This document shows positions 1-64,000 of a stretch of DNA of 64,000 nucleotides, piece by piece. Both the position numbers and the translations under genes were made by a program. The notes below the pieces were generated by a model. That model was not told the DNA's origin. It searched no databases and worked only from the letters and a program-made list of their open reading frames with translations. How positions within the stretch are numbered: the stretch's first letter is position 1; the number at the start of each line of letters is the position of its first letter. The stretch is from assembly GCF_000444995.1 (NCBI RefSeq), contig NC_022041.1, positions 3,041,501 through 3,105,500 on the forward strand. Direction: 5' to 3'. This stretch comes from Paracoccus aminophilus JCM 7686 (GTDB lineage Bacteria > Pseudomonadota > Alphaproteobacteria > Rhodobacterales > Rhodobacteraceae).

Positions 1-2
1 AC

Positions 3-311
3 GATCTCGCGCGCGACCGGATGCCTGCCGATCTGCCCGCGCCGCACATCGTACAGCCGCATTGGTTCGGACACCCCGAGTACAAAAGCACGGGCTGGTA
101 TCTGCGCGGCCTGCCCGTGCTGGTCGCGACTGCGCCCCTGCCCGAGCCGGTGCGCGGATCAGATGAATGGAGGGCATGGAATCGGGTGCATCGGATGCCG
201 CCGGGGCCGGAGCGCGCCCGCCTGCGCAGCCGATCCTATCCGGGGATGATGGAAGCCGCGGCGCACCAGTGGTGCCTCCGGGCCGTGGAAGAGATCAGGA
301 GGACTGGGTGA
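3..311 (+). CDS. Phage-type hypothetical protein, C-terminal part (5' truncated by window edge)
   Basis: The frame is open from the window edge, so the true start lies to the left. About 100 residues are visible. They contain FGHPEYKSTGWYLRGLP followed by a HRMPPGPER segment and a C-terminal SRSYPGMMEA-like stretch. I recall this arrangement from the C-termini of phage and prophage proteins annotated as DNA-methylase-like or hypothetical; no methylase catalytic motif is in the visible part. The stop codon overlaps the next start (TGATG), which suggests one transcript with the small ORF and the integrase. The family assignment is from memory and only moderately secure; that it belongs to the prophage module follows from the adjoining integrase. 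Confidence 0.6.
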   Translation, partial: DLARDRMPADLPAPHIVQPHWFGHPEYKSTGWYLRGLPVLVATAPLPEPVRGSDEWRAWNRVHRMPPGPERARLRSRSYPGMMEAAAHQWCLRAVEEIRRTG

Positions 312-451
312 TGACTGCACGAAAGACCGCGCTGTTGACACCAGATGACCAAGAGGTTGTTGATCAGAGCCTTAGAGAGCTGATCATCAAACTCGCTCGC
401 CGCAGAGCTTGGGAAGACCATGTCGCGGCGCTTGAAACGCGAAGGAACTGA
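311..451 (+). CDS. Small hypothetical protein upstream of the integrase, 46 residues
   Basis: The ATG overlaps the preceding stop by one base, and the 3' end overlaps the integrase ATG at 420 in another frame. The product is hydrophilic, with acidic and basic stretches (EVVDQSLREL, LARRRAWEDH), and is probably helical. I do not recognise a family. Tight packing between a phage-type gene and the recombinase makes a real gene plausible, perhaps a small regulator or excision accessory protein, but nothing in the sequence shows a DNA-binding fold. Confidence 0.45.
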   Translation: MTARKTALLTPDDQEVVDQSLRELIIKLARRRAWEDHVAALETRRN

Positions 452-2087
452 CCCATTGACCCGCAAAGCCGTCAGCTACAGCCGCTACTCCACGGACCTC
501 CAAAACGAGCGTTCGATCGAGGATCAGGAAGCTCTAATTCGCCGCTATGCAGCGATCAATGGTCTGACGCTCGACCGCTGCTATTCTGACGCCGCACAAT
601 CTGGCGCATCGATCCTCGGACGCGACAGCCTGCTTCAACTGCTTTCAGATGCAAAGGCCGGAGCTTTTGAGGTAGTAATTGTTGAGGAATTGGATCGCCT
701 GTCGCGCGACATGGAGGATCTCGCGGGCATCCATAAACGCCTGTCATTTGCTGGCGTCGAAATCATGGCTGTCCATGAAGGGGTTGCATCGACAGTGACC
801 GTCGGCCTTCGGGGATTGGTCGGCCAACTATTTCGCGAAGACAATGCCCGCAAAATCCGTCGCGGTCTTAGCGGGCGTGTGAGCCAGGGCTTGTCGGCTG
901 GCGGCCGAGCATTTGGTTATCGCCCCCATCCGAACGAAAAGGGGCGACTTCTCATCCAGGAGGAGGAAGCCGTAGTGATCCGGCGCATCTTCCGCGAGTT
1001 TTCCGAGGGCCGCTCGCCAATCGACATCGCGGTAAATCTCACCCGTGACGGTTGCCCGATGCCACGATCGGCAACGGCATGGCAATCGAGCACGATTTAT
1101 GGCTGGGCCGAGCGGCGGTCCGGCATCCTGCGCAATGACCTCTATGCGGGGCGCATCGTTTGGAACAAGTCAAAGATGGTCAAGGACCCCGAGACTGGCC
1201 GCAGGGTCTCGCGACCAAACCAGCAGTGCGACTGGCAAATCACCGACGCGCCCGACCTGCGGATTATCGAGCAAGACCTCTGGGAAAAGGTGCAGGCTAT
1301 GATCGAGCCGAAGCCTCACGCAACCCAATCCGACCGCGCGAAAATGCGCCGTCCGGTCAGACCTCTGTCCGGCTTACTGCGCTGCGGCGCTTGTGGCGGC
1401 GGTATGTCAGCCAAGGGCAAAGACAAAAGTGGGCGCACCCGGATCGAGTGCACCCGCCATTCGTCTAGCCGGAGCTGCCCCGCGCCACGGACCTGGTATC
1501 TTGACCTTGTTGAGGAGGCTGTGATCGGGCTCCTGCGCAGGGAGCTCGACAAGCCAGATCTGCTGAAACTCTATGTCGCCGAATACAATCGGGCTCGAGC
1601 TGAATTCGCTGCAGCAAACGTCCAAAGGCGCGGGAAAATGGAACGCCGCATCCATCAGCTAGATTCTGAGATCTCGCGGCTGGTCCAGTTTGTGACGCGG
1701 GGAATCGGTGACACGGATCGAATTGCACATGAATATGAGGCAAAATGCGCAGAGCTGACCGATGCCAAGCTTGAGCTGTCTTTAGAACCACCTCCACTCA
1801 GCGCGGTAACACTGCACCCGATGGCGATGGAGGGCTACAGGAAAGACCTACTGACGCTCGCCCCGATCATGGGGGCGGACCACAGCGGCGGTTCGGCAAG
1901 CTTTGCCAGCACGCTGCGCAAGCTCATTGAAAGCGTGACAGTTTCAGAAACAGCAGCGGGACAAATGGAGGTGATCGTAACGGGCCATCTACGGGCCCTG
2001 ATCGACGCCCCGCGAATGTCTCGTAAACATTCGGGGGGAACCATGGTAGCGGAGGAGGGATTTGAACCCCCGACACAAGGATTATGA
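420..2087 (+). CDS. Large serine recombinase (site-specific integrase)
   Basis: Catalyses integration or excision of the mobile element. The N-terminal resolvase domain starts with AVSYSRYSTDLQ, where Ser24 is the expected nucleophile, followed by SIEDQ and the EELDRLSRD motif around residues 95-105. A recombinase domain follows, then a zinc-ribbon-like segment (LRCGACGG with later cysteines) and a coiled-coil-rich C-terminus, the order of large serine integrases (555 aa, usual size). The ATG at 420 has GGGAAG upstream; a TTG at 456 just after the preceding stop, with AAGGA upstream, is an alternative. The last about 15 codons lie inside the antisense of a tRNA-Met gene, so this C-terminus is set by the attachment site and may differ in the excised element. 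Confidence 0.93.
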   Translation: MSRRLKREGTDPLTRKAVSYSRYSTDLQNERSIEDQEALIRRYAAINGLTLDRCYSDAAQSGASILGRDSLLQLLSDAKAGAFEVVIVEELDRLSRDMEDLAGIHKRLSFAGVEIMAVHEGVASTVTVGLRGLVGQLFREDNARKIRRGLSGRVSQGLSAGGRAFGYRPHPNEKGRLLIQEEEAVVIRRIFREFSEGRSPIDIAVNLTRDGCPMPRSATAWQSSTIYGWAERRSGILRNDLYAGRIVWNKSKMVKDPETGRRVSRPNQQCDWQITDAPDLRIIEQDLWEKVQAMIEPKPHATQSDRAKMRRPVRPLSGLLRCGACGGGMSAKGKDKSGRTRIECTRHSSSRSCPAPRTWYLDLVEEAVIGLLRRELDKPDLLKLYVAEYNRARAEFAAANVQRRGKMERRIHQLDSEISRLVQFVTRGIGDTDRIAHEYEAKCAELTDAKLELSLEPPPLSAVTLHPMAMEGYRKDLLTLAPIMGADHSGGSASFASTLRKLIESVTVSETAAGQMEVIVTGHLRALIDAPRMSRKHSGGTMVAEEGFEPPTQGL

Positions 2088-2090
2088 TTC
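2028..2090. other. Probable right attachment junction (attR) at the tRNA-Met 3' end
   Basis: The integrase gene reads directly into the 3' end of the tRNA-Met gene on the opposite strand, and everything to the right is core genome. This is the usual geometry of an element integrated into a tRNA 3' end. The exact crossover core cannot be placed because the left junction is outside the window. Confidence 0.45.
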
Positions 2091-2120
2091 CTCTGCTCTA
2101 ACCAGCTGAGCTACTCCGCC
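2044..2120 (-). tRNA. tRNA-Met (anticodon CAU)
   Basis: Read on the minus strand, the 7-bp acceptor stem GGCGGAG/CTCCGCT, D-arm, an anticodon stem GAGGA/TCCTT with loop ATCATAA, T-arm GGGGG/CCCTC and an encoded CCA are all present (77 nt). A CAU anticodon could be elongator Met, initiator Met or lysidine-modified Ile. The G1-U72 pair rules against the usual unpaired C1-A72 initiator, and overall resemblance favours elongator Met. Its 3' half is the apparent integration site of the element on the left. Confidence 0.95.
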
Positions 2121-2133
2121 ACGGGTGAAGCGG

Positions 2134-2162
2134 GTTTTATTGGTGGAGGCGGGGGGCGTCAA
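2134..2162 (-). promoter_or_regulatory. Promoter of tRNA-Met
   Basis: On the minus strand TTGACG (2162-2157) and TAAAAC (2139-2134) are 17 bases apart, and the -10 ends 13 bases before the tRNA 5' end. The same arrangement precedes the other three tRNA genes in the window. Confidence 0.65.
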
Positions 2163-2225
2163 GCGTCGAAATCATGAATCTCGGTATTTTTTCCAGACGC
2201 CGCGCAAAATATTGAAAACAAAGAA

Positions 2226-2247
2226 AAAGGGGCGTCTCCGCCCCTTT
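2226..2247 (-). terminator. Intrinsic terminator of gltX
   Basis: A perfect 9-bp inverted repeat (AAAGGGGCG/CGCCCCTTT) with a 4-base loop lies just past the gltX stop. On the minus strand it is followed by a T-rich run (the complement of 2221-2228). Confidence 0.85.
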
Positions 2248-2250
2248 CCG

Positions 2251-3576
2251 TTACGCCTTTGCTTTGACCACCTGCAAGAGCGGCATGACGTCCGACATGT
2301 CCGGACCATGCGCCTGCCCGGTCAGCGCCTTGCGCAGCGGCATGAAGAGCCCCTTGCCCTTGCGCCCGGTCGCTTCCTTGACGGCTGCAGTGAACTCGCC
2401 CCAGCTCGTATCGGTATAGGGCGGCGGCGGCAGCAGCTTCATCGCCTCGGCAATGAAATCGGCATCCTCGGGGTCGATCTCGGGCTCGGCGCCCTGATGG
2501 AAGATCGTCCACCACGCGCCGAGATCGTCGAGCTTGGTGATGTTTTGCGAGGCGACGCGCCAGAAACGCTCGGCCAGATCGTCCGGCACGCCAAGCGCCT
2601 TGATCCGCTCGGCCACTTCCGACAAGGGCCGGCGCTGGTTCGCTTCGCGCGTCAGCGGCAGCAACTCTTCGGGGTCGAATTTCGTCGGCGAAGCGCCGAA
2701 TTGCTTGAGATCGAACCCGTCCGCCAGCTCTTCGAGCGACATCCGCAGCTCCATCGGCTGGGACGAGCCCAGACGCGCCATCATCGACAGCAGCGCCTCG
2801 GGGGCGATGCCGCTTTCACGCATGTCGCGGATCGAGAGCGCGCCGAGACGTTTCGACAGCTCTTCGCCCTGCGCGCCGGTCAAGAGGCTGTGATGGGCGA
2901 AGCGCGGCGGGATGCCGCCGATCGCGCGGATGATCTGGATCTGGGTCGCGGTATTGGTGACATGGTCCGCGCCACGCACGATGTCGGTCACGCCCATATC
3001 GACGTCATCGACGACCGAAGCGAACGTGTAAAGGATCTGGCCATCGGCGCGGATCAGCACCGGATCCGAGACGCTGGCGGCATCAATCGAGATATCGCCG
3101 AGAATGCCGTCATGCCATTCGATGCGTTCATGATCGAGCAGGAAGCGCCAATAACCGGTGCGGCCCTCGGCGCGCAGCTTCTCTTTGTCCTCGGCCGACA
3201 GCGCAAGCCCGGCGCGGTCGTAAACCGGCGGTTTGCCCATGTTGAGCTGCTTCTTGCGCTTCAGATCAAGCTCGGTCGGGGTCTCGAAGACCTCATAAAG
3301 ACGCTTGCCGTCACGGAGCTGCTCGGCCACTTCGCCGTAACGGTCGAAACGGTCGGACTGGCGCTCCAGCCGGTCCCAATGCAGCCCGAGCCAGTCGAGG
3401 TCGCGCTTGATGCCATCGGCATATTCTTCTTTGCTGCGCTCGCGGTCGGTATCATCCAGACGCAGAATGAAGGTTCCGCCCGTCTTGCGCGCGATGAGAT
3501 AGTTCATCAGCGCCGTGCGCAGGTTGCCAACATGGATGTGGCCGGTGGGCGAAGGGGCAAAACGGGTGGTGGTCAT
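2251..3576 (-). CDS. gltX: Glutamate--tRNA ligase
   Basis: Charges tRNA-Glu with glutamate in the cytoplasm. The class I signature FAPSPTGHIHVG (residues 6-17, HIGH-type) opens the protein and a KMSKS-type SKRLG lies at 241-245, in the expected spacing. The 441-residue length is slightly shorter than the E. coli enzyme and fits the second GltX type common in alphaproteobacteria, so a non-discriminating enzyme that also loads tRNA-Gln is possible. The ATG at 3576 has AGGAG seven bases upstream; an in-frame upstream start would lack a site and precede the conserved motif by too much. It is a single-gene unit with its own terminator. Confidence 0.96.
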   Translation of the reverse strand: MTTTRFAPSPTGHIHVGNLRTALMNYLIARKTGGTFILRLDDTDRERSKEEYADGIKRDLDWLGLHWDRLERQSDRFDRYGEVAEQLRDGKRLYEVFETPTELDLKRKKQLNMGKPPVYDRAGLALSAEDKEKLRAEGRTGYWRFLLDHERIEWHDGILGDISIDAASVSDPVLIRADGQILYTFASVVDDVDMGVTDIVRGADHVTNTATQIQIIRAIGGIPPRFAHHSLLTGAQGEELSKRLGALSIRDMRESGIAPEALLSMMARLGSSQPMELRMSLEELADGFDLKQFGASPTKFDPEELLPLTREANQRRPLSEVAERIKALGVPDDLAERFWRVASQNITKLDDLGAWWTIFHQGAEPEIDPEDADFIAEAMKLLPPPPYTDTSWGEFTAAVKEATGRKGKGLFMPLRKALTGQAHGPDMSDVMPLLQVVKAKA

Positions 3577-3653
3577 GGTGAACTCCTGTCTGCTTCGCTC
3601 TTTCACAACCGACCGATTTTGTCCATATCAAGGGGAAAATGCGGGAGAAAACT

Positions 3654-4061
3654 ATGACCGACTGGAGCGAAGCAAAAGCGCCGGACCTTGCCGCCCTCGA
3701 AGCCATGGCGCGCGAGGTGATCGCGGGCTTTCCGGCCGAGTTCGCGGGCCATGCGCAAAGCGTGATTCTGCGGGTCGACGAGATCGCGCGCGATGAGTTT
3801 CTCGAAGAGCTCGACATTCACGACCCGCTCGAACTGACCGGGCTTTACGATGGCATTCCGCTGACCGAAAAAGCCCCGAGCGAGCCGCAATCCTTTCCCG
3901 ATACCGTCTGGCTCTTTCGCCGCGCGATCATCGACGAATGGGCCAGTCGCGGAAATGTGACGCTTGGCGCGCTGGTGTCGAATGTCGTCGTCCACGAATT
4001 CGCCCATCACTTCGGTTGGTCGGATGAGGATATCGCGACCATCGATCGCTGGTGGGAATAG
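3654..4061 (+). CDS. Zincin-like metallopeptidase family protein
   Basis: A 135-residue cytoplasmic protein with no signal peptide. The near-C-terminal VVVHEFAHHFGWSDED carries the HExxH zinc-binding motif followed by the acidic residues typical of the minimal zincin family once called DUF1025. Substrates of this family are not established to my knowledge. GGGAG lies seven bases before the ATG at 3654; an ATG at 3639 in the same frame is possible but adds only five residues. The gene is divergent from gltX. Confidence 0.88.
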   Translation: MTDWSEAKAPDLAALEAMAREVIAGFPAEFAGHAQSVILRVDEIARDEFLEELDIHDPLELTGLYDGIPLTEKAPSEPQSFPDTVWLFRRAIIDEWASRGNVTLGALVSNVVVHEFAHHFGWSDEDIATIDRWWE

Positions 4062-4144
4062 ACGCGACCGCTTGTGACGCCTCCCCGGCGGGCTAGCCGG
4101 GGAAAAGGCGCAAGAGCCAAGGCCGGTGTCGGCCCCCTTCGCGA

Positions 4145-4166
4145 GGCCCGCAATTGGCGGGCCTTT
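4145..4166 (+). terminator. Hairpin between the metallopeptidase and sixA genes
   Basis: GGCCCGC/GCGGGCC with a 5-base loop (4145-4163) is followed by TTT. It sits between convergent genes and could stop both transcripts. A second hairpin, CCCCGGC/GCCGGGG at 4083-4102, lies upstream but has no T-run on the plus strand. Confidence 0.6.
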
Positions 4167-4169
4167 GCG

Positions 4170-4688
4170 TCAGCTGCGCCCGTCGAAGCGCACGAAATCC
4201 AGAACCGAGCCCTGCCCCGCCTGCACCTCGTTCCAACCATCAATCTGGAAATCCAGCACCAAGGTCGCGGCGGTGGGATAGCGGCGGAATTCGGGATCCA
4301 GCGGCGGCCGTGCCGGCAACATCTCGGCCAGCTCGGCAATGCCCGGATTATGGCCGACAATCATCACGGTCGGCGCTTGGGCCGTGCGCAAAAGCGCCAG
4401 CATCTGGTCGGGGCTGGCATGGTAAAGACCGGCCTCGTCGCGCACATTCGGACGCACCTCAAGCGGCGCGGCAAAGACCGCGTCCCAGGTCTCGCGCGTG
4501 CGGGTCGAGGTCGAACACAGCACCTCTTCGGGCTCATAGCCGCGGCTGGCGAGCCAATCGCCAAGCTCGCGCGCCGAACGACGACCACGGTCATTCAGCG
4601 GACGGTCGTGATCCGGTTGCGCCGGGTCATCCCAAGAGGATTTCGCATGGCGTGTCAGTATGAGTCGACGGTATCCAATTGGAGTCAT
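4170..4688 (-). CDS. SixA-like histidine phosphatase family protein
   Basis: A 172-residue member of the branch-2 histidine phosphatases. The RHG-type motif LILTRHAKSSW near residue 10 supplies the phosphorylated histidine, and MIVGHNPGIAE supplies the second histidine. Close relatives remove phosphate from phosphohistidines or from small phosphomonoesters; the sequence does not settle the substrate here. I chose the ATG at 4688, immediately before the conserved start, over an ATG 15 codons further up. It faces the metallopeptidase gene and ends at their shared hairpin. Confidence 0.85.
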   Translation of the reverse strand: MTPIGYRRLILTRHAKSSWDDPAQPDHDRPLNDRGRRSARELGDWLASRGYEPEEVLCSTSTRTRETWDAVFAAPLEVRPNVRDEAGLYHASPDQMLALLRTAQAPTVMIVGHNPGIAELAEMLPARPPLDPEFRRYPTAATLVLDFQIDGWNEVQAGQGSVLDFVRFDGRS

Positions 4689-4790
4689 GAAAGCCCCTGC
4701 CCGCTCGTAATGATGTATCCCAAAGCCTGCCACAGCTTCAGAGGATGCGGCAAGCTCTGTCTCAAGTAGAAGGAAAACTCTGGACGCGCC

Positions 4791-5690
4791 TTAAAGTTCG
4801 CTGGCGCCCTGACGCAATCCGCGCGGCTTGACCCGCGGCGGCGTCGAGCGGATCAGACTGCCCGCGCCATGCTCGGTAAAGAGCTCCAGCAGCGAGGCAT
4901 TCGGCACCCGGCCATCAAGAATAACCACCGCGCGCACGCCCTCATCCAGCGCCTTGAGCGCGGTTTCGGTCTTGGGGATCATGCCGCCAGCAATCGTGCC
5001 ATCGGCGATCATCGCGCGGACTTGATCAGGATGCATCGAGGTCAGGACCTCGCCCGAGGCATCCTTGACGCCCGCGACATCGGTCAAGAGCAGCAGACGG
5101 TCGGCTTTCAGCGCCCCGGCAATCGCGCCCGCAGCCGTGTCGCCATTGACGTTGAAGGTCTCGTTATCGGCCATGCCGGTCGCGACCGGGGCGATCACCG
5201 GGATCAGCCCGGCCTTGTAGAGATCGCGGATGATCTGGACGTTCATCTCGACCGGCTTGCCGACATAGCCGAGCTCGGGATTGTCGGCCTCGCAGACCAT
5301 AAGGTCGTCGTCCTTGCCCGAGATCCCGACCGCGCGCCCGCCCGCGTCGTTGATCGCCTGCACGATGCGCTTGTTGACCAGGCCCGACAGCACCATCTCG
5401 ACCACCTCGACCGTGTCTTTGGTGGTGACGCGCTTGCCGCGCACGAAATGCGATTCGATGCCCAGCTTGTCGAGCATTTCATTAATCATCGGCCCGCCGC
5501 CATGGCAGACGACAGGGTGAATGCCGACCTGTTTCATCAGCACGATGTCGCGGGCGAATTCGGCCATGGCCTCATCATCGCCCATGGCATTGCCGCCGAA
5601 TTTCACGACGACCACCGCACCCGAATAGCGCTGCATATAGGGAAGCGCTTCGGAAAGGGTGCGGGCGGTCGCGGACCAGTCTCGGTTCAT
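4791..5690 (-). CDS. argB: Acetylglutamate kinase
   Basis: Second step of arginine biosynthesis: phosphorylates N-acetylglutamate. The amino acid kinase fold is seen in [10 protein letters not shown] near the N-terminus, the [13 protein letters not shown] loop, the [11 protein letters not shown] segment and a C-terminal EHGAGSLI. The length (299 aa) is normal. The ATG at 5690 is chosen because [19 protein letters not shown] is the usual start in this order; an ATG at 5705 with AGGGG upstream is also possible. The gene is downstream of engB by 109 bases and last in the yidC-side run. Confidence 0.95.
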
Positions 5691-5799
5691 CTCTTGCTTT
5701 CTCATTCTCAGCCCCTGCTCGTCGGACCGGACCCTAGGACGAGAGCAGCCCCCCGTCCAGAGCCTTGCGCGCACGGGTTGCAGGCTTGGGTCGCAGGCT

Positions 5800-6453
5800 T
5801 CAGTCGAGGCCCGCGATAATGGCGCGCAGCGTGGCAATCCCCTCGCCCTTGTCCGAGGAGGTCACGACCAGCTCGGGATAGGCGGCGGGGTGCTTTTGCA
5901 GCTCATCCTCGACCTGCTGGATGACTTTGGCCAAAGCCTCGCGGCCGATCTTGTCGGTCTTGGTCAGCACGACCTGAAAGGGCACGGCCGAGCGGTCGAG
6001 CAGCTTCATGATCTCGTGATCGACCTCTTTGACGCCATGGCGTGAGTCGATCAGCGCAAAAGCGCGTCGCAGGGTCGCCCGGCCCGCGAGATAGTTCTTC
6101 AGCAGCGCCTGCCATTTCGCGACCACCGCCACCGGTGCCTTGGCAAAGCCATAGCCGGGAAGGTCGACGAGATAGGCCTGCTCGCCAAGCGCGAAATAGT
6201 TGATCTCTTGCGTCCGGCCCGGCGTGTTCGAGGCGCGCGCCAGCCCTTTCCGGCCGGTCAGCGCATTGATCAGGCTGGATTTCCCGACATTCGAGCGGCC
6301 TGCAAAGCAGACCTCGGGACGGTCCGCCGGTGGCAGGCCATCCATTGCGACGACGCCTTTGACGAAATCGACGGGGCCCGCAAACAGAAGCCGCGCGGCC
6401 TCAGCGGCCTCGGCCTCAGGATCCGCGGCAAGGGGGAAAGAAACTCGCATCAT
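5800..6453 (-). CDS. engB: Ribosome-biogenesis GTP-binding protein EngB (YihA/YsxC)
   Basis: Essential GTPase that helps assemble the large ribosomal subunit. G1 is GRSNVGKSS, the G2 threonine lies in SNTPGRTQ, G3 is DLPGYGFA, G4 is TKTD and G5 is near VTSS, all in order in 217 residues. The N-terminal about 45 residues before G1 are slightly longer than in E. coli, as in related genera. Its ATG overlaps the stop of the upstream MOSC gene by four bases (ATGA), so translation is probably coupled. Confidence 0.96.
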
Positions 6454-7205
6454 CGCACCTCATCGCCGCAATGGATTGTGCCACCGGTCACGACCTGGGC
6501 ATAGACGCCGAAATCGCGGTGGCCGAAAACGTGTTCAAGCGTCGCAGGCATGTCGATATCGATCAGGCCGGACAGAGCGCTCGCGGATGTGGCCGGGCAA
6601 CGGGTGATCGGCTCGACCACGCGCAACTCGACCTCGCCGATCGTCAGGACCTGCCCGATCAGACTGCGCTCTTCTTCCGGCGCCCAGCCCTCGATCCAGA
6701 GATTGCCGCGCCAGCGCTCGACCCCAAAGCTCTGCCCCAGCTTTGCCTCAAGCGCGGCCAATGTCGACAGCGACAGGATCGAAACATAGGGCTGGCTCGC
6801 ATCGGCAAACGCCACCGGCGCGCGTACGAGACGTGTCGGCGCGGGAAAGGCCTCGGGCCAGAGCGGCAGGATCCAGTCGATCAGGCGCTGCCCCTCGGTT
6901 TCAGGATCAAAGCTCAGATCGGGCCGGTCGGGATGCGAGAGCGTGATCTTGCGCCCCGGCTCGGGCTGGCCCCAGCCGCCTTGAACCGCCTGCAAGCTCG
7001 CGCATTTCGCACCTTGCAGAAAACAGCTTTTCGGCAGCCAGCGTTCGGGAACCGCGCCCGCATGACGCTCGCCCCCTTGATGCAGAAGCGCCCACAACCG
7101 GTCTCCCGGCAATGGGCGCGACGGCTGAAGCGCGACTGTCTCGAGCCGCTCGCCCCCGATCGATTTGATCGGGTGGCGGCGGATCAGCGAGAGCCTTGCG
7201 CTCAT
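6450..7205 (-). CDS. MOSC domain-containing protein
   Basis: A 251-residue protein with an N-terminal beta-barrel (MOSC_N, starting LIRRHPIKSIGGE) and a C-terminal MOSC domain with the conserved cysteine in ITRCPATS. MOSC proteins bind or transfer sulfur for molybdenum cofactor enzymes or reduce N-hydroxylated compounds; the in vivo role of this alphaproteobacterial group is not known to me. It overlaps yidC upstream and engB downstream by four bases each, so its expression is tied to membrane-protein insertion and ribosome assembly genes, a common arrangement in Rhodobacterales. Confidence 0.9.
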   Translation of the reverse strand: MSARLSLIRRHPIKSIGGERLETVALQPSRPLPGDRLWALLHQGGERHAGAVPERWLPKSCFLQGAKCASLQAVQGGWGQPEPGRKITLSHPDRPDLSFDPETEGQRLIDWILPLWPEAFPAPTRLVRAPVAFADASQPYVSILSLSTLAALEAKLGQSFGVERWRGNLWIEGWAPEEERSLIGQVLTIGEVELRVVEPITRCPATSASALSGLIDIDMPATLEHVFGHRDFGVYAQVVTGGTIHCGDEVR

Positions 7206-9076
7206 TTTCCCTTGCCTTTGCCAGCGCCGGGGCTGGCCTTGGGCTTGGATTTCGACAGGCTCGACTTGATGTTGCCGAAGAGGTCCGGGCGGTGCCCGTG
7301 CATCGACATGATCGTGTACTGCTGGATGATCGTGATCGTGTTGTTGGTGATCCAGTAAAGCACCAGACCCGAGGCGAAGCCGCCCAGCATCAGCATGAAA
7401 ATCCAGGGCATCCAGGCGAAGATCATCTTCTGCGCCGGGTCAGCGGGCGTCGGGTTGAGCTTCTGCTGCAGCCACATCGAGATCCCGAGCACGATCGCAA
7501 GGATCGGCAGCGAGAAGGAATGGAGCATCGAGCCCTGCCCCGGCGCGGCCCAAGGCAGCATACCGAAGAGGTTCCAAAGGCTCGACGGATCGGGCGCCGA
7601 GAGGTCACGGATCCAGCCAATCCACGGCGCATGACGCAGCTCGATCGTGACGAAGATCACCTTGTAGAGCGAGAAGAAGATCGGGATCTGGATCAGCATC
7701 GGCAGGCAGCCCGCCGCCGGGTTCACCTTCTCGCTCTTATAGAGCGCCATGACCTCTTTCTGATATTTCATCCGGTCGTCGCCGGTGCGCTCCTTGATCG
7801 CCTCCATCTGCGGCTGGAGCTCCTTCATCTTCGCCATCGAGATGTAGGATTTGCGCGCCAGCGGGAAGACGAGGATCTTCAGCACGAAGGTCAGGCCAAT
7901 GATCGCCCAGCCCATATTGCCGATCATGCCGTGGATCCAATGGAGCAGGCGGAAGATCGGTTTGGTCAGGAAATAGAACCAGCCCCAGTCGATCGAATCG
8001 ACGAAACGCTGGATGCCGGGGGCGTCCTGATAGCCGTGGATGACCTCCCAGACTTTGGCGCCCGCGAAGAGATAGCTGTTGCTCGAGGCCGACTGCCCGG
8101 GGGCGACGGTGACCATCGGCATGCGCGCTTCGGTCTGGTAGATATCGGCGCCCGGGACGTATTTGACGACCGCGGTGAAGGCCGAACCCGGAGCCGGCGC
8201 AAGCGTCGTCATCCAGTATTTGTCGGTAAAGCCGATCCAGCCGTTTTCTTTGACTTCGATGACCTTGGCCGAGCCCTCACCCGCCACCGGGTCGAGATCG
8301 GTCATCTTCTTGTATTTCATCTCGAGAAGCTGGCCATCGGTCATGCCGACAGCGCCTTCATGGAGCACGAAGAAGTTCTGAGTGTCAGGTTTGCCGTGAC
8401 GCGCAAGGATACCATAAGGCGCCGCCGAGAACGGCGCGGTGCCGGTGTTTTCCAGCGATTGCGAGACGGTAAAGAGATAGCGGTCGTCAAGCTCGAAGGT
8501 GCGGCGGAAGATCTGGCCCGCGCCGTTGTCCCATTTCAGCGTGACGGGTTTGCCCGGCGCAAGCAACGTGCCCGCATCGACCGTCCAAACCGTGCCGGGT
8601 CCCGGCACCAAAGCCGGATCGGTCCCCGGTCCCGGGGTCCAGCCGTAAACGGCGTAATAGGGTTTCTGGACGACGACGGCGGGCGCGCCACCTGCCGCAA
8701 CCGGCGAGGATTGCGAGGCGAGCCCCGGCTGGGTCGTCGGCGAAAGCAGGCGCACATAGGGCGAGTTCGGATCGAGCGTCTCGTGGTAGCCGGTCAGCTC
8801 AAGATCGTCGACACGGCCACCGGCCAGCGAGATCGAGCCCTTCAGCGAGGGCGATTCGATGCTGACACGCGGCGCAGAGGCCGAAGGATCGTTCGAGCTT
8901 GCCGCCGCTGCGGTCCCGAGCTCCGGCGTCGCCGGGGCACCGGCCTGCTGGCTGGTCGCGGCGGGCGCTTCGGCCGGAGGCGGCGTATCTGGCGCGAAGA
9001 ACACGGTCCAGACGATCATGACCAGCGCAGAAAGCACCATGGCCAGGATCAGATTGCGGTTGTTGTCGCTGTTCAT
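7202..9076 (-). CDS. yidC: Membrane protein insertase YidC
   Basis: Inserts membrane proteins alone or with SecYEG. The N-terminal helix (NLILAMVLSALVMIVWTVFF), a large periplasmic beta-sandwich (about residues 60-340) and the five-helix 60KD_IMP core from about 365 (WGWFYFLTKPIFRLLHWIHG) are in order. The C-terminus is lysine-rich and ends KPKASPGAGKGKGK, the expected ribosome-contacting tail. Length 624 aa is normal. The ATG at 9076 (MNSDNN) is preferred over one at 9088 that overlaps its own Shine-Dalgarno. The conserved rpmH-rnpA-yidD-yidC order is interrupted here by ttcA and the EAL-like gene. Confidence 0.96.
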   Translation of the reverse strand: MNSDNNRNLILAMVLSALVMIVWTVFFAPDTPPPAEAPAATSQQAGAPATPELGTAAAASSNDPSASAPRVSIESPSLKGSISLAGGRVDDLELTGYHETLDPNSPYVRLLSPTTQPGLASQSSPVAAGGAPAVVVQKPYYAVYGWTPGPGTDPALVPGPGTVWTVDAGTLLAPGKPVTLKWDNGAGQIFRRTFELDDRYLFTVSQSLENTGTAPFSAAPYGILARHGKPDTQNFFVLHEGAVGMTDGQLLEMKYKKMTDLDPVAGEGSAKVIEVKENGWIGFTDKYWMTTLAPAPGSAFTAVVKYVPGADIYQTEARMPMVTVAPGQSASSNSYLFAGAKVWEVIHGYQDAPGIQRFVDSIDWGWFYFLTKPIFRLLHWIHGMIGNMGWAIIGLTFVLKILVFPLARKSYISMAKMKELQPQMEAIKERTGDDRMKYQKEVMALYKSEKVNPAAGCLPMLIQIPIFFSLYKVIFVTIELRHAPWIGWIRDLSAPDPSSLWNLFGMLPWAAPGQGSMLHSFSLPILAIVLGISMWLQQKLNPTPADPAQKMIFAWMPWIFMLMLGGFASGLVLYWITNNTITIIQQYTIMSMHGHRPDLFGNIKSSLSKSKPKASPGAGKGKGK

Positions 9077-9250
9077 GCCAGGGCGCATCCTTCGTCGAGC
9101 ATCTTCCGTCGCATACCGCGCCGCTTCAACAGAACCGACCGGCCAAGGTCAAGGGAATTTGCCGATTTCCGAGGAAAGATCCAGCGAAATGCACCCGCCG
9201 CCGAATTCAGGGCCTCCACCGCACCAAGGCTGGCGGCCCCGGGGCTGCGC

Positions 9251-10219
9251 TTAGCTGACCCGACGCAAAGGCGTGGCAAGGACCGTCCTGCGGTCCTGAT
9301 CGATCAGATAGCCCGCGACGGCGGCCAGCGGCAAAGCCGCGGCGACGCCCGGTCCTTGCACCTGCGCGACGCCGATCTGGGTGACGAAAGCAAGCTCACC
9401 CGGAGCCGCGATCGCGGCGGCCGAAACCTCAAGATCGAGATGCTCGGCCAGAGCCATAACCGCCAAAATCATGCGTTGCTTATCGCTGTCGCGGTCACAG
9501 TCGCGCAGGAAGGGCTCTCCCAGACGCAGGCGACGCAGGCCTTGCGGTTGGGATTTCGCCAAAGCCGTCGCGATGCCGCCAGCCCCGCCAATCCCGAATT
9601 CGTCGAACTCGACGCCGCAACCCGCCGCAGCCAGTCGGTGGAGCGCGCCAAGCCGCTCACGCTCGGACCCGCCGCCTGCCCCGCCCGCGACCGAGACAAT
9701 AAGCCGCATCGGGGGCACGTCCTGACGGTCAAGCTCCCACAGGAGCAGATCCGCGAGCAAGGGCTCGGCCAGAAGCTGATCGGGCAGACGCAGGGTGAGC
9801 GCATCGACCCCGACGGCGGCCCGGTCCCATTGCCGCATCGCGGTCAGCCCTTGGGACAGCGCGGTGCGGGTCAGGTCCAGAAGCTGCGGTCCGTCGAGAT
9901 GGAGAAGGTAGTCGTTCGCGCCGAGCAGTCCGATTTCCGGATCGTTCAAACGCGGCTCAAGCTCTAGCCCGATGATGCCGCCGGTATCGGTGCAACGGTG
10001 GGGATGAAACCACAGCTCGACATATTCTTCGGCATAAAGCGGAACCGCTGGCGCCCCGAGCGAGGCCCCTTCGGGCAGGTCCATGAGGTCCTCAAGCCAT
10101 TGGCGCATTTCGCGCCCACGGTGCTTGGCCGGCCGCAGCCCCGCCTCTGTCTCAACTGGGGCCAAAAGCGCGGCGCGCCGCCCGACAAAGCCCATCAACC
10201 GCGCCAGAATTCGTTTCAT
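9251..10219 (-). CDS. Degenerate EAL-domain protein
   Basis: 322 residues with the outline of a cyclic-di-GMP phosphodiesterase EAL domain from about residue 60 to the end. GLELEPR (84-90) stands where GxEALxR is expected; FDEFGIG (205-211) replaces DDFGTG; LRLGEPF (231-237) replaces the lysine-containing KxDxxF; and SAAAIAAPGE (266-275) replaces EGVExxxE. The catalytic lysine, one metal-binding aspartate and the ExVE glutamate are therefore missing, so I infer no phosphodiesterase activity; a ligand-binding or scaffolding role is possible. The ATG at 10219 follows GGGGTTGGGA. It lies between ttcA and yidC with gaps of 60 and 174 bases. Confidence 0.75.
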   Translation of the reverse strand: MKRILARLMGFVGRRAALLAPVETEAGLRPAKHRGREMRQWLEDLMDLPEGASLGAPAVPLYAEEYVELWFHPHRCTDTGGIIGLELEPRLNDPEIGLLGANDYLLHLDGPQLLDLTRTALSQGLTAMRQWDRAAVGVDALTLRLPDQLLAEPLLADLLLWELDRQDVPPMRLIVSVAGGAGGGSERERLGALHRLAAAGCGVEFDEFGIGGAGGIATALAKSQPQGLRRLRLGEPFLRDCDRDSDKQRMILAVMALAEHLDLEVSAAAIAAPGELAFVTQIGVAQVQGPGVAAALPLAAVAGYLIDQDRRTVLATPLRRVS

Positions 10220-10279
10220 TCCCAACCCCGAATCAGATCCGTTACAGGACGAATCTGCACGAGCCGGGTTGTCGTTCCG

Positions 10280-11191
10280 TTAATGTTCGCGCAGCTTCGG
10301 CACAGAATCGTCACTCTTGGTAAATTCACCCGGGTCGAGGTCGGTGAAATCGAAGAGTTTCGGATCGGGCAGATGCGACGGGCGCACATTCATCAGCGCG
10401 CGGAACATCACCTGACGCCGCCCCGGAGACCGGCTTTCCCACTCGTTGAGCAGCTTCTTCACCTGCATCCGCTGAAGCCCTTCCTGCGAGCCGCAAAGCG
10501 TGCAGGGGATGATCGGATAATCCATCGCGCGGGCAAATTTCTCGCAATCGGCCTCGGCGATGAAGGCAAGCGGGCGCAGCACGTTCAGATCGCCCTCTTC
10601 GTTCAGCAGCTTCGGCGGCATCGAGGCCAGACGCCCGCCGTGGAAGAGATTCATGAAAAATGTCTCGAGAATATCGTCGCGGTGATGCCCGAGAACCACG
10701 GCAGAGCAACCCTCTTCCCGCGCGATCCGGTAGAGATTGCCGCGACGCAGGCGCGAACACAGCGCGCACATGGTCTGACCTTCCGGCACCTTGGCCTTCA
10801 CCACCGAATAGGTGTCCTGATATTCGATGCGATGGGCGACCTGACGCGCGCTCAGAAACTCGGGCAGGACGGTCGCGGGAAAGCCCGGTTGGCCCTGATC
10901 GAGATTGCAGGCCAACAGCTCGACCGGCAAAAGCCCGCGCCATTTCAGCTCATGGAGCACGGCAAGCATCGTATAGCTGTCCTTGCCGCCCGACAGACAG
11001 ACCAGCCATTTGTCGCCCGGACGGACCATGTCATAGGTCTCGATCGCGGCGCGGACATCGCGGACCAGACGCTTGCGCAGCTTGCGAAACTCGGTCGAGC
11101 TGGGCGCGCCGTAAAACAGCGGATGGATCTCGGCGCCGTCGGCCAAAACCTCGTCGCGGTCGTCGATGTCGATCGGGTCTGGCGCGTTCAT
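10280..11191 (-). CDS. ttcA: tRNA 2-thiocytidine(32) synthetase TtcA
   Basis: Thiolates cytidine 32 in certain tRNAs. The PP-loop [13 protein letters not shown] (around residue 65), a CALC pair and a later CTLC pair are present; these cysteines hold the Fe-S cluster in the family. Also seen is [15 protein letters not shown], which is strongly diagnostic. The length of 303 aa is normal. The start overlaps yidD by four bases, so it is part of the rnpA-yidD-ttcA run. The two tRNA-Arg(ACG) genes nearby encode a species that carries s2C32 in E. coli; that link is suggestive only. Confidence 0.96.
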
Positions 11192-11478
11192 GGCTTGCTC
11201 CGCTTGTCAGATGTGGTCGGCTCGGATTGGCTGTCGTCGGGCGTGCCGTGATCAGGCGTGCCGGGCACCGGGTCATAGCCCTGCCCGCCCCAGGGATGAC
11301 AGCGGCAAATCCGCCGCGCGGTCAGCCAGCCGCCATAGAGGCCGCCGTGCCGGTCGAGCGCCTCGAGCGCATAGGCCGAGCAGGTCGGCTGGAAGCGGCA
11401 GGCATGGCCGACCCAGGGGCTCAGGACCAGCCGATAGGCCCGAACCGGCAGGGCCAGCACATGGGCGAGCGGGCTCAT
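11188..11478 (-). CDS. yidD: Membrane protein insertion efficiency factor YidD
   Basis: Small membrane-associated protein that assists YidC-dependent insertion. [30 protein letters not shown] and a following [15 protein letters not shown] are the family signature. The product is 96 residues, with a hydrophilic tail after the conserved core. It overlaps rnpA upstream and ttcA downstream by four bases each. Confidence 0.95.
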
Positions 11479-11927
11479 GCCCGCGATCCCTCGCGCGCCC
11501 CATCGCTCTGGGTCGAGCTTCTCTGGGACGAATTTCCTTTGGCCGAATCCCCCCGCGCCGAGTCGGCAGCACGGGAATCGGGCTTTTTCGGGGCATGGAT
11601 CCGCGTGAGCGCCTCGTGGAGATCGCGGCGCAGATCGGCGAAATCGCGGCTGACCGTGGCATTCGGGCGCCCGACCAGCACATAATCCCAGCCCGATTTG
11701 GCAAGGCCCGGCATGATTTCACGCGCGAGTGCGCGCAGACGGCGCTTGGCGCGGTTGCGCGCCACGGCATTGCCGATCTTTTTCGAGCAGGTGTAGCCCA
11801 CGCGAATGACCGCGCTCCCCGTCTCTTCGGGGGCACGGCGCCGCGCCTGCAGCAAGAAGCCCGCCGCACCCTGACGGCGCGCCGAGGCCGCCCGCAGGAA
11901 ATCGGGACGGTTCTTGAGGGTTTCCAT
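11475..11927 (-). CDS. rnpA: Ribonuclease P protein component
   Basis: Protein subunit of RNase P, which matures tRNA 5' ends. The signature GNAVARNRAKRRLRALAREI sits at about residues 57-76, preceded by RVGYTCSKKI. I take the ATG at 11927, with GAGG a few bases upstream, giving 150 aa that begin METLKNRPDF; the frame stays open to an ATG at 12032, which would add 35 low-complexity residues and is also preceded by a purine-rich site. Both occur in related annotations. The C-terminus is a Ser/Asp-rich tail (after residue 110) that overlaps yidD. Confidence 0.92.
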   Translation of the reverse strand: METLKNRPDFLRAASARRQGAAGFLLQARRRAPEETGSAVIRVGYTCSKKIGNAVARNRAKRRLRALAREIMPGLAKSGWDYVLVGRPNATVSRDFADLRRDLHEALTRIHAPKKPDSRAADSARGDSAKGNSSQRSSTQSDGAREGSRA

Positions 11928-12061
11928 CGCCACCTCGGCAGAAGCACAAGCAGAAATAGCTGATGCCGCCGTGCCAGAGCCCGACGACACAACCTGACGG
12001 TCAGCGGCGGGAGGCAGCGGCGGCATCGGCATAAGCCTTTCTTGCGCCCGAGGGCGAAGAA

Positions 12062-12199
12062 TTACGCCGACAGGCTCTTACGGCCCTTGGCGCGACGAGC
12101 GTTCAGCACGCGACGGCCACCTTTGGTTGCCATGCGCGCGCGGAAGCCGTGACGACGGGCGCGAACCAGGTTCGACGGCTGGTAGGTGCGTTTCGACAT
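12062..12199 (-). CDS. rpmH: 50S ribosomal protein L34
   Basis: 45 residues, very basic, beginning [19 protein letters not shown] and ending GRKSLSA, the invariant L34 pattern. It is too short for most ORF cut-offs. First gene of the rpmH-rnpA-yidD-ttcA run, behind its own promoter about 80 bases upstream. Confidence 0.97.
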
Positions 12200-12276
12200 C
12201 GTTCAAACTCCGGGGTCAAGGCGCGCGACAATGTGGGACAACCCCACGAGCAAGCGCCGGTCTATTCGAGGCTCGC

Positions 12277-12305
12277 TGGATAGTCGGCCCTTGGACCCGA
12301 GTCAA
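12277..12305 (-). promoter_or_regulatory. Promoter of rpmH
   Basis: On the minus strand TTGACT (12305-12300) and TATCCA (12282-12277) are separated by 17 bases. Transcription should begin near 12270, giving a leader of about 70 bases before the rpmH ATG at 12199. Confidence 0.65.
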
Positions 12306-12465
12306 CCACTGAAACCGGGCATTACGGGCATTTTCTCGGCGGATCTTTGCATGATACCCTGTTTAAGGGAACCAACTCACCCTCACGCTTGTTTGAACTG
12401 CGCGTGTGAAGGGCATATGTCCTACACCACGCCGCCGGATCTCGCGGCGAATGATAAAGGTTGAG

Positions 12466-13896
12466 ATGTCGCTGAACACCCTATCCGGTCGCTTTGCGCT
12501 GCTGACGGGCATTTTCGTCCTTTTGGCCGAATTGCTCATCGTGTTCCCGTCGATCTCGAACTTCCGCCTCTATGCGCTCGAATCGCGGCTGGAGCGGGCG
12601 CAGATCGCGTCCCTTGCGCTTCTGGCGACCGACGAATCGCTGGCGAGCGATCTTGAATCCGAGCTTCTCGAGAATGCCGAGGTCTTCAACGTCGTCTTGC
12701 GCCGCAACGACATCCGCCAGCTTGTGCTCTCCTCGCCGATCCCCGGACCGATCGCCGCGACCTATGATTTGCGCGAACAGCCGTTCTGGACGGCGATCCA
12801 TGACGCGATCGTCCAGATCGCCACGCCCGAGAATCGCGTGATCCGGGTTATTGGTGCGCCGGTGAAGCAAGCGGGCCAGCTCATCGAGATCACGATGGAC
12901 ACCGCCACTTTGCGCCATGACATGATCGATTACGGGCTGCGGATGCTGCTCATTTCGGCGGCTTTCGCGATCATTACGGCGATCTTGCTGAATATCGTGG
13001 CGCAACGGATGCTGCTGGTGCCGATCCGGCGCGTCATCAATCACATGACAGCCTATGCCAATGCGCCCGAGGATGCGCGCTCGATCATCACGCCGACCGC
13101 GCGGCTCTCGGAACTCAACGAGGCCGAGGTGGCGCTGGCGGCGATGCAAAAGACGGTGACCTCTGCGCTCAAGCAAAAGGCGCGGCTCGCGCAGCTTGGT
13201 CAGGCAGTGGCGCGCATCAGCCACGATCTGCGCAACATTCTAACCACCGCCCAGCTTTTCGCCGACCGGCTCGAGGCAAGCGAGGATCCGGCGGTGCGCC
13301 GGGCCGCGCCGAAGCTGGTGAATTCGATCACGCGCGCCATCAACCTGTGCGAAACCACCCTCGCCTTCGGCAAGGCGGAAGAGCCCTCGCCGATTCTGTC
13401 GCGGTTCAATCTCGCAGCTCTGGTGAGCGAGGTGGTCGAGGCCGAATCGATGAACAGCGGCGCGTCCGAGGACGGGGCCGAGGTCGAATTTCTGACCGAT
13501 GTCGCGCCGAATGTGATGATCCGCGCCGACCGCGACCAGTTGAACCGCGTCCTGAGCAATCTCGTGCGCAATGCCCGTCAGGCGATCCAGGGCACGCGCA
13601 AACCCGGCACGATCGAGATCAGCGGCGGCGAGGATGATGCCGAATGGTGGATCCGCGTCGGCGACACCGGCCCCGGCCTGCCTGCCAAGGCGCGCGAATT
13701 CCTGTTCCAGCCCTTCTCGGGCGGCTCGCGCAAGGGCGGGACCGGGCTTGGCCTTGCGATTGCAGCGGATCTTGTGCGCAACCACGGCGGCAAGCTCGAA
13801 CTGTTGCGCACGGACGAGGAAGGCACGGAATTCCGGCTGGCGCTGCCACGCGAGCTGGCGGGCATTCAGGTGCAAGAGCCCGCGCTGACGCTGTGA
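12466..13896 (+). CDS. Orphan sensor histidine kinase
   Basis: 476-residue membrane kinase. Helix 1 is about residues 10-30, a periplasmic sensor region follows, helix 2 is about 160-180 (MLLISAAFAIITAILLNIV), then a HAMP-like linker. The phospho-accepting His253 is in ARISHDLRN; the N box is NLVRNARQA, with GDTGPGLP and GTGLGLAIA as G boxes. No response regulator gene adjoins it, so its partner is unknown. AAAGG lies six bases before the ATG at 12466; ATGs at 12451 and 12406 have poorer sites. It is divergent from rpmH and followed by tRNA-Arg. Confidence 0.9.
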   Translation: MSLNTLSGRFALLTGIFVLLAELLIVFPSISNFRLYALESRLERAQIASLALLATDESLASDLESELLENAEVFNVVLRRNDIRQLVLSSPIPGPIAATYDLREQPFWTAIHDAIVQIATPENRVIRVIGAPVKQAGQLIEITMDTATLRHDMIDYGLRMLLISAAFAIITAILLNIVAQRMLLVPIRRVINHMTAYANAPEDARSIITPTARLSELNEAEVALAAMQKTVTSALKQKARLAQLGQAVARISHDLRNILTTAQLFADRLEASEDPAVRRAAPKLVNSITRAINLCETTLAFGKAEEPSPILSRFNLAALVSEVVEAESMNSGASEDGAEVEFLTDVAPNVMIRADRDQLNRVLSNLVRNARQAIQGTRKPGTIEISGGEDDAEWWIRVGDTGPGLPAKAREFLFQPFSGGSRKGGTGLGLAIAADLVRNHGGKLELLRTDEEGTEFRLALPRELAGIQVQEPALTL

Positions 13897-13971
13897 CCGC
13901 CCCGGTCAGAAGAGATACCGCCGCCCCGCAGGCTCGGGCTCAAGAGTTTTCCCGAAACTGGAATTTTCCTC

Positions 13972-14000
13972 TTGCGGCCCCCGGAGCTGGCGCATAGATA
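13972..14000 (+). promoter_or_regulatory. Promoter of the first tRNA-Arg
   Basis: TTGCGG (13972-13977) and TAGATA (13995-14000) are separated by 17 bases and end 11 bases before the tRNA. Confidence 0.65.
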
Positions 14001-14011
14001 ACGCCCATCGC

Positions 14012-14088
14012 GGACCCGTAGCTCAGCTGGATAGAGCATCAGACTACGAATCTGAGGGCCGGGCGTTCGAATCGCTCCGGGTCCGCCA
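14012..14088 (+). tRNA. tRNA-Arg (anticodon ACG), copy 1
   Basis: 77 nt with acceptor GGACCCG/CGGGTCC, anticodon stem TCAGA/TCTGA with loop CTACGAA, T-arm and encoded GCCA end. The ACG anticodon would be converted to ICG and read CGU, CGC and CGA. It is identical to the copy at 14295. Confidence 0.96.
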
Positions 14089-14254
14089 TTTCCTCCCCCC
14101 TCAAACCACACTTCGCGCAGCATCCTTTTGGTGCTGCATTCGCCTGTGCGACCACCCTTTCGGGGCGTCACGGCTGTCGCATTCGCCTGCGCCGCCCCCT
14201 TCCCGAAAAAGCGTATCCGGGCGCGAAATGTCACCAAAATGTTGCAGGATTCGC

Positions 14255-14283
14255 TTGCGCCCGCCAGCGCCACGCACTAGACA
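14255..14283 (+). promoter_or_regulatory. Promoter of the second tRNA-Arg
   Basis: TTGCGC (14255-14260) and TAGACA (14278-14283), 17 bases apart, precede the second tRNA at the same distance as in copy 1, so each copy appears to have its own promoter. Confidence 0.6.
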
Positions 14284-14294
14284 CAGCGCCATGC

Positions 14295-14371
14295 GGACCC
14301 GTAGCTCAGCTGGATAGAGCATCAGACTACGAATCTGAGGGCCGGGCGTTCGAATCGCTCCGGGTCCGCCA
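14295..14371 (+). tRNA. tRNA-Arg (anticodon ACG), copy 2
   Basis: Identical 77-nt copy of the tRNA at 14012. The 206-base spacer between the copies contains no gene that I can support; a small hairpin GCAGCA/TGCTGC lies at about 14116-14137. Confidence 0.96.
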
Positions 14372-14457
14372 TTTCCCCCTCTCTTTACGACCAGATTGCG
14401 ATCTCGCGCCTGCATTCGCATGACCACGTCGATCTGCCACCTCTATCCGCATGTGAA

Positions 14458-14486
14458 AACAGCGCAACCTTGCGGGTCGCGCTGTT
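14458..14486 (-). terminator. Probable terminator of ptsP
   Basis: AACAGCGC/GCGCTGTT with a 13-base partly paired interior. On the minus strand it is followed by a short T-run, 46 bases after the ptsP stop. Confidence 0.55.
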
Positions 14487-14532
14487 CTTGGTCTTGTGTG
14501 GTGCTTGGTTAACCCGCAGGCCGCGTTGCCGA

Positions 14533-16776
14533 TTACTGGCGGGCGAGCCAATCGGTGATCACCGGGCGCAGGTTCGAGATCCCGCGGTCGCGCGCATCGT
14601 CGATCTGGGCGCGCAGAGCCTGAAGGTTGACGCGCCGGATCAGGTGTTTGACCGGGCCAATCGAGGCCGGACGCATCGAGAGACGCCGAAAGCCAAGCGC
14701 GGCGAAGGTCACCGCCTCAATCGGACGACCCGCATCCTCGCCGCAGAACGAGACCGGCACCTCGGCCTCGGCACAGCGCGCGAGGATCAGCTCGAGGAAG
14801 GTCAGATAAGGCGCGCTCAGCGTGTCATAACGGCGGCGCACGCGCTCATTCTCGCGGTCGGCGGCAAAGAAGAACTGCTTGAGATCATTGCCGCCGATCG
14901 AGATGAAATCGCACATCTCGAAGAAACGCTTGGGCGCATAGGCCATCGAGGGCGTCTCGATCATCGCGCCGACGCGCAGATCGGTCGGCATCCCGTGGCC
15001 AAGGCGCTGCTCGCGCGCGACCGATTCCATCAAGATGCGGTAGGCATCCTCGAATTCGCTCATCTCGGCGACGAAGGGGAACATGACGTAAAGCGGGCGG
15101 CCCACCGCGGCGCGGATCAGCGCCTGAAGCTGCATTTTCAGCACGCCGGTCTTATCGAGCCCGACGCGGATCGCGCGCCAGCCCATCGCGGGATTGGGTT
15201 CGTCCTGCGGCTTCATATAGGGCAAGACCTTGTCCGAGCCGATGTCGAGCGTGCGAAACATCACCGGCCGTCCCAGCGCGGAATCGAGCACATGCGAGTA
15301 AAGCTGCGCCAGCTCGCGCCGACGCGGCACATGGGTCCGGGTCAGGAATTGCAGCTCGGTCCGGAAGAGGCCAACCCCCTCCGCGCCCGAGTTCTGCAAG
15401 CTCGGCAGATCGGCCATCAGCCCGGCATTCATGTAAAGCTGCACCGTCTCGCCGCACAGCGAGGCGGCGGGCAGATCGCGCAGGCCCGCATAGCGCTTTT
15501 GCGCCTCGGCCTGCATCGCCACCTTGTCGCGGAAGGCGGCGGCAATGGTTTCTTCAGGGCGCAGATGCACGGTGCCCATATCTCCGTCGACCAGAATCGG
15601 GTCGCCGTTCAACGCTTCAGAGGTGATCCGGGCTGCATGGATGACCAGCGGGATCGCTAACGATCGCGCGACCACGGTGGCATGACTGCCGACCGAGCCC
15701 TCTTCCAGCACCACGCCCTTGAGCTTGCGGCCATAGTCCAGAAGCTCGGCTGGACCGATATTGCGCGCGACAAGGATCGGATTTTCCGGCATTTCCGCGC
15801 CGGTATCCTTGCCCTGCCCAGTCAGGATGCGCAAAAGCCGGTTCGAGAGATCATCAAGATCATGCAGGCGGTCACGCAGATAGGGATCGGCCGCGCTTTC
15901 GAGCCGCGAGCGGGCGAGCGATTGCTCTTTCTCGACGGCGGCTTCGGCGGAGAGGCCAAGGTCTATGTCCTCTTCCATCCGGCGCAGCCAGCTGCGGGAA
16001 TGGGCGAAGAGGCGATAAGCCTCCATCACCTCGGTATATTCCTTGCCCGCCGCATCCGAGGCCGCGAGCATTGCATCGACATTGCTGCGCAGCATGGCGA
16101 CGGCATCATTCAGCCGCGCGCGTTCCTTCTGCGGATCATCGCCGACGGGATTGGTGATGACGACGCGCGGCTCATGCAGCCAGACCCGACCCTCAGCCGC
16201 GCCCTCCTGCCCCGAGGCGCCACGGAAGATCTGGGCAAAGCGATGCTGCATCTGCGGCGCATCCGAGCCCTGATCGAGAAAAGCGCCAAGCTCGGCCATC
16301 TCGGCCAGAACCATGGCCACGACCTCAAGCCCGTAGATATCGTCTTCAGTAAACGGCTCGGCCACGCGCGACTGGACGACCAGCACGCCCAGTTTCTCGC
16401 CCACGCGCTGGATCGGCACGCCAAGGAAGCTCGGGAAAACCTCTTCGCCGGTCTCGGGCATATAGCGGAAACCGGGTTCGGCGGGGGCATTGGCGGTGTT
16501 GATCGAGCGTCCGCTTTTGGCGACGCGGCCCACCAGCCCCTCGCCCAGACGCAGGCGGGTCTTGTGGACCGACTGGGACTTCAGCCCCTCGGTCGCGCAA
16601 AGCTCAAGCGTATCGGTATCGCGGAACAGATAGACCGAGCACACTTCGGTGCCCATCGAATCGGCGATATGGGTGGTGATGTCGTCCAGGCGGTCTTGAC
16701 CACCGCCCGGCGCGGCAAGGGTCTCGCGCAACCGCCTGAGCAGTTTGCGCGAGTCGCTGTCACTGCGTCCTGCCAT
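14533..16776 (-). CDS. ptsP: Phosphoenolpyruvate--protein phosphotransferase PtsP (enzyme I-Ntr)
   Basis: First enzyme of the nitrogen-type phosphotransferase relay, passing phosphate from PEP to NPr and on to EIIA-Ntr. The GAF domain is about residues 20-165, followed by the PEP-utilising N-terminal and mobile domains with the phospho-histidine in GSHATVVARSL, and the TIM-barrel PEP-binding domain with SIGGNDLKQF and the catalytic cysteine in CGEDAG. At 747 residues it matches GAF-containing EI-Ntr. It starts 30 bases after the lysC stop, the usual Rhodobacterales pair. Confidence 0.96.
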   Translation of the reverse strand: MAGRSDSDSRKLLRRLRETLAAPGGGQDRLDDITTHIADSMGTEVCSVYLFRDTDTLELCATEGLKSQSVHKTRLRLGEGLVGRVAKSGRSINTANAPAEPGFRYMPETGEEVFPSFLGVPIQRVGEKLGVLVVQSRVAEPFTEDDIYGLEVVAMVLAEMAELGAFLDQGSDAPQMQHRFAQIFRGASGQEGAAEGRVWLHEPRVVITNPVGDDPQKERARLNDAVAMLRSNVDAMLAASDAAGKEYTEVMEAYRLFAHSRSWLRRMEEDIDLGLSAEAAVEKEQSLARSRLESAADPYLRDRLHDLDDLSNRLLRILTGQGKDTGAEMPENPILVARNIGPAELLDYGRKLKGVVLEEGSVGSHATVVARSLAIPLVIHAARITSEALNGDPILVDGDMGTVHLRPEETIAAAFRDKVAMQAEAQKRYAGLRDLPAASLCGETVQLYMNAGLMADLPSLQNSGAEGVGLFRTELQFLTRTHVPRRRELAQLYSHVLDSALGRPVMFRTLDIGSDKVLPYMKPQDEPNPAMGWRAIRVGLDKTGVLKMQLQALIRAAVGRPLYVMFPFVAEMSEFEDAYRILMESVAREQRLGHGMPTDLRVGAMIETPSMAYAPKRFFEMCDFISIGGNDLKQFFFAADRENERVRRRYDTLSAPYLTFLELILARCAEAEVPVSFCGEDAGRPIEAVTFAALGFRRLSMRPASIGPVKHLIRRVNLQALRAQIDDARDRGISNLRPVITDWLARQ

Positions 16777-16806
16777 ACTTCCTCGCCTGTGGTTCAGGCC
16801 CGGAGA

Positions 16807-18063
16807 TCAGGCCTTTTCAAGATCAAATGCATCATGCAGCGCCTGCACCGCAAGTTCCATATACTTGCGGTCGATCAGCACCGAAATCTTGATCTCCGAG
16901 GTGGAGATGACCTTGATGTTGATGTTCTCATCGGCCAGCGCCTTGAACATCCGCGCCGCGACGCCTGCGTGCGAACGCATGCCGATGCCGACGACCGAGA
17001 CCTTGGCGACCTCGGAATCGACGACCAGCTCGTCATAGGCGATGGTGCCGGCGGCTTTCGCCTCTTCCATCGCCTTCTTGGCGCGGGCGACCTGATTGAC
17101 CGGGCAAGAGAAGGTCATGTCGGTCACCGAACCCGGGTGATCGTCATAATCCTTTTCCGAGATGTTCTGGACGATCATATCGACGTTCACGCCAGCATCG
17201 GCCAGAGGCGCGAAGATCGCGGCCGAGATGCCCGGCTTATCCTCGACAGTGACCAGCGTGATCTTGGCTTCTTCGCGCGAATAGGCGACGCCGCTTACGA
17301 CTTTCGATTCCATGATTTCATCCTCATCGCAGACCAGCGTGCCCGACATCTCGTCGGTTTCCTCGAAGGACGAGAGCACGCGCAGGCGGACGTTGTAACG
17401 CATTGCCAGCTCGACCGAACGGGTCTGAAGCACTTTCGCCCCAAGGCTGGCCAGTTCGAGCATTTCCTCGAAGGCAATCTTTTCAAGCTTGCGCGCTTTC
17501 GAGGTGATGCGGGGATCGGTGGTATAGATGCCATCGACATCGGTGTAGATGTCGCAGCGATCAGCCTCGAAGGCGGCGGCAAAGGCCACGGCGGTCGTAT
17601 CCGAGCCACCCCGGCCAAGCGTGGTGATGCGGCCCTCGGGCGAGAGGCCCTGGAAGCCCGCGACCACGGCGACCTTCATGCCCTCGGCGAATTTCGCGTC
17701 AAGGTTGGTGCGCGGAATGTCGAGGAAGCGCGCCGAAGAGTGCTGCGCGGTGGTGTGGATCGGCACCTGCCAACCCTGCCAGCTGCGCGCCGGAACGCCC
17801 ATTTCCTGCAAACGCAGCGCCATCAGACCCGCGGTGATATTCTCACCCGAGGCGACGACCGCGTCATATTCACGCGCATCGAACAAGGGCGAGGTCTGCT
17901 CGACCCAGCCCACCAACTCATTTGTCTTGCCAGACATGGCGCTGACGATAACAATGACGTCGTAACCGCGATCAACTTCACGCTGCACTTTTTGGGCGGC
18001 GTTTTTGATACGGTCCAGATCAGCGACAGAAGTGCCGCCGAATTTCATCACCAGAAGCGGCAT
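16807..18063 (-). CDS. lysC: Aspartate kinase
   Basis: Phosphorylates aspartate, the entry step to lysine, threonine and methionine. MPLLVMKFGGTSV opens the amino acid kinase domain, GRGGSDTTAVA lies near residue 150, and two ACT domains occupy the last about 150 residues (VEDKPGISAAIF and VGIGMRSHAGVAARMF), so feedback inhibition by end products is expected. Length 418 aa. The ATG at 18063 is fixed by the conserved N-terminus even though the frame stays open upstream. It is co-transcribed with ptsP. Confidence 0.96.
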   Translation of the reverse strand: MPLLVMKFGGTSVADLDRIKNAAQKVQREVDRGYDVIVIVSAMSGKTNELVGWVEQTSPLFDAREYDAVVASGENITAGLMALRLQEMGVPARSWQGWQVPIHTTAQHSSARFLDIPRTNLDAKFAEGMKVAVVAGFQGLSPEGRITTLGRGGSDTTAVAFAAAFEADRCDIYTDVDGIYTTDPRITSKARKLEKIAFEEMLELASLGAKVLQTRSVELAMRYNVRLRVLSSFEETDEMSGTLVCDEDEIMESKVVSGVAYSREEAKITLVTVEDKPGISAAIFAPLADAGVNVDMIVQNISEKDYDDHPGSVTDMTFSCPVNQVARAKKAMEEAKAAGTIAYDELVVDSEVAKVSVVGIGMRSHAGVAARMFKALADENINIKVISTSEIKISVLIDRKYMELAVQALHDAFDLEKA

Positions 18064-18199
18064 TTCTTGCCCCCAGTAGCCCAAGATATACGGAGTGCCT
18101 TCTAGGGGGCGGTTCAAGCTTCCGCAAGGGCGGATCGCTCGGATCCCAAAGGCGCCGCCCGCTTTGCCGCGCGCAGGCCCGAACGGGCCGCTTTGCGCG

Positions 18200-18745
18200 T
18201 CAACGCACCCGCAGCGCGGTCGGATCAAAGCCCGCCAGCGCGCTCGGGTCCAAGGCGACCGGGCGGCCATCGCGGCGCAGGCCGCAGGGATAGAGCCCAG
18301 CCTCATAGGCCGCGAAAACCCGTTCCAGCAGCGGCTCGCCCTTTTTGCCCAACACAAAGCGCGCCAATGCCACAGATTGCAGGGTTTCGAGGATGTCATA
18401 AGCGACCGTGGCCCAGAACGCCTCAAAGGGCGTGATGGTCTTGCGGATCTTTTTCTTGTTCAGCTCGCGCTGGAACTCTCCACGCGCGTCCCAAACCTCT
18501 TCGCCTTCGGGTTCGATGAGCGCGCGCCCGGCTTGACCCTCAGGGGTCGCATAGAAAGGGGACACTGCCCCCTCAAGCGCGTCGCGCCAGATCGCATAGC
18601 CGGCCGGCAGCTCCTGATCGTTCTCAAACTGCATCGCGCGCTCAAGATCGTTGATGACCTCGCAATCGGCGACGCCCCCGTGACCCGAGAGCAAATTTGG
18701 GCTCAGGAAAAATCGCACCGGAGCAAGAACGAAATCGTCATCCAT
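18200..18745 (-). CDS. Putative Rhs immunity protein, second copy
   Basis: 181 residues, about 89 percent identical (161 of 181 by eye) to the product at 20005-20550. I do not recognise a named family. Shared features are FVLAPVRFFL at the N-terminus, LPAGYAIWRDALEG, a basic ELNKKKIRKTITPF segment and a C-terminal AGLYPCGLRRDG; no signal peptide or membrane segment. The start at 18745 is chosen because similarity between the copies begins exactly there. Last gene of the Rhs-immunity run, 50 bases after the SMI1-like gene. A duplicated or orphan immunity role is inferred from position, not from a known domain. Confidence 0.7.
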   Translation of the reverse strand: MDDDFVLAPVRFFLSPNLLSGHGGVADCEVINDLERAMQFENDQELPAGYAIWRDALEGAVSPFYATPEGQAGRALIEPEGEEVWDARGEFQRELNKKKIRKTITPFEAFWATVAYDILETLQSVALARFVLGKKGEPLLERVFAAYEAGLYPCGLRRDGRPVALDPSALAGFDPTALRVR

Positions 18746-18795
18746 GACGCTGCTGCCCTGCGGTTGCATCGCGTCCTGACCGGCTGTGGCGCGGG

Positions 18796-19242
18796 TCAAA
18801 CGGTCTCAAGAAACCTCTGCCAATCGTCCGGGGGGAGCTCTGGCGCAAGGGCCGCATAGCGGCACGCCTCGACGCAGGCGGCCAGAAGGTCATCGAGATC
18901 GCCCAGGGCTTCAAGCGCATCATTCTCACCCACAAGCGCCGTAGAAGACCCGCTCCGCGACATCACGATCGGCACGTAAAGCACCTGCCCGATGATGACC
19001 CATTCCGCCGCATCCTCAAGACCGCGCAAGCGATAGGCGTGCCCTGCCAGCGCCGCCTGCGGGAAGAGGTCAATCCGCCCGAACATCCCACCATCCGCCA
19101 CGCGCAAAACCGCATCATAAGCCGTCGATCCCGAATGCGCGCTCGGATTACCCGTTGCGATCTCGCCGAAGGTCGGGCCAAGCGGGGCGCTGAGCAGCCT
19201 GTCGCGCAAGAGGACGAACCGCGCGGCCAGCTCTGGCGTCAT
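18796..19242 (-). CDS. SMI1/KNR4 (SUKH)-like putative immunity protein
   Basis: 148 residues, cytoplasmic. The core VLRVADGGMFGRIDLFP is the DGG-containing strand-turn typical of SMI1/KNR4 (SUKH) proteins, followed by an aromatic WVIIGQV segment and an alternating acidic C-terminus. SUKH proteins are the most common immunity fold in contact-dependent and Rhs toxin systems. AAGGAG lies six bases before the ATG. It follows the SUKH-4-like gene by 39 bases. Which toxin it neutralises is unknown; it may protect against a toxin encoded by competitors or by a lost Rhs tip. Confidence 0.68.
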   Translation of the reverse strand: MTPELAARFVLLRDRLLSAPLGPTFGEIATGNPSAHSGSTAYDAVLRVADGGMFGRIDLFPQAALAGHAYRLRGLEDAAEWVIIGQVLYVPIVMSRSGSSTALVGENDALEALGDLDDLLAACVEACRYAALAPELPPDDWQRFLETV

Positions 19243-19281
19243 GCTGTCTCCTTGAGGTTTCCAGTGCCGTTTTCGACTGGA

Positions 19282-19851
19282 TCAGTCTTTCCACAACCGT
19301 CCGGCGCGGGCGTATTCGACCGAGGGCGTCACGATCTGAACCTGAAGCTCTTCGATCAGAAAGGCCATCTGCGGCCAGAAGGCGCCGTCGGCGGCGGCCT
19401 CCGGGTCTTGGCCCTGCACGCGGTCGAGAAACGCGCCCGAGATCCGGATTGCCGCGGGCCCAAGATCATCAAACTGCGCGCGCAGCTCGAAAAGGCTGGC
19501 GATGAACCAAGAATAACAGCGCAGGAAATTGTCGAGATCCGAATTCACGAAAGCCGTCAGCGCGCCGAAAACCTCCTCGTCCTCGGCGGCAATCACGCGA
19601 ATGCTGCCGTCCTTGGCTTCGACCAAGGGCCCATAATCGCAGGTCCCGAAAATCTCACCGCTCAAGGTCTCCGAGGTGATCGCGACCTTTTCATCGGGGA
19701 AGCGGACGAAATGAAACTTCGTCAATGGATCATCGGCGAGAAACTTCAGCCGATCGTTTTCGAGATCCTTCAGCGACAGTTTCTCCGGCGCGTGCCGGGT
19801 CGTCGCAAAGCCAAGCGCCCGCATCTGCTCAAGCAGCTTCTCAGAAATCAC
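19282..19851 (-). CDS. SUKH-4-like putative immunity protein
   Basis: 189 residues with the pattern of the SUKH-4 family: a central strand-rich region (GEIFGTCDYGPLVEAKDG) followed by the helix FVNSDLDNFLRCYSWF and a C-terminal helical part. The start is a GTG at 19851 with GAGGAA six bases upstream; the frame is open further but codes unlikely sequence there. It lies between the two 181-residue paralogs in the immunity cluster, 153 bases after the first. The function as an immunity protein is inferred from fold and context. Confidence 0.7.
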   Translation of the reverse strand: MISEKLLEQMRALGFATTRHAPEKLSLKDLENDRLKFLADDPLTKFHFVRFPDEKVAITSETLSGEIFGTCDYGPLVEAKDGSIRVIAAEDEEVFGALTAFVNSDLDNFLRCYSWFIASLFELRAQFDDLGPAAIRISGAFLDRVQGQDPEAAADGAFWPQMAFLIEELQVQIVTPSVEYARAGRLWKD

Positions 19852-20004
19852 GGCGTTCCTCGCAATGCATCCAGCGTCGATTTTGCCGGGAAGGAGATGA
19901 GGGTTACATCCTACACTCCGATGCCGACCTTCCCTTCCTTGCATCCATCGCGCCGCAACTGTGTTCCAAGGACCGGCTCTGATCTGGGTGAGCAAAAGTC
20001 GCCG

Positions 20005-20550
20005 TTACGAGACTTTCACCACCGCGGGATCAAAGCCCTCAAGCGCGCTTGGGTCCAAAGCAACCAGCTGGCCATCACGGCGCAGGCCGCAGGGATAGAG
20101 CCCGGCTTGATAGGCCTCGAAAACCCGTTCCAGCAGCGGCTCGCCCTTTTTGCCCAACACAAAGCGCGCCAATGCCACAGATTGCAGGGTTTCGAGGATG
20201 CCATAAGCGACGGTATTCCAGAACTCTTCAAAGGGCGTGATCGTCTTGCGGATCTTTTTCTTGTTCAGCTCACGCTGAAACTCTCCGCGTGCGTCCCAAA
20301 CCTCTTCGCCCTCCGGTTCGATGAGCGCCCGCCCGGCTTGCCCCTCAGGGGTCGCATAGAAAGGGGACACTGCGCCTTCAAGCGCGTCGCGCCAGATCGC
20401 ATAGCCGGCCGGCAGCTCCTGATCGTTCTCAAGCTGCATCGCAAGCTCAAGATCGCGGATGACCTCGCAATCGGCGACGCCCCCACGACCCGAGAGCAAA
20501 TTTGGGTTCAGGAAAAACCGCACCGGCGCGAGAACGAAGCCCTCATCCAT
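20005..20550 (-). CDS. Putative cognate immunity protein of the Rhs nuclease
   Basis: 181 residues, starting five bases after the Rhs stop codon, the normal position of the cognate immunity gene. It is predicted cytoplasmic, as needed against a nuclease toxin. The family is unknown to me; features are described for its paralog at 18200. The ATG at 20550 is supported by conservation between the two copies; the longer frame to 20589 would overlap the Rhs gene. Differences between the copies concentrate at the ends and at scattered surface-type residues (for example FEEFWNT against FEAFWAT), as expected for changed specificity. Confidence 0.75.
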   Translation of the reverse strand: MDEGFVLAPVRFFLNPNLLSGRGGVADCEVIRDLELAMQLENDQELPAGYAIWRDALEGAVSPFYATPEGQAGRALIEPEGEEVWDARGEFQRELNKKKIRKTITPFEEFWNTVAYGILETLQSVALARFVLGKKGEPLLERVFEAYQAGLYPCGLRRDGQLVALDPSALEGFDPAVVKVS

Positions 20551-20555
20551 ATCCG

Positions 20556-23500
20556 TCAAAACCCTGCCTTGGTCAAAATATCGCTCCAATAGGCATTTGC
20601 CCGCGCGGTCCCGGTCTTGGTGCCTCCGGGAGTCACGCTGCCAATCCAGTCCGAACTGCGGATCGGAACGCCGTTCATTTGATTCTGGCGCAGAACATTT
20701 TGCAGGCGCTGGATCTCGGACGCAACATGCTGAGGTCCAAGCGACAGATCGATCCGGTTCATGGCCGCCTCGACGGCATCATTATAGCCTTTGTGGCTGC
20801 CCTGATGTCGCGTGAGTGGGCTGACGCGATCCGCGTTGCTGGCGCTGTTTGCGCCGCGATCGGGCAGGAACATGCCATTGCCTGCCCCGTCGATGTCTTG
20901 ACCGCCCATCCGCCAAGCCGGGTGATTGTCGAGCGCGCCCGGAATGACGTGCTGCGCCTGATAACCGGGCGCGCGGGTACCGCGCGGCATTCCCATGTCG
21001 TCCATCAGATTGGCGCGCAATTTGTCCGAGCAGCCTTTCAACCCCAAAGGATCGACCCAGCCGTTCGGGTCGGCGACATAGCCTTGCGGGCGGATGCCGC
21101 CCAGAAGGCCTATCGGGTCGGGTGACAGATATTGCGTCGCATCGGGGTCGTAATAGCGCTGGTTGTTGTAATAGAGCCCGCTTTCCTCATCCGCCCATTG
21201 CCCCTGAAAGCGGATCGGCAGCGGATCGGGGGCGTGATCGTCATTCGCGGCCGTGGGACGCGGGGCGAGCGGCTCGACTTCGCCCCAAAGCGAGAGCTCT
21301 TGGCGCCAAAGCACTGCCGCGCCGTCTTCGGCGAAAAGCTCGCGCGGGGTGCCGATATGGTCGGTGACGACATAGTGCAGATCATCACCCACCGCGCGCG
21401 CCATTGGCCGGTGCGAGCCCGGCTCGTAGAGCCAATGCGCGGCGTGCTCCCAATCGGCGCCCTCTGGGCCGAGCGGCGCCTCGGCGATGATCTGCGTGCC
21501 TTCCCAATGATAGGCGCGCCCGCCGCCTTCGGGGATATAGCCCGGCGCGGCCTTGTCCTCGCGCCCGCCCGCCATCAGCTTCAGCCGCTGAACCCGGCGC
21601 CCCACGGCGTCATAGATATAACGCCAAACCGCGCCCTCGGGCGTTTCCAGCCGCACGAGCTGGCCCTGCCCGTTCCAGCCCATGCGCCAGATTTTCGGGC
21701 GGAAACCGGGCTCGTCCAGACGCTTTTCAACGACACGGCCCGCCGCATCATGGCGATAGGAGATCTTGCCGCGCTGGCGGACGCGACCGGCGTCCTGCAC
21801 CAGTTTTTCCTGCCCCATCGCGGTCGCGATCTCGGTCAGGTTCTGGTTCGGGTCATAGCCGAAGCGGCTGAGGCTCGCGCCCTCGCCCCGCGCGGTCTGG
21901 CGCGAGACGCTGACGACCTGCCCGCGCGGATCATGTTCGAAGCGCTTTTCGCCGGTGATGCGGTCGTTAACCGAGATCGCGCGCTGCGCCCGGTCCCAGA
22001 GATAGGTGCGATGGGCCAAAGCCCCGGCACGGGTGATATGCTCGTTCTGCCGCCCCCCGGTCAGCACGCCGAACCGCACCTCATCGGGCAGCGCCGAGAG
22101 CGGCCCTGCGATCTGCTCGACCATGAGGCCAACGGCATCATAGCCCTGTGCCAAGGCAAAGCCCGCCTGCGTGCTGCGCATGATCTCCAGCCCACGCGGG
22201 TCATAGGCAAAGGACAAGGCCTCATGCTGGCCGAGTTGTAGCTCGGAGAGCTGCCCGGCAAGGTTATATTGCGCGGCGAAGGGCAAGGCATCGCCCCGGC
22301 GCGCGGTCCGGCCAGGCTCTTCGCCCGCGTAATCGGACAGGATCTCGCGGCCATTCTGAGACTCGCGGATGATCCGGCCCATCGCGTCATAGCTATATTC
22401 GATCGCACCCTCGGCGCTGACCGCGCGGATCAACCGGCCAAGCGCATCATAGGCGAAGGTGGTTTTCGACAGCTCTGCGCCGCGCTGGACCACCATTTCG
22501 ATCATGCGCCCGCTGGCCGAGCGGGTGTAGCGCCGGATCGCGCCATCGGGCAGCACGCTTTGCGCCAGCCGACCGGCGGCATCGTAGTGATAGCGCGTCA
22601 CCAGCCCCGCATAATCCCGCTCGGCGGTGATGCGGCTGCAGGCGTCATAGCCGATCTCGTAGCGCTCGCCCTTCTGGTTCACGAGCGCGGTCAGCCGCAA
22701 GAGCGCGTCATGCTCGGTCTTCACGCTATGGCCGTTTTCGTCGATGATCTCTTCGCAAAGATCGAAGGCGCCGAAACGATAGCGCCGCCGCGCGCCCTCG
22801 CCATTGACCGCTTCGGCCAGCATGCCTTCGCTGTCATAGCTGGCCTCTGCGGTGATGCCATTCGCCAGCGTCACGCTGCGGATGTTGCCGCGCGGATTGT
22901 CCGGGCCGCGTTGATGGTCCCAGCGCGTTTCCCCGCCGATCTCGTCGGAAAACCGCACGAGCCGCCCCTCGCCGTCAAAGCGCATATGCTGCTCGAACCC
23001 GGCCGCCGTGCGCAGCATCCGGGGGCGCTGCAACATGTCATAGGCGAAGCGCTCTTGCCGCCCGCCGGGATAATCGATGCGCAGAACCTGCCCGGTTTCG
23101 AGCCTGCGGAAGCGGATGAAACTGCCGTCGGGCTGCTCGACCGAGCCCAGATTGCCGCTGGTGTCATAGCGGAAGACATGGCTGTGACCGGCCTTGTCGG
23201 TGTGGGACTGGATGCGGCCCGAGAGCGTATAGCTCCAGCTTTCGCTTGCGCCTTCGGGATCGGTGATGCGGATCAGATCGCCCCAGCGGTCATAGTCGAA
23301 GCGCGTGACATTGCCGAGCGGATCGGTGTTCGACACCACATTGAGATGGCGCCCCCATTCGGTCAGCCACTCGCCGCCCAAGGGGTCGATGCTGCGCCAG
23401 ACGAGGCCCTGATCGTTCCAGTCGTAACAGGTGACAGCGCCGCTTGCATCGGTCATCACCGTGCGCTTGGCGGCCAGATCATAGGCGAATTCGGTGTTGA

Positions 23501-25391
23501 GATGGCCCGAGGCCGTCCAGTTGCGCGCCACCCGCCCATCGGGGCCGTATTCGTAATGCGCCTCGGTTCGGCCGGTATCGGCCCAGCCGGTCAGGCGCTC
23601 TTGCGCGTCATAGCTGTAGCGCAGTGTCCCGGTCTGGGCCGAGATCGCTTCGGTCAGGACATTGCGGTCGGTATAGCTCCAGACGAAACCGCAATCCGCG
23701 CTGTCCGGCGCATTCAGCACGGCGCGGCGGATCACCATGTCACGGCTTTCGACCGAGAGGCTGAAGCCATCAGAATGGCGCAGCTCGTGCAGGCCGCTCT
23801 CGTTGTAGATCAAGTCGATGCGGTTGCCGTTGCGATCCTCGATGCGCGAGAGCAGACGCCGCGCCTTGCGGCTGTGATCAAAGATCCAGAAGATCTGGCG
23901 GTGGCGGTCATAGACGTAAAGCGAGCCCGAGCGCTCGCCGGCAAGCGTCAGATGCGGAAAGCGGATATTGCCAGCATCGACCCCGTCTTCGGGCGCATGA
24001 AACGAGATCAGCACCCCGTCTTCGTCCTGATAGGCGATCTCTTCGCCGTTGAGCCGCAGATGCTGGGCCCAAGTCCCCGCCCAATGGCGGCCCTGCACGC
24101 CCTCGGCCCCGGGGCGATAGCTGCGCTTCAGAACCAGCGGGATCGTGCCCGGAATGGCGATATCGGTGCGGGTCTCGAAGACTTGGCCGGTCGCGACATC
24201 GACCGGGTCGCCGCCGGTCGTGCAATTCTCGTTGGGCTTGCCCTGATTGCCCTCGGCCTCGGTGCGCTTCGGGTTCGGGCCTTTGTCGGGATCGCCACCG
24301 GGCTTGGGTTTCGGCGGCGTACCATCTTCGCCGGGCTTGGGGCGCGGAGCCTCGTCATGGGGATGGGGCTTTGGCTTCGGCGGGCCGTTCACATCGGGCT
24401 TGGGCTTTGGATGCGGCCCGTTCGGATGATCGCCCTTGCCGCCCTTCGGGATCGGCAGAAGATCGAGCAGTGCAAGCCCGGTGCGCACGCCGCGCTCGGC
24501 CCAGCCGCCGTCGATATCCATGCGGATCGCGCTGGTGTCGAGGTCGATCGCGATGGTCTTGCAGCCGTCGTTGATCTTGCCGCTGCAGGTCGTCATATGG
24601 CCGATGCGGGCGATCGGCCAGTTGTTGGCAAAGACCGTCTTCGCGCCCTCGGCGACGAATTGCGGGCCGCCATGCTCGGTGCAGGCCACCAGATCAGTGA
24701 CCCGCGCCACCGGCTTGTTCTGGAAATAGACATTGGGCGATCCCTTCATGATCAAGCCCTTGTTCTTGCCATATTGCCCGGCCGCCGAGGCAAAGCCCAT
24801 GCCAAGCCCGCCGACAAAGCCTGCCGCGAGACCTGCCGCCGCGACCACGAGAAGCGTCGCCGTGCCTGCCGAGGCGATGATGATCGCGGCCACAGCCACC
24901 GCCGCGACCGCGCCCAGAACCATCGCGCCCAGAACCGCCCATTTGTTCACATGGGCGATGGGATGGCCGACGGTCGCGGGCATCTCGCCCTTGTCAACCA
25001 TGCGCTGATAGCCAAAGGCCGAGCCGATCGTGCTCATCGCGAGATGGCCAAGGCCCTCGCCCAGGAAAGAGCCGACGGCCCCGCCAACAATCCCCGCGCC
25101 AAGGCCGACCGCCGCCGGAAGCGCCGCAGCCGCCGCCGCCGCGCCGGTCGCGCCAAGCGTCGCACCACCGGCAGCGGCGCCCACGCCTGCCACCAGCCCC
25201 GGCAGCACGACCGAGCCCACCATGACCGTATTCTGGACGCCCTGGCTTTCGACCACGTCCAGCGCATCGTCCCAGCCCGCCTCGAATTCCGAGCGTCCGG
25301 TCTGGTCGGGAAAGACCCGGCCGTCGCTGTTGCCCGCTCCGCGATGCGAGAAGCCTGCCCCTGCGGTCGCGCCGATGATCATTCCGCTCAT
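20556..25391 (-). CDS. PAAR-Rhs polymorphic toxin with C-terminal AHH-like nuclease (T6SS effector)
   Basis: 1611 residues. Two hydrophobic regions (about 53-110 and 151-205) precede a PAAR domain (about 215-282) that would cap the VgrG spike. A Pro/Lys-rich linker (about 320-385) leads into the Rhs/YD repeat shell (about 395-1440), which ends in the aspartyl autoprotease motif with repeated DPxG and DPLGL at about 1447-1451. The released tip is the last 160 residues; it contains YQAQHVIPGAL and HQGSHKGYNDAV, the layout of the AHH group of HNH/endonuclease VII nucleases, but with AQH instead of AHH. I infer a DNase delivered to rival cells. The start lies four bases after eagR. Confidence 0.92.
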   Translation of the reverse strand: MSGMIIGATAGAGFSHRGAGNSDGRVFPDQTGRSEFEAGWDDALDVVESQGVQNTVMVGSVVLPGLVAGVGAAAGGATLGATGAAAAAAALPAAVGLGAGIVGGAVGSFLGEGLGHLAMSTIGSAFGYQRMVDKGEMPATVGHPIAHVNKWAVLGAMVLGAVAAVAVAAIIIASAGTATLLVVAAAGLAAGFVGGLGMGFASAAGQYGKNKGLIMKGSPNVYFQNKPVARVTDLVACTEHGGPQFVAEGAKTVFANNWPIARIGHMTTCSGKINDGCKTIAIDLDTSAIRMDIDGGWAERGVRTGLALLDLLPIPKGGKGDHPNGPHPKPKPDVNGPPKPKPHPHDEAPRPKPGEDGTPPKPKPGGDPDKGPNPKRTEAEGNQGKPNENCTTGGDPVDVATGQVFETRTDIAIPGTIPLVLKRSYRPGAEGVQGRHWAGTWAQHLRLNGEEIAYQDEDGVLISFHAPEDGVDAGNIRFPHLTLAGERSGSLYVYDRHRQIFWIFDHSRKARRLLSRIEDRNGNRIDLIYNESGLHELRHSDGFSLSVESRDMVIRRAVLNAPDSADCGFVWSYTDRNVLTEAISAQTGTLRYSYDAQERLTGWADTGRTEAHYEYGPDGRVARNWTASGHLNTEFAYDLAAKRTVMTDASGAVTCYDWNDQGLVWRSIDPLGGEWLTEWGRHLNVVSNTDPLGNVTRFDYDRWGDLIRITDPEGASESWSYTLSGRIQSHTDKAGHSHVFRYDTSGNLGSVEQPDGSFIRFRRLETGQVLRIDYPGGRQERFAYDMLQRPRMLRTAAGFEQHMRFDGEGRLVRFSDEIGGETRWDHQRGPDNPRGNIRSVTLANGITAEASYDSEGMLAEAVNGEGARRRYRFGAFDLCEEIIDENGHSVKTEHDALLRLTALVNQKGERYEIGYDACSRITAERDYAGLVTRYHYDAAGRLAQSVLPDGAIRRYTRSASGRMIEMVVQRGAELSKTTFAYDALGRLIRAVSAEGAIEYSYDAMGRIIRESQNGREILSDYAGEEPGRTARRGDALPFAAQYNLAGQLSELQLGQHEALSFAYDPRGLEIMRSTQAGFALAQGYDAVGLMVEQIAGPLSALPDEVRFGVLTGGRQNEHITRAGALAHRTYLWDRAQRAISVNDRITGEKRFEHDPRGQVVSVSRQTARGEGASLSRFGYDPNQNLTEIATAMGQEKLVQDAGRVRQRGKISYRHDAAGRVVEKRLDEPGFRPKIWRMGWNGQGQLVRLETPEGAVWRYIYDAVGRRVQRLKLMAGGREDKAAPGYIPEGGGRAYHWEGTQIIAEAPLGPEGADWEHAAHWLYEPGSHRPMARAVGDDLHYVVTDHIGTPRELFAEDGAAVLWRQELSLWGEVEPLAPRPTAANDDHAPDPLPIRFQGQWADEESGLYYNNQRYYDPDATQYLSPDPIGLLGGIRPQGYVADPNGWVDPLGLKGCSDKLRANLMDDMGMPRGTRAPGYQAQHVIPGALDNHPAWRMGGQDIDGAGNGMFLPDRGANSASNADRVSPLTRHQGSHKGYNDAVEAAMNRIDLSLGPQHVASEIQRLQNVLRQNQMNGVPIRSSDWIGSVTPGGTKTGTARANAYWSDILTKAGF

Positions 25392-25395
25392 GCTG

Positions 25396-25824
25396 TCAGC
25401 TCCGTCGTGGCTGCAGGTTCAAGGTCGAGACGATGCGGCGGACTTCGGTCTGCTGCGAGGGCGTCATCGCGCCCGGCACCGAAGCGGTGATGACCATGGC
25501 CCGGTTGTCGGCAAGCTGGATCGTGGTGATGATCTGGTGGATCGGGCCCTGCTTGGCCTTCCAGCTGCATTCGATTTCATAGGCGGCTGCGCGGCTGAGC
25601 GTCGCGGGCTTGCGCCCCATCAGCTTGAATTCGTCGAGCGCATCCTCGATCTGCTTGATCTGATCCTCGACATATTCGGAAAAGCCCATGCCCCAAGGCA
25701 GGGTGTCGCGGGTGATCGAGACCGTCAGCCCCGGCTCCATCGCCGCCGTGCTCGAGATCACATTGATCGTCTGATCTTTCCAGCTGTCAGGAAGATCGAG
25801 AGTACCTTCATTGAAGACAAACAT
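25396..25824 (-). CDS. EagR-type chaperone (DUF1795/DcrB family)
   Basis: 142 residues, no signal peptide. The N-terminal LPDSWKDQTINVIS and the TRDTLPWGMGFSEYVEDQI segment match the DUF1795 fold of T6SS effector-associated chaperones, which bind the transmembrane region of Rhs effectors before loading onto VgrG. Its place between vgrG and an Rhs gene with N-terminal hydrophobic segments is exactly where such chaperones occur. The start overlaps the vgrG stop by one base (TGATG). Confidence 0.88.
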   Translation of the reverse strand: MFVFNEGTLDLPDSWKDQTINVISSTAAMEPGLTVSITRDTLPWGMGFSEYVEDQIKQIEDALDEFKLMGRKPATLSRAAAYEIECSWKAKQGPIHQIITTIQLADNRAMVITASVPGAMTPSQQTEVRRIVSTLNLQPRRS

Positions 25825-27854
25825 CAGGCGGTGGCGTCCTTGTTGAGATGAATCATGCCCGCCATCTGATCGAGGATTTCCTTGGTCAGCGTGACCTGTG
25901 TGGCCCCGCAGCGCAGCACGATCTGTTCAGGCGTGATCTCGATCACGGAATCCGGGGTTTCGCCCTTGCCGACGCCAAGCGTGATGCGCTCGACCGCCTT
26001 ATGGGTCGCGACCTTGCCCGCATCGTTGATGATGTTGTCGGTCGCGCGCAGGCTGAAGCTTTTCTTGGTGTCCTGCTCGATGTTGTTATGCGCGTTGTGG
26101 CGGATGAATTGCTCGGCGGTCAGCTCGAAATTGTCCTTGGCGAAATACGAGATATTCCCCGCCCCGCCCGCGCCGCCCTTCGCGGTCTCTTTGATCGCGG
26201 TCGCGGTGACCGCACGCACCAGCGCGATGTCCTCGGTCAGATTGCCCGCATCGAGCTTCTTGCTCTCGTCGCCCGCCACGATGCGCACCTTGCGATCGCC
26301 GCGATTGACCTGTGTGCTTTCGTTGTCCTCGATGACGCGGTTCATGTCCTTCTCGGCATGAAGGAAGATCTCTTCGATGCCTTGGGCATCCTCGAACATC
26401 AGCTCGTTCGACCCGCCGCCCATATGGGTCTTGGTCTTGAAGCCCGAACGGGTCTTGTTGGCCGGAAGCCCGTAGATATTGGCATTCGAAGCGTTGACCA
26501 CGCAGCCGGTGACCAGCGGCTTGTCGGGATCGCCGTCAATGAAATCGACGATCACCTCCATGCCGATGCGCGGGATGACGACCTGACCGAGCCCCGCCCC
26601 GGCCCATTGCTGGCTGACCCGGCAGCGCATCGAGATCGCGCCATCGAGATCCCAGTGAAAGCGCACCAACACCCGACCATATTCATCGCAATCGATTTCG
26701 CCGTCGCCGACGACAATGGCGGTCTGCGGGCCCTGCACCACCGGAACCGGGGTTTGACGCGGCGGCGCATAGGGCGCCGAGGCGGGCATCAGGACGTAAG
26801 AGCCCGAATAGGAATAGCCATTCGATTCCGACCCGCCCGAGCCATAGCTTTCGGAGACGAAGCTGTGATGGGAGGCCAGACAGACCTGCCGCGGCTCGCC
26901 CAGGTTCGAGATCCCCTCGGCCTCGACGGTGACGATCATACCCGAGCCAAGCGAGATGCAATCGCCCGCCGCCCGCGTCCGGCGATCATCGCCCTGAAAC
27001 TGGTCGTTGCGGATGCGCGCGATCTTGCGGCCCTCTTCGCGGTCGAGATAGACGCCGGGATATTCATAGCTTTCCAGCGCGCCGAACGCATGTTTGGCAC
27101 TGCCCATCCGCTCGGCCAGCATCTCGGCGCGCGGCGTCTTGAAGTTGTAGTCGATCAGCCGGACCGCGCCGGTCTTGATCTTGCGATCGGGGGCAAGGTC
27201 CCAGAAATGCTCGGCATCGGGCTGGTGGTGGCCATCGACCGGCTTGAACTTGCGGCTGCCGCCGACGATGTCCTTGAGGCTGGTGTCGCTGTCGGTCAGC
27301 ACCATGCGATGATTTCCGAACTCGTGCTCGAAGTGATACGAGATGCCGAAGCGCTCCATCATCCGGCTGGCGAAGGCAAAATCGCTTTCGCGGTATTGGA
27401 CGGTATATTCCAGCACCGGATAATCGCCCTCGAGCTTCAGTTCGAGCGCAGGCTTGCCCGCCCCCTCATAGGGCGCGAGCACCTCTTTGACGATCTTGTC
27501 GACGGTCTTGTTGTGGAAGATCTTCTGGTTGAAGCGCTGATCTGCCAGCCAGAACCACGGGCGCAGCGACAGATTGAAGCGATAGCCGTTCTCTTCGGCC
27601 CCGGCATAGCGCGCGCGGGTGACGATCCCGTCGAAATGGCGCGGCCCAGAGCGGGTATCGACCGTGACCGTGGCATGGGTGCCCAGCAGCGCGTCGAAAT
27701 CGACGCCCGGATCGGACGACAGCGCTTCAACCTCGTAGTCAAAGAGATTGTTCATGAAATCCGCGCCGAAGAAACGCAGCAAGACCAGCGACTCGGGGCC
27801 CAGAACCGTATCGAGACGGCCCAGCCGCGCGTCCTGTTTGAATGACATGTTCAT
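25824..27854 (-). CDS. vgrG: Type VI secretion spike protein VgrG (TssI)
   Basis: 676 residues. The gp27-like base starts around LVLLRFFGADFMNNLFDYEVEA, and the gp5-like OB domain is seen at YGRVLVRFHWD and CRVSQQWAGAG around residues 390-430. The IPRIGMEVIVDFIDGDPDKPLVTGCVVN block and the C-terminal beta-helix are complete, and there is no extra effector domain. The start at 27854 (MNMSFKQ) follows a GGAGAGG-containing leader. It heads the vgrG-eagR-rhs-immunity operon. Core T6SS genes must be elsewhere in the genome. Confidence 0.95.
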   Translation of the reverse strand: MNMSFKQDARLGRLDTVLGPESLVLLRFFGADFMNNLFDYEVEALSSDPGVDFDALLGTHATVTVDTRSGPRHFDGIVTRARYAGAEENGYRFNLSLRPWFWLADQRFNQKIFHNKTVDKIVKEVLAPYEGAGKPALELKLEGDYPVLEYTVQYRESDFAFASRMMERFGISYHFEHEFGNHRMVLTDSDTSLKDIVGGSRKFKPVDGHHQPDAEHFWDLAPDRKIKTGAVRLIDYNFKTPRAEMLAERMGSAKHAFGALESYEYPGVYLDREEGRKIARIRNDQFQGDDRRTRAAGDCISLGSGMIVTVEAEGISNLGEPRQVCLASHHSFVSESYGSGGSESNGYSYSGSYVLMPASAPYAPPRQTPVPVVQGPQTAIVVGDGEIDCDEYGRVLVRFHWDLDGAISMRCRVSQQWAGAGLGQVVIPRIGMEVIVDFIDGDPDKPLVTGCVVNASNANIYGLPANKTRSGFKTKTHMGGGSNELMFEDAQGIEEIFLHAEKDMNRVIEDNESTQVNRGDRKVRIVAGDESKKLDAGNLTEDIALVRAVTATAIKETAKGGAGGAGNISYFAKDNFELTAEQFIRHNAHNNIEQDTKKSFSLRATDNIINDAGKVATHKAVERITLGVGKGETPDSVIEITPEQIVLRCGATQVTLTKEILDQMAGMIHLNKDATA

Positions 27855-27924
27855 CGGAGGGGACCTCTCCCGAGACGATTGGAATAAGCGGATAGCATGG
27901 CAATAAGCTCTATTTGTTGCTGCT

Positions 27925-27953
27925 AAATGGCGGTGTGAGCGCGGCTCTGTCAA
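27925..27953 (-). promoter_or_regulatory. Possible vgrG promoter in the 390-base vgrG/hydrolase gap
   Basis: On the minus strand TTGACA (27953-27948) is followed after 17 bases by CCATTT, a poor -10. The rest of the 27855-28244 gap holds no gene that I can support; it is the divergent regulatory region of the effector operon and the hydrolase. Confidence 0.3.
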
Positions 27954-28244
27954 TCGTTTGGCTGAGTTGCGCGATCCTCGGGCAAGCCATGCGCCCAAGG
28001 GTTGCAACCCGGGCCAGAAGGCGCGGCGACAGAAATCCGAGGGCCTGCAAATGCTTGGCAGCGCCCCGATCCAAGGCCCGCAATCAGCGATTTGCCGCCC
28101 GTCCCGACCAAAGTGCCGCTATCCGACCCAAAGCACGCCTCACGATTCGTCCGTTCATGCGCCGCGGTGGATCGCGCAAACTTCGCGTCAAGATTGCTCC
28201 TTGGGGCAAGTCGCCTAAAGCGATCTGGACCGAAAGGTGAACAC

Positions 28245-29012
28245 ATGCGCAGACACAGCTTCGACCATGGCGGCGTGGTCTTCTCGTTTCTCGATGCAGG
28301 CGGGGCGGGCAAGCCGCTGGTCGCGCTGCATGGCCACTGGATGGGCGCGTCGGATTTCGAGGAGCTCGCTGCGGATCTGAGCCCCGACTGGCGCCTGATC
28401 GCGCTCGATCAACGCGGCTTTGGCGAAACCGACCACGGAGCTCCTCATAACATGGCCTCCTATGTTGGGGATGTGGTCGCTCTGCTTGAGCATCTCTCGA
28501 TCACCGACCCGGTGCCGGTTCTGGGCCATTCCTTCGGCGGGGTCGTCGCCTATCATCTTGCCGCCAGCCATCCCGAGCGGGTTTGCGCAATGGTGATCGA
28601 GGATATCGGGGTCAAGATCGCCGATGATTCCGCGCCCTATGTCGCCGGGTGGAGCGGCACGTTCCGCCTGCGCGAAGCTTTGGAAGAGCAGCTTGGTCCC
28701 CGCCTCGCGCCCTATCTGCAAAAGTCGATCCGCCGGGTAAAGGAAGGCTGGACGCTGTCCTTCGATCCCGCCGAATTCCTGATCTCCGAGCAGGCAACCA
28801 ACGGCGATCATTGGCTGATCTGGCTGCAAAGCCATTGTCCGGCGCTTGTCGTCTCGGGCAGCGAAAGCCGGATCTGCGATCCGACCGAGCTGCAAGCAAT
28901 GGCCGCGCGCCGCCCGAATTCGGAATTCGCCCAGCTCACGGCGGGCCATTCGGTCCATCTCGACGCCCGCGCCGATTTCGCCCATCTGCTGAGGCGGTTT
29001 CTGACGGCCTAG
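28245..29012 (+). CDS. Alpha/beta hydrolase
   Basis: 255 residues of a cytoplasmic alpha/beta hydrolase. HGHWMGASDFEEL is the oxyanion region, GHSFGGVVAY carries the nucleophilic serine, and AGHSVHLDARADF carries the catalytic histidine. The acid is probably in the GSESRICDPTEL segment. The substrate is not evident; relatives act on esters or C-C bonds. AAAGGTGA five bases before the ATG fixes the start. It stands alone between the effector island and tRNA-Cys. Confidence 0.9.
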   Translation: MRRHSFDHGGVVFSFLDAGGAGKPLVALHGHWMGASDFEELAADLSPDWRLIALDQRGFGETDHGAPHNMASYVGDVVALLEHLSITDPVPVLGHSFGGVVAYHLAASHPERVCAMVIEDIGVKIADDSAPYVAGWSGTFRLREALEEQLGPRLAPYLQKSIRRVKEGWTLSFDPAEFLISEQATNGDHWLIWLQSHCPALVVSGSESRICDPTELQAMAARRPNSEFAQLTAGHSVHLDARADFAHLLRRFLTA

Positions 29013-29149
29013 GCCCGCGCGCACCACCGCATCGCTTTTATAAACGCAGCGTTTTCGGTGGATGCGCCGGGCAAGCCACGCCCGACCCATCCGGTCGCGC
29101 CCTAGGCACGGGTGCCGAGCGAAAGTCGCCTTCCAACTTGATAACCCCC

Positions 29150-29178
29150 TTGACCCCGCAAGCCGAAACCCCTAGCAA
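29150..29178 (+). promoter_or_regulatory. Promoter of tRNA-Cys
   Basis: TTGACC (29150-29155) and TAGCAA (29173-29178), 17 bases apart, end 12 bases before the tRNA. Confidence 0.65.
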
Positions 29179-29190
29179 ACGCAGCACGGT

Positions 29191-29264
29191 GGTGGGTTGG
29201 CGGAGAGGTTACGCACCGGATTGCAAATCCGTGAAGACCGGTTCGATTCCGGTACCCACCTCCA
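29191..29264 (+). tRNA. tRNA-Cys (anticodon GCA)
   Basis: 74 nt, acceptor GGTGGGT/ACCCACC, anticodon loop TTGCAAA, T-arm CCGGT/ACCGG-type pairing and encoded TCCA end. Confidence 0.96.
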
Positions 29265-29387
29265 ACCTCACAAACCTTTCCCAAAGACTCGCCGCTTCAA
29301 TCGCTTGACGGTTTCGATCTCGATTTGACAGCGGCCCCCGATCATGGGCCCGACCGGTCTGCGGTGCCTTTCGCGCTTGGTGTCCAG

Positions 29388-29454
29388 TCGTTTAGAGGAT
29401 CTCCACCTCACCTACATGCTTATCGTTTAGGGGATCTCCGCCTTACCTAGATGC
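29388..29454 (+). repeat. Two tandem imperfect 32-base repeats
   Basis: 29388-29419 and 29423-29454 share 28 of 32 bases; both run TCGTTTAG, then GGATCTCC, then ACCTA, ATGC. Three bases separate them. They lie in the 29265-29514 gap after tRNA-Cys, downstream of the DUF1178 gene, and the rest of that gap shows nothing else. I do not recognise the unit. Confidence 0.8.
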
Positions 29455-29514
29455 AGAAACGCGAAAACGGCACCCGACAGCGTCAGGTCCCGCGCAGGCC
29501 CGTCTGCAGCTCTC

Positions 29515-29934
29515 TTAGTTCGTGCGGTGCCGCGGGGTGAAGGGCAGCGGCGCGACCGGGATACCGTCCTCGAGCAGCTTGCGCGCATCCTCGAGCTTGG
29601 CCTCGCCGTGAATCGCTCGCTCGGGCTTTGTGCCATCATGCATCGCGCGCGCTTCGGCGGCAAAGGACATGCCAACGTAATCCGAATTTTCCTCGACCTG
29701 ACGGCGCAGATCGGCCAAAGCCTTTTCCTGCTCGGTCTGCGGGCTTTGCAGGTCCGGCGCGGTCGCCGCGCGGGTGGCGACATTCGGCGCCATCAGCGCC
29801 TTCTCGACCCGGATCGAGCCGCACAGCGCGCAGGACACCTGCCCCGCAGTCCGCAGGCTCTCGAACCCCTCGGACGAACGGAACCAGCCATCGAAATCAT
29901 GGCCTTGGTCGCAGCGAAGACTGTAACGGATCAT
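29515..29934 (-). CDS. DUF1178 family protein
   Basis: 139 residues. The N-terminal IRYSLRCDQGHDFDGWFRSS with a following CALCG forms a zinc-ribbon-like four-cysteine-type segment, and the C-terminal HGEAKLEDARKLLEDGIPVAPLPF is the family tail. DUF1178 has no established function known to me. AAAGGAA lies eight bases before the ATG. It is the downstream neighbour of the Kdo transferase region but read away from it as a separate frame; the gap to the waaA stop is 18 bases. Confidence 0.88.
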   Translation of the reverse strand: MIRYSLRCDQGHDFDGWFRSSEGFESLRTAGQVSCALCGSIRVEKALMAPNVATRAATAPDLQSPQTEQEKALADLRRQVEENSDYVGMSFAAEARAMHDGTKPERAIHGEAKLEDARKLLEDGIPVAPLPFTPRHRTN

Positions 29935-29952
29935 GGTAAATTCCTTTCGGAA

Positions 29953-31218
29953 TCAGATATCGGAATTCCCGCGCCGCTGCGCAAGAGAGTCCGCGACCAA
30001 GCCGCGGATTTGATGCAGAAGCGGCGCAGGATCTCCGGCTTCGCGCATCAGAATGTCATGAGCCGAAACGCCCATGCGCCGGGCCTCGTCCGGGTTCGAG
30101 ATCAGATCAAGCAGCACCGCCCAAAGCCCCTCGGCGGTGACGGCCCGGCTCGCGCCTTCGGCATCGAGCAGCGCATAATCCTGCGCGAAATTCGCCACAT
30201 GCGGGCCATGGAGGACGGCGCAGCGATGCGCGGCAGGCTCCCAGGGCGTATGGCCGCCCTTTTCGACGAACGAGCCCCCGGTCAGGCAGATCTGCGCCGC
30301 ATCATACCAGAGCGGCATTTCGCCCAAAGTATCGGCCAAGAGCACTTCGGCCTCAAGCCCGGCGCCCTGACTGCGCCGCGCAAAGCGCAGCCCCCGCGCC
30401 GCCATCAGAGCCGCGACCGCGTCGCCACGCACAGGATGGCGCGGCGCCAAGATCAGACGCAGATCGGGCCGCGCCGCGCGCGCCGCCAGATAGGCGTCAA
30501 GGATCGGCTCCTCCTCGCCCTCATGGGTCGAGGCGACAAGCAGCGTCACCGCGCGAGAGGGCCCCGGCGCGCCGGGCTTGATCCGGGCCGGGGCCAGAAG
30601 CTTCAGGTTGAGCCGCGGCGCGCAGGCCTCGAGGCGCAGACCGAGCGCCAGCAGCCGCTCCTCGGTGGCGCCGTCTTGCGCCGACAGAAGGTCGATCCCC
30701 GCAAGAACCGGACCGATCAGCCCGGGCCGCTTGCCCCAGCGCGCCGCCGAGCGCGCCGACATGCGCGCCCCGATCACGACCTGCGCCACACCGCGTGCGC
30801 GCAAAGCACTGGCGCGGTTCGGCCAGATCTCATTCTCGATGGTCAGCGCCAGCCGGGGCCGGGCCTCGTCCAGAAAGCGCGCGACCGCGCCCGGCACGTC
30901 CAAAGGCGCCAGCCGCGCCGTCAGCCCCCAGCTTTGCGCCAAAGCCCGCCCGGTCAGGCTGTTCGCGGTGACGAGAACCGGAAAATCGCGCGCCAGATCC
31001 TCGATCAGCACTTGCGCTGAAGTGAGCTCGCCGACACTCGCGCCATGGATCCAGATCCCGCCCGACGCAACCGGCCCCGCTAAAGCCATGCGCTCGGCAA
31101 AGTCGCGCCCCGAGACCAGCGCCACCGGACGCAACACCGCCCCGGCAACCGCCGTCAAAGCCCGATAAACCGCCGCGCCGCGTCCCGTCACCTTCGGCTG
31201 CTCTGCCCGTTTGGTCAT
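29953..31218 (-). CDS. waaA: 3-deoxy-D-manno-octulosonic acid (Kdo) transferase
   Basis: Adds Kdo to the lipid A precursor at the inner membrane, so the organism makes a Kdo-containing LPS. GGIWIHGASVGE (GT30 N-terminal motif), LTIENEIWPN, ASTHEGEEE and CLTGGSFVEKGGHTPWEPAA are characteristic. About 421 residues, normal. The usual N-terminal membrane anchor is replaced by only a weakly hydrophobic AVYRALTAVAGAVLRPVALVS stretch. The start at 31218 is a choice between close ATGs (31230 has GGGA upstream). Confidence 0.93.
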   Translation of the reverse strand: MTKRAEQPKVTGRGAAVYRALTAVAGAVLRPVALVSGRDFAERMALAGPVASGGIWIHGASVGELTSAQVLIEDLARDFPVLVTANSLTGRALAQSWGLTARLAPLDVPGAVARFLDEARPRLALTIENEIWPNRASALRARGVAQVVIGARMSARSAARWGKRPGLIGPVLAGIDLLSAQDGATEERLLALGLRLEACAPRLNLKLLAPARIKPGAPGPSRAVTLLVASTHEGEEEPILDAYLAARAARPDLRLILAPRHPVRGDAVAALMAARGLRFARRSQGAGLEAEVLLADTLGEMPLWYDAAQICLTGGSFVEKGGHTPWEPAAHRCAVLHGPHVANFAQDYALLDAEGASRAVTAEGLWAVLLDLISNPDEARRMGVSAHDILMREAGDPAPLLHQIRGLVADSLAQRRGNSDI

Positions 31219-31314
31219 GTCATCTCGCATCTGATCCCGACCAAGCCTATCCGCCCGAAGGTGCCGTGAAAACCACCCTTCCCCCACACGGCGAGGGCCA
31301 GCCCCTGCACATGC

Positions 31315-31344
31315 AAAAGGGCAGATCCGCACCGGATCCGCCCT
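31315..31344 (-). terminator. Terminator downstream of rpe
   Basis: An 11-bp stem with one mismatch (AGGGC-GATCCG / CGGATC-GCCCT) and a 3-base loop lies 43 bases past the rpe stop. On the minus strand it is followed by TTTT. Confidence 0.7.
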
Positions 31345-31387
31345 CTCTCAACCTCGCAATCCCTCGGCCCCGCGCGACGTCACCGGC

Positions 31388-32083
31388 TCACGCGCCGACA
31401 AGCGCGCCTTCTGCGGCCTGACGGATCGCCCGAATATTGTCGCCGTAGGCCTCGGGGTTGGCGACCGAGCCACCGCGGAACACCGCCGAGCCCGCCACCA
31501 GCACATCCGCTCCCGCTGCCACGAGCAGCGGCGCCGTCACCGGATCGACGCCGCCGTCGATCTCGATATGGACAGGCCGGTCGCCGATCATCTGGCGCAG
31601 CTTGCGAACCTTGCCGGTCATGTCGATGAACTTCTGCCCACCAAAGCCCGGGTTCACGGTCATCACGCAGACCAGATCGGCGAGATCGAGCACATGCTCG
31701 ATCGCCTCGGCCGGCGTGCCGGGATTAAGCGCCACCCCGGCCTTCTTGCCGGTCGCCCGGATCGCCTGAAGGGTGCGATGAATATGCGGCCCCGCCTCGA
31801 CATGGGCGGTGATCAGATCCGCCCCGGCCTCGGCATAGGCCTCGATGAAGGGATCGACCGGCGCGATCATCAGGTGCACATCCATGAAGGTCTTCACATG
31901 CTTGCGAAACGCCTTCACGGCGGGCGGGCCGAAGGTCAGGTTCGGCACGAAATGGCCATCCATCACATCGACATGGACCCAATCGGCGCCCTGATCCTCG
32001 ATGGCGCGGATCTCGCGCCCGAAATCGGCAAAATCGGCAGAGAGGATCGAAGGGGCGATCTTGATCCGACGGTCAAATGTCAT
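31388..32083 (-). CDS. rpe: Ribulose-phosphate 3-epimerase
   Basis: Interconverts ribulose-5-phosphate and xylulose-5-phosphate in the pentose phosphate and Calvin cycles. IKIAPSILSADFADF, HVDVMDGHFVPNLTFG and MTVNPGFGGQKFI are hallmark motifs with the metal-binding histidines and aspartates. Length 231 aa is normal. GAAAGGA lies seven bases before the ATG. Position downstream of cbbP suggests use as CbbE, but a 450-base gap with a hairpin separates them, so co-transcription is uncertain. Confidence 0.96.
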   Translation of the reverse strand: MTFDRRIKIAPSILSADFADFGREIRAIEDQGADWVHVDVMDGHFVPNLTFGPPAVKAFRKHVKTFMDVHLMIAPVDPFIEAYAEAGADLITAHVEAGPHIHRTLQAIRATGKKAGVALNPGTPAEAIEHVLDLADLVCVMTVNPGFGGQKFIDMTGKVRKLRQMIGDRPVHIEIDGGVDPVTAPLLVAAGADVLVAGSAVFRGGSVANPEAYGDNIRAIRQAAEGALVGA

Positions 32084-32299
32084 GGCGGGTCCTTTCTGCG
32101 ACGGCCTCCAAGACCGGGCCTGCGCCCTCAGACAAAGCGCTCCCGGATATCTGGCTCCGATATGGGCGAAACCACCCAGAGGTCAACCATCGGCAACCAC
32201 CACAGCCCAGAGTTTGCAATTTTCGCCCCGCCCCGACGCCAAGACCAATCACGGCGCGACCACCAATCGCCCCCCCTTCAGCCCCCGTCGCGCGTCTTT

Positions 32300-32344
32300 C
32301 ATGCCAAAATATCCTCCGGGGGTCCGGGGGCGGAAAGCCCCCGG
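32300..32344 (-). terminator. GC-rich hairpin after cbbP, in the 450-base gap to rpe
   Basis: CCGGGGGC/GCCCCCGG (32324-32344, 5-base loop) is followed on the minus strand by GGACCCCCGGAGGATATTTT and then ATG. I recall very similar hairpin plus GGAGxATTTT sequences between genes of many Rhodobacteraceae. It probably ends the cbbFP transcript. The rest of 32084-32533 holds no gene that I can support; the ATG after the element opens only 17 codons. Confidence 0.55.
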
Positions 32345-32533
32345 CTTGCGCGCCACAGGAAAGCTCATCCCAAAGGCCGATCCGATTCTAGCGGCGACCG
32401 CTTTCTCGTCCCCCGCCGTCGCAGTTCTGTCCGTGCAGCGCGCCCTGCTCCCCCTCCTTAGGTCGCAGAGTTTCGCACAGCCGTGCAAAACCGCGCATCC
32501 ACGTCAGCAACAGACCGCGCCAAATCCGGCGCC

Positions 32534-33406
32534 TCAGGCGCGCTTTGATTCGCCCACCATCCGCGCCACCAGCGGGGTCAGGATCAATTGCATGGCCAGA
32601 TCCATCTTCGGCCCCGGAATCACGATCGAATTCGCGCGCGACATCCACGAGCCCTGAATCATCTGGGTGAGATAGGGAAAGTCGATGCCGCGCGGGTTTC
32701 TGAAGCGGATGACGACGAGGCTTTCGTCCGGCGTCGGGATCCAGCGCGCGGTGAAGGGGTTCGAGGTATCGACCACCGGCACGCGTTGGAAGTTGATGTC
32801 GGTTTCGGCAAATTGCGGGCAGATGACATGAACATAGTCATGCATCCTCCGCAGAATCGTATCGGTCACGGCTTCGGTCGAATAGCCCCGGCTGGCGCGG
32901 TCGCGGTGGATCTTCTGGATCCATTCCAGATTGATGACCGGCACCACCCCGATCTTGAGATCGGCCTGCCCGGCAATATCGATCCCCTCGCTGCGCACCG
33001 CGCCGTGCAGCCCCTCGTAAAAGAGCAGATCCGAATCCGGCGCGAGCTCTTCCCAAGGGGTAAACCCGCCCGGCTCGATGCCCCAGCTCTCGGCTTCCTT
33101 GTCGTCATGAATGTAATGCCGCGTCCGGCCCCGGCCCTCGGCGCCATAGCTGCGGAAGACCTCTTCGAGCAGGCCAAGTTCATTGGCGTCGATCGAGAAA
33201 TGGCTGAAGGTGAAATCCCCCGCCTCCATGCGCCGCGCCAGCTCGGCTTGCATGGCCGCGCGGTCATAGCGGTGGAAGGCATCCCCCTCGATCGAGACGG
33301 CGCGCACGCCCTCGCGCCGGAAGATCTGGTCGAATGTATTCTTGATCGTGGTCGTCCCCGAGCCCGACGAGCCGGTGACCGAAATGATCGGATGTTTCTT
33401 ACTCAT
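32534..33406 (-). CDS. cbbP: Phosphoribulokinase
   Basis: Makes ribulose-1,5-bisphosphate for carbon fixation. Octameric bacterial class: SVTGSSGSGTTTIKNTF P-loop (residues 9-25), SIEGDAFHRYDR with the catalytic aspartate, FYEGLHGAV, INLEWIQKIHRDRASRGYS and VVDTSNPF are all intact. Length 290 aa is normal. It lies eight bases downstream of cbbF, so the two form an operon under CbbR control by analogy with Rhodobacter. RuBisCO genes are not in the window. Confidence 0.96.
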   Translation of the reverse strand: MSKKHPIISVTGSSGSGTTTIKNTFDQIFRREGVRAVSIEGDAFHRYDRAAMQAELARRMEAGDFTFSHFSIDANELGLLEEVFRSYGAEGRGRTRHYIHDDKEAESWGIEPGGFTPWEELAPDSDLLFYEGLHGAVRSEGIDIAGQADLKIGVVPVINLEWIQKIHRDRASRGYSTEAVTDTILRRMHDYVHVICPQFAETDINFQRVPVVDTSNPFTARWIPTPDESLVVIRFRNPRGIDFPYLTQMIQGSWMSRANSIVIPGPKMDLAMQLILTPLVARMVGESKRA

Positions 33407-33415
33407 CGTCGTCCG

Positions 33416-34390
33416 TCAGGCGCGGAAAAGCCCGCGATTGCCGAAAAGCGCCGAGACTTCGGTCTCGGGCAGATCGTGATAGGTGGCGACCCGGTCGACC
33501 ATTTCGGACGAACCGAAGACGAAGGGGGTGCGCTCGTGAAACTGGCTGGCCTGGCCGCGCAGGACCGATTCACAGCCATCCGTCGCCCGGCCACCCGCCT
33601 GTTCAATGACAAAGGCAATCGGCGCGCATTCAAACAGCAGATGGAGCCGGCCATGTTCATTGTCCTTGCGCCGGTCGGCGGGCGAGAGATAGATCCCGCC
33701 GCGCATGAGGATGCGATGAGCCTCGGCGACAAGGTTGGCCACCCACCGCATGTTGAAATTCTGCGCCCGCGGCCCGTCCGTCCCGGCCAGACAATCATCG
33801 ACATAGGCCCGCACCGGACGCGCCCAATGGCGATAATTCGAGGTGTTGATCGCGAAATCTCCCGATTCCTCGGGCAGCGCCAGACGGCATTGGATCAGCT
33901 CGAACTGCCCGGTTTCGGGGTTCAGACGATAAAGCTGGGTGCCATCGCCAAAGCTCACGACCAGCGAGGTCGACGGCCCGTAAAGCACATAGCCCGCCGC
34001 CAGGAGCTCTGAGCCCGCGCGCAGGAAGGTCCCTTCGGCATCCGCCGTCGCCCGGTAGATCGAGAAAATCGTGCCCAGCGCGAGATTGGTTTCCAACCCC
34101 GCCGCGCCATCGAGCGGCGACATCGCGACCGCAAGGCAGCCGCCCGGATTCAGCGCCAGCGTCTCGGGCTCGGCCAGCGAGGCATACCAGCGCACCCCGG
34201 CGCGCTGTAGTCCTGACTGAAACCGCGCCGCTGCCCGCTCTTCCAGCGCCGCGCCCTCGGCTTCCAACCGCTCTGGATGCCCGCCGCGCCGGATCAGCAC
34301 AGCGACTTCGGCCGCAGCTGATGCAAGCTCTTCCATCACCGCTTGAAACGGCATGGGGATACGGGTCAGATAGATTGCGCTCGCCGTCAT
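33416..34390 (-). CDS. cbbF: Class I fructose-1,6-bisphosphatase homolog, active site degenerate
   Basis: 324 residues, colinear with Rhodobacter CbbF from memory: GTIFSIY, AAGYVLYGPSTSLVVSFG, INTSNYRHWARPVRAYVDD, NFNMRWVANLVAEAHRIL and FECAPIAFVIEQAGG are conserved. The metal/phosphate loop that is normally DPLDGSSN reads SPLDGAAG (residues 91-98), the usual SEE acidic pair reads SLAE (71-74), and the earlier QKxLD segment is replaced by AALEERA. The later Glu254 is kept. Either activity is reduced or lost, or the protein has a changed role. GGAGGAGA precedes the ATG at 34390. Operon with cbbP, divergent from cbbR. Confidence 0.85.
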   Translation of the reverse strand: MTASAIYLTRIPMPFQAVMEELASAAAEVAVLIRRGGHPERLEAEGAALEERAAARFQSGLQRAGVRWYASLAEPETLALNPGGCLAVAMSPLDGAAGLETNLALGTIFSIYRATADAEGTFLRAGSELLAAGYVLYGPSTSLVVSFGDGTQLYRLNPETGQFELIQCRLALPEESGDFAINTSNYRHWARPVRAYVDDCLAGTDGPRAQNFNMRWVANLVAEAHRILMRGGIYLSPADRRKDNEHGRLHLLFECAPIAFVIEQAGGRATDGCESVLRGQASQFHERTPFVFGSSEMVDRVATYHDLPETEVSALFGNRGLFRA

Positions 34391-34440
34391 TCTCTCCTCC
34401 CAGACCAATGACTTCTGTCGAGGTTGACACGCCACGTTTT

Positions 34441-34462
34441 TCGCGAACATTTAAAAATGCGG
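34441..34462. promoter_or_regulatory. Candidate CbbR operator between cbbF and cbbR
   Basis: An AT-rich palindrome CATTT-AA-AAATG (34448-34459) is embedded in a T-N11-A arrangement (34441 to 34453), the LysR-type recognition pattern, in the 94-base divergent gap. A GATAAT at 34475-34480 just before the cbbR ATG may be its -10. Confidence 0.45.
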
Positions 34463-34484
34463 AAACGGTATTCGGATAATCTGA

Positions 34485-35411
34485 ATGGCAAGGATCGATG
34501 CGCTGACGTTACGGCAATTGCGCGCACTGCGGGCCGTGGTCGCGACGGGGACTCTCACCGCCGCCGCCCATGATCTCGGTCTCAGCCCCCCGGCCATTCA
34601 CGGCCAGATCCGCTCGCTCGAGGATCTTCTGGGCAGTCCCTTGCTGCAAAAGGGCGAGCATGGCGTTTTCGTGCCGACCGCCGAGGGTCAGGCCGTGCTT
34701 GAGGCCGAGGCGCAGATCGCGATTGCGCTGGACGGCTGCGCGCGGCGGGTGGCGGCTTTGCGCAGCGGGCAAAGTGGCAGCGCGGTGCTGGGCGTCGTCT
34801 CGACCGGCAAATATTTCGCCCCCGGTCTGGTTGCACTGCTGCGCCGTCAGTTCCCCGATATCGAGGTCACCCTGCGCATTGGCAATCGCGATACGATCAC
34901 CGCGGCGCTGAACGCCCGCGCGCTCGATCTTGCGATCATGGGGCGGCCGCCGCGCAATCCGCCGGTGGTGGCCCAACCCCTCGGGCCTCATCCCCATATC
35001 CTGATCGCCGCGCCCGATCATCCGCTTGCGGGCGCCGATCCCGCCATGCCCGACGAGCTTCTCGCCGAGACCTTCCTTGCCCGCGAAGAGGGCTCGGGCA
35101 CGCGCATTATGATGACCCGTTTTCTCGACCGGATCGGCGATGGCCAGCCCTTCCGCGTGATCGAGATGGGCACGAATGAGACGATCAAACAGGCCGTCAT
35201 CGCCGGTCTCGGGATCGCGCTGATTTCGCAGCATACAGTGACAGATGAGCTGCGCTGGGGGCGGCTGATCTCGATCCCGGCGATCGGGCTGCCGATCCAG
35301 CGCAGCTGGTATATCCTGCACCGCGAGGATGCGCAGATGACGCCTGCGACGGCGCGGCTGCATGACTACATTCTCTCGCTGCGGGGCTCGTTTCTGCCAA
35401 GCCCGCCCTGA
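34485..35411 (+). CDS. cbbR: LysR-type regulator CbbR
   Basis: 308 residues. Winged helix-turn-helix at residues 5-60 (LRQLRALRAVVATGTLTAAA). The effector domain has FPDIEVTLRIGNRDTI, DLAIMGRPPRNPP, REEGSGTRIMM, NETIKQAVIAGLGIALIS and GLPIQRSWYILHR, all typical of CbbR, which senses Calvin-cycle metabolites such as RuBP. Divergent from cbbF-cbbP, which it should activate. Only four bases separate a possible -10 from the ATG, so its mRNA may have almost no leader. Confidence 0.9.
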   Translation: MARIDALTLRQLRALRAVVATGTLTAAAHDLGLSPPAIHGQIRSLEDLLGSPLLQKGEHGVFVPTAEGQAVLEAEAQIAIALDGCARRVAALRSGQSGSAVLGVVSTGKYFAPGLVALLRRQFPDIEVTLRIGNRDTITAALNARALDLAIMGRPPRNPPVVAQPLGPHPHILIAAPDHPLAGADPAMPDELLAETFLAREEGSGTRIMMTRFLDRIGDGQPFRVIEMGTNETIKQAVIAGLGIALISQHTVTDELRWGRLISIPAIGLPIQRSWYILHREDAQMTPATARLHDYILSLRGSFLPSPP

Positions 35412-35468
35412 CGCCTCGGCAACAGAGACCTCGGACAAGGCCCGCGCGGACAGAGCCGTGCTCAACCT

Positions 35469-35499
35469 CTTGGGATTTGCGCAAGCGGCCTTATATAGG
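35469..35499 (+). promoter_or_regulatory. Sigma-32-type heat-shock promoter of hslO
   Basis: CTTG (35469-35472), 17 bases, then CTTATATAGG (35490-35499). This fits the alphaproteobacterial heat-shock consensus CTTG-N17/18-CYTATnTnnG at every specified position. It also contains a sigma-70-like TTGGGA-N16-TATATA. It lies 74 bases before the hslO ATG. Confidence 0.75.
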
Positions 35500-35572
35500 G
35501 GCCAACCTGCAACCTCCCGCAAACGAGGTCGCCCCGGCCTTCCGAGAGGCCGGCTTTTCCGAAGGACTGACC

Positions 35573-36643
35573 ATGACCAAGATCAACCAGATCGCCTGGG
35601 ACGATACGATCCTGCCGTTTCAGCTTGACCGCTCCGGTGTGCGCGGCCGCATCGCGCGCCTCGACGGCACGCTCGAGCATATTTTGTCGCGCCATCACTA
35701 TCCGACCGCCGTGGGCGGTCTGGTGGCCGAGCTTGCGCTTTTGACCGCGCTGATCGGCCAGACCATGAAACTGCGCTGGAAGCTCAGCCTGCAAGTGCGC
35801 GGCAGCGGTGCCATTCGCACCCTCGCGACCGATTACTATGCCCCCGAAGCCGAGGGCGAGCCCGCACGTATCCGCGCCTGGGCGAGCTTTGACGCCGAGC
35901 GTCTGGACGAATCGGCTCCGGCTTTCGAGCAGATCGGCGACGGCTATTTCGCGGTGCTGATCGACCAAGGTCCGGGCAATACCCCCTATCAGGGGCTGAC
36001 CCCGCTTGCGGGCGGCTCGCTGGCGAGCTGTGCCCAGACCTATTTCGCTCAGTCCGAGCAATTGCCGACGCGTTTCTCGCTGGAACACGGCCTCTCGCAG
36101 ATCGCGGGCGATGCGCCGCGTTGGCGGGCGGGCGGCGTGATGCTGCAAACCCTGCCCGCGCAACCCATGCCCGAGGGCGAGGGCGGCAGTGGTGAAGGTG
36201 GGCTGATCCAGTCGGCGGACATCTTGCAAGGCGTCGAATCCGAGGATTGGAACCGGGCGAACTTCCTGCTCGATACGGTCGAGACGATGGAGCTGATCGG
36301 GCCTTCGGTGGCACCGACCGATCTGCTCGTGCGGCTGTTCCACGAAGAAGAGCCGCGCATCTTCGACCCTCAGGCGGTCAAATTCGGCTGCACCTGCACC
36401 GAGGACAAGGTCCGCAACACGATGTCGATCTATTCGCAGAAAGACATCACCCATATGACCACCGAAGCGGGCATCGTCACCGCCGATTGCCAGTTCTGCG
36501 GCGCGCATTACGAGCTTGACCCGAAAAGCCTTGGCTTTGAGGCGACAATCGACGCCGAGGGCAATCCGCTGCCCCCCAAAGACAGCGCCCCGCATGGCGG
36601 CGCTGTTGACCACGGCACGCCCCAGCAGGGGGCTGCCCATTAA
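35573..36643 (+). CDS. hslO: Redox-activated chaperone Hsp33
   Basis: Holdase activated by oxidation and heat. The C-terminal redox switch has Cys273-x-Cys275 and Cys306-xx-Cys309 (GCTCTED and DCQFCGAHY). The N-terminal core begins after DDTILPFQLDRSGVRGRIARL. 356 residues, longer than E. coli (about 290) through an insert near residues 200-220 (EGEGGSGEGG) and a polar tail after the switch. GAAGGACTGACC precedes the ATG at 35573. First gene of a run with NUDIX, cca, ABC exporter and RNA methyltransferase genes. Confidence 0.96.
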   Translation: MTKINQIAWDDTILPFQLDRSGVRGRIARLDGTLEHILSRHHYPTAVGGLVAELALLTALIGQTMKLRWKLSLQVRGSGAIRTLATDYYAPEAEGEPARIRAWASFDAERLDESAPAFEQIGDGYFAVLIDQGPGNTPYQGLTPLAGGSLASCAQTYFAQSEQLPTRFSLEHGLSQIAGDAPRWRAGGVMLQTLPAQPMPEGEGGSGEGGLIQSADILQGVESEDWNRANFLLDTVETMELIGPSVAPTDLLVRLFHEEEPRIFDPQAVKFGCTCTEDKVRNTMSIYSQKDITHMTTEAGIVTADCQFCGAHYELDPKSLGFEATIDAEGNPLPPKDSAPHGGAVDHGTPQQGAAH

Positions 36644-36644
36644 G

Positions 36645-37238
36645 ATGACGGATCTGCCGGTGCGCGACCGGCTCTTGCGGGCGCTTGATGTTCCGGCAGA
36701 GCCGTCTTCGGATTACGACTTCACCCCCGCCGCGACGGTGCCGGATGCGCCGTTGCGCGCGGCGGGGGTGCTCGCCGCATTCGATGCCCAGACCGGCCGG
36801 CTGATCCTGACCAAACGCTCGTCGAGCCTGCGCCACCACCCCGGCCAGATCGCGCTGCCGGGCGGCAAGGTCGATCCCGAAGACGCCGATGCCACCGCTG
36901 CCGCCTTGCGAGAGGCGCGCGAAGAGGTCGGGCTCGACCCGGCTCAGGTCGAGGTGCTGGGCCTTTTGCCGCCCCATCGCACCGTCACCGGCTTTTCCAT
37001 GACCCCGGTTCTGGGCCTGATCCACGGCCCCTTCACCCCGACCCCCGAGGCAGGTGAGGTCGAAGAGGTCTTCACCGTGCCGTTCGCGCATATCGCGGGG
37101 CTCGATCATTACCGGATCGAGCGGCGGCTCTGGCGGCAGGATTGGCGCGCCTATCAGACCGTGCCTTACGGCCCCTATTTCATCTGGGGCGCAACGGCAC
37201 GGGTGCTGCACTCCTTGGCCCGGCGACTGAACGCATGA
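36645..37238 (+). CDS. NUDIX hydrolase, CoA pyrophosphatase-like
   Basis: 197 residues. The NUDIX box GGKVDPEDADATAAALREAR with EEVGL (residues about 72-96) is intact, preceded by SSSLRHHPGQIALP, which is the CoA-pyrophosphatase (UPF0035) signature. Likely cleaves CoA or its derivatives to 3',5'-ADP and phosphopantetheine; a nucleoside diphosphate substrate is possible. Starts one base after hslO and overlaps cca by four bases. Confidence 0.9.
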   Translation: MTDLPVRDRLLRALDVPAEPSSDYDFTPAATVPDAPLRAAGVLAAFDAQTGRLILTKRSSSLRHHPGQIALPGGKVDPEDADATAAALREAREEVGLDPAQVEVLGLLPPHRTVTGFSMTPVLGLIHGPFTPTPEAGEVEEVFTVPFAHIAGLDHYRIERRLWRQDWRAYQTVPYGPYFIWGATARVLHSLARRLNA

Positions 37239-38419
37239 CAGAGCCGATTGCCCCCCCGCGCATCGACACCTCGGACCCCGATCTGCAACGGGTGTTGTTG
37301 GCCCTGAATGCGGGCGGGCATCAGGCCTATGTCGTCGGCGGCGCGGTGCGCAATGGGCTCTTGGGGCTCGCGATTGCCGATTGGGACATTTCGACCGACG
37401 CGCCCCCGGACCGCACCATCGAGCTTGGACAGGCAGCGGGGCTCAAGGCGGTTCCGACCGGGATCGAGCATGGCACGATCACGCTGATTACCAACGGCAA
37501 GCCCTTCGAGGTCACGACCTTCCGCCATGATGTCGAGACCGATGGCCGCCGCGCCATCGTCGCCTTCACCGCGAGCCTGAGCGAAGATGCGCAGCGCCGC
37601 GACTTCACCATGAACGCGCTTTACGCGCGCGCCGATGGCGCGGTCATCGACCCGGTCGGCGGCCTGCCCGATCTGGCCGCGCGTCGCTTGCGGTTCGTCG
37701 GTCACGCCCCCGATCGCATCCGCGAGGATTACCTGCGCATCCTGCGCTTCTTCCGCTTTCTCGCCCAATATGGCGACGCGGGTCAGGCCGACCGCGAGGC
37801 GCTCGCCGCCTGCGCCGATCTGGCTTCGGGCCTCGCGCAGATCTCGCAAGAGCGGATCGGGGCCGAAATGCGCAAGCTGCTGGGCGCGGCTGATCCTGCG
37901 CCCTCGCTCGCCCTGATGGCGCAGGCGGGAGTTTTGGAGGTGATCCTGCCCGGCGCCGATCCAGGCGATCTCGCCGCGCTGGTTGCGGCTGAACGCGCCG
38001 CTGGCATCGCCCCGGCATGGCCGCGCCGTCTGGCGCTTCTGCGCGCGCCTAACACGACCGAGGCGCTTCGCCTCTCGCGCGAGGAAAGCGCCCGGCAAAA
38101 GCATCTGAGCGAGGCGCCCCCCCTGCCCCTGCCGGAAGCGGCCTACCGTCTGGGTTACGATCTCGCGCTGGATCTGGCGCTGATCCGTCAGGGGCGCGGC
38201 GCGGCACTGCCTGCAGATTGGCACGCCGAAATCACCGCCGCCGCCGCCGAGACCCTGCCGCTCTCGGCCAAGGATCTCATGCCAGAGCTGCAGGGCGCCG
38301 CTCTGGGCCGGGGGTTGCAAGCTGCCGAAAAGGCATGGATAGACAACGGGTTCGCGATACCCAAGGCCGATCTGATCCGGATTGCAAGGCAGGCGACGGA
38401 ACAAAGCGGCCTGAGCTGA
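37235..38419 (+). CDS. cca: CCA tRNA nucleotidyltransferase family protein
   Basis: 394-residue class II polymerase-beta-type nucleotidyltransferase. AYVVGGAVRNGLLG, DWDISTDAPPD (metal aspartates), EHGTITLI, EVTTFRHDVETDGRR, RRDFTMNALY and DRIREDYLRILRFFRF are all present. Adds or repairs the CCA end of tRNA; CCA is already encoded in all tRNAs of this window, so repair is the main need, though a poly(A) polymerase role cannot be excluded. Translationally coupled to the NUDIX gene (ATGA). Confidence 0.92.
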   Translation: MTEPIAPPRIDTSDPDLQRVLLALNAGGHQAYVVGGAVRNGLLGLAIADWDISTDAPPDRTIELGQAAGLKAVPTGIEHGTITLITNGKPFEVTTFRHDVETDGRRAIVAFTASLSEDAQRRDFTMNALYARADGAVIDPVGGLPDLAARRLRFVGHAPDRIREDYLRILRFFRFLAQYGDAGQADREALAACADLASGLAQISQERIGAEMRKLLGAADPAPSLALMAQAGVLEVILPGADPGDLAALVAAERAAGIAPAWPRRLALLRAPNTTEALRLSREESARQKHLSEAPPLPLPEAAYRLGYDLALDLALIRQGRGAALPADWHAEITAAAAETLPLSAKDLMPELQGAALGRGLQAAEKAWIDNGFAIPKADLIRIARQATEQSGLS

Positions 38420-38428
38420 GGTTTCAAG

Positions 38429-40285
38429 ATGATGCATACATTTTTCGCCCGGATGATCGATGCCTTCCGTCCCGCTGAAGGCCCGCCGCCCCGGACCCTG
38501 CTCGCCTTCTTCCGCTGGTGCTTGTCCGGCGCATGGGGCGGGCTGACGGTTGCGGCGATTACCTCGGCGCTTGGCGGCATTGCTGATATCGTCTCGGCCG
38601 TGCTTCTGGGCCGTGTCGTTGATGCGGTCGTCGGCGGCACGCCCGAGACCATTCTGGGCGAGCATTTCGGCCTGATCGTCGGCTTCATCCTGTTCTTCCT
38701 TGTGATCCGCCCGGCGATCTTCGGCCTCTCGACCGCCTCATCGAGCGTCATCATCGGGCCGAACCTCTTCCCGCTCGTGCTCTCGCGGCTGCACCGCTGG
38801 ACCATGGGCCATTCGGTCACCTTCTTCGACAATGATTTCGCGGGCCGCATCGCCCAGAAACAGACCCAGACCGCCCGCGCGGTCACCGATGTCGCGACCG
38901 AATTCGTGAACGTGGTGGCCTTCGCGCTGGCCTCGATCCTCGGCTCGGCGGCTTTCCTCGTGACGGTGGACGGCTGGGGCGCGGTGGCGATGATCGTCTG
39001 GCTGTTCAGCTATTTCGCGCTGATCCGCTTCTTCTTGCCGAAGATCCGCTCGCGCTCGGCCAAACGCGCCTCGGCGCGCGCCATGGTAACCGGGCAGGTC
39101 GTCGATACGATCACCAATATCAAGACGGTCAAGCTGTTTGCCCATGACGAATATGAAGACCGCGCCGCGCTTGGCGCCATGGTCGGCTTTCGCGAGCGCG
39201 CGCTGGACTTTGGCCGCGTCAGCACCTGGTTCCGCTTTTCGCTGATGCTTGTCGCGGGCGCCTTGCCGGTCGTGCTGATCGGCGGCAGCTTCATGCTGTG
39301 GCGCGACGGGCTGGCGACGGCGGGCGATATTGCCGCGGCGGGCGCGATCTCGATGCGTCTGAGCCAGATGACCGGCTGGGTCAGCATGGCGCTGATGGGG
39401 GTCTGGGGCTCGATCGGCGAGGTCGAGGACGGCATGAACACGCTCTCGCCACCCCATGCGCTGACCGACAAGCCCGGCGCGCAGGTGCTGGGCCGGGTCA
39501 AGGGTCAGATCGATTTCGACCATGTCAGCTTCGCCTATGGCCGCGAGATCGGCGGCATCGACGACGTCGATCTGCGCATTCGCCCCGGCGAGAAAATCGG
39601 CATCGTCGGCGCCTCTGGCGCGGGGAAATCGACGCTCGTCGCGCTGCTCTTGCGGCTTTACGATGTCGAGAAAGGCGCGCTGCGCATCGACGGCACCGAT
39701 CTGCGCGAGGTGACGCAGGAAAGCCTGCGCCGCAATATCGCGATGGTCACGCAGGAAACCGCGATGTTCAACCGCTCGGCGCGCGACAACATCCTTTACG
39801 GCCGCCCCGATGCCAGCGACGACGAGATGATCGCCGCCGCCAAGGCCGCCGAGGCGCATGAATTCATCCTGACGCTGCAAGACCATATGGGCCGCAAGGG
39901 CTATGAGGCGCATCTGGGAGAGCGCGGCGTGAAGCTCTCGGGCGGGCAGCGCCAGCGCGTTGCTCTCGCCCGCGCTTTCCTCAAGGATTCGCCGATTCTG
40001 GTGCTGGATGAGGCGACCAGCGCACTCGACAGCGAGGTCGAAGCGCAGATCCAGGAAGCGCTCAACCGCGTCATGCGCGGCAAGACCGTGCTCGCGATTG
40101 CCCACCGCCTCTCGACCATCGCCGAGCTGGACCGCATCGTCGTTCTCGAAGCGGGCCGCATCGTCGAGGAAGGCACCCATGCCGAGCTGCTCGCGCTGAA
40201 CGGCACCTATGCGCGCTATTGGAGCCGCCAGTCGGGCGGCTTCCTTGGCGTCGATGACGACGAAGCAACCGAGGCGGCAGAGTGA
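38429..40285 (+). CDS. ABC exporter, fused membrane and ATP-binding domains
   Basis: 618 residues. Six-helix membrane domain in the first about 340 residues, then the ATPase: Walker A GASGAGKST, signature LSGGQRQRVALARA, Walker B ILVLDEATSALD and the H-loop IAHRLST. Half-transporter of the MsbA/Atm1 type that dimerises; the substrate (lipid, peptide or drug) cannot be told from sequence. Starts nine bases after cca with GAGG upstream; the stop overlaps the methyltransferase start. Confidence 0.93.
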   Translation: MMHTFFARMIDAFRPAEGPPPRTLLAFFRWCLSGAWGGLTVAAITSALGGIADIVSAVLLGRVVDAVVGGTPETILGEHFGLIVGFILFFLVIRPAIFGLSTASSSVIIGPNLFPLVLSRLHRWTMGHSVTFFDNDFAGRIAQKQTQTARAVTDVATEFVNVVAFALASILGSAAFLVTVDGWGAVAMIVWLFSYFALIRFFLPKIRSRSAKRASARAMVTGQVVDTITNIKTVKLFAHDEYEDRAALGAMVGFRERALDFGRVSTWFRFSLMLVAGALPVVLIGGSFMLWRDGLATAGDIAAAGAISMRLSQMTGWVSMALMGVWGSIGEVEDGMNTLSPPHALTDKPGAQVLGRVKGQIDFDHVSFAYGREIGGIDDVDLRIRPGEKIGIVGASGAGKSTLVALLLRLYDVEKGALRIDGTDLREVTQESLRRNIAMVTQETAMFNRSARDNILYGRPDASDDEMIAAAKAAEAHEFILTLQDHMGRKGYEAHLGERGVKLSGGQRQRVALARAFLKDSPILVLDEATSALDSEVEAQIQEALNRVMRGKTVLAIAHRLSTIAELDRIVVLEAGRIVEEGTHAELLALNGTYARYWSRQSGGFLGVDDDEATEAAE

Positions 40286-41523
40286 GCGAAGACACAATCC
40301 GGGACTGGACCGTCGAGCGGTTGGGGCGGCGTGGCGATGGCGTTGCCTTCGATGCCGCAGGTCAGCGCGCTCTGGCCGCGCGCGTCCTGCCCGGCGAGGT
40401 GATCGCGGGCGCGCCCGTCGAGGGCCGCATTGCCGATCCGAAGATCGTGACCCCCTCACCCGAGCGCATCCGCTCCGCCTGCCCGCATTACCGCGCCTGC
40501 GGCGGCTGCGCGCTCATGCATGCGAGCGACGGCTTCGTTGCCGGCTGGAAGGCCGGGCTGGTGACTTCCGCGCTCGCGGCGCAGGGCATCGTGGCCGAGG
40601 TCTCGGGCATCTCGACCTCGCCCATCCGCTCGCGCCGTCGCGCGGTGCTGTCGGGCAAGCGCACCAAGAAGGGCGCGCTCGTGGGGTTTCACGCCCGCGC
40701 CTCGGATGTCATCGTCGATTTGCAGGATTGCCTTGTCTTGCGCCCCGCCATTCAGGCCGCCCTGCCCTTCCTGCGCGAGTTGGTGACGGCTGGCGGCTCG
40801 CGTCAGGCCGAGCTTTCGATCGCGGTGACCGAGACGCCGCAGGGGCTCGATCTGGCGGTGAAGGGCGGCAAGCCGATGGAGCCCGGCCTCTTCGCGGCGC
40901 TCTCGGCCCTGAGCGAGAGCGGCGATCTTGCGCGGCTCGACTGGGACGGAGAGCCGATCACCCGCCGTCCGCCCGCGCTCACCATGGGCCGCGCGCAGGT
41001 CGTGCCGCCGCCGGGTGGCTTTCTGCAAGCGACCCGCGAGGGCGAGGCCGCGCTGGTGACTGCGGTGCGCGACATCCTGAAGGATGCCGGCCGGATCGCC
41101 GATCTTTTCGCGGGCTGCGGCACCTTCACCCTGCCTCTGGCCGAGCAGGCCGAGGTCGATGCCTTCGAAGGGCTGGCCGCGCCGCTCGCCGCGCTCGATT
41201 CGGCCTGGCGCAAGACGGCAACCCTCAAGCGAGTCGCCAGCCATGTCCGCGATCTCGCCAAACGCCCGCTGCAGCCCGATGAGCTGGCTCCTTATGACGC
41301 GATTGTGATCGACCCGCCGCGCGCTGGGGCGGAACCGCAAGCCGTCGAACTGGCGCGCTCGGGCGTTCAGCGGCTGGCCTGGGTCAGTTGCGACCCCGTG
41401 ACTTTTGCAAGGGATGCGCGGATTCTGGCCGAAGGGGGCTATCAGTTGCGCCGGCTCTATGTGGTCGATCAGTTCCGCTGGTCCGCCCATGTCGAAACTG
41501 TCGCGGAATTCGCTCGTCGCTAG
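40282..41523 (+). CDS. Class I SAM-dependent RNA (uracil-5) methyltransferase, RlmD/TrmA family
   Basis: 413 residues. Cys67, Cys73 and Cys76 (ACPHYRACGGC) plus a later DCLVL cysteine would bind the 4Fe-4S cluster of the RlmC/RlmD group. SAM motif DLFAGCGTFTLPLA, IDPPRAGAEPQ, catalytic cysteine in VSCDPVTFARD, and HVETVAEF with the general base. Methylates a uridine in rRNA or tRNA; the exact site is not set by sequence. Starts with GTG overlapping the ABC gene by four bases. Confidence 0.92.
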   Translation: MSEDTIRDWTVERLGRRGDGVAFDAAGQRALAARVLPGEVIAGAPVEGRIADPKIVTPSPERIRSACPHYRACGGCALMHASDGFVAGWKAGLVTSALAAQGIVAEVSGISTSPIRSRRRAVLSGKRTKKGALVGFHARASDVIVDLQDCLVLRPAIQAALPFLRELVTAGGSRQAELSIAVTETPQGLDLAVKGGKPMEPGLFAALSALSESGDLARLDWDGEPITRRPPALTMGRAQVVPPPGGFLQATREGEAALVTAVRDILKDAGRIADLFAGCGTFTLPLAEQAEVDAFEGLAAPLAALDSAWRKTATLKRVASHVRDLAKRPLQPDELAPYDAIVIDPPRAGAEPQAVELARSGVQRLAWVSCDPVTFARDARILAEGGYQLRRLYVVDQFRWSAHVETVAEFARR

Positions 41524-41573
41524 CGAAATCTTAAAGTTTATGGTATTTCCTGCCTCAATCACAAAAACGCAAG

Positions 41574-42128
41574 ATGCGGGTTGGGGCAGTGCTAAATCGA
41601 CTTTTCCGTGCCGTTTCGGCGCTTTTTCTCGTTGGCCTTGTGGCCAGCTGCGGCGGGGCCAAACCCGAGCCGACCAAATTCAAAAGCTATGACGGTCCGC
41701 CGGTCACCCAGATCGTCGTGAAAAAAGGCCAGCGCGAGATGTATCTCGTCAGCGGCCAGAAGGTCATCAAGAACTACAAGATTGACCTTGGCAGCCAGCC
41801 CGTTGGCGCCAAACAGTTCGAGGGCGATGGCAAGACCCCGGAAGGGCTCTATTTCATCAACCGGTTCAACCCGAACAGCCTCTACCACCTCTCGGTCGGG
41901 ATCTCTTATCCGAACAATGACGACCGCGCCCGCGCCCAGATGATGGGGCTGCGTCCCGGCGGCGATATCATGATCCACGGCCTCGGCCCCTATGGCCGCG
42001 CGGCGAACCGTCCGGATTGGACGGCGGGCTGCATCGCGGTGAACGATCAGGAAATCGAAGAGATCTATGCGATGCTGGCGCGCAATGGCAACGGCACCAC
42101 TGGCGTCCCGGTCTTCATCCTGCCCTGA
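41574..42128 (+). CDS. Lipoprotein L,D-transpeptidase family protein
   Basis: 184 residues. A signal peptide ends in the lipobox LVASCGG (Cys at about 26), so it should be lipid-anchored. The YkuD domain follows with MIHGLGPYGR and the catalytic DWTAGCIAV. It may cross-link peptidoglycan or attach proteins to it. The ATG at 41574 has no strong ribosome binding site; a GTG at 41589 is an alternative. Followed by a strong terminator. Confidence 0.9.
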   Translation: MRVGAVLNRLFRAVSALFLVGLVASCGGAKPEPTKFKSYDGPPVTQIVVKKGQREMYLVSGQKVIKNYKIDLGSQPVGAKQFEGDGKTPEGLYFINRFNPNSLYHLSVGISYPNNDDRARAQMMGLRPGGDIMIHGLGPYGRAANRPDWTAGCIAVNDQEIEEIYAMLARNGNGTTGVPVFILP

Positions 42129-42155
42129 GCAGCGCAAGGATCCAGAACACGCATC

Positions 42156-42185
42156 AAAGCCCCGGTTGTCGCCGGGGCTTTTTCA
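42156..42185 (+). terminator. Terminator of the lipoprotein L,D-transpeptidase gene
   Basis: 10-bp stem AAAGCCCCGG/CCGGGGCTTT, 6-base loop, T-run to 42183. Confidence 0.9.
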
Positions 42186-42214
42186 TGGCGCGGCCTTCGC
42201 AGGGCGCGCCGCGC

Positions 42215-42691
42215 TCAACCGATCACGACCTCGGTCGGCGGCAGCGGGTCCGGCGCGCCATGGCGGCGGTAATCCTTGACGATGGCCGCCAACGCGACGG
42301 GCGTCACCGGCTCGATGCTGCGCGCCAGTTCGGGCAGCGGCCACCAGCGGAAAGCCTCGACGGTCTGGGCCTCGCGCAGATCGCGCAGGACCGGCGTGAA
42401 GCGGGGCGTCTCGATCAGAAAATAATCCTCGCATTGGCGCCAGCGACGCCCCGCATGACCGAGCTCATGCTCGCGCCGCCAAAGCTGCGGCCCCGGGACG
42501 ACCCCGCTCAGACCAAGCTCTTCGGCAAGCTCGCGGCACAGAGCCGCCTCGCGGCTTTCGCCCGGCTCGATCCCGCCGCCCGGCGTGATCCAGAAGCGGC
42601 GCTTGTCCCAGCGCACCCGCATCAGCAGCACCTCGTCCTCGGGGGTCAGCAGGATGGCACGGACGGCGTCGCGCCGGATCAGTGAGCTCAT
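42215..42691 (-). CDS. NUDIX hydrolase
   Basis: 158 residues. NUDIX box GGGIEPGESREAALCRELAE followed by ELGL, in a short protein with WITP before it. Substrate unknown; the family includes nucleotide and sugar-nucleotide pyrophosphatases. Start at 42691 (MSSLIRRDAV) is preferred; an ATG at 42718 in the same frame would add nine residues. Single gene between two terminators or promoters. Confidence 0.88.
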   Translation of the reverse strand: MSSLIRRDAVRAILLTPEDEVLLMRVRWDKRRFWITPGGGIEPGESREAALCRELAEELGLSGVVPGPQLWRREHELGHAGRRWRQCEDYFLIETPRFTPVLRDLREAQTVEAFRWWPLPELARSIEPVTPVALAAIVKDYRRHGAPDPLPPTEVVIG

Positions 42692-42773
42692 CGGGCGTTT
42701 CTCACGGGCGTTCCTCATGAAAAGACCCGCCGCAGAGACTGCGACGGGCCGAAAAGCGGATCAGATCCAGAGA

Positions 42774-43286
42774 TCAGCGTCCGGTGAGCAGCACCCACCA
42801 GATTTTCCCGCCCGGCTCTTGATACCAGCCGATCCCAAGCTGGGTCGCGGAAGGATCCATGATGATGTCGCGGGTGTCGCGTTCCTGCATCCAGGCGTTC
42901 AGCGTGGCGATCTCGTTTTCATAGGTTTCCGAGATATTCTCGCCGACGAGATGGCCCATGAAGCCCTGACGCTGGACGCGGTCAAGCGGCGACGAGCCGT
43001 CCGAGCCGAAATGCCAGGCGCGGTTTTGCGCCGACATGTCGCGCGCATGGGCGACGGCGGCGGCGTTCAGCTGCGGGTTGATCGTCAGCGGGCCGGCGCC
43101 AACATTGGCGCGCAGGGTGGCCACTTGGCCGATCACGCGGGTCGGAATCGCTGCCGCCTCTTTGGGGGTGATCGTGTAGGCCACCGGAATCGGTTTGCCG
43201 TCCGGCCCGAGCTGGGGCCCTGCGGCAGGCATACAGGCCGAGAGCGCCAGAGCCGACATGAGCGCCAGAATTCGAAGATTCAGCAT
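42774..43286 (-). CDS. CAP/SCP-domain lipoprotein
   Basis: 170 residues. Signal peptide with lipobox LALSACMP (Cys at about 18). The CAP domain shows AAVAHARDMSAQNRAWHFG, VGENISETYENE and WMQERDTRDIIMDPSATQLGIGWY, the bacterial CAP pattern with a conserved histidine and glutamate. Role unknown; periplasmic CAP proteins are often tied to the cell envelope. Located between NUDIX and a Tat-exported L,D-transpeptidase. Confidence 0.88.
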   Translation of the reverse strand: MLNLRILALMSALALSACMPAAGPQLGPDGKPIPVAYTITPKEAAAIPTRVIGQVATLRANVGAGPLTINPQLNAAAVAHARDMSAQNRAWHFGSDGSSPLDRVQRQGFMGHLVGENISETYENEIATLNAWMQERDTRDIIMDPSATQLGIGWYQEPGGKIWWVLLTGR

Positions 43287-43503
43287 TGAAGACTGTCCCT
43301 GATGTAGTTTGCGCCAGCCATAACGAAGCGCCTTGCCGCAATCAAACCAAAGATTGCGTGAAGGACACAGAGCATCAGAAGGATGTGGCAATGACGCCAG
43401 TTTGAATTGCACGACTCTGCGCCGCGGATTAAGGGCTGAGTGAATTCAGGCAACCCTTGCGCGAGAAGGCCGCCCAGACGGCCCGCGGAACCAGGAGCGA
43501 AAC

Positions 43504-44169
43504 ATGTCCACCCCTACCCGGTCGGCGCTGTCGCGTCGCAACTTCCTGACCTCGGCTGTCGCGGTCGGTGCCGCTTCGAGCCTTGCAGCTCCGGCCTTTG
43601 CGCAGGCGGTCGATGCCTATACCGGCCAGACGTTGCAGCAGGTCGGCCCGACCGGCGCGACCCCGGATGCGGGCCTTGTGCAATATGACACGACCAAAGA
43701 CTCGCGCCACAATATCTCCAGCTTCACGATGCAGGACTGGCAGCCGCATTTCCAGAACCTGACCAATGGCGCGATTCTGGTCGATCTGACCTCGCGCGCG
43801 CTGCATTTCTGGTCGGAAGACGGCCAGACCTACCGCCTGTTCCCGACCTCGGTTCCGGTCTCGCCCGAGCTGACCCGCACCGGCCGCACCGAGATCATCA
43901 AGAAGGTCGAAGGTCCGACCTGGGCGCCGACGCCCTCGATGAAGAAAGCCAACCCGGAATGGCCGGATTTCGTCCCGGCGGGCGATCCGCTGAACCCGAT
44001 GGGCACCCATGCTCTGTGGCTGAGCTGGCAGTATTACCGCATCCACGGCACCCATGACACGCGCAAGATCGGCCGCAAATCCTCGAACGGCTGCATCGGC
44101 ATGTATAACGAGCACATCAAGCAGCTCTTCGGCCTGACCAAGGTCGGCACTCAGGTCGTGGTTCTCTGA
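43504..44169 (+). CDS. Tat-exported L,D-transpeptidase
   Basis: 221 residues. Twin-arginine signal SRRNFLTSAVAVGAASSLAA with cleavage likely after AFA (about residue 33). The YkuD domain has the RIHGTHDTRKIG histidine and the SSNGCIGMYN catalytic cysteine. It should form 3-3 crosslinks or link proteins to peptidoglycan in the periplasm. AGGAGCGAAAC gives a clear start. Divergent from the CAP lipoprotein; followed by two terminators. Confidence 0.93.
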   Translation: MSTPTRSALSRRNFLTSAVAVGAASSLAAPAFAQAVDAYTGQTLQQVGPTGATPDAGLVQYDTTKDSRHNISSFTMQDWQPHFQNLTNGAILVDLTSRALHFWSEDGQTYRLFPTSVPVSPELTRTGRTEIIKKVEGPTWAPTPSMKKANPEWPDFVPAGDPLNPMGTHALWLSWQYYRIHGTHDTRKIGRKSSNGCIGMYNEHIKQLFGLTKVGTQVVVL

Positions 44170-44207
44170 GCACCAGCTCTGAGCCCAGACCATTTTGCGC
44201 TGACGAC

Positions 44208-44230
44208 AAGGCCCCGCAAGGGGCCTTTTT
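44208..44230 (+). terminator. Terminator of the Tat-exported L,D-transpeptidase gene
   Basis: AAGGCCCC/GGGGCCTT, 4-base loop, then TTT. Confidence 0.9.
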
Positions 44231-44267
44231 GCTGCGCGTTTGACTGCGCGCAGGCCAACCGGACATG

Positions 44268-44304
44268 AAAAAGCCCCGAAGCCAGTCAAGCTTCGGGGCT
44301 TTTT
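44268..44304. terminator. Bidirectional terminator between L,D-transpeptidase and hemH genes
   Basis: 15-bp perfect stem (44268-44282 with 44290-44304), 7-base loop, A-run on one side and T-run on the other, so it can stop hemH on the minus strand and read-through on the plus strand. Confidence 0.9.
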
Positions 44305-44325
44305 CTCAGCCGCAGGGCCGCGTCG

Positions 44326-45360
44326 TCAGATCCAGCCGCCGAGGTTTTCCGCAATCAGCGCGGTCAGCATATCCATATGACCGGGATCATCGTTCAGGCA
44401 GGGAATATAGGTGAAGCTCTTGCCGCCCGCGTCCTGGAAGGCATGCTGGATCTCGCCTTGGATCTCTTCGAGCGTCTCGACGCAATCGGCCGCGAAAGCC
44501 GGAGACATGATCGCGATATCGGTGATGCCCTGCCGCGCGAGCTCGGCGACATGCTCGACCGTATAGGGCTTGAGCCATTCCTCGCGCCCAAAGACCGATT
44601 GGAAGGTCGTGTCGATGACGCCATCCGCCCAGCCCAGACGCGCTTGCAGAAGACGCGAGGTCTTCTGGCACTGGCAATAATAGGGGTCGCCTTCGAGCAG
44701 ATAGCGCTTGGGCATGCCGTGATAGCTCACCACCAGCCGCTTGGGGATCACCCCGCCAAGCTTGCGCTCGACCGAACGCGCCAGCGCCTCGATATAATCG
44801 GGCCGGTCGAAATAGGCCGAGACGGTGCGCGCGGCGGGCTGCCATTTCTGGGTCATCAGCGCGCGGAAGAACTGGTCATTCGCCGTCGCCGTGGTCGCCC
44901 CCGCATATTGCGGATAGAGCGGCAGGAAGAGGATCTTCTCGCAACCCGCCTTGACCATGCTCTCGACCACATCCGGGGTCGAGGGATTGCCGTAGCGCAT
45001 GCAGAACTCGACCATCACCCGATTGCCCCAGCGATTGGCGCAGCGCTCGGCGATCGCCGAGACCTGCGCCTTGGTGATCGTCATCATCGGGCTTTCATTG
45101 GCCTCGTTGTTCCAGATCGAGCGGTAATTCGCGCCCGAGGTGAAGGGCCGTTTGGTCAGGATGATGCCTTGCAGGATCGGCTGCCATTTCCACGCCGGAT
45201 AGTCGATCACCCGCTTGTCGGACAGGAATTCCTTGAGATAGCGGCGCATCGACCAGTAATCGGTCGCATCGGGCGTGCCAAGATTGGCGATCAGGACCCC
45301 GATCTTCGGCTTCGGCAAGACCGGGTGATCGGCGGGGGCATTCTGGGGACGGGCTGTCAC
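44326..45360 (-). CDS. hemH: Ferrochelatase
   Basis: Inserts iron into protoporphyrin IX, the last step of heme synthesis. KIGVLIANLGTPDA, SYHGMPKRYLLEGDPYYCQC (active-site histidine) and the C-terminal CLNDDPGHMDML are diagnostic. 344 residues. The start is a GTG at 45360 with AGGAAAG upstream, overlapping the methyltransferase stop by four bases; the frame is open upstream but inside that gene. Confidence 0.95.
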   Translation of the reverse strand: MTARPQNAPADHPVLPKPKIGVLIANLGTPDATDYWSMRRYLKEFLSDKRVIDYPAWKWQPILQGIILTKRPFTSGANYRSIWNNEANESPMMTITKAQVSAIAERCANRWGNRVMVEFCMRYGNPSTPDVVESMVKAGCEKILFLPLYPQYAGATTATANDQFFRALMTQKWQPAARTVSAYFDRPDYIEALARSVERKLGGVIPKRLVVSYHGMPKRYLLEGDPYYCQCQKTSRLLQARLGWADGVIDTTFQSVFGREEWLKPYTVEHVAELARQGITDIAIMSPAFAADCVETLEEIQGEIQHAFQDAGGKSFTYIPCLNDDPGHMDMLTALIAENLGGWI

Positions 45361-46223
45361 GCGTCTTTCCTCTTGCTGGCCAGAGCCTCGGACAGCGACA
45401 TTTTCGCCGAGCCGGGCCGCAATGGCTTTTGCTGGTTGTCCGAGGGCGCCCATCCGGTCAGAAAAATCAGATCGAAGGTCGCAAGCACTCTGTCGGGATT
45501 GGCCGGGTCGGCATGGTCTTGGGCATAGATCTCGGCGGCGCGCAGCAAAACATCGCGGCGCGTCGGCTGGCGCAGGCGGGCGGCAAGGGCATTGGTCTCG
45601 CCCATACCCCGCAGATCTTTGGCAAGATGGAAGAAATTGCGATAGCTGACCGATTGTCTCAGGTGATCAGCCACCGGCAAAGCCAGCCCGGCGCGCGGCA
45701 AAAGCGCACCCAGATCGCGGATCTCGCCCATCGGCAGCACGCGCGGAGAGAGACCAGAGGTCACCTCGACCTCGGCGCGTGTCAGGCTGTCACGCAGCTC
45801 GCTCAGGGTCTCGCCGCCAAGCGTCGCCACCAGCAAAAGGCCGTCAGGGCGCAGCGCGCGTGCCGCTTGCACCAACTGACCGACCGGGTCCTCGGCCCAG
45901 TGGAGCGCCATCGCGTGCAGCACGAGATCATGGCTGGCTGGCTGAAGATCCAGCACGGGGCAGTCCTCGACGACCTTGGCTTCGGGCATGACCGCGCGCC
46001 AAAAATCGGGAAAACCCGTGACAATCGCCATGTCCTTAAACGGCCTATTAACCTCTGCGAGCCTATCCTGCATCTCGTCAAGGGCGACGCGGTGCAGGAA
46101 ATCGACGGGCTCAGCCTGCAAGGCACGGGCGCGGCGCTGCGCGAGCGCGCTGCGGTCAACCAGCTGGCTGGCCGGGGCTTGCGAGGCAGGATTGATTTGG
46201 GGGGGGATCTGGCAGGAGGTCAT
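45357..46223 (-). CDS. SAM-dependent methyltransferase, NDUFAF5/BioC-like
   Basis: 288 residues. LVDRSALAQRRARALQAEPVD and FLHRVALDEMQDRL resemble the start of the NDUFAF5-type family, which in mitochondria modifies a complex I arginine. Following the expected position, motif I is degenerate: there is no DxGxG glycine loop where VTGFPDF stands, while LVLHAMALHWAEDP and GLLLVATLGGETL match the later class I motifs. A bacterial role is not established. Its ATG at 46223 overlaps the comF ATG on the other strand; conserved coding to about 46150 rules out a much later start. It is coupled to hemH. Confidence 0.82.
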   Translation of the reverse strand: MTSCQIPPQINPASQAPASQLVDRSALAQRRARALQAEPVDFLHRVALDEMQDRLAEVNRPFKDMAIVTGFPDFWRAVMPEAKVVEDCPVLDLQPASHDLVLHAMALHWAEDPVGQLVQAARALRPDGLLLVATLGGETLSELRDSLTRAEVEVTSGLSPRVLPMGEIRDLGALLPRAGLALPVADHLRQSVSYRNFFHLAKDLRGMGETNALAARLRQPTRRDVLLRAAEIYAQDHADPANPDRVLATFDLIFLTGWAPSDNQQKPLRPGSAKMSLSEALASKRKDA

Positions 46224-46980
46224 GGCGGCATATCTTAAGGCGCTTCGCGACCTGATGAAAGGCGCATTGCAGCTCGTCTTTCCGCCCCAATGCATGGGCT
46301 GCGGCGATAGCGTGATCAGCGACGGGGCGCTCTGCCCGGTGTGCTGGCGCGACACCCAATTCATCACAGGCACCGCCTGTGATCGCTGCGGCGTGCCCTT
46401 GCCCAGCACTGGGGCGCCCGAGGAAAATCTGGCGCTGTCCTGTGACGATTGCCTGTCCTATGCGCGTCCGTGGCAGCAAGGGCGGGCCGCACTTGGCTAT
46501 CATGGCACCGGCAAACGGCTGGTCATGATGCTCAAACATGGCGACCGGCTGGATATGGCGCCCAATCTGGGCGACTGGCTGGCCGAGGCCGCCGCGCCGC
46601 TCGTGGCCGAGGGGATGCTGGTGGTGCCCGTGCCGCTGCATCTGCGCCGTCTGGCCAAACGCAAATACAATCAGGCCGCGCTTCTGGCCGAACGGGTGGC
46701 GCGCCAGCACCAGCTAAGGCATGTCCCCACGCTTCTGGCGCGCAGCCGTCACGCGCCGCCGCAAGATCGCCGCAATTTTAGCGAGCGTTTCGCCAATCAG
46801 GCGGGCACCTTCACCGTGCCCGCCCGCCATCGCGCCTTGCTGCGCGGCCGCCCGATCCTGCTCATCGACGATGTCATGGCCTCGGGCGCGACACTAAGCG
46901 CGGCGGCAGAATGTCTGCGCGCGCATGAGTCCGGTCCGGTATCCGTCGCGGTTCTGGCACGGGCGCTCAAGGATGCCTAA
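46222..46980 (+). CDS. comF: ComF family phosphoribosyltransferase-like protein
   Basis: 252 residues. Two zinc-ribbon cysteine pairs (PPQCMGCG, CPVCW, CDRCG and CDDCL) then a phosphoribosyltransferase fold with the PRPP loop ILLIDDVMASGATLSA. ComF proteins are linked to DNA uptake in some bacteria; the enzymatic substrate is unknown. GGCAGGAGGTC gives a strong start at 46222, which lies inside the antisense of the divergent methyltransferase's first codons. Followed by glutaredoxin. Confidence 0.92.
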   Translation: MAAYLKALRDLMKGALQLVFPPQCMGCGDSVISDGALCPVCWRDTQFITGTACDRCGVPLPSTGAPEENLALSCDDCLSYARPWQQGRAALGYHGTGKRLVMMLKHGDRLDMAPNLGDWLAEAAAPLVAEGMLVVPVPLHLRRLAKRKYNQAALLAERVARQHQLRHVPTLLARSRHAPPQDRRNFSERFANQAGTFTVPARHRALLRGRPILLIDDVMASGATLSAAAECLRAHESGPVSVAVLARALKDA

Positions 46981-47011
46981 ATAGAGTGCAAGACTGTTCA
47001 AGGAACCCGTC

Positions 47012-47269
47012 ATGGCCAAGATCGAGATCTATCTCACCGACACCTGCCCTTTCTGCCACCGCGCCAAGGCGCTGTTGACCGCCAAGGGCGTGCCTTTCAC
47101 CGAAATCAACGTGACCGGCGACCCGGATGCGCGCGCCGCGATGACCGAACGGGCAAATGGCCGCCATACCGTGCCCCAGATCTTCATCAACAGCGAATCG
47201 ATTGGCGGCAATGACCGTCTGCAGGCGCTGGAGATGCGGGGGCAACTGAACGCGCTGATCGGTCTCTGA
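47012..47269 (+). CDS. grxC: Glutaredoxin 3
   Basis: 85 residues. Dithiol active site TDTCPFCHRAK near residue 11-14, TVPQIFIN with the cis-proline and GGNDRLQALE for glutathione binding. Reduces protein disulfides using glutathione. AAGGAACCCGTC precedes the ATG, 31 bases after comF. Confidence 0.95.
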   Translation: MAKIEIYLTDTCPFCHRAKALLTAKGVPFTEINVTGDPDARAAMTERANGRHTVPQIFINSESIGGNDRLQALEMRGQLNALIGL

Positions 47270-47377
47270 CCCGCCTGCAGGCTTGCCGAAAGCCCGCCAA
47301 AAACGCACCATGCCCGCCGGGCCGCTGCGATCCCACTGCAGCGGGCGGAACATCAGGCATGACAGCGCGAGGCGAAG

Positions 47378-48232
47378 ATGGCGTCAGAGGTTTTGAAGGT
47401 CGGGCTGGTTCAGCTCTGTGTCAGCGACGATCCCGCGCTGAACCTGCCCGTGACCGCCGGGCTGATCCGCGAGGCCGCAGCAGCCGGGGCCGAGTTCGTC
47501 CTGACGCCCGAGGCGACCAATCTCCTCAGCCCCGACAGCGCCTGGAAAGAGCAGGTACTGCGGCACGAAAGCGAAGATCCGACGCTCGCCGCTTTGCGCG
47601 CGCTTGCGGCAGAGCTCGGAATCTGGCTGCTGATCGGCTCGCTCTCGCTGCGCGCCGAGGATCCGAGCGATCACCGTGCGCTCAACCGCAGCTTCCTGAT
47701 CGCGCCCGATGGCCAGATCGCGGCGCGATATGACAAGATCCACATGTTCGATGTCACGATTTCCGAGGTCGAATCCTACCGCGAATCGGCAGGCTTCCGC
47801 CCCGGCAGTCAGGCGGTTGTGGTCAATGGTCCGGCGCCGCTTGGCCTTTCGGTCTGCTATGATGTGCGTTTCGCCTATCTCTACCGCAAGCTGGCTCAGG
47901 CGGGCGCGCGCATTCTGACCGTGCCTGCCGCCTTCAACGACACGACCGGCGCCGCCCATTGGGAGGTGCTGCTGCGCGCCCGCGCGATCGAGACCGGCTG
48001 TTTCGTGCTGGCCCCCGCCCAATGCGGCACCCATCCGACGCCGCATAGCGAAAATGCCCGCCCGCGCCGGACCTGGGGCCATTCGCTGGCGGTCGCGCCC
48101 TGGGGCGAAGTTCTCGCCGATGGCGGCACCGAGCCGGGTGTGACGCTCGTTACCCTTGACCTCGGGGCAGTGGATGGGGCACGGTCGCGTGTTCCCTCCC
48201 TTACGCATGACCGCGATTTTACAGGCCCATGA
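47378..48232 (+). CDS. Carbon-nitrogen hydrolase (nitrilase/amidase superfamily, Nit2-like)
   Basis: 284 residues. The catalytic triad is Glu45 (LTPEATN), Lys120 (RYDKIHMFDV) and Cys160 (GLSVCYDVRF). The pattern is closest to the omega-amidase or deaminated-glutathione amidase group (Nit), which repairs or recycles glutathione-related compounds; its place after glutaredoxin fits that but does not prove it. GCGAGG precedes the ATG. Overlaps the MarR start by four bases. Confidence 0.9.
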   Translation: MASEVLKVGLVQLCVSDDPALNLPVTAGLIREAAAAGAEFVLTPEATNLLSPDSAWKEQVLRHESEDPTLAALRALAAELGIWLLIGSLSLRAEDPSDHRALNRSFLIAPDGQIAARYDKIHMFDVTISEVESYRESAGFRPGSQAVVVNGPAPLGLSVCYDVRFAYLYRKLAQAGARILTVPAAFNDTTGAAHWEVLLRARAIETGCFVLAPAQCGTHPTPHSENARPRRTWGHSLAVAPWGEVLADGGTEPGVTLVTLDLGAVDGARSRVPSLTHDRDFTGP

Positions 48233-48720
48233 CCGATTCTTCCGACACGAAATCCCGTGCCGTCTCTTCCAGCGCCGCATCCACCGATGCGTTGGCCGCA
48301 AGCCTGTTCTCTGAGGTTTTCATCGCCGACCAACTCGCCCGCGAGCTGGTCTCGCGCGCTTTGCCGGGAGGGATGCGGATTTCGCATTTCTCGGTTTTGA
48401 ACCTGCTCGCCCATCTCAATGTCGAGCGCACCCCAGCCGAGCTGGCCGAAGCGTTTCACGTCACCCGCGGCGCGATGACCAATACACTGTCGAAGCTGGA
48501 ATGGGCCGGGCATATCCACATCCGGCCTGATTGGGACGATGCGCGGCGCAAGCTTGTGTCGATCAGCCCGGCGGGCCGCGCCGCGCGCGATGCGGCGCTG
48601 ACCGCGCTGATGCCGCAGATCGCCGATGTCGTGCGCGATGTCGGAGCCGATCAGATCCGCGCCACGCTGCCCGTGTTGCGCATGTTGCGCAAACGGCTTG
48701 AGGAGGCGCAAACGCCCTGA
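48229..48720 (+). CDS. MarR family transcriptional regulator
   Basis: 163 residues. Winged HTH at about residues 60-110: ERTPAELAEAFHVTRGAMTN is the recognition region and DWDDARRKLVSISP the wing. Coupled to the amidase gene by ATGA. Targets unknown; it may regulate the upstream redox/amidase genes. Confidence 0.88.
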   Translation: MTDSSDTKSRAVSSSAASTDALAASLFSEVFIADQLARELVSRALPGGMRISHFSVLNLLAHLNVERTPAELAEAFHVTRGAMTNTLSKLEWAGHIHIRPDWDDARRKLVSISPAGRAARDAALTALMPQIADVVRDVGADQIRATLPVLRMLRKRLEEAQTP

Positions 48721-48724
48721 ACAA

Positions 48725-48741
48725 ACGCCCTGAGCGGGCGT
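48725..48741. terminator. Small hairpin between convergent marR-type and ubiG genes
   Basis: ACGCCC/GGGCGT with 5-base loop, no T-run. Could be a weak bidirectional terminator. Confidence 0.35.
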
Positions 48742-48753
48742 CAGGCCGAGCCC

Positions 48754-49506
48754 TTACGCAGCGCGCAAAGCCGTCAGCGCATAGTTCACCGAAAGATCGC
48801 GCGCCGAGAGCGACCAGCTCCAGCCGAGCGGATTGAAGACCATGCCGGTGCGATCGACCGGCACCAGACCCGCGCCTTCCGACATGCCCGACAGCTCGTC
48901 CGGGGTGATGAAGCGGCGCCAGTCATGCGTGCCCTTGGGCAGCCAGCGCATCACCCATTCCGCGCCGATAATCGCCGCGCCAAAGCTTTTCGCGGTCCGA
49001 TTCAGCGTCGAGATCACCGCCATGCCGCCCGGACGCAGAAGGTCGTGGCAGGTCTGGATGAAGGCCGCCGGATCGGCGACATGCTCGACGATTTCGAGCG
49101 CCACCACCACATCGAACTGGCGGCCCTCGGCCAGCAGGGATTCGGCGGTGACATTGAGATATTCGATGTCGAGCCCCTGCTCTTCGGCGTGAAGCGAGGC
49201 CACCGCGATATTGCCCGGCGCGGCATCCGCCCCGGTTACGCTGGCACCGAGCCGCGCCAAAGGTTCCGAAATCAGCCCGCCGCCGCAACCGATATCCAAT
49301 ACGCGCAGCCCCTCGAAGGGGCGCGGCATCCGGCGGTCCAGCGTGAATTCGGTGGCGATCTGGGTCACGACATAGTCGAGCCGCGTCGGATTGAGCATAT
49401 GCAGCGGCTTGAACTTGCCCTGCGGATCCCACCAATCCCGGGCCATCGCCTGGAATTTGGCGACCTCAGCCGGGTCGATGCTGCTGTTAATCTCGGACGG
49501 GTTCAT
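48754..49506 (-). CDS. ubiG: Ubiquinone biosynthesis O-methyltransferase UbiG
   Basis: Two O-methylations in ubiquinone synthesis. [20 protein letters not shown] start, SAM motif [19 protein letters not shown], and [11 protein letters not shown] are classical. 250 residues. Divergent from the prolyl aminopeptidase gene with 49 bases between starts. Confidence 0.96.
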
Positions 49507-49519
49507 CTTGCGGTCCTTG

Positions 49520-49549
49520 TTGTGGCAAGTGCGCTTGGCGTTCTATAGT
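49520..49549 (+). promoter_or_regulatory. Promoter of pip, possibly giving a leaderless mRNA
   Basis: TTGTGG (49520-49525), 18 bases, TATAGT (49544-49549), then only six bases to the pip ATG. No Shine-Dalgarno precedes that ATG. Confidence 0.5.
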
Positions 49550-49555
49550 CGTGCC

Positions 49556-50524
49556 ATGGACAGATTGGCAGGGCAAATCGGAGGCTTTCCCTCGCAGGGG
49601 AAATTGCACCCGCAGGTCGAACCCTATGACCGGCGGATGATCGCAGTTGGCGAGGGGCATGAGCTTTATCTCGAGCAATGCGGCAACCCCGACGGGCCCG
49701 CAGTCATCGTGCTTCACGGCGGGCCGGGCGGCGGGTGCAGCCCGTTCATGCGGCGGTTTTTCGACCCCGCGCATTACCGCACGGTGCTGTTTGACCAGCG
49801 CGGCTGCGGACGCTCGCAGCCGCATGCGGAAATCTACGCCAATACGACGCAGCATCTCATCGCCGACATCGAAAAGATCCGGGCCGAGCTTGGCATCGAG
49901 CGCGCGATCCTTTTTGGCGGCAGCTGGGGCGCGACGCTGGCGCTGGCCTATGCCGAGACCCACCCCGAGGCAGTTGCGGCACTGGTTCTGCGTGGGGTCT
50001 TTCTGGGGACCAAGCGGGAGCTCAACTGGTTTTATGGTGGCGGCGCCGCGCAGTTCTTTCCCGACCGTTGGGCGCAGTTCATCGCGCCGATCCCCGAAAG
50101 CGAGCAAGATGATCTGATCGCGGCCTATCACCGCCGCCTCTTTTGCGACGACCGCGCCCGCGAGCTGCGCTTTGCCCAGCCCTGGGTCACTTGGGAGAAC
50201 TCGCTGGCCGCGCTCGATATTCTCAGCCCCGGCAATGCGCCGCCCGAATATGCCCGCGCCTTCGCCCGGCTCGAATGCCATTACTTCGCACATGGCTGCT
50301 TTCTCGACGAGGGCCAGCTTCTGCGTGACCGCGCCCGCATCGCCGATATCCCGACGGTGATCGTGCAGGGCCGCTATGATATGGTCTGCCCGCCCGCCTC
50401 GGCCTGGGAGCTGGCGAAGGGCTGGTCGAATTGCGATCTGCGGCTGGTGCCCGCCTCGGGACATGCCCTCTCCGAGCCGCGAATCGTCAGCGAGCTGGTG
50501 CGAATCATGGACAGTTGGCGCTAA
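49556..50524 (+). CDS. pip: Prolyl aminopeptidase
   Basis: Cleaves N-terminal proline from peptides. Alpha/beta hydrolase with HGGPGGGCSPFMRRFFDP, FDQRGCGRSQPHA, GGSWGATLAL (serine) and the final ASGHALSEP (histidine). 322 residues, normal. N-terminal EPYDRRMIAVGEGHELYLEQ fixes the start near 49556. Confidence 0.95.
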   Translation: MDRLAGQIGGFPSQGKLHPQVEPYDRRMIAVGEGHELYLEQCGNPDGPAVIVLHGGPGGGCSPFMRRFFDPAHYRTVLFDQRGCGRSQPHAEIYANTTQHLIADIEKIRAELGIERAILFGGSWGATLALAYAETHPEAVAALVLRGVFLGTKRELNWFYGGGAAQFFPDRWAQFIAPIPESEQDDLIAAYHRRLFCDDRARELRFAQPWVTWENSLAALDILSPGNAPPEYARAFARLECHYFAHGCFLDEGQLLRDRARIADIPTVIVQGRYDMVCPPASAWELAKGWSNCDLRLVPASGHALSEPRIVSELVRIMDSWR

Positions 50525-50572
50525 TGCAAGCCGCGCCGATTTCATGCCCTTAGGCCGAATTTGCGCTTTTCC

Positions 50573-50601
50573 TTGCATTTCGCGAAAACCTCGCCTATAT
50601 C
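50573..50601 (+). promoter_or_regulatory. Promoter of the rimP-nusA-ylxR-infB operon
   Basis: TTGCAT (50573-50578), 17 bases, TATATC (50596-50601). Predicted start near 50608 gives a leader of about 85 bases that contains the hairpin at 50654-50682. Confidence 0.6.
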
Positions 50602-50653
50602 CTCGTCAACACAGCGGCGCAGGCTTCCACCCCCTGCCCAACCGGGAAGACGC

Positions 50654-50682
50654 ACGGGCCGCAAGGGCCCGTTTTTTATTTT
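50654..50682 (+). terminator. Premature terminator (attenuator candidate) in the rimP leader
   Basis: Stem ACGGGCC/GGCCCGT with 5-base loop, then a T-rich run (50672-50682) that ends directly at the GGAGGT ribosome binding site of rimP. A complete intrinsic terminator between promoter and first gene implies regulated read-through. Confidence 0.75.
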
Positions 50683-50691
50683 GGAGGTGAC

Positions 50692-51285
50692 ATGTCCGAT
50701 CTCGTCGCCAAGACAGCCATCGACCGGCGTCTGGCCGAAATCATCCAGCCGGTCATCGAGGATCTCGGCTTCGAGCTCGTTCGCGTTCGCCTGCAAGGCG
50801 GCAAGACGGCCACGCTGCAGATCATGGCCGACCGCCCCGAAGGGGGGATCAACGTTGACGACTGCGCGGATATTTCCACGGCGGTCAGCGCGACGCTGGA
50901 TGTCGAGGACCCGCTCGAAGACCCCTATCATCTCGAGGTTTCGAGCCCGGGCATCGACCGGCCGCTGACCCGGCTCAAAGACTTCGAAACCTTCGAAGGC
51001 TATGAGGTTCGGATCGAAACGAATCAGCCCATCGACGGGCGCAAGCGCTTCAAGGGCATGCTTGCGGGCGTCGAGGGTGAGGAAGTGCTGATCAATGTCG
51101 AAGAAGGCACGATCGGGCTGAACTTCGACCTGCTCAGCGATGCCAAGCTTCTCCTGACGGATGAGCTGATCGCTGAGATGCTGCGCCAGAAAAAAGAAGC
51201 GGGGGTCGAGATCGACAATCTCGACGAAGCCGCTTTCGACGACATCGAAACCGATCCCGGCGAAGCCGGCGACGCGAAGGAGTGA
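50692..51285 (+). CDS. rimP: Ribosome maturation factor RimP
   Basis: Needed for 30S maturation. 197 residues with [33 protein letters not shown] and [18 protein letters not shown] as family motifs, then an acidic C-terminal extension ([12 protein letters not shown]). GGAGGT before the ATG. First gene of the operon, three bases from nusA. Confidence 0.96.
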
Positions 51286-51288
51286 GCA

Positions 51289-52977
51289 ATGGCAATCACC
51301 TCTGCCAACCAGCTTGAACTGCTGCAGACGGCCGAAGCCGTCGCCCGCGAGAAGATGATCGAGCCCGATCTGGTGATCGAGGCGATGGAGGACAGCCTCG
51401 CGCGCGCCGCCAAATCGCGCTACGGCTCGGAGATGGACATCCGCGTCCGCATCGACCGCAAGAACGGCAATGCCACTTTCACCCGCGTCCGCACCGTGGT
51501 CGAGGACGATCTGCTGGAAAACTACCAAGCCCAGCTTACCGTCGTGCAAGCCAAACCCTATTTCGAGAAGCAGAAAAGCCTCGAAAGCTATTGGACCCGC
51601 GACGGCGAAAGACTGGACAGCTTTGTCGGTGGCCCGCAGGTCGGCGACGTTTTCCAAGAGCAGGTGCCCCCGGTCGAGCTGGGCCGCATCGCCGCGCAAT
51701 CGGCCAAACAGGTCATTTTGCAGCGCGTGCGCGAAGCCGAACGTGACCGCCAATACGAAGAATTCCGCGACCGCGCCGGCACGATCATCAACGGCGTCGT
51801 CAAGCGCGAAGAATACGGCAATATCATTGTCGACGTGGGCCGTGGCGAAGCCATCCTGCGCCGCAACGAAAAGATCGGCCGCGAAAGCTATCGCCCGAAC
51901 GACCGCATTCGCGCCTATGTGAAAGACGTGCGTCGCGAGACCCGTGGGCCGCAGATCTTCCTGTCGCGCACCGATCCGCAGTTCATGGCCGAGCTCTTCA
52001 AGATGGAAGTGCCGGAGATCTATGACGGCGTGATCGAGATCAAGGCCTGCGCCCGCGATCCGGGGTCGCGCGCCAAGATCGCCGTGATTTCCTATGACAA
52101 CTCGATCGACCCGGTCGGCGCTTGCGTCGGGATGCGCGGCTCGCGCGTGCAGGCGGTTGTCGGCGAGCTGCAGGGTGAAAAGATCGACATCATTCCGTGG
52201 TCGGACGATCAGGCCACCTTCCTTGTGAACGCGCTCCAGCCTGCCGAAGTCGCGAAAGTCGTCTTTGACGAGGATGCGACCCGGATCGAGGTTGTGGTCC
52301 CCGATGAGCAGCTGTCGCTGGCCATTGGCCGTCGCGGTCAGAACGTGCGTCTGGCCAGCCAGCTCACCGGTCTCGACATCGACATTCTGACCGAGGAAGA
52401 AGAATCCAAACGCCGTCAGGCCGAGTTCAACGCCCGCACGCAGCTGTTCGTGCAAGCGCTTGACCTTGATGAGTTCTTCGCACAGCTTCTCGTCGCCGAA
52501 GGCTTCACCAACCTTGACGAGGTCGCCTATGTCGATCTTGACGAGCTGCTGGCAATCGAGGGCGTGGACGAATCCACCGCCTCCGAGCTTCAGACCCGTG
52601 CGCGCGAACATATCGAAGCGGCCAACAAAGCCGCGCTGGATGCCGCCCGTGCTTTGGGTGCGGAAGACAGCCTGATTGAATTCGAAGGCCTCACTCCCCA
52701 GATGGTGGAGGCGCTGGCCAAGGACGACGTCAAGACGCTCGAAGATTTCGCGACCCTTGCGGATTGGGAAATCGCTGGCGGCTGGACGACCGAAAACGGT
52801 CAACGCAAGAAAGATGAAGGCGTTCTCGAGCCCTTCGGTGTCAGCCTTGATGATGCGCAAACCATGGTCATGACCGCGCGCGTCATGCTGGGCTGGGTCG
52901 ATCCGACCGAATCCGAAGCCGAAGTCGAGGCTGATGCCGCGACCGAAGGCGACGCAGATGAGGAGGCCGGGGTGTAA
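51289..52977 (+). CDS. nusA: Transcription termination/antitermination factor NusA
   Basis: 562 residues. N-terminal RNA polymerase-binding domain (to about 130), S1 domain (about 135-200), KH domains with ACVGMRGSRVQAVVGEL and LSLAIGRRGQNVRLASQL, and C-terminal acidic repeats with helix-hairpin-helix elements. Controls pausing, termination and antitermination, and may act on the hairpin in its own operon leader. Confidence 0.97.
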   Translation: MAITSANQLELLQTAEAVAREKMIEPDLVIEAMEDSLARAAKSRYGSEMDIRVRIDRKNGNATFTRVRTVVEDDLLENYQAQLTVVQAKPYFEKQKSLESYWTRDGERLDSFVGGPQVGDVFQEQVPPVELGRIAAQSAKQVILQRVREAERDRQYEEFRDRAGTIINGVVKREEYGNIIVDVGRGEAILRRNEKIGRESYRPNDRIRAYVKDVRRETRGPQIFLSRTDPQFMAELFKMEVPEIYDGVIEIKACARDPGSRAKIAVISYDNSIDPVGACVGMRGSRVQAVVGELQGEKIDIIPWSDDQATFLVNALQPAEVAKVVFDEDATRIEVVVPDEQLSLAIGRRGQNVRLASQLTGLDIDILTEEEESKRRQAEFNARTQLFVQALDLDEFFAQLLVAEGFTNLDEVAYVDLDELLAIEGVDESTASELQTRAREHIEAANKAALDAARALGAEDSLIEFEGLTPQMVEALAKDDVKTLEDFATLADWEIAGGWTTENGQRKKDEGVLEPFGVSLDDAQTMVMTARVMLGWVDPTESEAEVEADAATEGDADEEAGV

Positions 52978-52993
52978 CGCCCCGGGAGACTGA

Positions 52994-53611
52994 ATGACAC
53001 GCGGGGGCCGTATCAAGGACCGCGAGACGCCCGAACGGCGCTGCATCGTCACCGCAGAGGTGCAGCCCAAAACTGGGCTGATCCGCTTCGTCGCGGACCC
53101 CGATGGAGAAGTCGTTCCCGATCTTGCAGAAAAATTGCCCGGCCGGGGCTTCTGGGTCACGGCCGATCGTAGTATATTAATGAAGGCGATGGCCAAGGGG
53201 CTCTTCTCGCGAGGCGCGAAAGCTCCGGTCACCGCTCCCGACGATCTTCTGGACATGATCGAGACAGGACTCGCAAAGCGCGTCGTTGAACAGGTCTCTC
53301 TCGCCAGAAAAGCAGGCAATGCGGTCGCGGGTTTCGAAAAGGTGAAGGACTGGCTGGCCACAGGGCGGGCGAAAGTTCTTCTACAAGCTTCAGACGGGTC
53401 AGACCGCGGCAAAGGAAAGCTGTGGACGCCCGAAGGCGGGCGCTGGTTTGGCTGCCTGACTGCATCAGAATTGGGTTTGTCCTTTGGCCGCGATCATGTC
53501 ATACACAGCGCGCTTGCGCCGGGGGGCCTGACCAAAAACGTGATCAGGGACGCAAGCAGACTTTCAGGTCTGCGCGGGCATGACGGCGGGACTTCTGCCG
53601 GGAAGGAATGA
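52994..53611 (+). CDS. YlxR-domain RNA-binding protein with C-terminal L7Ae-like region
   Basis: 205 residues. YlxR (DUF448) domain with [20 protein letters not shown] and [13 protein letters not shown], then a second domain (about 90-190) resembling L7Ae/L30e proteins ([20 protein letters not shown]). This two-domain form is usual in alphaproteobacteria between nusA and infB. Probable nucleic-acid-binding role in transcription-translation coupling; overlaps infB when the earlier infB ATG is used. Confidence 0.9.
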
Positions 53612-53619
53612 AGATCGGA

Positions 53620-56187
53620 ATGAGCGATACTGACGGAAAGAAACCCCTGGGTCTTGGTGGCGGCGCTGGCCGTTCGGGTAGTGTGAAGCAGAGCTTCAGC
53701 CACGGCCGGACCCATAATGTGGTTGTCGAAACCAAGCGCAAGCGCGTTGTCGTGCCGGGCAAACCCGGTGCGGCAGGCGGCTCGTCCCGTTCTGGCTCGG
53801 GTGGTCCTATCTCGGGCGATCCTTCGAAACGCCCGGCGGGGATTTCGGATGCCGAGATGGAGCGCCGTCTGGCCGCTCTGCGCGCGGCCAAGCAGCGTGA
53901 GGTCGAAGAGGCCGCACAGCGCATCGCCGATGAAAAGGCCCGCGAAGAAGAGCGCGAGCGTCGCCGTGCCGAGCTCGAAGCCAAAGAGCGCGAAGAGCGC
54001 GAGCGCGTCGAAGCTCTGCGCCTGAAGGAAGAAGAGGACGCTCGCCGCGCCCGCGAAGCCGAGGTTCGTGCCCAAAAGCGCGAAGAAACCCGTGCCAAGC
54101 CGGTCGCCGAGCCTGTTCGCACCACGCCCGCAGACCGCGCGGCAGCCGAAGCCGCAGCTGCGCGCGCCGAGACCAAAGGGGTTTCCTCGACCGGTCCGCG
54201 CGCCAAGACCGAGCGTGACCGCGGCAGCGAAGACCGCGATGCCCGCAATGCCAACAACCGCAATCCGGGCGCAGGCCGTGACGACAGCCGCCGCACCGGC
54301 AAGCTGTCGCTGACCCAGGCTCTGGGTGACGGTGAAGGCGGTCGCCAGCGCTCGCTCGCGGCGATGAAGCGCAAGCAGGAAAAAGCCCGCCAAAAGGCGA
54401 TGGGCGGCATGACCAAAGCTGAAAAGCAGGTTCGTGACGTTCAGCTGCCCGAAGCCATCGTGGTTTCGGAACTGGCGAACCGGATGGCCGAGCGTACGCC
54501 CGATGTCATCAAATCGCTCATGAAAATGGGCATGATGGTGACGGCAAACCAAACCATCGACGCCGACACCGCCGAGCTCGTGATTCAAGAATTCGGCCAT
54601 AAGGCGATTCGCGTTTCGGATTCGGACGTCGAACAGGTCATCGAACAGGCCGCAGACCGCGAAGAGGATCTGCAGTCGCGTCCGCCGATCATCACGATCA
54701 TGGGCCACGTCGACCACGGCAAGACCTCGCTGCTCGATGCGATCCGCAACGCCAACGTCGTTTCGGGCGAAGCGGGCGGCATCACGCAGCATATCGGCGC
54801 CTATCAGGTGACGGCGAAGAACGGCGCTCTGCTGACCTTCCTCGACACCCCCGGCCACGCCGCCTTCACCTCGATGCGCGCTCGTGGTGCTCAGGTGACG
54901 GATATCGTCGTGCTGGTCGTTGCCGCCGATGACGCGGTCATGCCCCAGACGGTCGAGGCGATTAACCACGCCAAAGCCGCCAATGTGCCGATGATCGTCG
55001 CGATCAACAAAATCGACAAACCTGCGGCCAACCCGCAGAAAGTCCGCACCGACCTGCTTCAGCACGGCATTGTCGTCGAAGAAATGTCGGGCGACGTTCA
55101 GGATGTCGAGATTTCGGCCAAAACCGGCCTTGGTCTTGACGAACTGCTTGAGGCGATCTCGCTTCAGGCCGAAATCCTCGAACTCAAAGCCAACCCGGAC
55201 CGTCCGGCTCTGGGCGCGGTGATCGAAGCCCAGCTCGACGTTGGTCGCGGCCCGGTGGCAACGGTGCTCGTTCAGAACGGCTCGCTCAAGCGCGGGGATA
55301 TCTTTGTGGTCGGCGAGCAGTGGGGCAAGGTCCGCGCGCTCATCAACGACAAAGGCGATCGCATTGACGAAGCCGGTCCTTCGGTTCCGGTCGAGGTTCT
55401 TGGCCTGAACGGCACCCCGGAAGCAGGCGACGTGCTCAACGTTGTCGAAACCGAGGCGCAGGCGCGCGAGATTGCGGATTATCGCATCCAGCAGACCAAA
55501 GACAAACGCGCTGCCGCCGGTGCCGCGATCACGCTCGACCAGCTGATGGCCAAGGCCAAAGCCGATCAGAACGTGGCCGAGCTTCCGGTTCTGGTCAAAG
55601 CCGATGTGCAGGGTTCTGCCGAGGCGATCGTCCAGGCGCTGGAAAAGATCGGCAACGACGAGGTGCGTGTGCGCGTCCTGCATTCGGGCGTCGGCGCAAT
55701 CACCGAATCGGATATCGGTCTGGCCGAGGCTTCGGGCGCTCCGGTGATCGGCTTCAACGTCCGCGCCAATGCTCCGGCTCGCAATGCTGCGAACCAGAAG
55801 GGCGTCGAGATCCGCTATTATTCGATCATCTACGATCTCGTCGATGATGTGAAAAAAGCGGCCTCGGGTCTGCTGTCGGCCGAGGTGCGCGAGCATTTCA
55901 TCGGCTATGCGCAGATCCGCGAAGTCTTCCGCGTCTCGGGCGTCGGCAATGTCGCTGGCTGTCTGGTCACCGAAGGCATTGCGCGCCGCTCGGCCGGTGT
56001 GCGTCTTCTGCGCGACAACGTGGTTATCCACGAAGGCACGCTCAAGACGCTCAAGCGCTTCAAGGACGAGGTCAAGGAAGTGCAATCCGGTCAGGAATGC
56101 GGCATGGCCTTCGAGAATTACGACGACGTTCGCAAAGGCGATGTCATCGAGATCTTCGAGCGCGAGGAAGTCCAGCGTCAGCTGTGA
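53620..56187 (+). CDS. infB: Translation initiation factor IF-2
   Basis: GTPase that places fMet-tRNA on the 30S subunit. 855 residues. N-terminal charged coiled-coil region rich in Arg/Glu (about 70-250), IF2_N, G domain with [17 protein letters not shown] and NKID, then domains II-IV. The start at 53620 ([11 protein letters not shown]) is conserved in the order; an ATG at 53608 overlapping the YlxR stop (ATGA) would add four residues and may be used for coupling. Confidence 0.96.
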
Positions 56188-56208
56188 TTCCCGTCTCAGG
56201 ACCGACAA

Positions 56209-56233
56209 AAGGGCGCCTCCGGGCGCCCTTTTT
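56209..56233 (+). terminator. Terminator of the rimP-infB operon
   Basis: AAGGGCGCC/GGCGCCCTT, 4-base loop, T-run to 56233, just after infB. Confidence 0.92.
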
Positions 56234-56280
56234 CATGCCTATATCACGGCGTCTGGATGCCCCGCCCGAGCGCATAGAAA

Positions 56281-56308
56281 AGGGGCGCGGCCTTTGCGGC
56301 TGCGCCCC
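56281..56308 (-). terminator. Terminator of the 41-codon gene
   Basis: GGGGCGC with GCGCCCC plus inner GGC/GCC pairing; followed on the minus strand by TTTTCT. Confidence 0.7.
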
Positions 56309-56340
56309 CGATCCATGCTCATCTCACTGTCTTGCGAGAA

Positions 56341-56466
56341 TCAGGCGACCGGCTTGCCCTCATAGGTCTTTGTGCCAACCCGAACGACGATGTTTCCATT
56401 GGAAACCTGACGCTCGAAAAGCCCTTGGACTGAAATACAGCTGCCGATTGTGATCGTGCGAATCAT
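56341..56466 (-). CDS. Small hypothetical protein, 41 residues
   Basis: Starts MIRTITIGSCISVQGLFERQ and ends TKTYEGKPVA, an all-beta-looking small protein with one cysteine. GGAGGAGA lies nine bases before this ATG; an ATG two codons earlier (56472) is also possible. It has its own terminator. I have a faint memory of similar 40-45 residue proteins in Rhodobacterales, but no function is known to me. It is below usual ORF length limits. Confidence 0.7.
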   Translation of the reverse strand: MIRTITIGSCISVQGLFERQVSNGNIVVRVGTKTYEGKPVA

Positions 56467-56587
56467 GTCCATTCTCCTCCATCTCCATTGCCTCAATTTC
56501 TTCATATTTCCGCAGAGATGTTAAGGAAGAATGCGTTTCTTTCTCTGGTTGCGCAACTAAAGTACAAGAGCGGCGCGAAATGTTACG

Positions 56588-56986
56588 TTAAAGCCACTCT
56601 CGCAGAATGGGGATCAGCGGCACATCCGCGGGCGGCATCTCGTAATCCGTGAGATCCTGTCCACGCACCCATGCCAGTTTCTGCCCTTCGCGCGGCTGCG
56701 CAATGCCCTCCCAGCGCCGACAGGCGTAAAGCGGCATGAGCAGGTGGAAGTCCTCATAGGTGTGGCTGGCGAAGGTCAGCGGCGCGAGGCACGAGGCCCA
56801 GGTGTCGATGCCGAGCTCTTCCTGAAGCTCGCGGATCAGCGCCTGTTCGGGCGTCTCTCCGGGATCGACCTTGCCGCCGGGAAATTCCCAGAGCCCGGCG
56901 AGCGATTTGCCCTCCGGTCTCTGGGCCAGCAGCACCCGGCCGTCCGCGTCGATCAGCGCGACGGCCGCGACAAGCAGGATCCTCAC
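56588..56986 (-). CDS. mutT: 8-oxo-dGTP diphosphatase MutT
   Basis: 132 residues. NUDIX box GGKVDPGETPEQALIRELQE followed by ELGI, with the MutT-type N-terminus VAAVALIDADGRVLLAQRP. Removes oxidised dGTP from the nucleotide pool. Starts with GTG overlapping the argJ stop by four bases, last gene of the parvulin-argJ-mutT run. Confidence 0.92.
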   Translation of the reverse strand: MRILLVAAVALIDADGRVLLAQRPEGKSLAGLWEFPGGKVDPGETPEQALIRELQEELGIDTWASCLAPLTFASHTYEDFHLLMPLYACRRWEGIAQPREGQKLAWVRGQDLTDYEMPPADVPLIPILREWL

Positions 56987-58389
56987 GAACGATAATCCGC
57001 GTTGATGTCGATGTAGCGATGGGTGAGATCGCAGGTCCAGACCGTCTTCGCCGCCGAGCCGAGACCCAGATCGACGCCGATCTGCAACTCGGGCCGCTTC
57101 ATATAGGCGCTGGCCTTGGCCTCGTCATAGTCCGGCGAGCGCCAGCCCTTCTCGGCCAGAACCATGTCGCCGAAGCGGATGGTCAGCTTATCACGATCCG
57201 CCTGCGCGCCCGATTTGCCGACCGCCATAACAACGCGGCCCCAGTTGGCATCCTCGCCCGCGATCGCGGTCTTGACGAGCGGCGAATTGGCAATCGCCAT
57301 CGCCACCTTATGCGCATCGAGCTTGGTCGCCGCACCGGTGACCTTGACCTCGACGAATTTCGTCGCGCCCTCGCCGTCGCGCACCACCTGCTGTGCGAGA
57401 TCGAGCATGACCGCCTTCAGCGCCTTGGTGAAATCGCGCGCGACCTTGCCGCGCATATCGGTGATCGCAGCTGCCGGTGACTTGCCGGTCGCCGCGACGA
57501 TCAGCGCATCCGAGGTCGAGGTGTCGCTGTCCACGGTGATCGCGTTGAAGGTCTGGTCAAGCAGACGCGAGACGATCTTTTGCAGCGCATCCGGCGCGAT
57601 TTTCGCATCGGTGAAGATATAGACCAGCATCGTCGCCATATCCGGCGCGATCATCCCCGAGCCCTTGGCAATGCCCGCGATCCGGATCGGACCGCCCTCG
57701 CCCTCGATCTCGGCCGCAGCACCTTTCGGGAAGGTGTCGGTGGTCATGATCGCCTCGGCGGCCTCGTCGATCCCCTCGGCGTCGAGCTTGCCCGCCAGCG
57801 CGCCCACGATCGCCGTGATGCGGTCATGCGGCAGCGGCTCGCCGATCACGCCGGTCGAGGACGAGAAGACGCGGCTGCGCGGCATCCCAAGCTTGTCGGC
57901 CACCGCGCCCGTCACCGCATCGACCGAGGCCTGCCCGGCGGCGCCGGTGAAGGCATTGGCATTGCCCGAGTTCACGATGATCGCGGCCCCGGTGCTGTCG
58001 TCCTGCTTGCCCGCAAGCTTGGCCTGACAGTCGAGCACGCTGGCCGCGCGGGTCGAGGATTTGGTGAAGCCACCCGCAATCGCCGTGCCCGGCGCAAGAC
58101 GGACCAGCATGACATCGGTCCGGCCCTTGTATTTGACGCCCGCCGCCCCTGCGGCGAATTCGGCGCCCTCGATCACCGGCAGCGCCGGGAAGGTCACCGG
58201 CGCCAGCGGCGAAATGATCTTCGCCTTGGCGGTCGGGATCTTGGCCGCAGCAGACGAAGCGGCGCCCGAAGGCGTCGCCTGAGCCACAACCTCGTCATGG
58301 GCACTTTGCAGCTTTTTCAGCTTTTTCTTCAGCGTCTTGACCTTGTCCGCATCCGACGGCTTCTTCGACTTCTTTTCACTTTTGGCCAT
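56983..58389 (-). CDS. argJ: Bifunctional glutamate N-acetyltransferase/amino-acid acetyltransferase ArgJ
   Basis: Transfers acetyl between ornithine and glutamate in the cyclic arginine pathway, consistent with argB at 4791. GIAKGSGMIAPDMATML carries the self-cleavage point before threonine that splits the precursor into two subunits. C-terminal LTHRYIDINADYRS is typical. 468 residues: about 55 more than usual because of an N-terminal Lys-rich stretch (KKSKKPSDADKVKTLKKKLK) and an Ala/Ser linker before the normal start near SPLAP. It lies three bases from the parvulin gene. Confidence 0.94.
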   Translation of the reverse strand: MAKSEKKSKKPSDADKVKTLKKKLKKLQSAHDEVVAQATPSGAASSAAAKIPTAKAKIISPLAPVTFPALPVIEGAEFAAGAAGVKYKGRTDVMLVRLAPGTAIAGGFTKSSTRAASVLDCQAKLAGKQDDSTGAAIIVNSGNANAFTGAAGQASVDAVTGAVADKLGMPRSRVFSSSTGVIGEPLPHDRITAIVGALAGKLDAEGIDEAAEAIMTTDTFPKGAAAEIEGEGGPIRIAGIAKGSGMIAPDMATMLVYIFTDAKIAPDALQKIVSRLLDQTFNAITVDSDTSTSDALIVAATGKSPAAAITDMRGKVARDFTKALKAVMLDLAQQVVRDGEGATKFVEVKVTGAATKLDAHKVAMAIANSPLVKTAIAGEDANWGRVVMAVGKSGAQADRDKLTIRFGDMVLAEKGWRSPDYDEAKASAYMKRPELQIGVDLGLGSAAKTVWTCDLTHRYIDINADYRS

Positions 58390-58392
58390 GGT

Positions 58393-59235
58393 TCACTTCC
58401 CCAGAAGATCGGTTTTCGACAGCAGATCGGCGTTGATATTCGGCGTCTTCTCGATTTTCGCGGCTTCCACCGCTTTCTGGATCGCGGCCTCGACGCGGTC
58501 GCGGCGGACCTGAACGGCGAGCTGCTCCTTGACCTCATCGAATTTCGGAGCCGAGACATCGCGCGTCTCGATCAGCTTGATGACATGCCAGCCGAACTGG
58601 GTCTGAACCGGCTGCGAGACCTCGCCCGGCTTCAGCGTTTTCACCGCATCGGCGAAAGGCTGGACCATCTGCTCGGGCTGGAACCAGCCCAGCTCGCCCA
58701 GATTGGGCCCCGAGGCGGTATCGGTCGATTTTTCCTGCGCGATCTTGCCGAAATCGCCGCCCTTGGCCAGCTCATCCTCGATTGCCTTGGCCTCATCCTC
58801 GGTTTTCACAAGGATATGAGCCGCGTGATATTCGGTCTTGGGGGCGGTCTGGCTGCCGAAGGCCTTTTCATAGACGGCCTTCAGCTCGGCATCGGTCGGA
58901 TCGCTGGCCGCGACCTTTTCCAGCACCGCGCCCGCCAGATAGGCGCGCCGGTCGAGCTCCAGCACGGCCTTGTCACGCAGGGTCAGATCATTGGCCTTTT
59001 CCTGCCCGACGGCGGTCTGGCGGATCATCTGGTCAAGCATCAGGTCCCACAAAGCGGTATTGGGCAAATTGGCGGTCGCCTCCTCGCTCATCCCTTCTCT
59101 CATCGCGATCATTTGGCCAAGCGTGATCGCATCGCCATTCACGGTCGCGACGACCGTATCGGCAGAGACCTCGGCATTTTGGGCAAATACCGGCGTCGCT
59201 GCAAGAAAAGCAACGGCCAGAATGGGTTTGAGCAT
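58393..59235 (-). CDS. Parvulin-type periplasmic peptidylprolyl isomerase
   Basis: 280 residues. Signal peptide MLKPILAVAFLAATPVFA, SurA/PrsA-like N-domain (VNGDAITLGQMIAMREG) and a rotamase domain with AAHILVKTEDEAKAI and LGELGWFQPEQMVQPFADAV. Assists folding of exported proteins, matching its divergence from secA. AAAGGGG precedes the ATG at 59235. Confidence 0.93.
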   Translation of the reverse strand: MLKPILAVAFLAATPVFAQNAEVSADTVVATVNGDAITLGQMIAMREGMSEEATANLPNTALWDLMLDQMIRQTAVGQEKANDLTLRDKAVLELDRRAYLAGAVLEKVAASDPTDAELKAVYEKAFGSQTAPKTEYHAAHILVKTEDEAKAIEDELAKGGDFGKIAQEKSTDTASGPNLGELGWFQPEQMVQPFADAVKTLKPGEVSQPVQTQFGWHVIKLIETRDVSAPKFDEVKEQLAVQVRRDRVEAAIQKAVEAAKIEKTPNINADLLSKTDLLGK

Positions 59236-59288
59236 GCATTTCCCCTTTGCGGGACAGGCCGAATCCGCGGAGGAAACCGGCGCAAGCG

Positions 59289-59317
59289 TTGACAGATGGA
59301 CGGTCGAGGCATACATC
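59289..59317 (+). promoter_or_regulatory. Promoter of secA
   Basis: Perfect TTGACA (59289-59294), 17 bases, TACATC (59312-59317). Predicted start near 59324 gives a leader of about 117 bases. Confidence 0.65.
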
Positions 59318-59353
59318 CGGCGCAACCGATAATGCGCGCCCCCGCCGTTATTC

Positions 59354-59376
59354 CGTCCTGTAAATAGGGCAGGACG
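59354..59376. promoter_or_regulatory. Perfect inverted repeat in the secA leader
   Basis: CGTCCTG/CAGGACG with a 9-base spacer, in the transcribed leader of secA and upstream of the parvulin gene. No T-run, so not a terminator. Could be an RNA hairpin or a protein-binding site. Confidence 0.5.
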
Positions 59377-59440
59377 AATGGTTCGGGCAAGTGGCCGTAA
59401 GGGCTAGCGCTTCCCCGATACACGAATTTTGAAGGCTCAT

Positions 59441-62146
59441 ATGCTCGGCTTCGGAACTCTGGCGAAAAAGGTCTTTGGCACGCCCAACGACCGCAAGGTG
59501 AAAGCATCCCGTCCGCTCGTCGCTCAGGTCAACGCATTGGAACCGAAATTCCAGGCGATGTCTGACGAGGACCTGATCGGCAAAACCCGCGAATTGCAGG
59601 GTCGCGCCCAGTCCGGAGAGTCGCTCGACAAGCTTCTGCCCGAGGCTTTTGCGAACTGCCGCGAGGCCGCGCGCCGCGCGCTTGGCCTGCGGGCTTTCGA
59701 CACGCAGCTGATGGGCGGGATCTTCCTCCATCAAGGCAATATCGCCGAAATGAAGACCGGTGAGGGCAAAACCCTCGTCGCGACCTTCCCGGCCTATCTT
59801 AATGCGCTGGCGGGCAAGGGCGTCCATATCGTCACCGTCAACGACTATCTGGCCAAGCGGGACGCGGGCTGGATGAGCAAGGTTTTTGCCCAGCTCGGCA
59901 TGACCACGGGCGTCGTCTATCCGTTCCAGCAGGACGAAGAAAAGCGCGCCGCCTATCAGGCCGACGTGACCTATGCGACGAACAACGAGCTTGGCTTCGA
60001 CTATCTGCGCGACAATATGAAAAGCTCGGTCGATCAGATGACCCAGCGCGATCATTTCTTCGCCATCGTCGATGAGGTCGATTCGATCCTGATCGACGAA
60101 GCGCGGACGCCGCTGATCATCTCGGGCCCCTCGCAGGACCGCTCCGAGCTTTACATCACGCTCGACAAATTCATCCCCGAGCTGTCGGAAGAGCATTACA
60201 AGCTCGACGAAAAGACCCGCAACGCCACCTTCACCGAGGAAGGCAACGAGTTTCTCGAAAACCGCCTGCGCGATGCGGGCGTGTTGCCGGCGGATCAGAC
60301 GCTCTACGATCCGGAATCGACCACGATCGTCCACCACGTCAACCAGGCGCTGCGGGCGCATAAGCTGTTCCAGCGCGATCAGCATTACATCGTCCGCGAC
60401 AACGAAATCGTCCTGATCGACGAATTCACCGGCCGGATGATGGCGGGTCGCCGTCTCTCGGATGGTCTGCATCAGGCGATTGAGGCCAAGGAAGGCGTGG
60501 CGATCCAGCCCGAGAACGTGACGCTCGCCAGCGTGACCTTCCAGAACTATTTCCGCCTTTACGACAAGCTGGGCGGCATGACCGGCACCGCCGCGACCGA
60601 GGCAGAGGAATTCGCCGAGATCTATAAGCTCGGCGTCGTCGAAGTTCCGACCAACCGTCCGGTCCAGCGCCGCGATGAACATGACCGCGTCTACCGCACC
60701 GCGGGCGAGAAATACGCCGCCGTGCTGGAAACGATCCGGGAAGCCAATGCCAAGGGTCAGCCGATCCTTGTTGGCACGACCTCGATCGAGAAGTCGGAAA
60801 TGCTCTCGCAAATGCTGACCAAAGCGAACATTCCGCATAACGTGCTGAACGCACGCGAGCATGAGCGCGAGGCCTATATCGTCGCCGAAGCCGGCAAGAT
60901 GGGCGCCGTAACCATTGCGACCAACATGGCCGGTCGCGGCACCGACATCCAGCTTGGCGGCAACGTCGAGATGCGGGTGATGGAAGAGCTCGCCAAGACC
61001 CCCGAGGCGCATCCCGACGAGATCCGCGCTCAGGTCGAGGCCGAGGTCGCCGCCGCCAAGAAAGAAGTGCAAGAGGCCGGTGGTCTCTTCGTTCTGGCGA
61101 CCGAGCGTCACGAAAGCCGCCGCATCGACAATCAGCTGCGCGGTCGTTCGGGCCGTCAGGGCGACCCGGGCCGCTCGCTGTTCTTCCTGTCGCTGGAAGA
61201 CGATCTCATGCGCATCTTCGGCTCCGAACGGCTCGAGAAAGTGCTCTCGACGCTTGGCATGAAAGAGGGCGAGGCGATCGTTCACCCTTGGGTCAACAAA
61301 TCGCTCGAACGCGCGCAGGCGAAGGTCGAAGGCCGCAACTTCGACATCCGCAAGCAGCTTTTGAAATACGACGACGTGATGAACGACCAGCGCAAAGCCG
61401 TCTTTGCGCAGCGCCGCGAGATCATGGAATCGGAAGAGGTCGCCGAGATCACCGCCGATATGCGCGAACAGGTCATCGCCGATCTGGTCGAGCAGCATAT
61501 GCCCGCCAAGGCCTATGCCGAGCAATGGGACGTGGCCGGGCTGAAGCAAGCCGTGATCGAGCAGCTGAACATGGAGCTGCCGGTCGATGAATGGGCCGCC
61601 GAAGAGGGCTCCAATCAGGACACCATCCGCGAGCGCATTCAGGACGCGACCGACGCCTATATGGCCCAGAAGGTCGAGCAGTTCGGCGCGGAAAACATGA
61701 ACCAGATCGAAAAGCAGGTTCTGCTTCAGCAGATCGACGCGAAATGGCGCGAACATCTGGTGACGCTCGAACATCTGCGCTCGGTCGTGGGCTTCCGTGG
61801 CTATGCGCAGCGCGATCCGCTGTCGGAATACAAGACCGAGGGCTTCCAGCTGTTCGAGCGCCTGCTCGACGGGCTGCGCTCGGAAGTGACGCAGCAGCTT
61901 GCCCGCATCCGCCCGCTGACCGAGGCCGAGCGCGAGCAGATGATGCGCGACTATCTTCAGCAGCAGCAGCAGACCGAGCAATCCATGCATGCCGAGCATG
62001 AGGATGCCGAGGTCGCCGAGGTTGCGGGCCGCATCCCGGGCTTTGATGCCGAAGATCCGACCACTTGGGGCAACCCGTCGCGCAACGACCCCTGCCCCTG
62101 CGGCTCGGGCGAGAAGTTCAAACATTGCCACGGCCGCCTGGCCTGA
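59441..62146 (+). CDS. secA: Preprotein translocase ATPase SecA
   Basis: Motor of the Sec export pathway. 901 residues. Walker A MKTGEGKT, Walker [29 protein letters not shown], and [13 protein letters not shown] in the second motor domain. C-terminal zinc site [14 protein letters not shown], so SecB-type partner binding is likely. Short glutamine run (LQQQQQTEQ) in the linker. AAGG six bases before the ATG; an upstream TTG in frame is not needed. Confidence 0.97.
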
Positions 62147-62164
62147 GGCACATGTCATGATGAG

Positions 62165-62193
62165 AAACGGCGGTCCCCCGGGGCCGCCGTTTT
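62165..62193 (+). terminator. Terminator of secA
   Basis: AAACGGCGG/CCGCCGTTT with a 10-base GC loop, then T. Confidence 0.85.
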
Positions 62194-62381
62194 CATTTGC
62201 CCCTTGGGCTGCCAGCCCGCCTGCCCCGGCTCTTGAGCTTCGCGCCGTTGCGCGTTACCCCTTGGCCCATAGGCGGAAACCGCGGCCTATCCGGGCAGAT
62301 TTGCCCGCTTCGCAGATTTCCGGGGCGGACCGGCGCATGAGGGACAGCCAAAGCGGCTGCCCATCGGCTTCGGAGGCCCAG

Positions 62382-62837
62382 ATGTTTCAACTTCCCCCTG
62401 GACGGCGTCGGCTGGTCTATGTCGTCATTTTCGAGATCACCGCGATCACGCTCTCGACCTTCCTGCTGATGTGGCTCAGCGGCAGCGGCGCGAGCCAATC
62501 CCTGCCGCTGGCCATCGCAGTCTCGGCCATCGCGGTCAGCTGGAATTATCTTTACAACACGCTCTTCGAGGCATGGGAGCGCAGGCGCCGCATCGCGGCG
62601 CGCACGGTCAAGATCCGCACGCTCCATGCGCTCGGCTTCGAGGCGGGCCTGCTGGTGGCGACCGTCCCGCTTTACATGGTCTGGTATAGCGTCGGCGTTC
62701 TTGCCGCGATCCAGATGGAACTCGCGCTGATCGCCTTCTTCCTCGTCTATACCTACCTGTTCACCTGGGGCTTCGACACGGTCTTCGCTTTGCCGCGCTA
62801 TGACGCAGATGGGGACGGCGCCGCGCCCGCCAAATGA
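62382..62837 (+). CDS. PACE-family multidrug transporter
   Basis: 151 residues with four predicted membrane helices in two tandem halves (BTP domains): RRLVYVVIFEITAITLSTFL, SWNYLYNTLFEAWERRR, HALGFEAGLLVATVPLYMVW and LVYTYLFTWGFDTVFALP. These match PACE exporters such as AceI, which expel biocides (for example chlorhexidine) and perhaps polyamines. GGAGG precedes the ATG. Confidence 0.88.
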   Translation: MFQLPPGRRRLVYVVIFEITAITLSTFLLMWLSGSGASQSLPLAIAVSAIAVSWNYLYNTLFEAWERRRRIAARTVKIRTLHALGFEAGLLVATVPLYMVWYSVGVLAAIQMELALIAFFLVYTYLFTWGFDTVFALPRYDADGDGAAPAK

Positions 62838-62846
62838 CGCCCGGCC

Positions 62847-63548
62847 TTAATCGGGCACCAGCATATAGCCCAGACCGCGCACGGTTTGCAGAAAGCGCGG
62901 CTCGCGCGGGTCGGGCTCGATCTTGCGGCGCAGGCGGGTGATCTGAACATCAATGGCGCGCTCGGAATTGTCGCCCGCCTCCTCCGAGGGGCTGCGGCCA
63001 AGCTCTTCGATGAGATCGGTCCGGCTCACCGGCGCGCCCGGCGTATCGGCAAGGCGACGCATCAGCACCTGCTCGGTCCCGGTCAGACGCACCGGAACCT
63101 CCCCCTGCCAGAGATCGCCCTTGTCGACATCATAGCGCAACCCGCCAAGCGTCAGGAACTTCGGCCCCCGCGCCTCTGTCGCGGGCATCCGGCGCAGGAT
63201 CGCGGCAATGCGCAGCAACAGCTCGCGCGGCTCGAAGGGCTTGGGCAGGTAGTCATCGGCGCCGCTTTCAAGCCCGGTGATCCGGTCGCCGGTCTCGCCC
63301 TTCGCTGTCAGCAGAAGGATCGGCGTCGTCATCCGTTTGCGCAGATCGCGGGTCAGCGAGAACCCGTCCTCACCGGGCATCATCACATCCAGCACGATGA
63401 GATCGAAATCGAGCCCCGCCAGCAAGCGCCGCGCGTGTTCGGCATCGCGCGCTGTCGTGACCAGATAGCCGCTGCGCATCAGGAATCGGCGGAGCAGCGA
63501 GCGGATGCGTTCGTCGTCATCGACGACCAGAATATGGGCTTCGGTCAA
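62847..63548 (-). CDS. petR: OmpR-type response regulator, PetR-like
   Basis: 233 residues. Receiver with HILVVDDDERIRSLLRRFL, phosphorylated Asp in LIVLDVMMPGEDGF, and a C-terminal winged helix with ERAIDVQITRLRRKIEPDP. Close, from memory, to Rhodobacter capsulatus PetR, needed there for growth, and encoded with petP as here. Starts four bases after the petP stop. No kinase lies beside it. Confidence 0.85.
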   Translation of the reverse strand: MTEAHILVVDDDERIRSLLRRFLMRSGYLVTTARDAEHARRLLAGLDFDLIVLDVMMPGEDGFSLTRDLRKRMTTPILLLTAKGETGDRITGLESGADDYLPKPFEPRELLLRIAAILRRMPATEARGPKFLTLGGLRYDVDKGDLWQGEVPVRLTGTEQVLMRRLADTPGAPVSRTDLIEELGRSPSEEAGDNSERAIDVQITRLRRKIEPDPREPRFLQTVRGLGYMLVPD

Positions 63549-63552
63549 TTTC

Positions 63553-64000
63553 TTACGCTTCGTCCTCAGGCTTCAAGGCACGATACTGGCGAAGGGTGTC
63601 GCGGTCCATCATCGCTTCCATGACCTGACGAAATCCCGCCACCGCTTGCGGCCCCGCAGTGCGATAAGCATTGCGCATCCGGCTGCGCTGCGGCTCGGAC
63701 AGACGCCGCTCAAGCGCGGTGCCCTTCTCGGTCAGATGCAGCAACCGCTCGCGCCGGTCGCGCCGCCCAACCCGGCTTTCGACCAGACCGTCCTCGATCA
63801 GACTGCGCAACACGCGGTTCAGCGACTGCTTGGTCACTTGCAGCACATCGAGGAGCGCCGTCACCGTAAGCCCGGGCTCGCGGTTGATGAAGTAAAGCGC
63901 GCGATGATGAGCGCGGCCATAGTCGATTTCCGACAGGATCTGATCCGGGTCCGAGGTAAAGGCGCGGTAAGAGAAATACATCGCCTCGATGCCGCGCCGG
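63553..64000 (-). CDS. petP: MarR-family regulator, PetP-like (5' end beyond the window)
   Basis: Winged HTH with HHRALYFINREPGLTVTALL, VTKQSLNRVLRSLIEDGLVE and a RRDRRERLLHLTEKG wing. The frame is open to the window edge (RRGIEAMYFSY), and relatives have a longer N-terminus, so the ATG at 63981 is probably internal. Directly upstream of petR, the petP-petR order described in Rhodobacter. Confidence 0.82.
   Translation of the reverse strand, partial: RRGIEAMYFSYRAFTSDPDQILSEIDYGRAHHRALYFINREPGLTVTALLDVLQVTKQSLNRVLRSLIEDGLVESRVGRRDRRERLLHLTEKGTALERRLSEPQRSRMRNAYRTAGPQAVAGFRQVMEAMMDRDTLRQYRALKPEDEA

Follow-up and report, generated by a model that had tools for sequence, protein, structure and literature searches.

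Results

Organization of the Rhs locus

The window analyzed here is a 64,000-nucleotide stretch of the Paracoccus aminophilus JCM 7686 genome. It carries vgrG, a gene for a DcrB-like chaperone, a gene for a PAAR-Rhs protein and four small genes, immA, immB, immC and immD, each of them intact. All genes from vgrG to immD lie in one direction, as the earlier note had described; they are open and on the minus strand (Table 1). The name EagR is used for DcrB-like chaperones, and we take it to apply to the PF08786 product. The gene lysC was matched in 124 of 125 genomes of the genus, and its distance to the tRNA-Cys gene is 200 bp in one relative (G097) and about 1 kb in another (G031). The start of vgrG was set to an ATG inside a longer ORF, and that of immB to a GTG; the version of immB scanned for PF14435 was a longer TTG ORF reaching to position 19995. 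The immunity genes nearest to and farthest from the toxin, immA and immD, are of the same type.

Table 1 Features of the Rhs locus and its borders (positions in the window)
Feature	Position	Strand	Basis
tRNA-Cys	29191-29264	+	ARAGORN; outer boundary of insertion relative to two relatives
vgrG (T6SS spike, TssI)	27854-25824	-	TIGR03361, E 3.7e-144; Phage_GPD, Gp5_trimer_C, Phage_base_V
DcrB/EagR-type chaperone	25824-25396	-	PF08786, E 1.4e-41, entire model covered
PAAR-Rhs effector, 1611 aa	25391-20556	-	PAAR, DUF6531, RHS repeats, RHS, AHH; Rhs_assc_core
C-terminal AHH nuclease tip (predicted), 160 aa	21038-20556	-	PF14412, E 2.9e-17; downstream of DPxGL boundary motif
immA, predicted cognate immunity, Imm24-like features	20550-20005	-	position behind Rhs; homologs behind same tip type
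Spacer, 153 nt	20004-19852	-	between immA and immB
immB, SUKH-4 orphan immunity candidate	19851-19282	-	PF14435, E 2.3e-19, profile 2-176 of 179
immC, orphan immunity candidate, family absent from Pfam	19242-18796	-	homologs behind different Rhs tip
immD, orphan copy of immA type	18745-18200	-	89.4% aa identity to immA; alternative ATG at 18769
lysC (aspartokinase)	18063-16807	-	inner boundary of insertion; synteny

The profile search of each product, which had been proposed as a check, matched TIGR03361, PF08786, PAAR/RHS/AHH and SUKH-4, and left immA, immC and immD without a Pfam match. No toxin remnant was recognized between the immunity genes of the window. The spacer between immA and immB contained neither a recognizable gene nor a toxin remnant, and a 159-base query matched only its own genome among the 125 of the genus.

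The Rhs protein and its AHH tip

The Rhs protein contains a PAAR domain (E 2.4e-16) and RHS repeats (E 1.2e-57; Pfam profiles), and the sequence PNGWVDPLGL immediately precedes the AHH tip. The protein thus has the features of a specialized PAAR-Rhs effector of the type VI secretion system (T6SS), namely PAAR, Rhs/YD core, DPxGL boundary and variable C-terminal toxin. Also as in specialized effectors, vgrG and the EagR chaperone gene are linked to the Rhs gene, and the T6SS machinery is encoded elsewhere in the genome. A profile search found a single copy of VipB, on contig C4, where further T6SS structural genes were observed; the absence of structural genes from the window, as stated before, was thus borne out with VipB as the gene checked. 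All seven further Paracoccus genomes in which immA was matched also had VipB.

The AHH tip scored 63.1 bits against PF14412 (curated cut-off 22.3). For Tox-AHH, the toxin survey of Zhang et al. (2012, PMC3482391) lists [AG]HH, N, H, H and Y as characteristic residues. The Asn, two His and Tyr have counterparts in the tip of the window and are invariant in the alignment of its homologs; the AHH motif itself reads AQH in this tip and in three Paracoccus homologs, the first His being replaced by Gln. DNase activity is known for another AHH effector, and the tip of the window is predicted to be a DNase-type (His-Me finger) toxin.

Three immunity families

The products of immA and immD are 89.4% identical over 180 aa (91.4% over 524 nt of the genes), so that the four genes represent three sequence families. 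This near-copy status had escaped the earlier reader. In a tree of ten sequences the two were sisters (support 98/95). Their dN of 0.061 and dS of 0.30 give a dN/dS of about 0.2 (bootstrap 0.12-0.33), showing that the pair stayed under constraint, and the dS is lower than that of lysC to seven relatives (0.48-0.77). The homology ends at the gene ends: the score of the flanks was reached by 134 and 105 of 200 letter shuffles, respectively. The sister position of the two genes could also reflect a local duplication.

None of the eight members of the immA family had a significant Pfam match. Near their C-terminus, P153-C154-G155 is invariant in all eight rows of the alignment, corresponding to the PxG motif of Imm24, in which x is mostly C. 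A low-confidence model of ImmA is mostly helical with a C-terminal hairpin (mean pLDDT 64.7, residues 155-181 under 50). The gene begins a few bases past the Rhs stop codon, and ImmA is likely to be the cognate immunity protein of the AHH tip, as predicted from its position and its homologs.

ImmB reached 70.6 bits against SUKH-4 (PF14435, cut-off 25.5). Its one other match in the genus has 30% identity and lies on a 5.9-kb contig, among whose called ORFs no Rhs gene was recognized; no counterpart from an effector-immunity pair was found in the genus. Searches with Pfam, NCBIfam, PHROG and PADLOC gave nothing for ImmC, and its predicted structure gave weak matches to SUKH (SMI1/KNR4-like) folds. 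The claim of four genes with two unrelated folds thus holds at the superfamily level only and for weak models (ImmA and ImmD helical, ImmB SUKH-4, ImmC weakly SUKH-like), whereas at the sequence level there are three families. The three sequence families probably fall into two fold classes.

Immunity genes and tips in relatives

In the genus comparison, with one genome per species, immA homologs occurred in 8 of 101 genomes searched, including that of the window. In five of these eight they lie beside an AHH tip or its remnant. Three (the window, G081 and G031) have the homolog directly behind an AHH-tipped Rhs gene that is open to its end, and in the other two it follows an AHH remnant trailing a newer cassette, consisting of only the last 48 aa in G063 and of the whole tip with a stop in G053. 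Among the five genomes with an AHH link, G031 (79% complete) and G063 (84% complete) are less complete and have split frames. No AHH tip adjoined the homologs in the remaining three genomes (G084, G094 and G048).

Homologs of immC were found in three of 125 genomes, including that of the window. In the other two (G084 and G094), the homolog lies directly behind an Rhs gene whose tip is of another kind, and the immA homolog is located downstream. The sequence DHVHE in this tip agrees with DHxxE, the mark of an HNH clade in PMC3482391. Counterparts in effector-immunity pairs of other genomes were thus seen for the immA type and, at only 26-27% identity to the homologs with a known toxin neighbor, for immC. 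With two of the three families (immA/immD and immC) occupying cognate-type and orphan positions behind Rhs tips in Paracoccus relatives, the proposed link of the extra genes to the swapping of Rhs ends was supported. Outside the genus, Croceibacterium (L042) carries an immA homolog that is not near Rhs, and Altererythrobacter (L041) has one near a contig end; neither genome had a VipB match.

Discussion

The most probable reading, which we hold with some confidence, is that the array consists of layers left by successive replacement of the Rhs tip, with ImmA neutralizing the current AHH tip. VgrG and the EagR chaperone would load and deliver the PAAR-Rhs shell bearing this tip, and ImmA, encoded right downstream, would protect the producer from it. 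ImmB, ImmC and ImmD would be orphans from earlier tips replaced at the conserved Rhs core: with each arriving tip-immunity cassette, the old tip would be removed and the old immunity gene kept behind. The order A, B, C, A' outward from the toxin would then run from youngest to oldest. The oldest layer would be immD (AHH-type); an HNH-like tip (immC) and then one paired with SUKH-4 immunity (immB) would have come next, before the AHH-type cassette of today was acquired anew, presumably from a close relative. The kept orphan genes may guard against kin still carrying the older tips; protection against several tips, as suggested before, is plausible. Points that speak against the replacement reading are that no toxin remnant was recognized within the array, that the 153-nt spacer had no match elsewhere in the genus, that immC has low identity to the homologs with a known toxin neighbor, and that no Rhs gene was recognized on the contig of the one other immB match.

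Alternatively, one of immA and immD could be a local copy of the other, with immB-immC inserted between the two as a ready-made pair that came from a different locus, and no repeated tip replacement. The two genes are mutually closest in the tree, sister clustering is named as the mark of duplication by Kirchberger et al. (2017, PMC5361080), and other immunity families grow by recombination between tandem copies according to the abstract of PMC9484751. However, a copied flank should still be visible at a dS of 0.3, and the flanks are no better than shuffles; furthermore, the Rhs genes of relatives are followed by layered toxin-immunity cassettes. We regard duplication as unlikely, though it is the strongest competitor.

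A defense-first origin, in which immB, immC and immD were gathered singly for protection, whatever toxins this Rhs gene had carried before, appears still less probable. Heterogeneous polyimmunity loci have been described, with related polyimmunity proteins usually lacking toxin neighbors (PMC3482391), and the positions of the immA homologs in the VipB-negative Croceibacterium and Altererythrobacter genomes fit such a store, but in Paracoccus members of both the immA and the immC family are placed after Rhs tips, in some cases with tip remnants. That some of the four genes are unrelated cargo is very improbable: the lack of database matches for immC would allow it, but an Rhs tip immediately precedes the immC homolog in both other carrier genomes of the genus, immB belongs to an immunity family, and immD is a copy of immA that has stayed under constraint.

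The replacement reading can be compared with published systems, and the suggestion that the locus represents an undescribed system did not survive this comparison. Sequential effector displacement is the published model for the T6SS immunity gene arrays of V. cholerae, which (PMC5361080) resemble the window in that orphan immunity genes of other types lie behind one effector-immunity pair and in that same-type repeats occur inside one array. They also contain partial effector remnants, as do two Paracoccus relatives, while none was recognized in the window itself. The displaced part differs, being the effector gene or the effector region of vgrG in V. cholerae and the Rhs tip here. In the orphan rhs-CT/rhsI modules (Poole 2011, PMC3150448) and Serratia Rhs1 (PMC10539506), tip and immunity are swapped at the DPxGL boundary and immunity genes of other tips are retained downstream, as proposed for the window; one Serratia Rhs1 orphan immunity was demonstrated to protect. 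Their toxin families differ from ours. Heterogeneous polyimmunity loci (PMC3482391) likewise carry structurally different immunity genes in tandem, often including SUKH, and the window has such varied tandem genes (three unrelated sequence families with differing predicted folds); unlike those loci, it has only four immunity genes, and these adjoin a T6SS Rhs gene that is open. Imm24 of Tox-AHH/SHH toxins, compared by description (same source), resembles ImmA and ImmD in PxG with x mostly C and in the AHH partner; the mostly helical fold with a C-terminal hairpin described for Imm24 appears in the low-confidence model of ImmA. Alphaproteobacteria are not among the groups listed there for Imm24.

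The layout is thus already known from other bacteria, and what is new is modest: the lineage seems to have come back to one toxin type, and Pfam lacks one of the immunity families. More tentatively, and on balance doubtfully, the locus may record toxin cycling from an AHH tip through at least two other tips back to the same AHH type, with the old AHH immunity kept under constraint as an immunity memory enabling the return; the immA family would be an undescribed AHH-immunity branch, absent from Pfam, that also circulates as a stand-alone acquired defense in sphingomonads without detected T6SS. If A-B-C-A' reflects such a return, orphan immunity genes could serve to study an immunity memory by which re-arming is made easier.

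The displacement model is extended to Rhs loci of Paracoccus, where intermediates are visible as tip remnants directly ahead of immunity genes in two relatives. In addition, two immunity families that Pfam does not contain are linked to probable toxin classes: AHH for immA and an HNH-like tip for immC.

An AHH-tipped Rhs toxin followed by four open genes

The earlier note had described vgrG, an EagR-type chaperone, a PAAR-Rhs toxin and four small genes packed in one direction; all of them indeed lie on the minus strand, and profile searches identified the domains. The PAAR-Rhs protein (1611 aa) contains PAAR, DUF6531, YD repeat, RHS and Rhs-associated core domains, and past the DPxGL boundary its C terminus matches the profile of AHH nucleases (PF14412, E 2.9e-17). 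Both this tip and three homologs have Gln in place of the leading His of the AHH motif, which leaves an active nuclease likely, though not assured. The tip itself was matched in 7/125 genus genomes including our own, two of them weakly. All four small genes (4/4) have open frames. ImmB is a SUKH-4 protein (PF14435, E 2.3e-19), and no match to ImmA, ImmC or ImmD was detected in Pfam, NCBIfam, PHROGs or PADLOC. ImmA and ImmD are 89.4% identical over 180 aa (91.4% over 524 nt); the remaining pairings of the four genes showed no credible similarity.

Position of the effector module and its array genes in the window
Feature	Position	Strand	Content
Module	18200-27854	minus	vgrG, DcrB/EagR-type chaperone, PAAR-Rhs, immA, immB, immC, immD (transcription order)
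immA	20550-20005	minus	no profile match
immB	19851-19282	minus	SUKH-4
immC	19242-18796	minus	no profile match
immD	18745-18200	minus	no profile match

Homologs of the array genes behind Rhs tips

When 101 of the 125 genus genomes were searched with immA, homologs turned up in 8, our own among them; the searches of all 125 genomes gave immC matches in three and immB matches in two. Directly 3' of an AHH-tipped Rhs gene, an immA homolog is found in the window, in a Paracoccus MAG and, split across two frames, in P. cavernae. An extra small gene behind the MAG homolog (L027:13526-14047) had no Pfam match; its similarity to ImmD covers 27 residues at 48%.

In Paracoccus sp. DMF-8, where Rhs and vgrG were called in pieces, an Rhs gene with a different tip is followed by its own downstream gene, a degraded gene, the last 48 residues only of an AHH tip, and an open immA homolog. 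On visual inspection the degraded gene looks like one from another Paracoccus genome, G053, that is itself Imm26-like (Pfam E 0.074, below cut-off). There, an Rhs gene with yet another tip precedes this Imm26-like gene, a second tip starting from PLGL, other ORFs, a third tip, of AHH type, containing a stop, and an immA homolog that contains two. In P. binzhouensis and on a Paracoccus sp. TOH plasmid, an Rhs gene with a different tip is succeeded by homologs of immC and immA, with a degraded gene between them that is Imm26-like by eye; the immA homolog on the plasmid is a fragment. Both of these tips contain DHVHE, which agrees with the DHxxE signature that Zhang et al. 2012 (PMC3482391) give for the Tox-HNH-CIDE clade; the P. 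binzhouensis tip had no Pfam match. The motif DHVHELQLNG, HNH-like by eye, occurs in Rhs tips at L025:10104-10547 and L030:11080-11523, and the former, the one scanned, gave no significant Pfam or PDB sequence match.

The immA homolog of P. aminovorans is the last gene of a longer, partly masked array (L026). The Rhs gene ahead of this array carries a different tip of AHH type (PF14412, E 2.7e-13); the array contains transposase-like, SUKH-like and Imm26-like genes (all by eye) and a second tip remnant. The gene orders indicate that Rhs cores in Paracoccus exchange their tips and that earlier immunity genes stay behind, sometimes together with tip remnants.

Two further immA homologs (48-49% identity) were found in Croceibacterium xixiisoli (L042:7998-8543), where the immediately preceding gene encodes a ParA-like ATPase by eye and 16.5 kb gave no Rhs match, and close to a contig end in Altererythrobacter sp. 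C41 (L041:375-905). Neither genome had a match to the T6SS protein VipB, and these genes are possibly stand-alone acquired immunity.

History of the array

ImmA and ImmD group as sisters in a ten-sequence tree (support 98/95). Their dN and dS are 0.061 and 0.30 (NG86) or 0.064 and 0.27 (YN00), with dN/dS of 0.12-0.33 (codon bootstrap, 300 draws). Since lysC dS against seven relatives is 0.48-0.77, the two genes probably split within, or near, the species, although lysC may be a slowly evolving reference. The two proteins differ at 20 positions, where 7 changes can be assigned to ImmA, 4 to ImmD, and the other 9 to neither with confidence. Where the remaining rows of the alignment are invariant (41 columns), ImmA deviates twice and ImmD four times. 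Nothing in immD suggests decay. Local duplication of immA is a less probable source of the pair than re-acquisition; the homologous block stops at the gene ends.

What the data show is the gene content, the intermediates in relatives and the constraint; the order of tip replacement, the re-acquisition and the protective role are inferred. In the most likely mode of action, VgrG and the EagR chaperone would carry the Rhs shell into the target, where its AHH tip would cut DNA, an activity demonstrated in a different AHH effector (PMC10902643), and ImmA would guard the producer. ImmB, ImmC and ImmD would be orphans of earlier tips, in the order A-B-C-A' outward from the toxin, and would defend against kin still using those tips. 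We consider tip replacement a probable explanation of the array as a whole. It is slightly weakened by the fact that, among the five AHH-linked cases, those of P. cavernae and DMF-8 come from less complete genomes with split frames. Against it count the distance of immC from homologs with a known toxin neighbour and the lack of a toxin-linked immB homolog among the 125 genomes; moreover, no toxin remnants were recognised between the immunity genes in the window.

The suggestion of an undescribed system was not borne out. Arrays of the same design, in which types recur and an effector remnant is present, are described by Kirchberger et al. 2017 (PMC5361080); Poole et al. 2011 (PMC3150448) described orphan rhs-CT/rhsI modules, an orphan Rhs immunity protein was demonstrated to protect in Serratia (PMC10539506), and Zhang et al. 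2012 used the term "polyimmunity loci". The window array thus belongs to an already published kind. Judged by titles, and with most subscription papers outside the search, we found no description of such an array in Paracoccus.

T6SS machinery and chromosomal setting

The genome's single VipB gene lies on contig C4 (206,583 bases), near genes for a ClpB/ClpV-type ATPase, TssG, TssF, gp25-like TssE, Hcp, VipA, an ImpA-like protein, an FHA protein, IcmF-type TssM, DotU-OmpA TssL, VasE-type TssK, TagF and a protein kinase. The T6SS is therefore on a different contig, and the window locus is an auxiliary effector module. Each of the seven further Paracoccus genomes that matched immA also has VipB (7/7). 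The genome has three vgrG matches, the window's included. At L116:4242-12248 (contig C1, about 2.012 Mb), another vgrG precedes two genes that had no Pfam match, further genes that were not scanned and one for a Tox-PAAR-like protein (PF13665); this locus probably serves the same T6SS as an additional effector module.

The module lies between lysC and tRNA-Cys, which are 11.1 kb apart in the window, compared with 200 bp in one relative (G097) and about 1 kb in P. cavernae; tRNA-Cys was not found in the other two of the four stretches (of eight) searched for tRNAs. lysC was matched in 124/125 genus genomes. For the alpha/beta hydrolase encoded between the module and tRNA-Cys, a close counterpart was seen in a single genome (G066, 66%, E 1.4e-118; next-best match 33%, E 1.7e-19). 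Accordingly, the interval appears to be accessory. Elsewhere in the window, two tandem tRNA-Arg(ACG) genes lie on the plus strand at 14012-14371, 283 bp apart from start to start.
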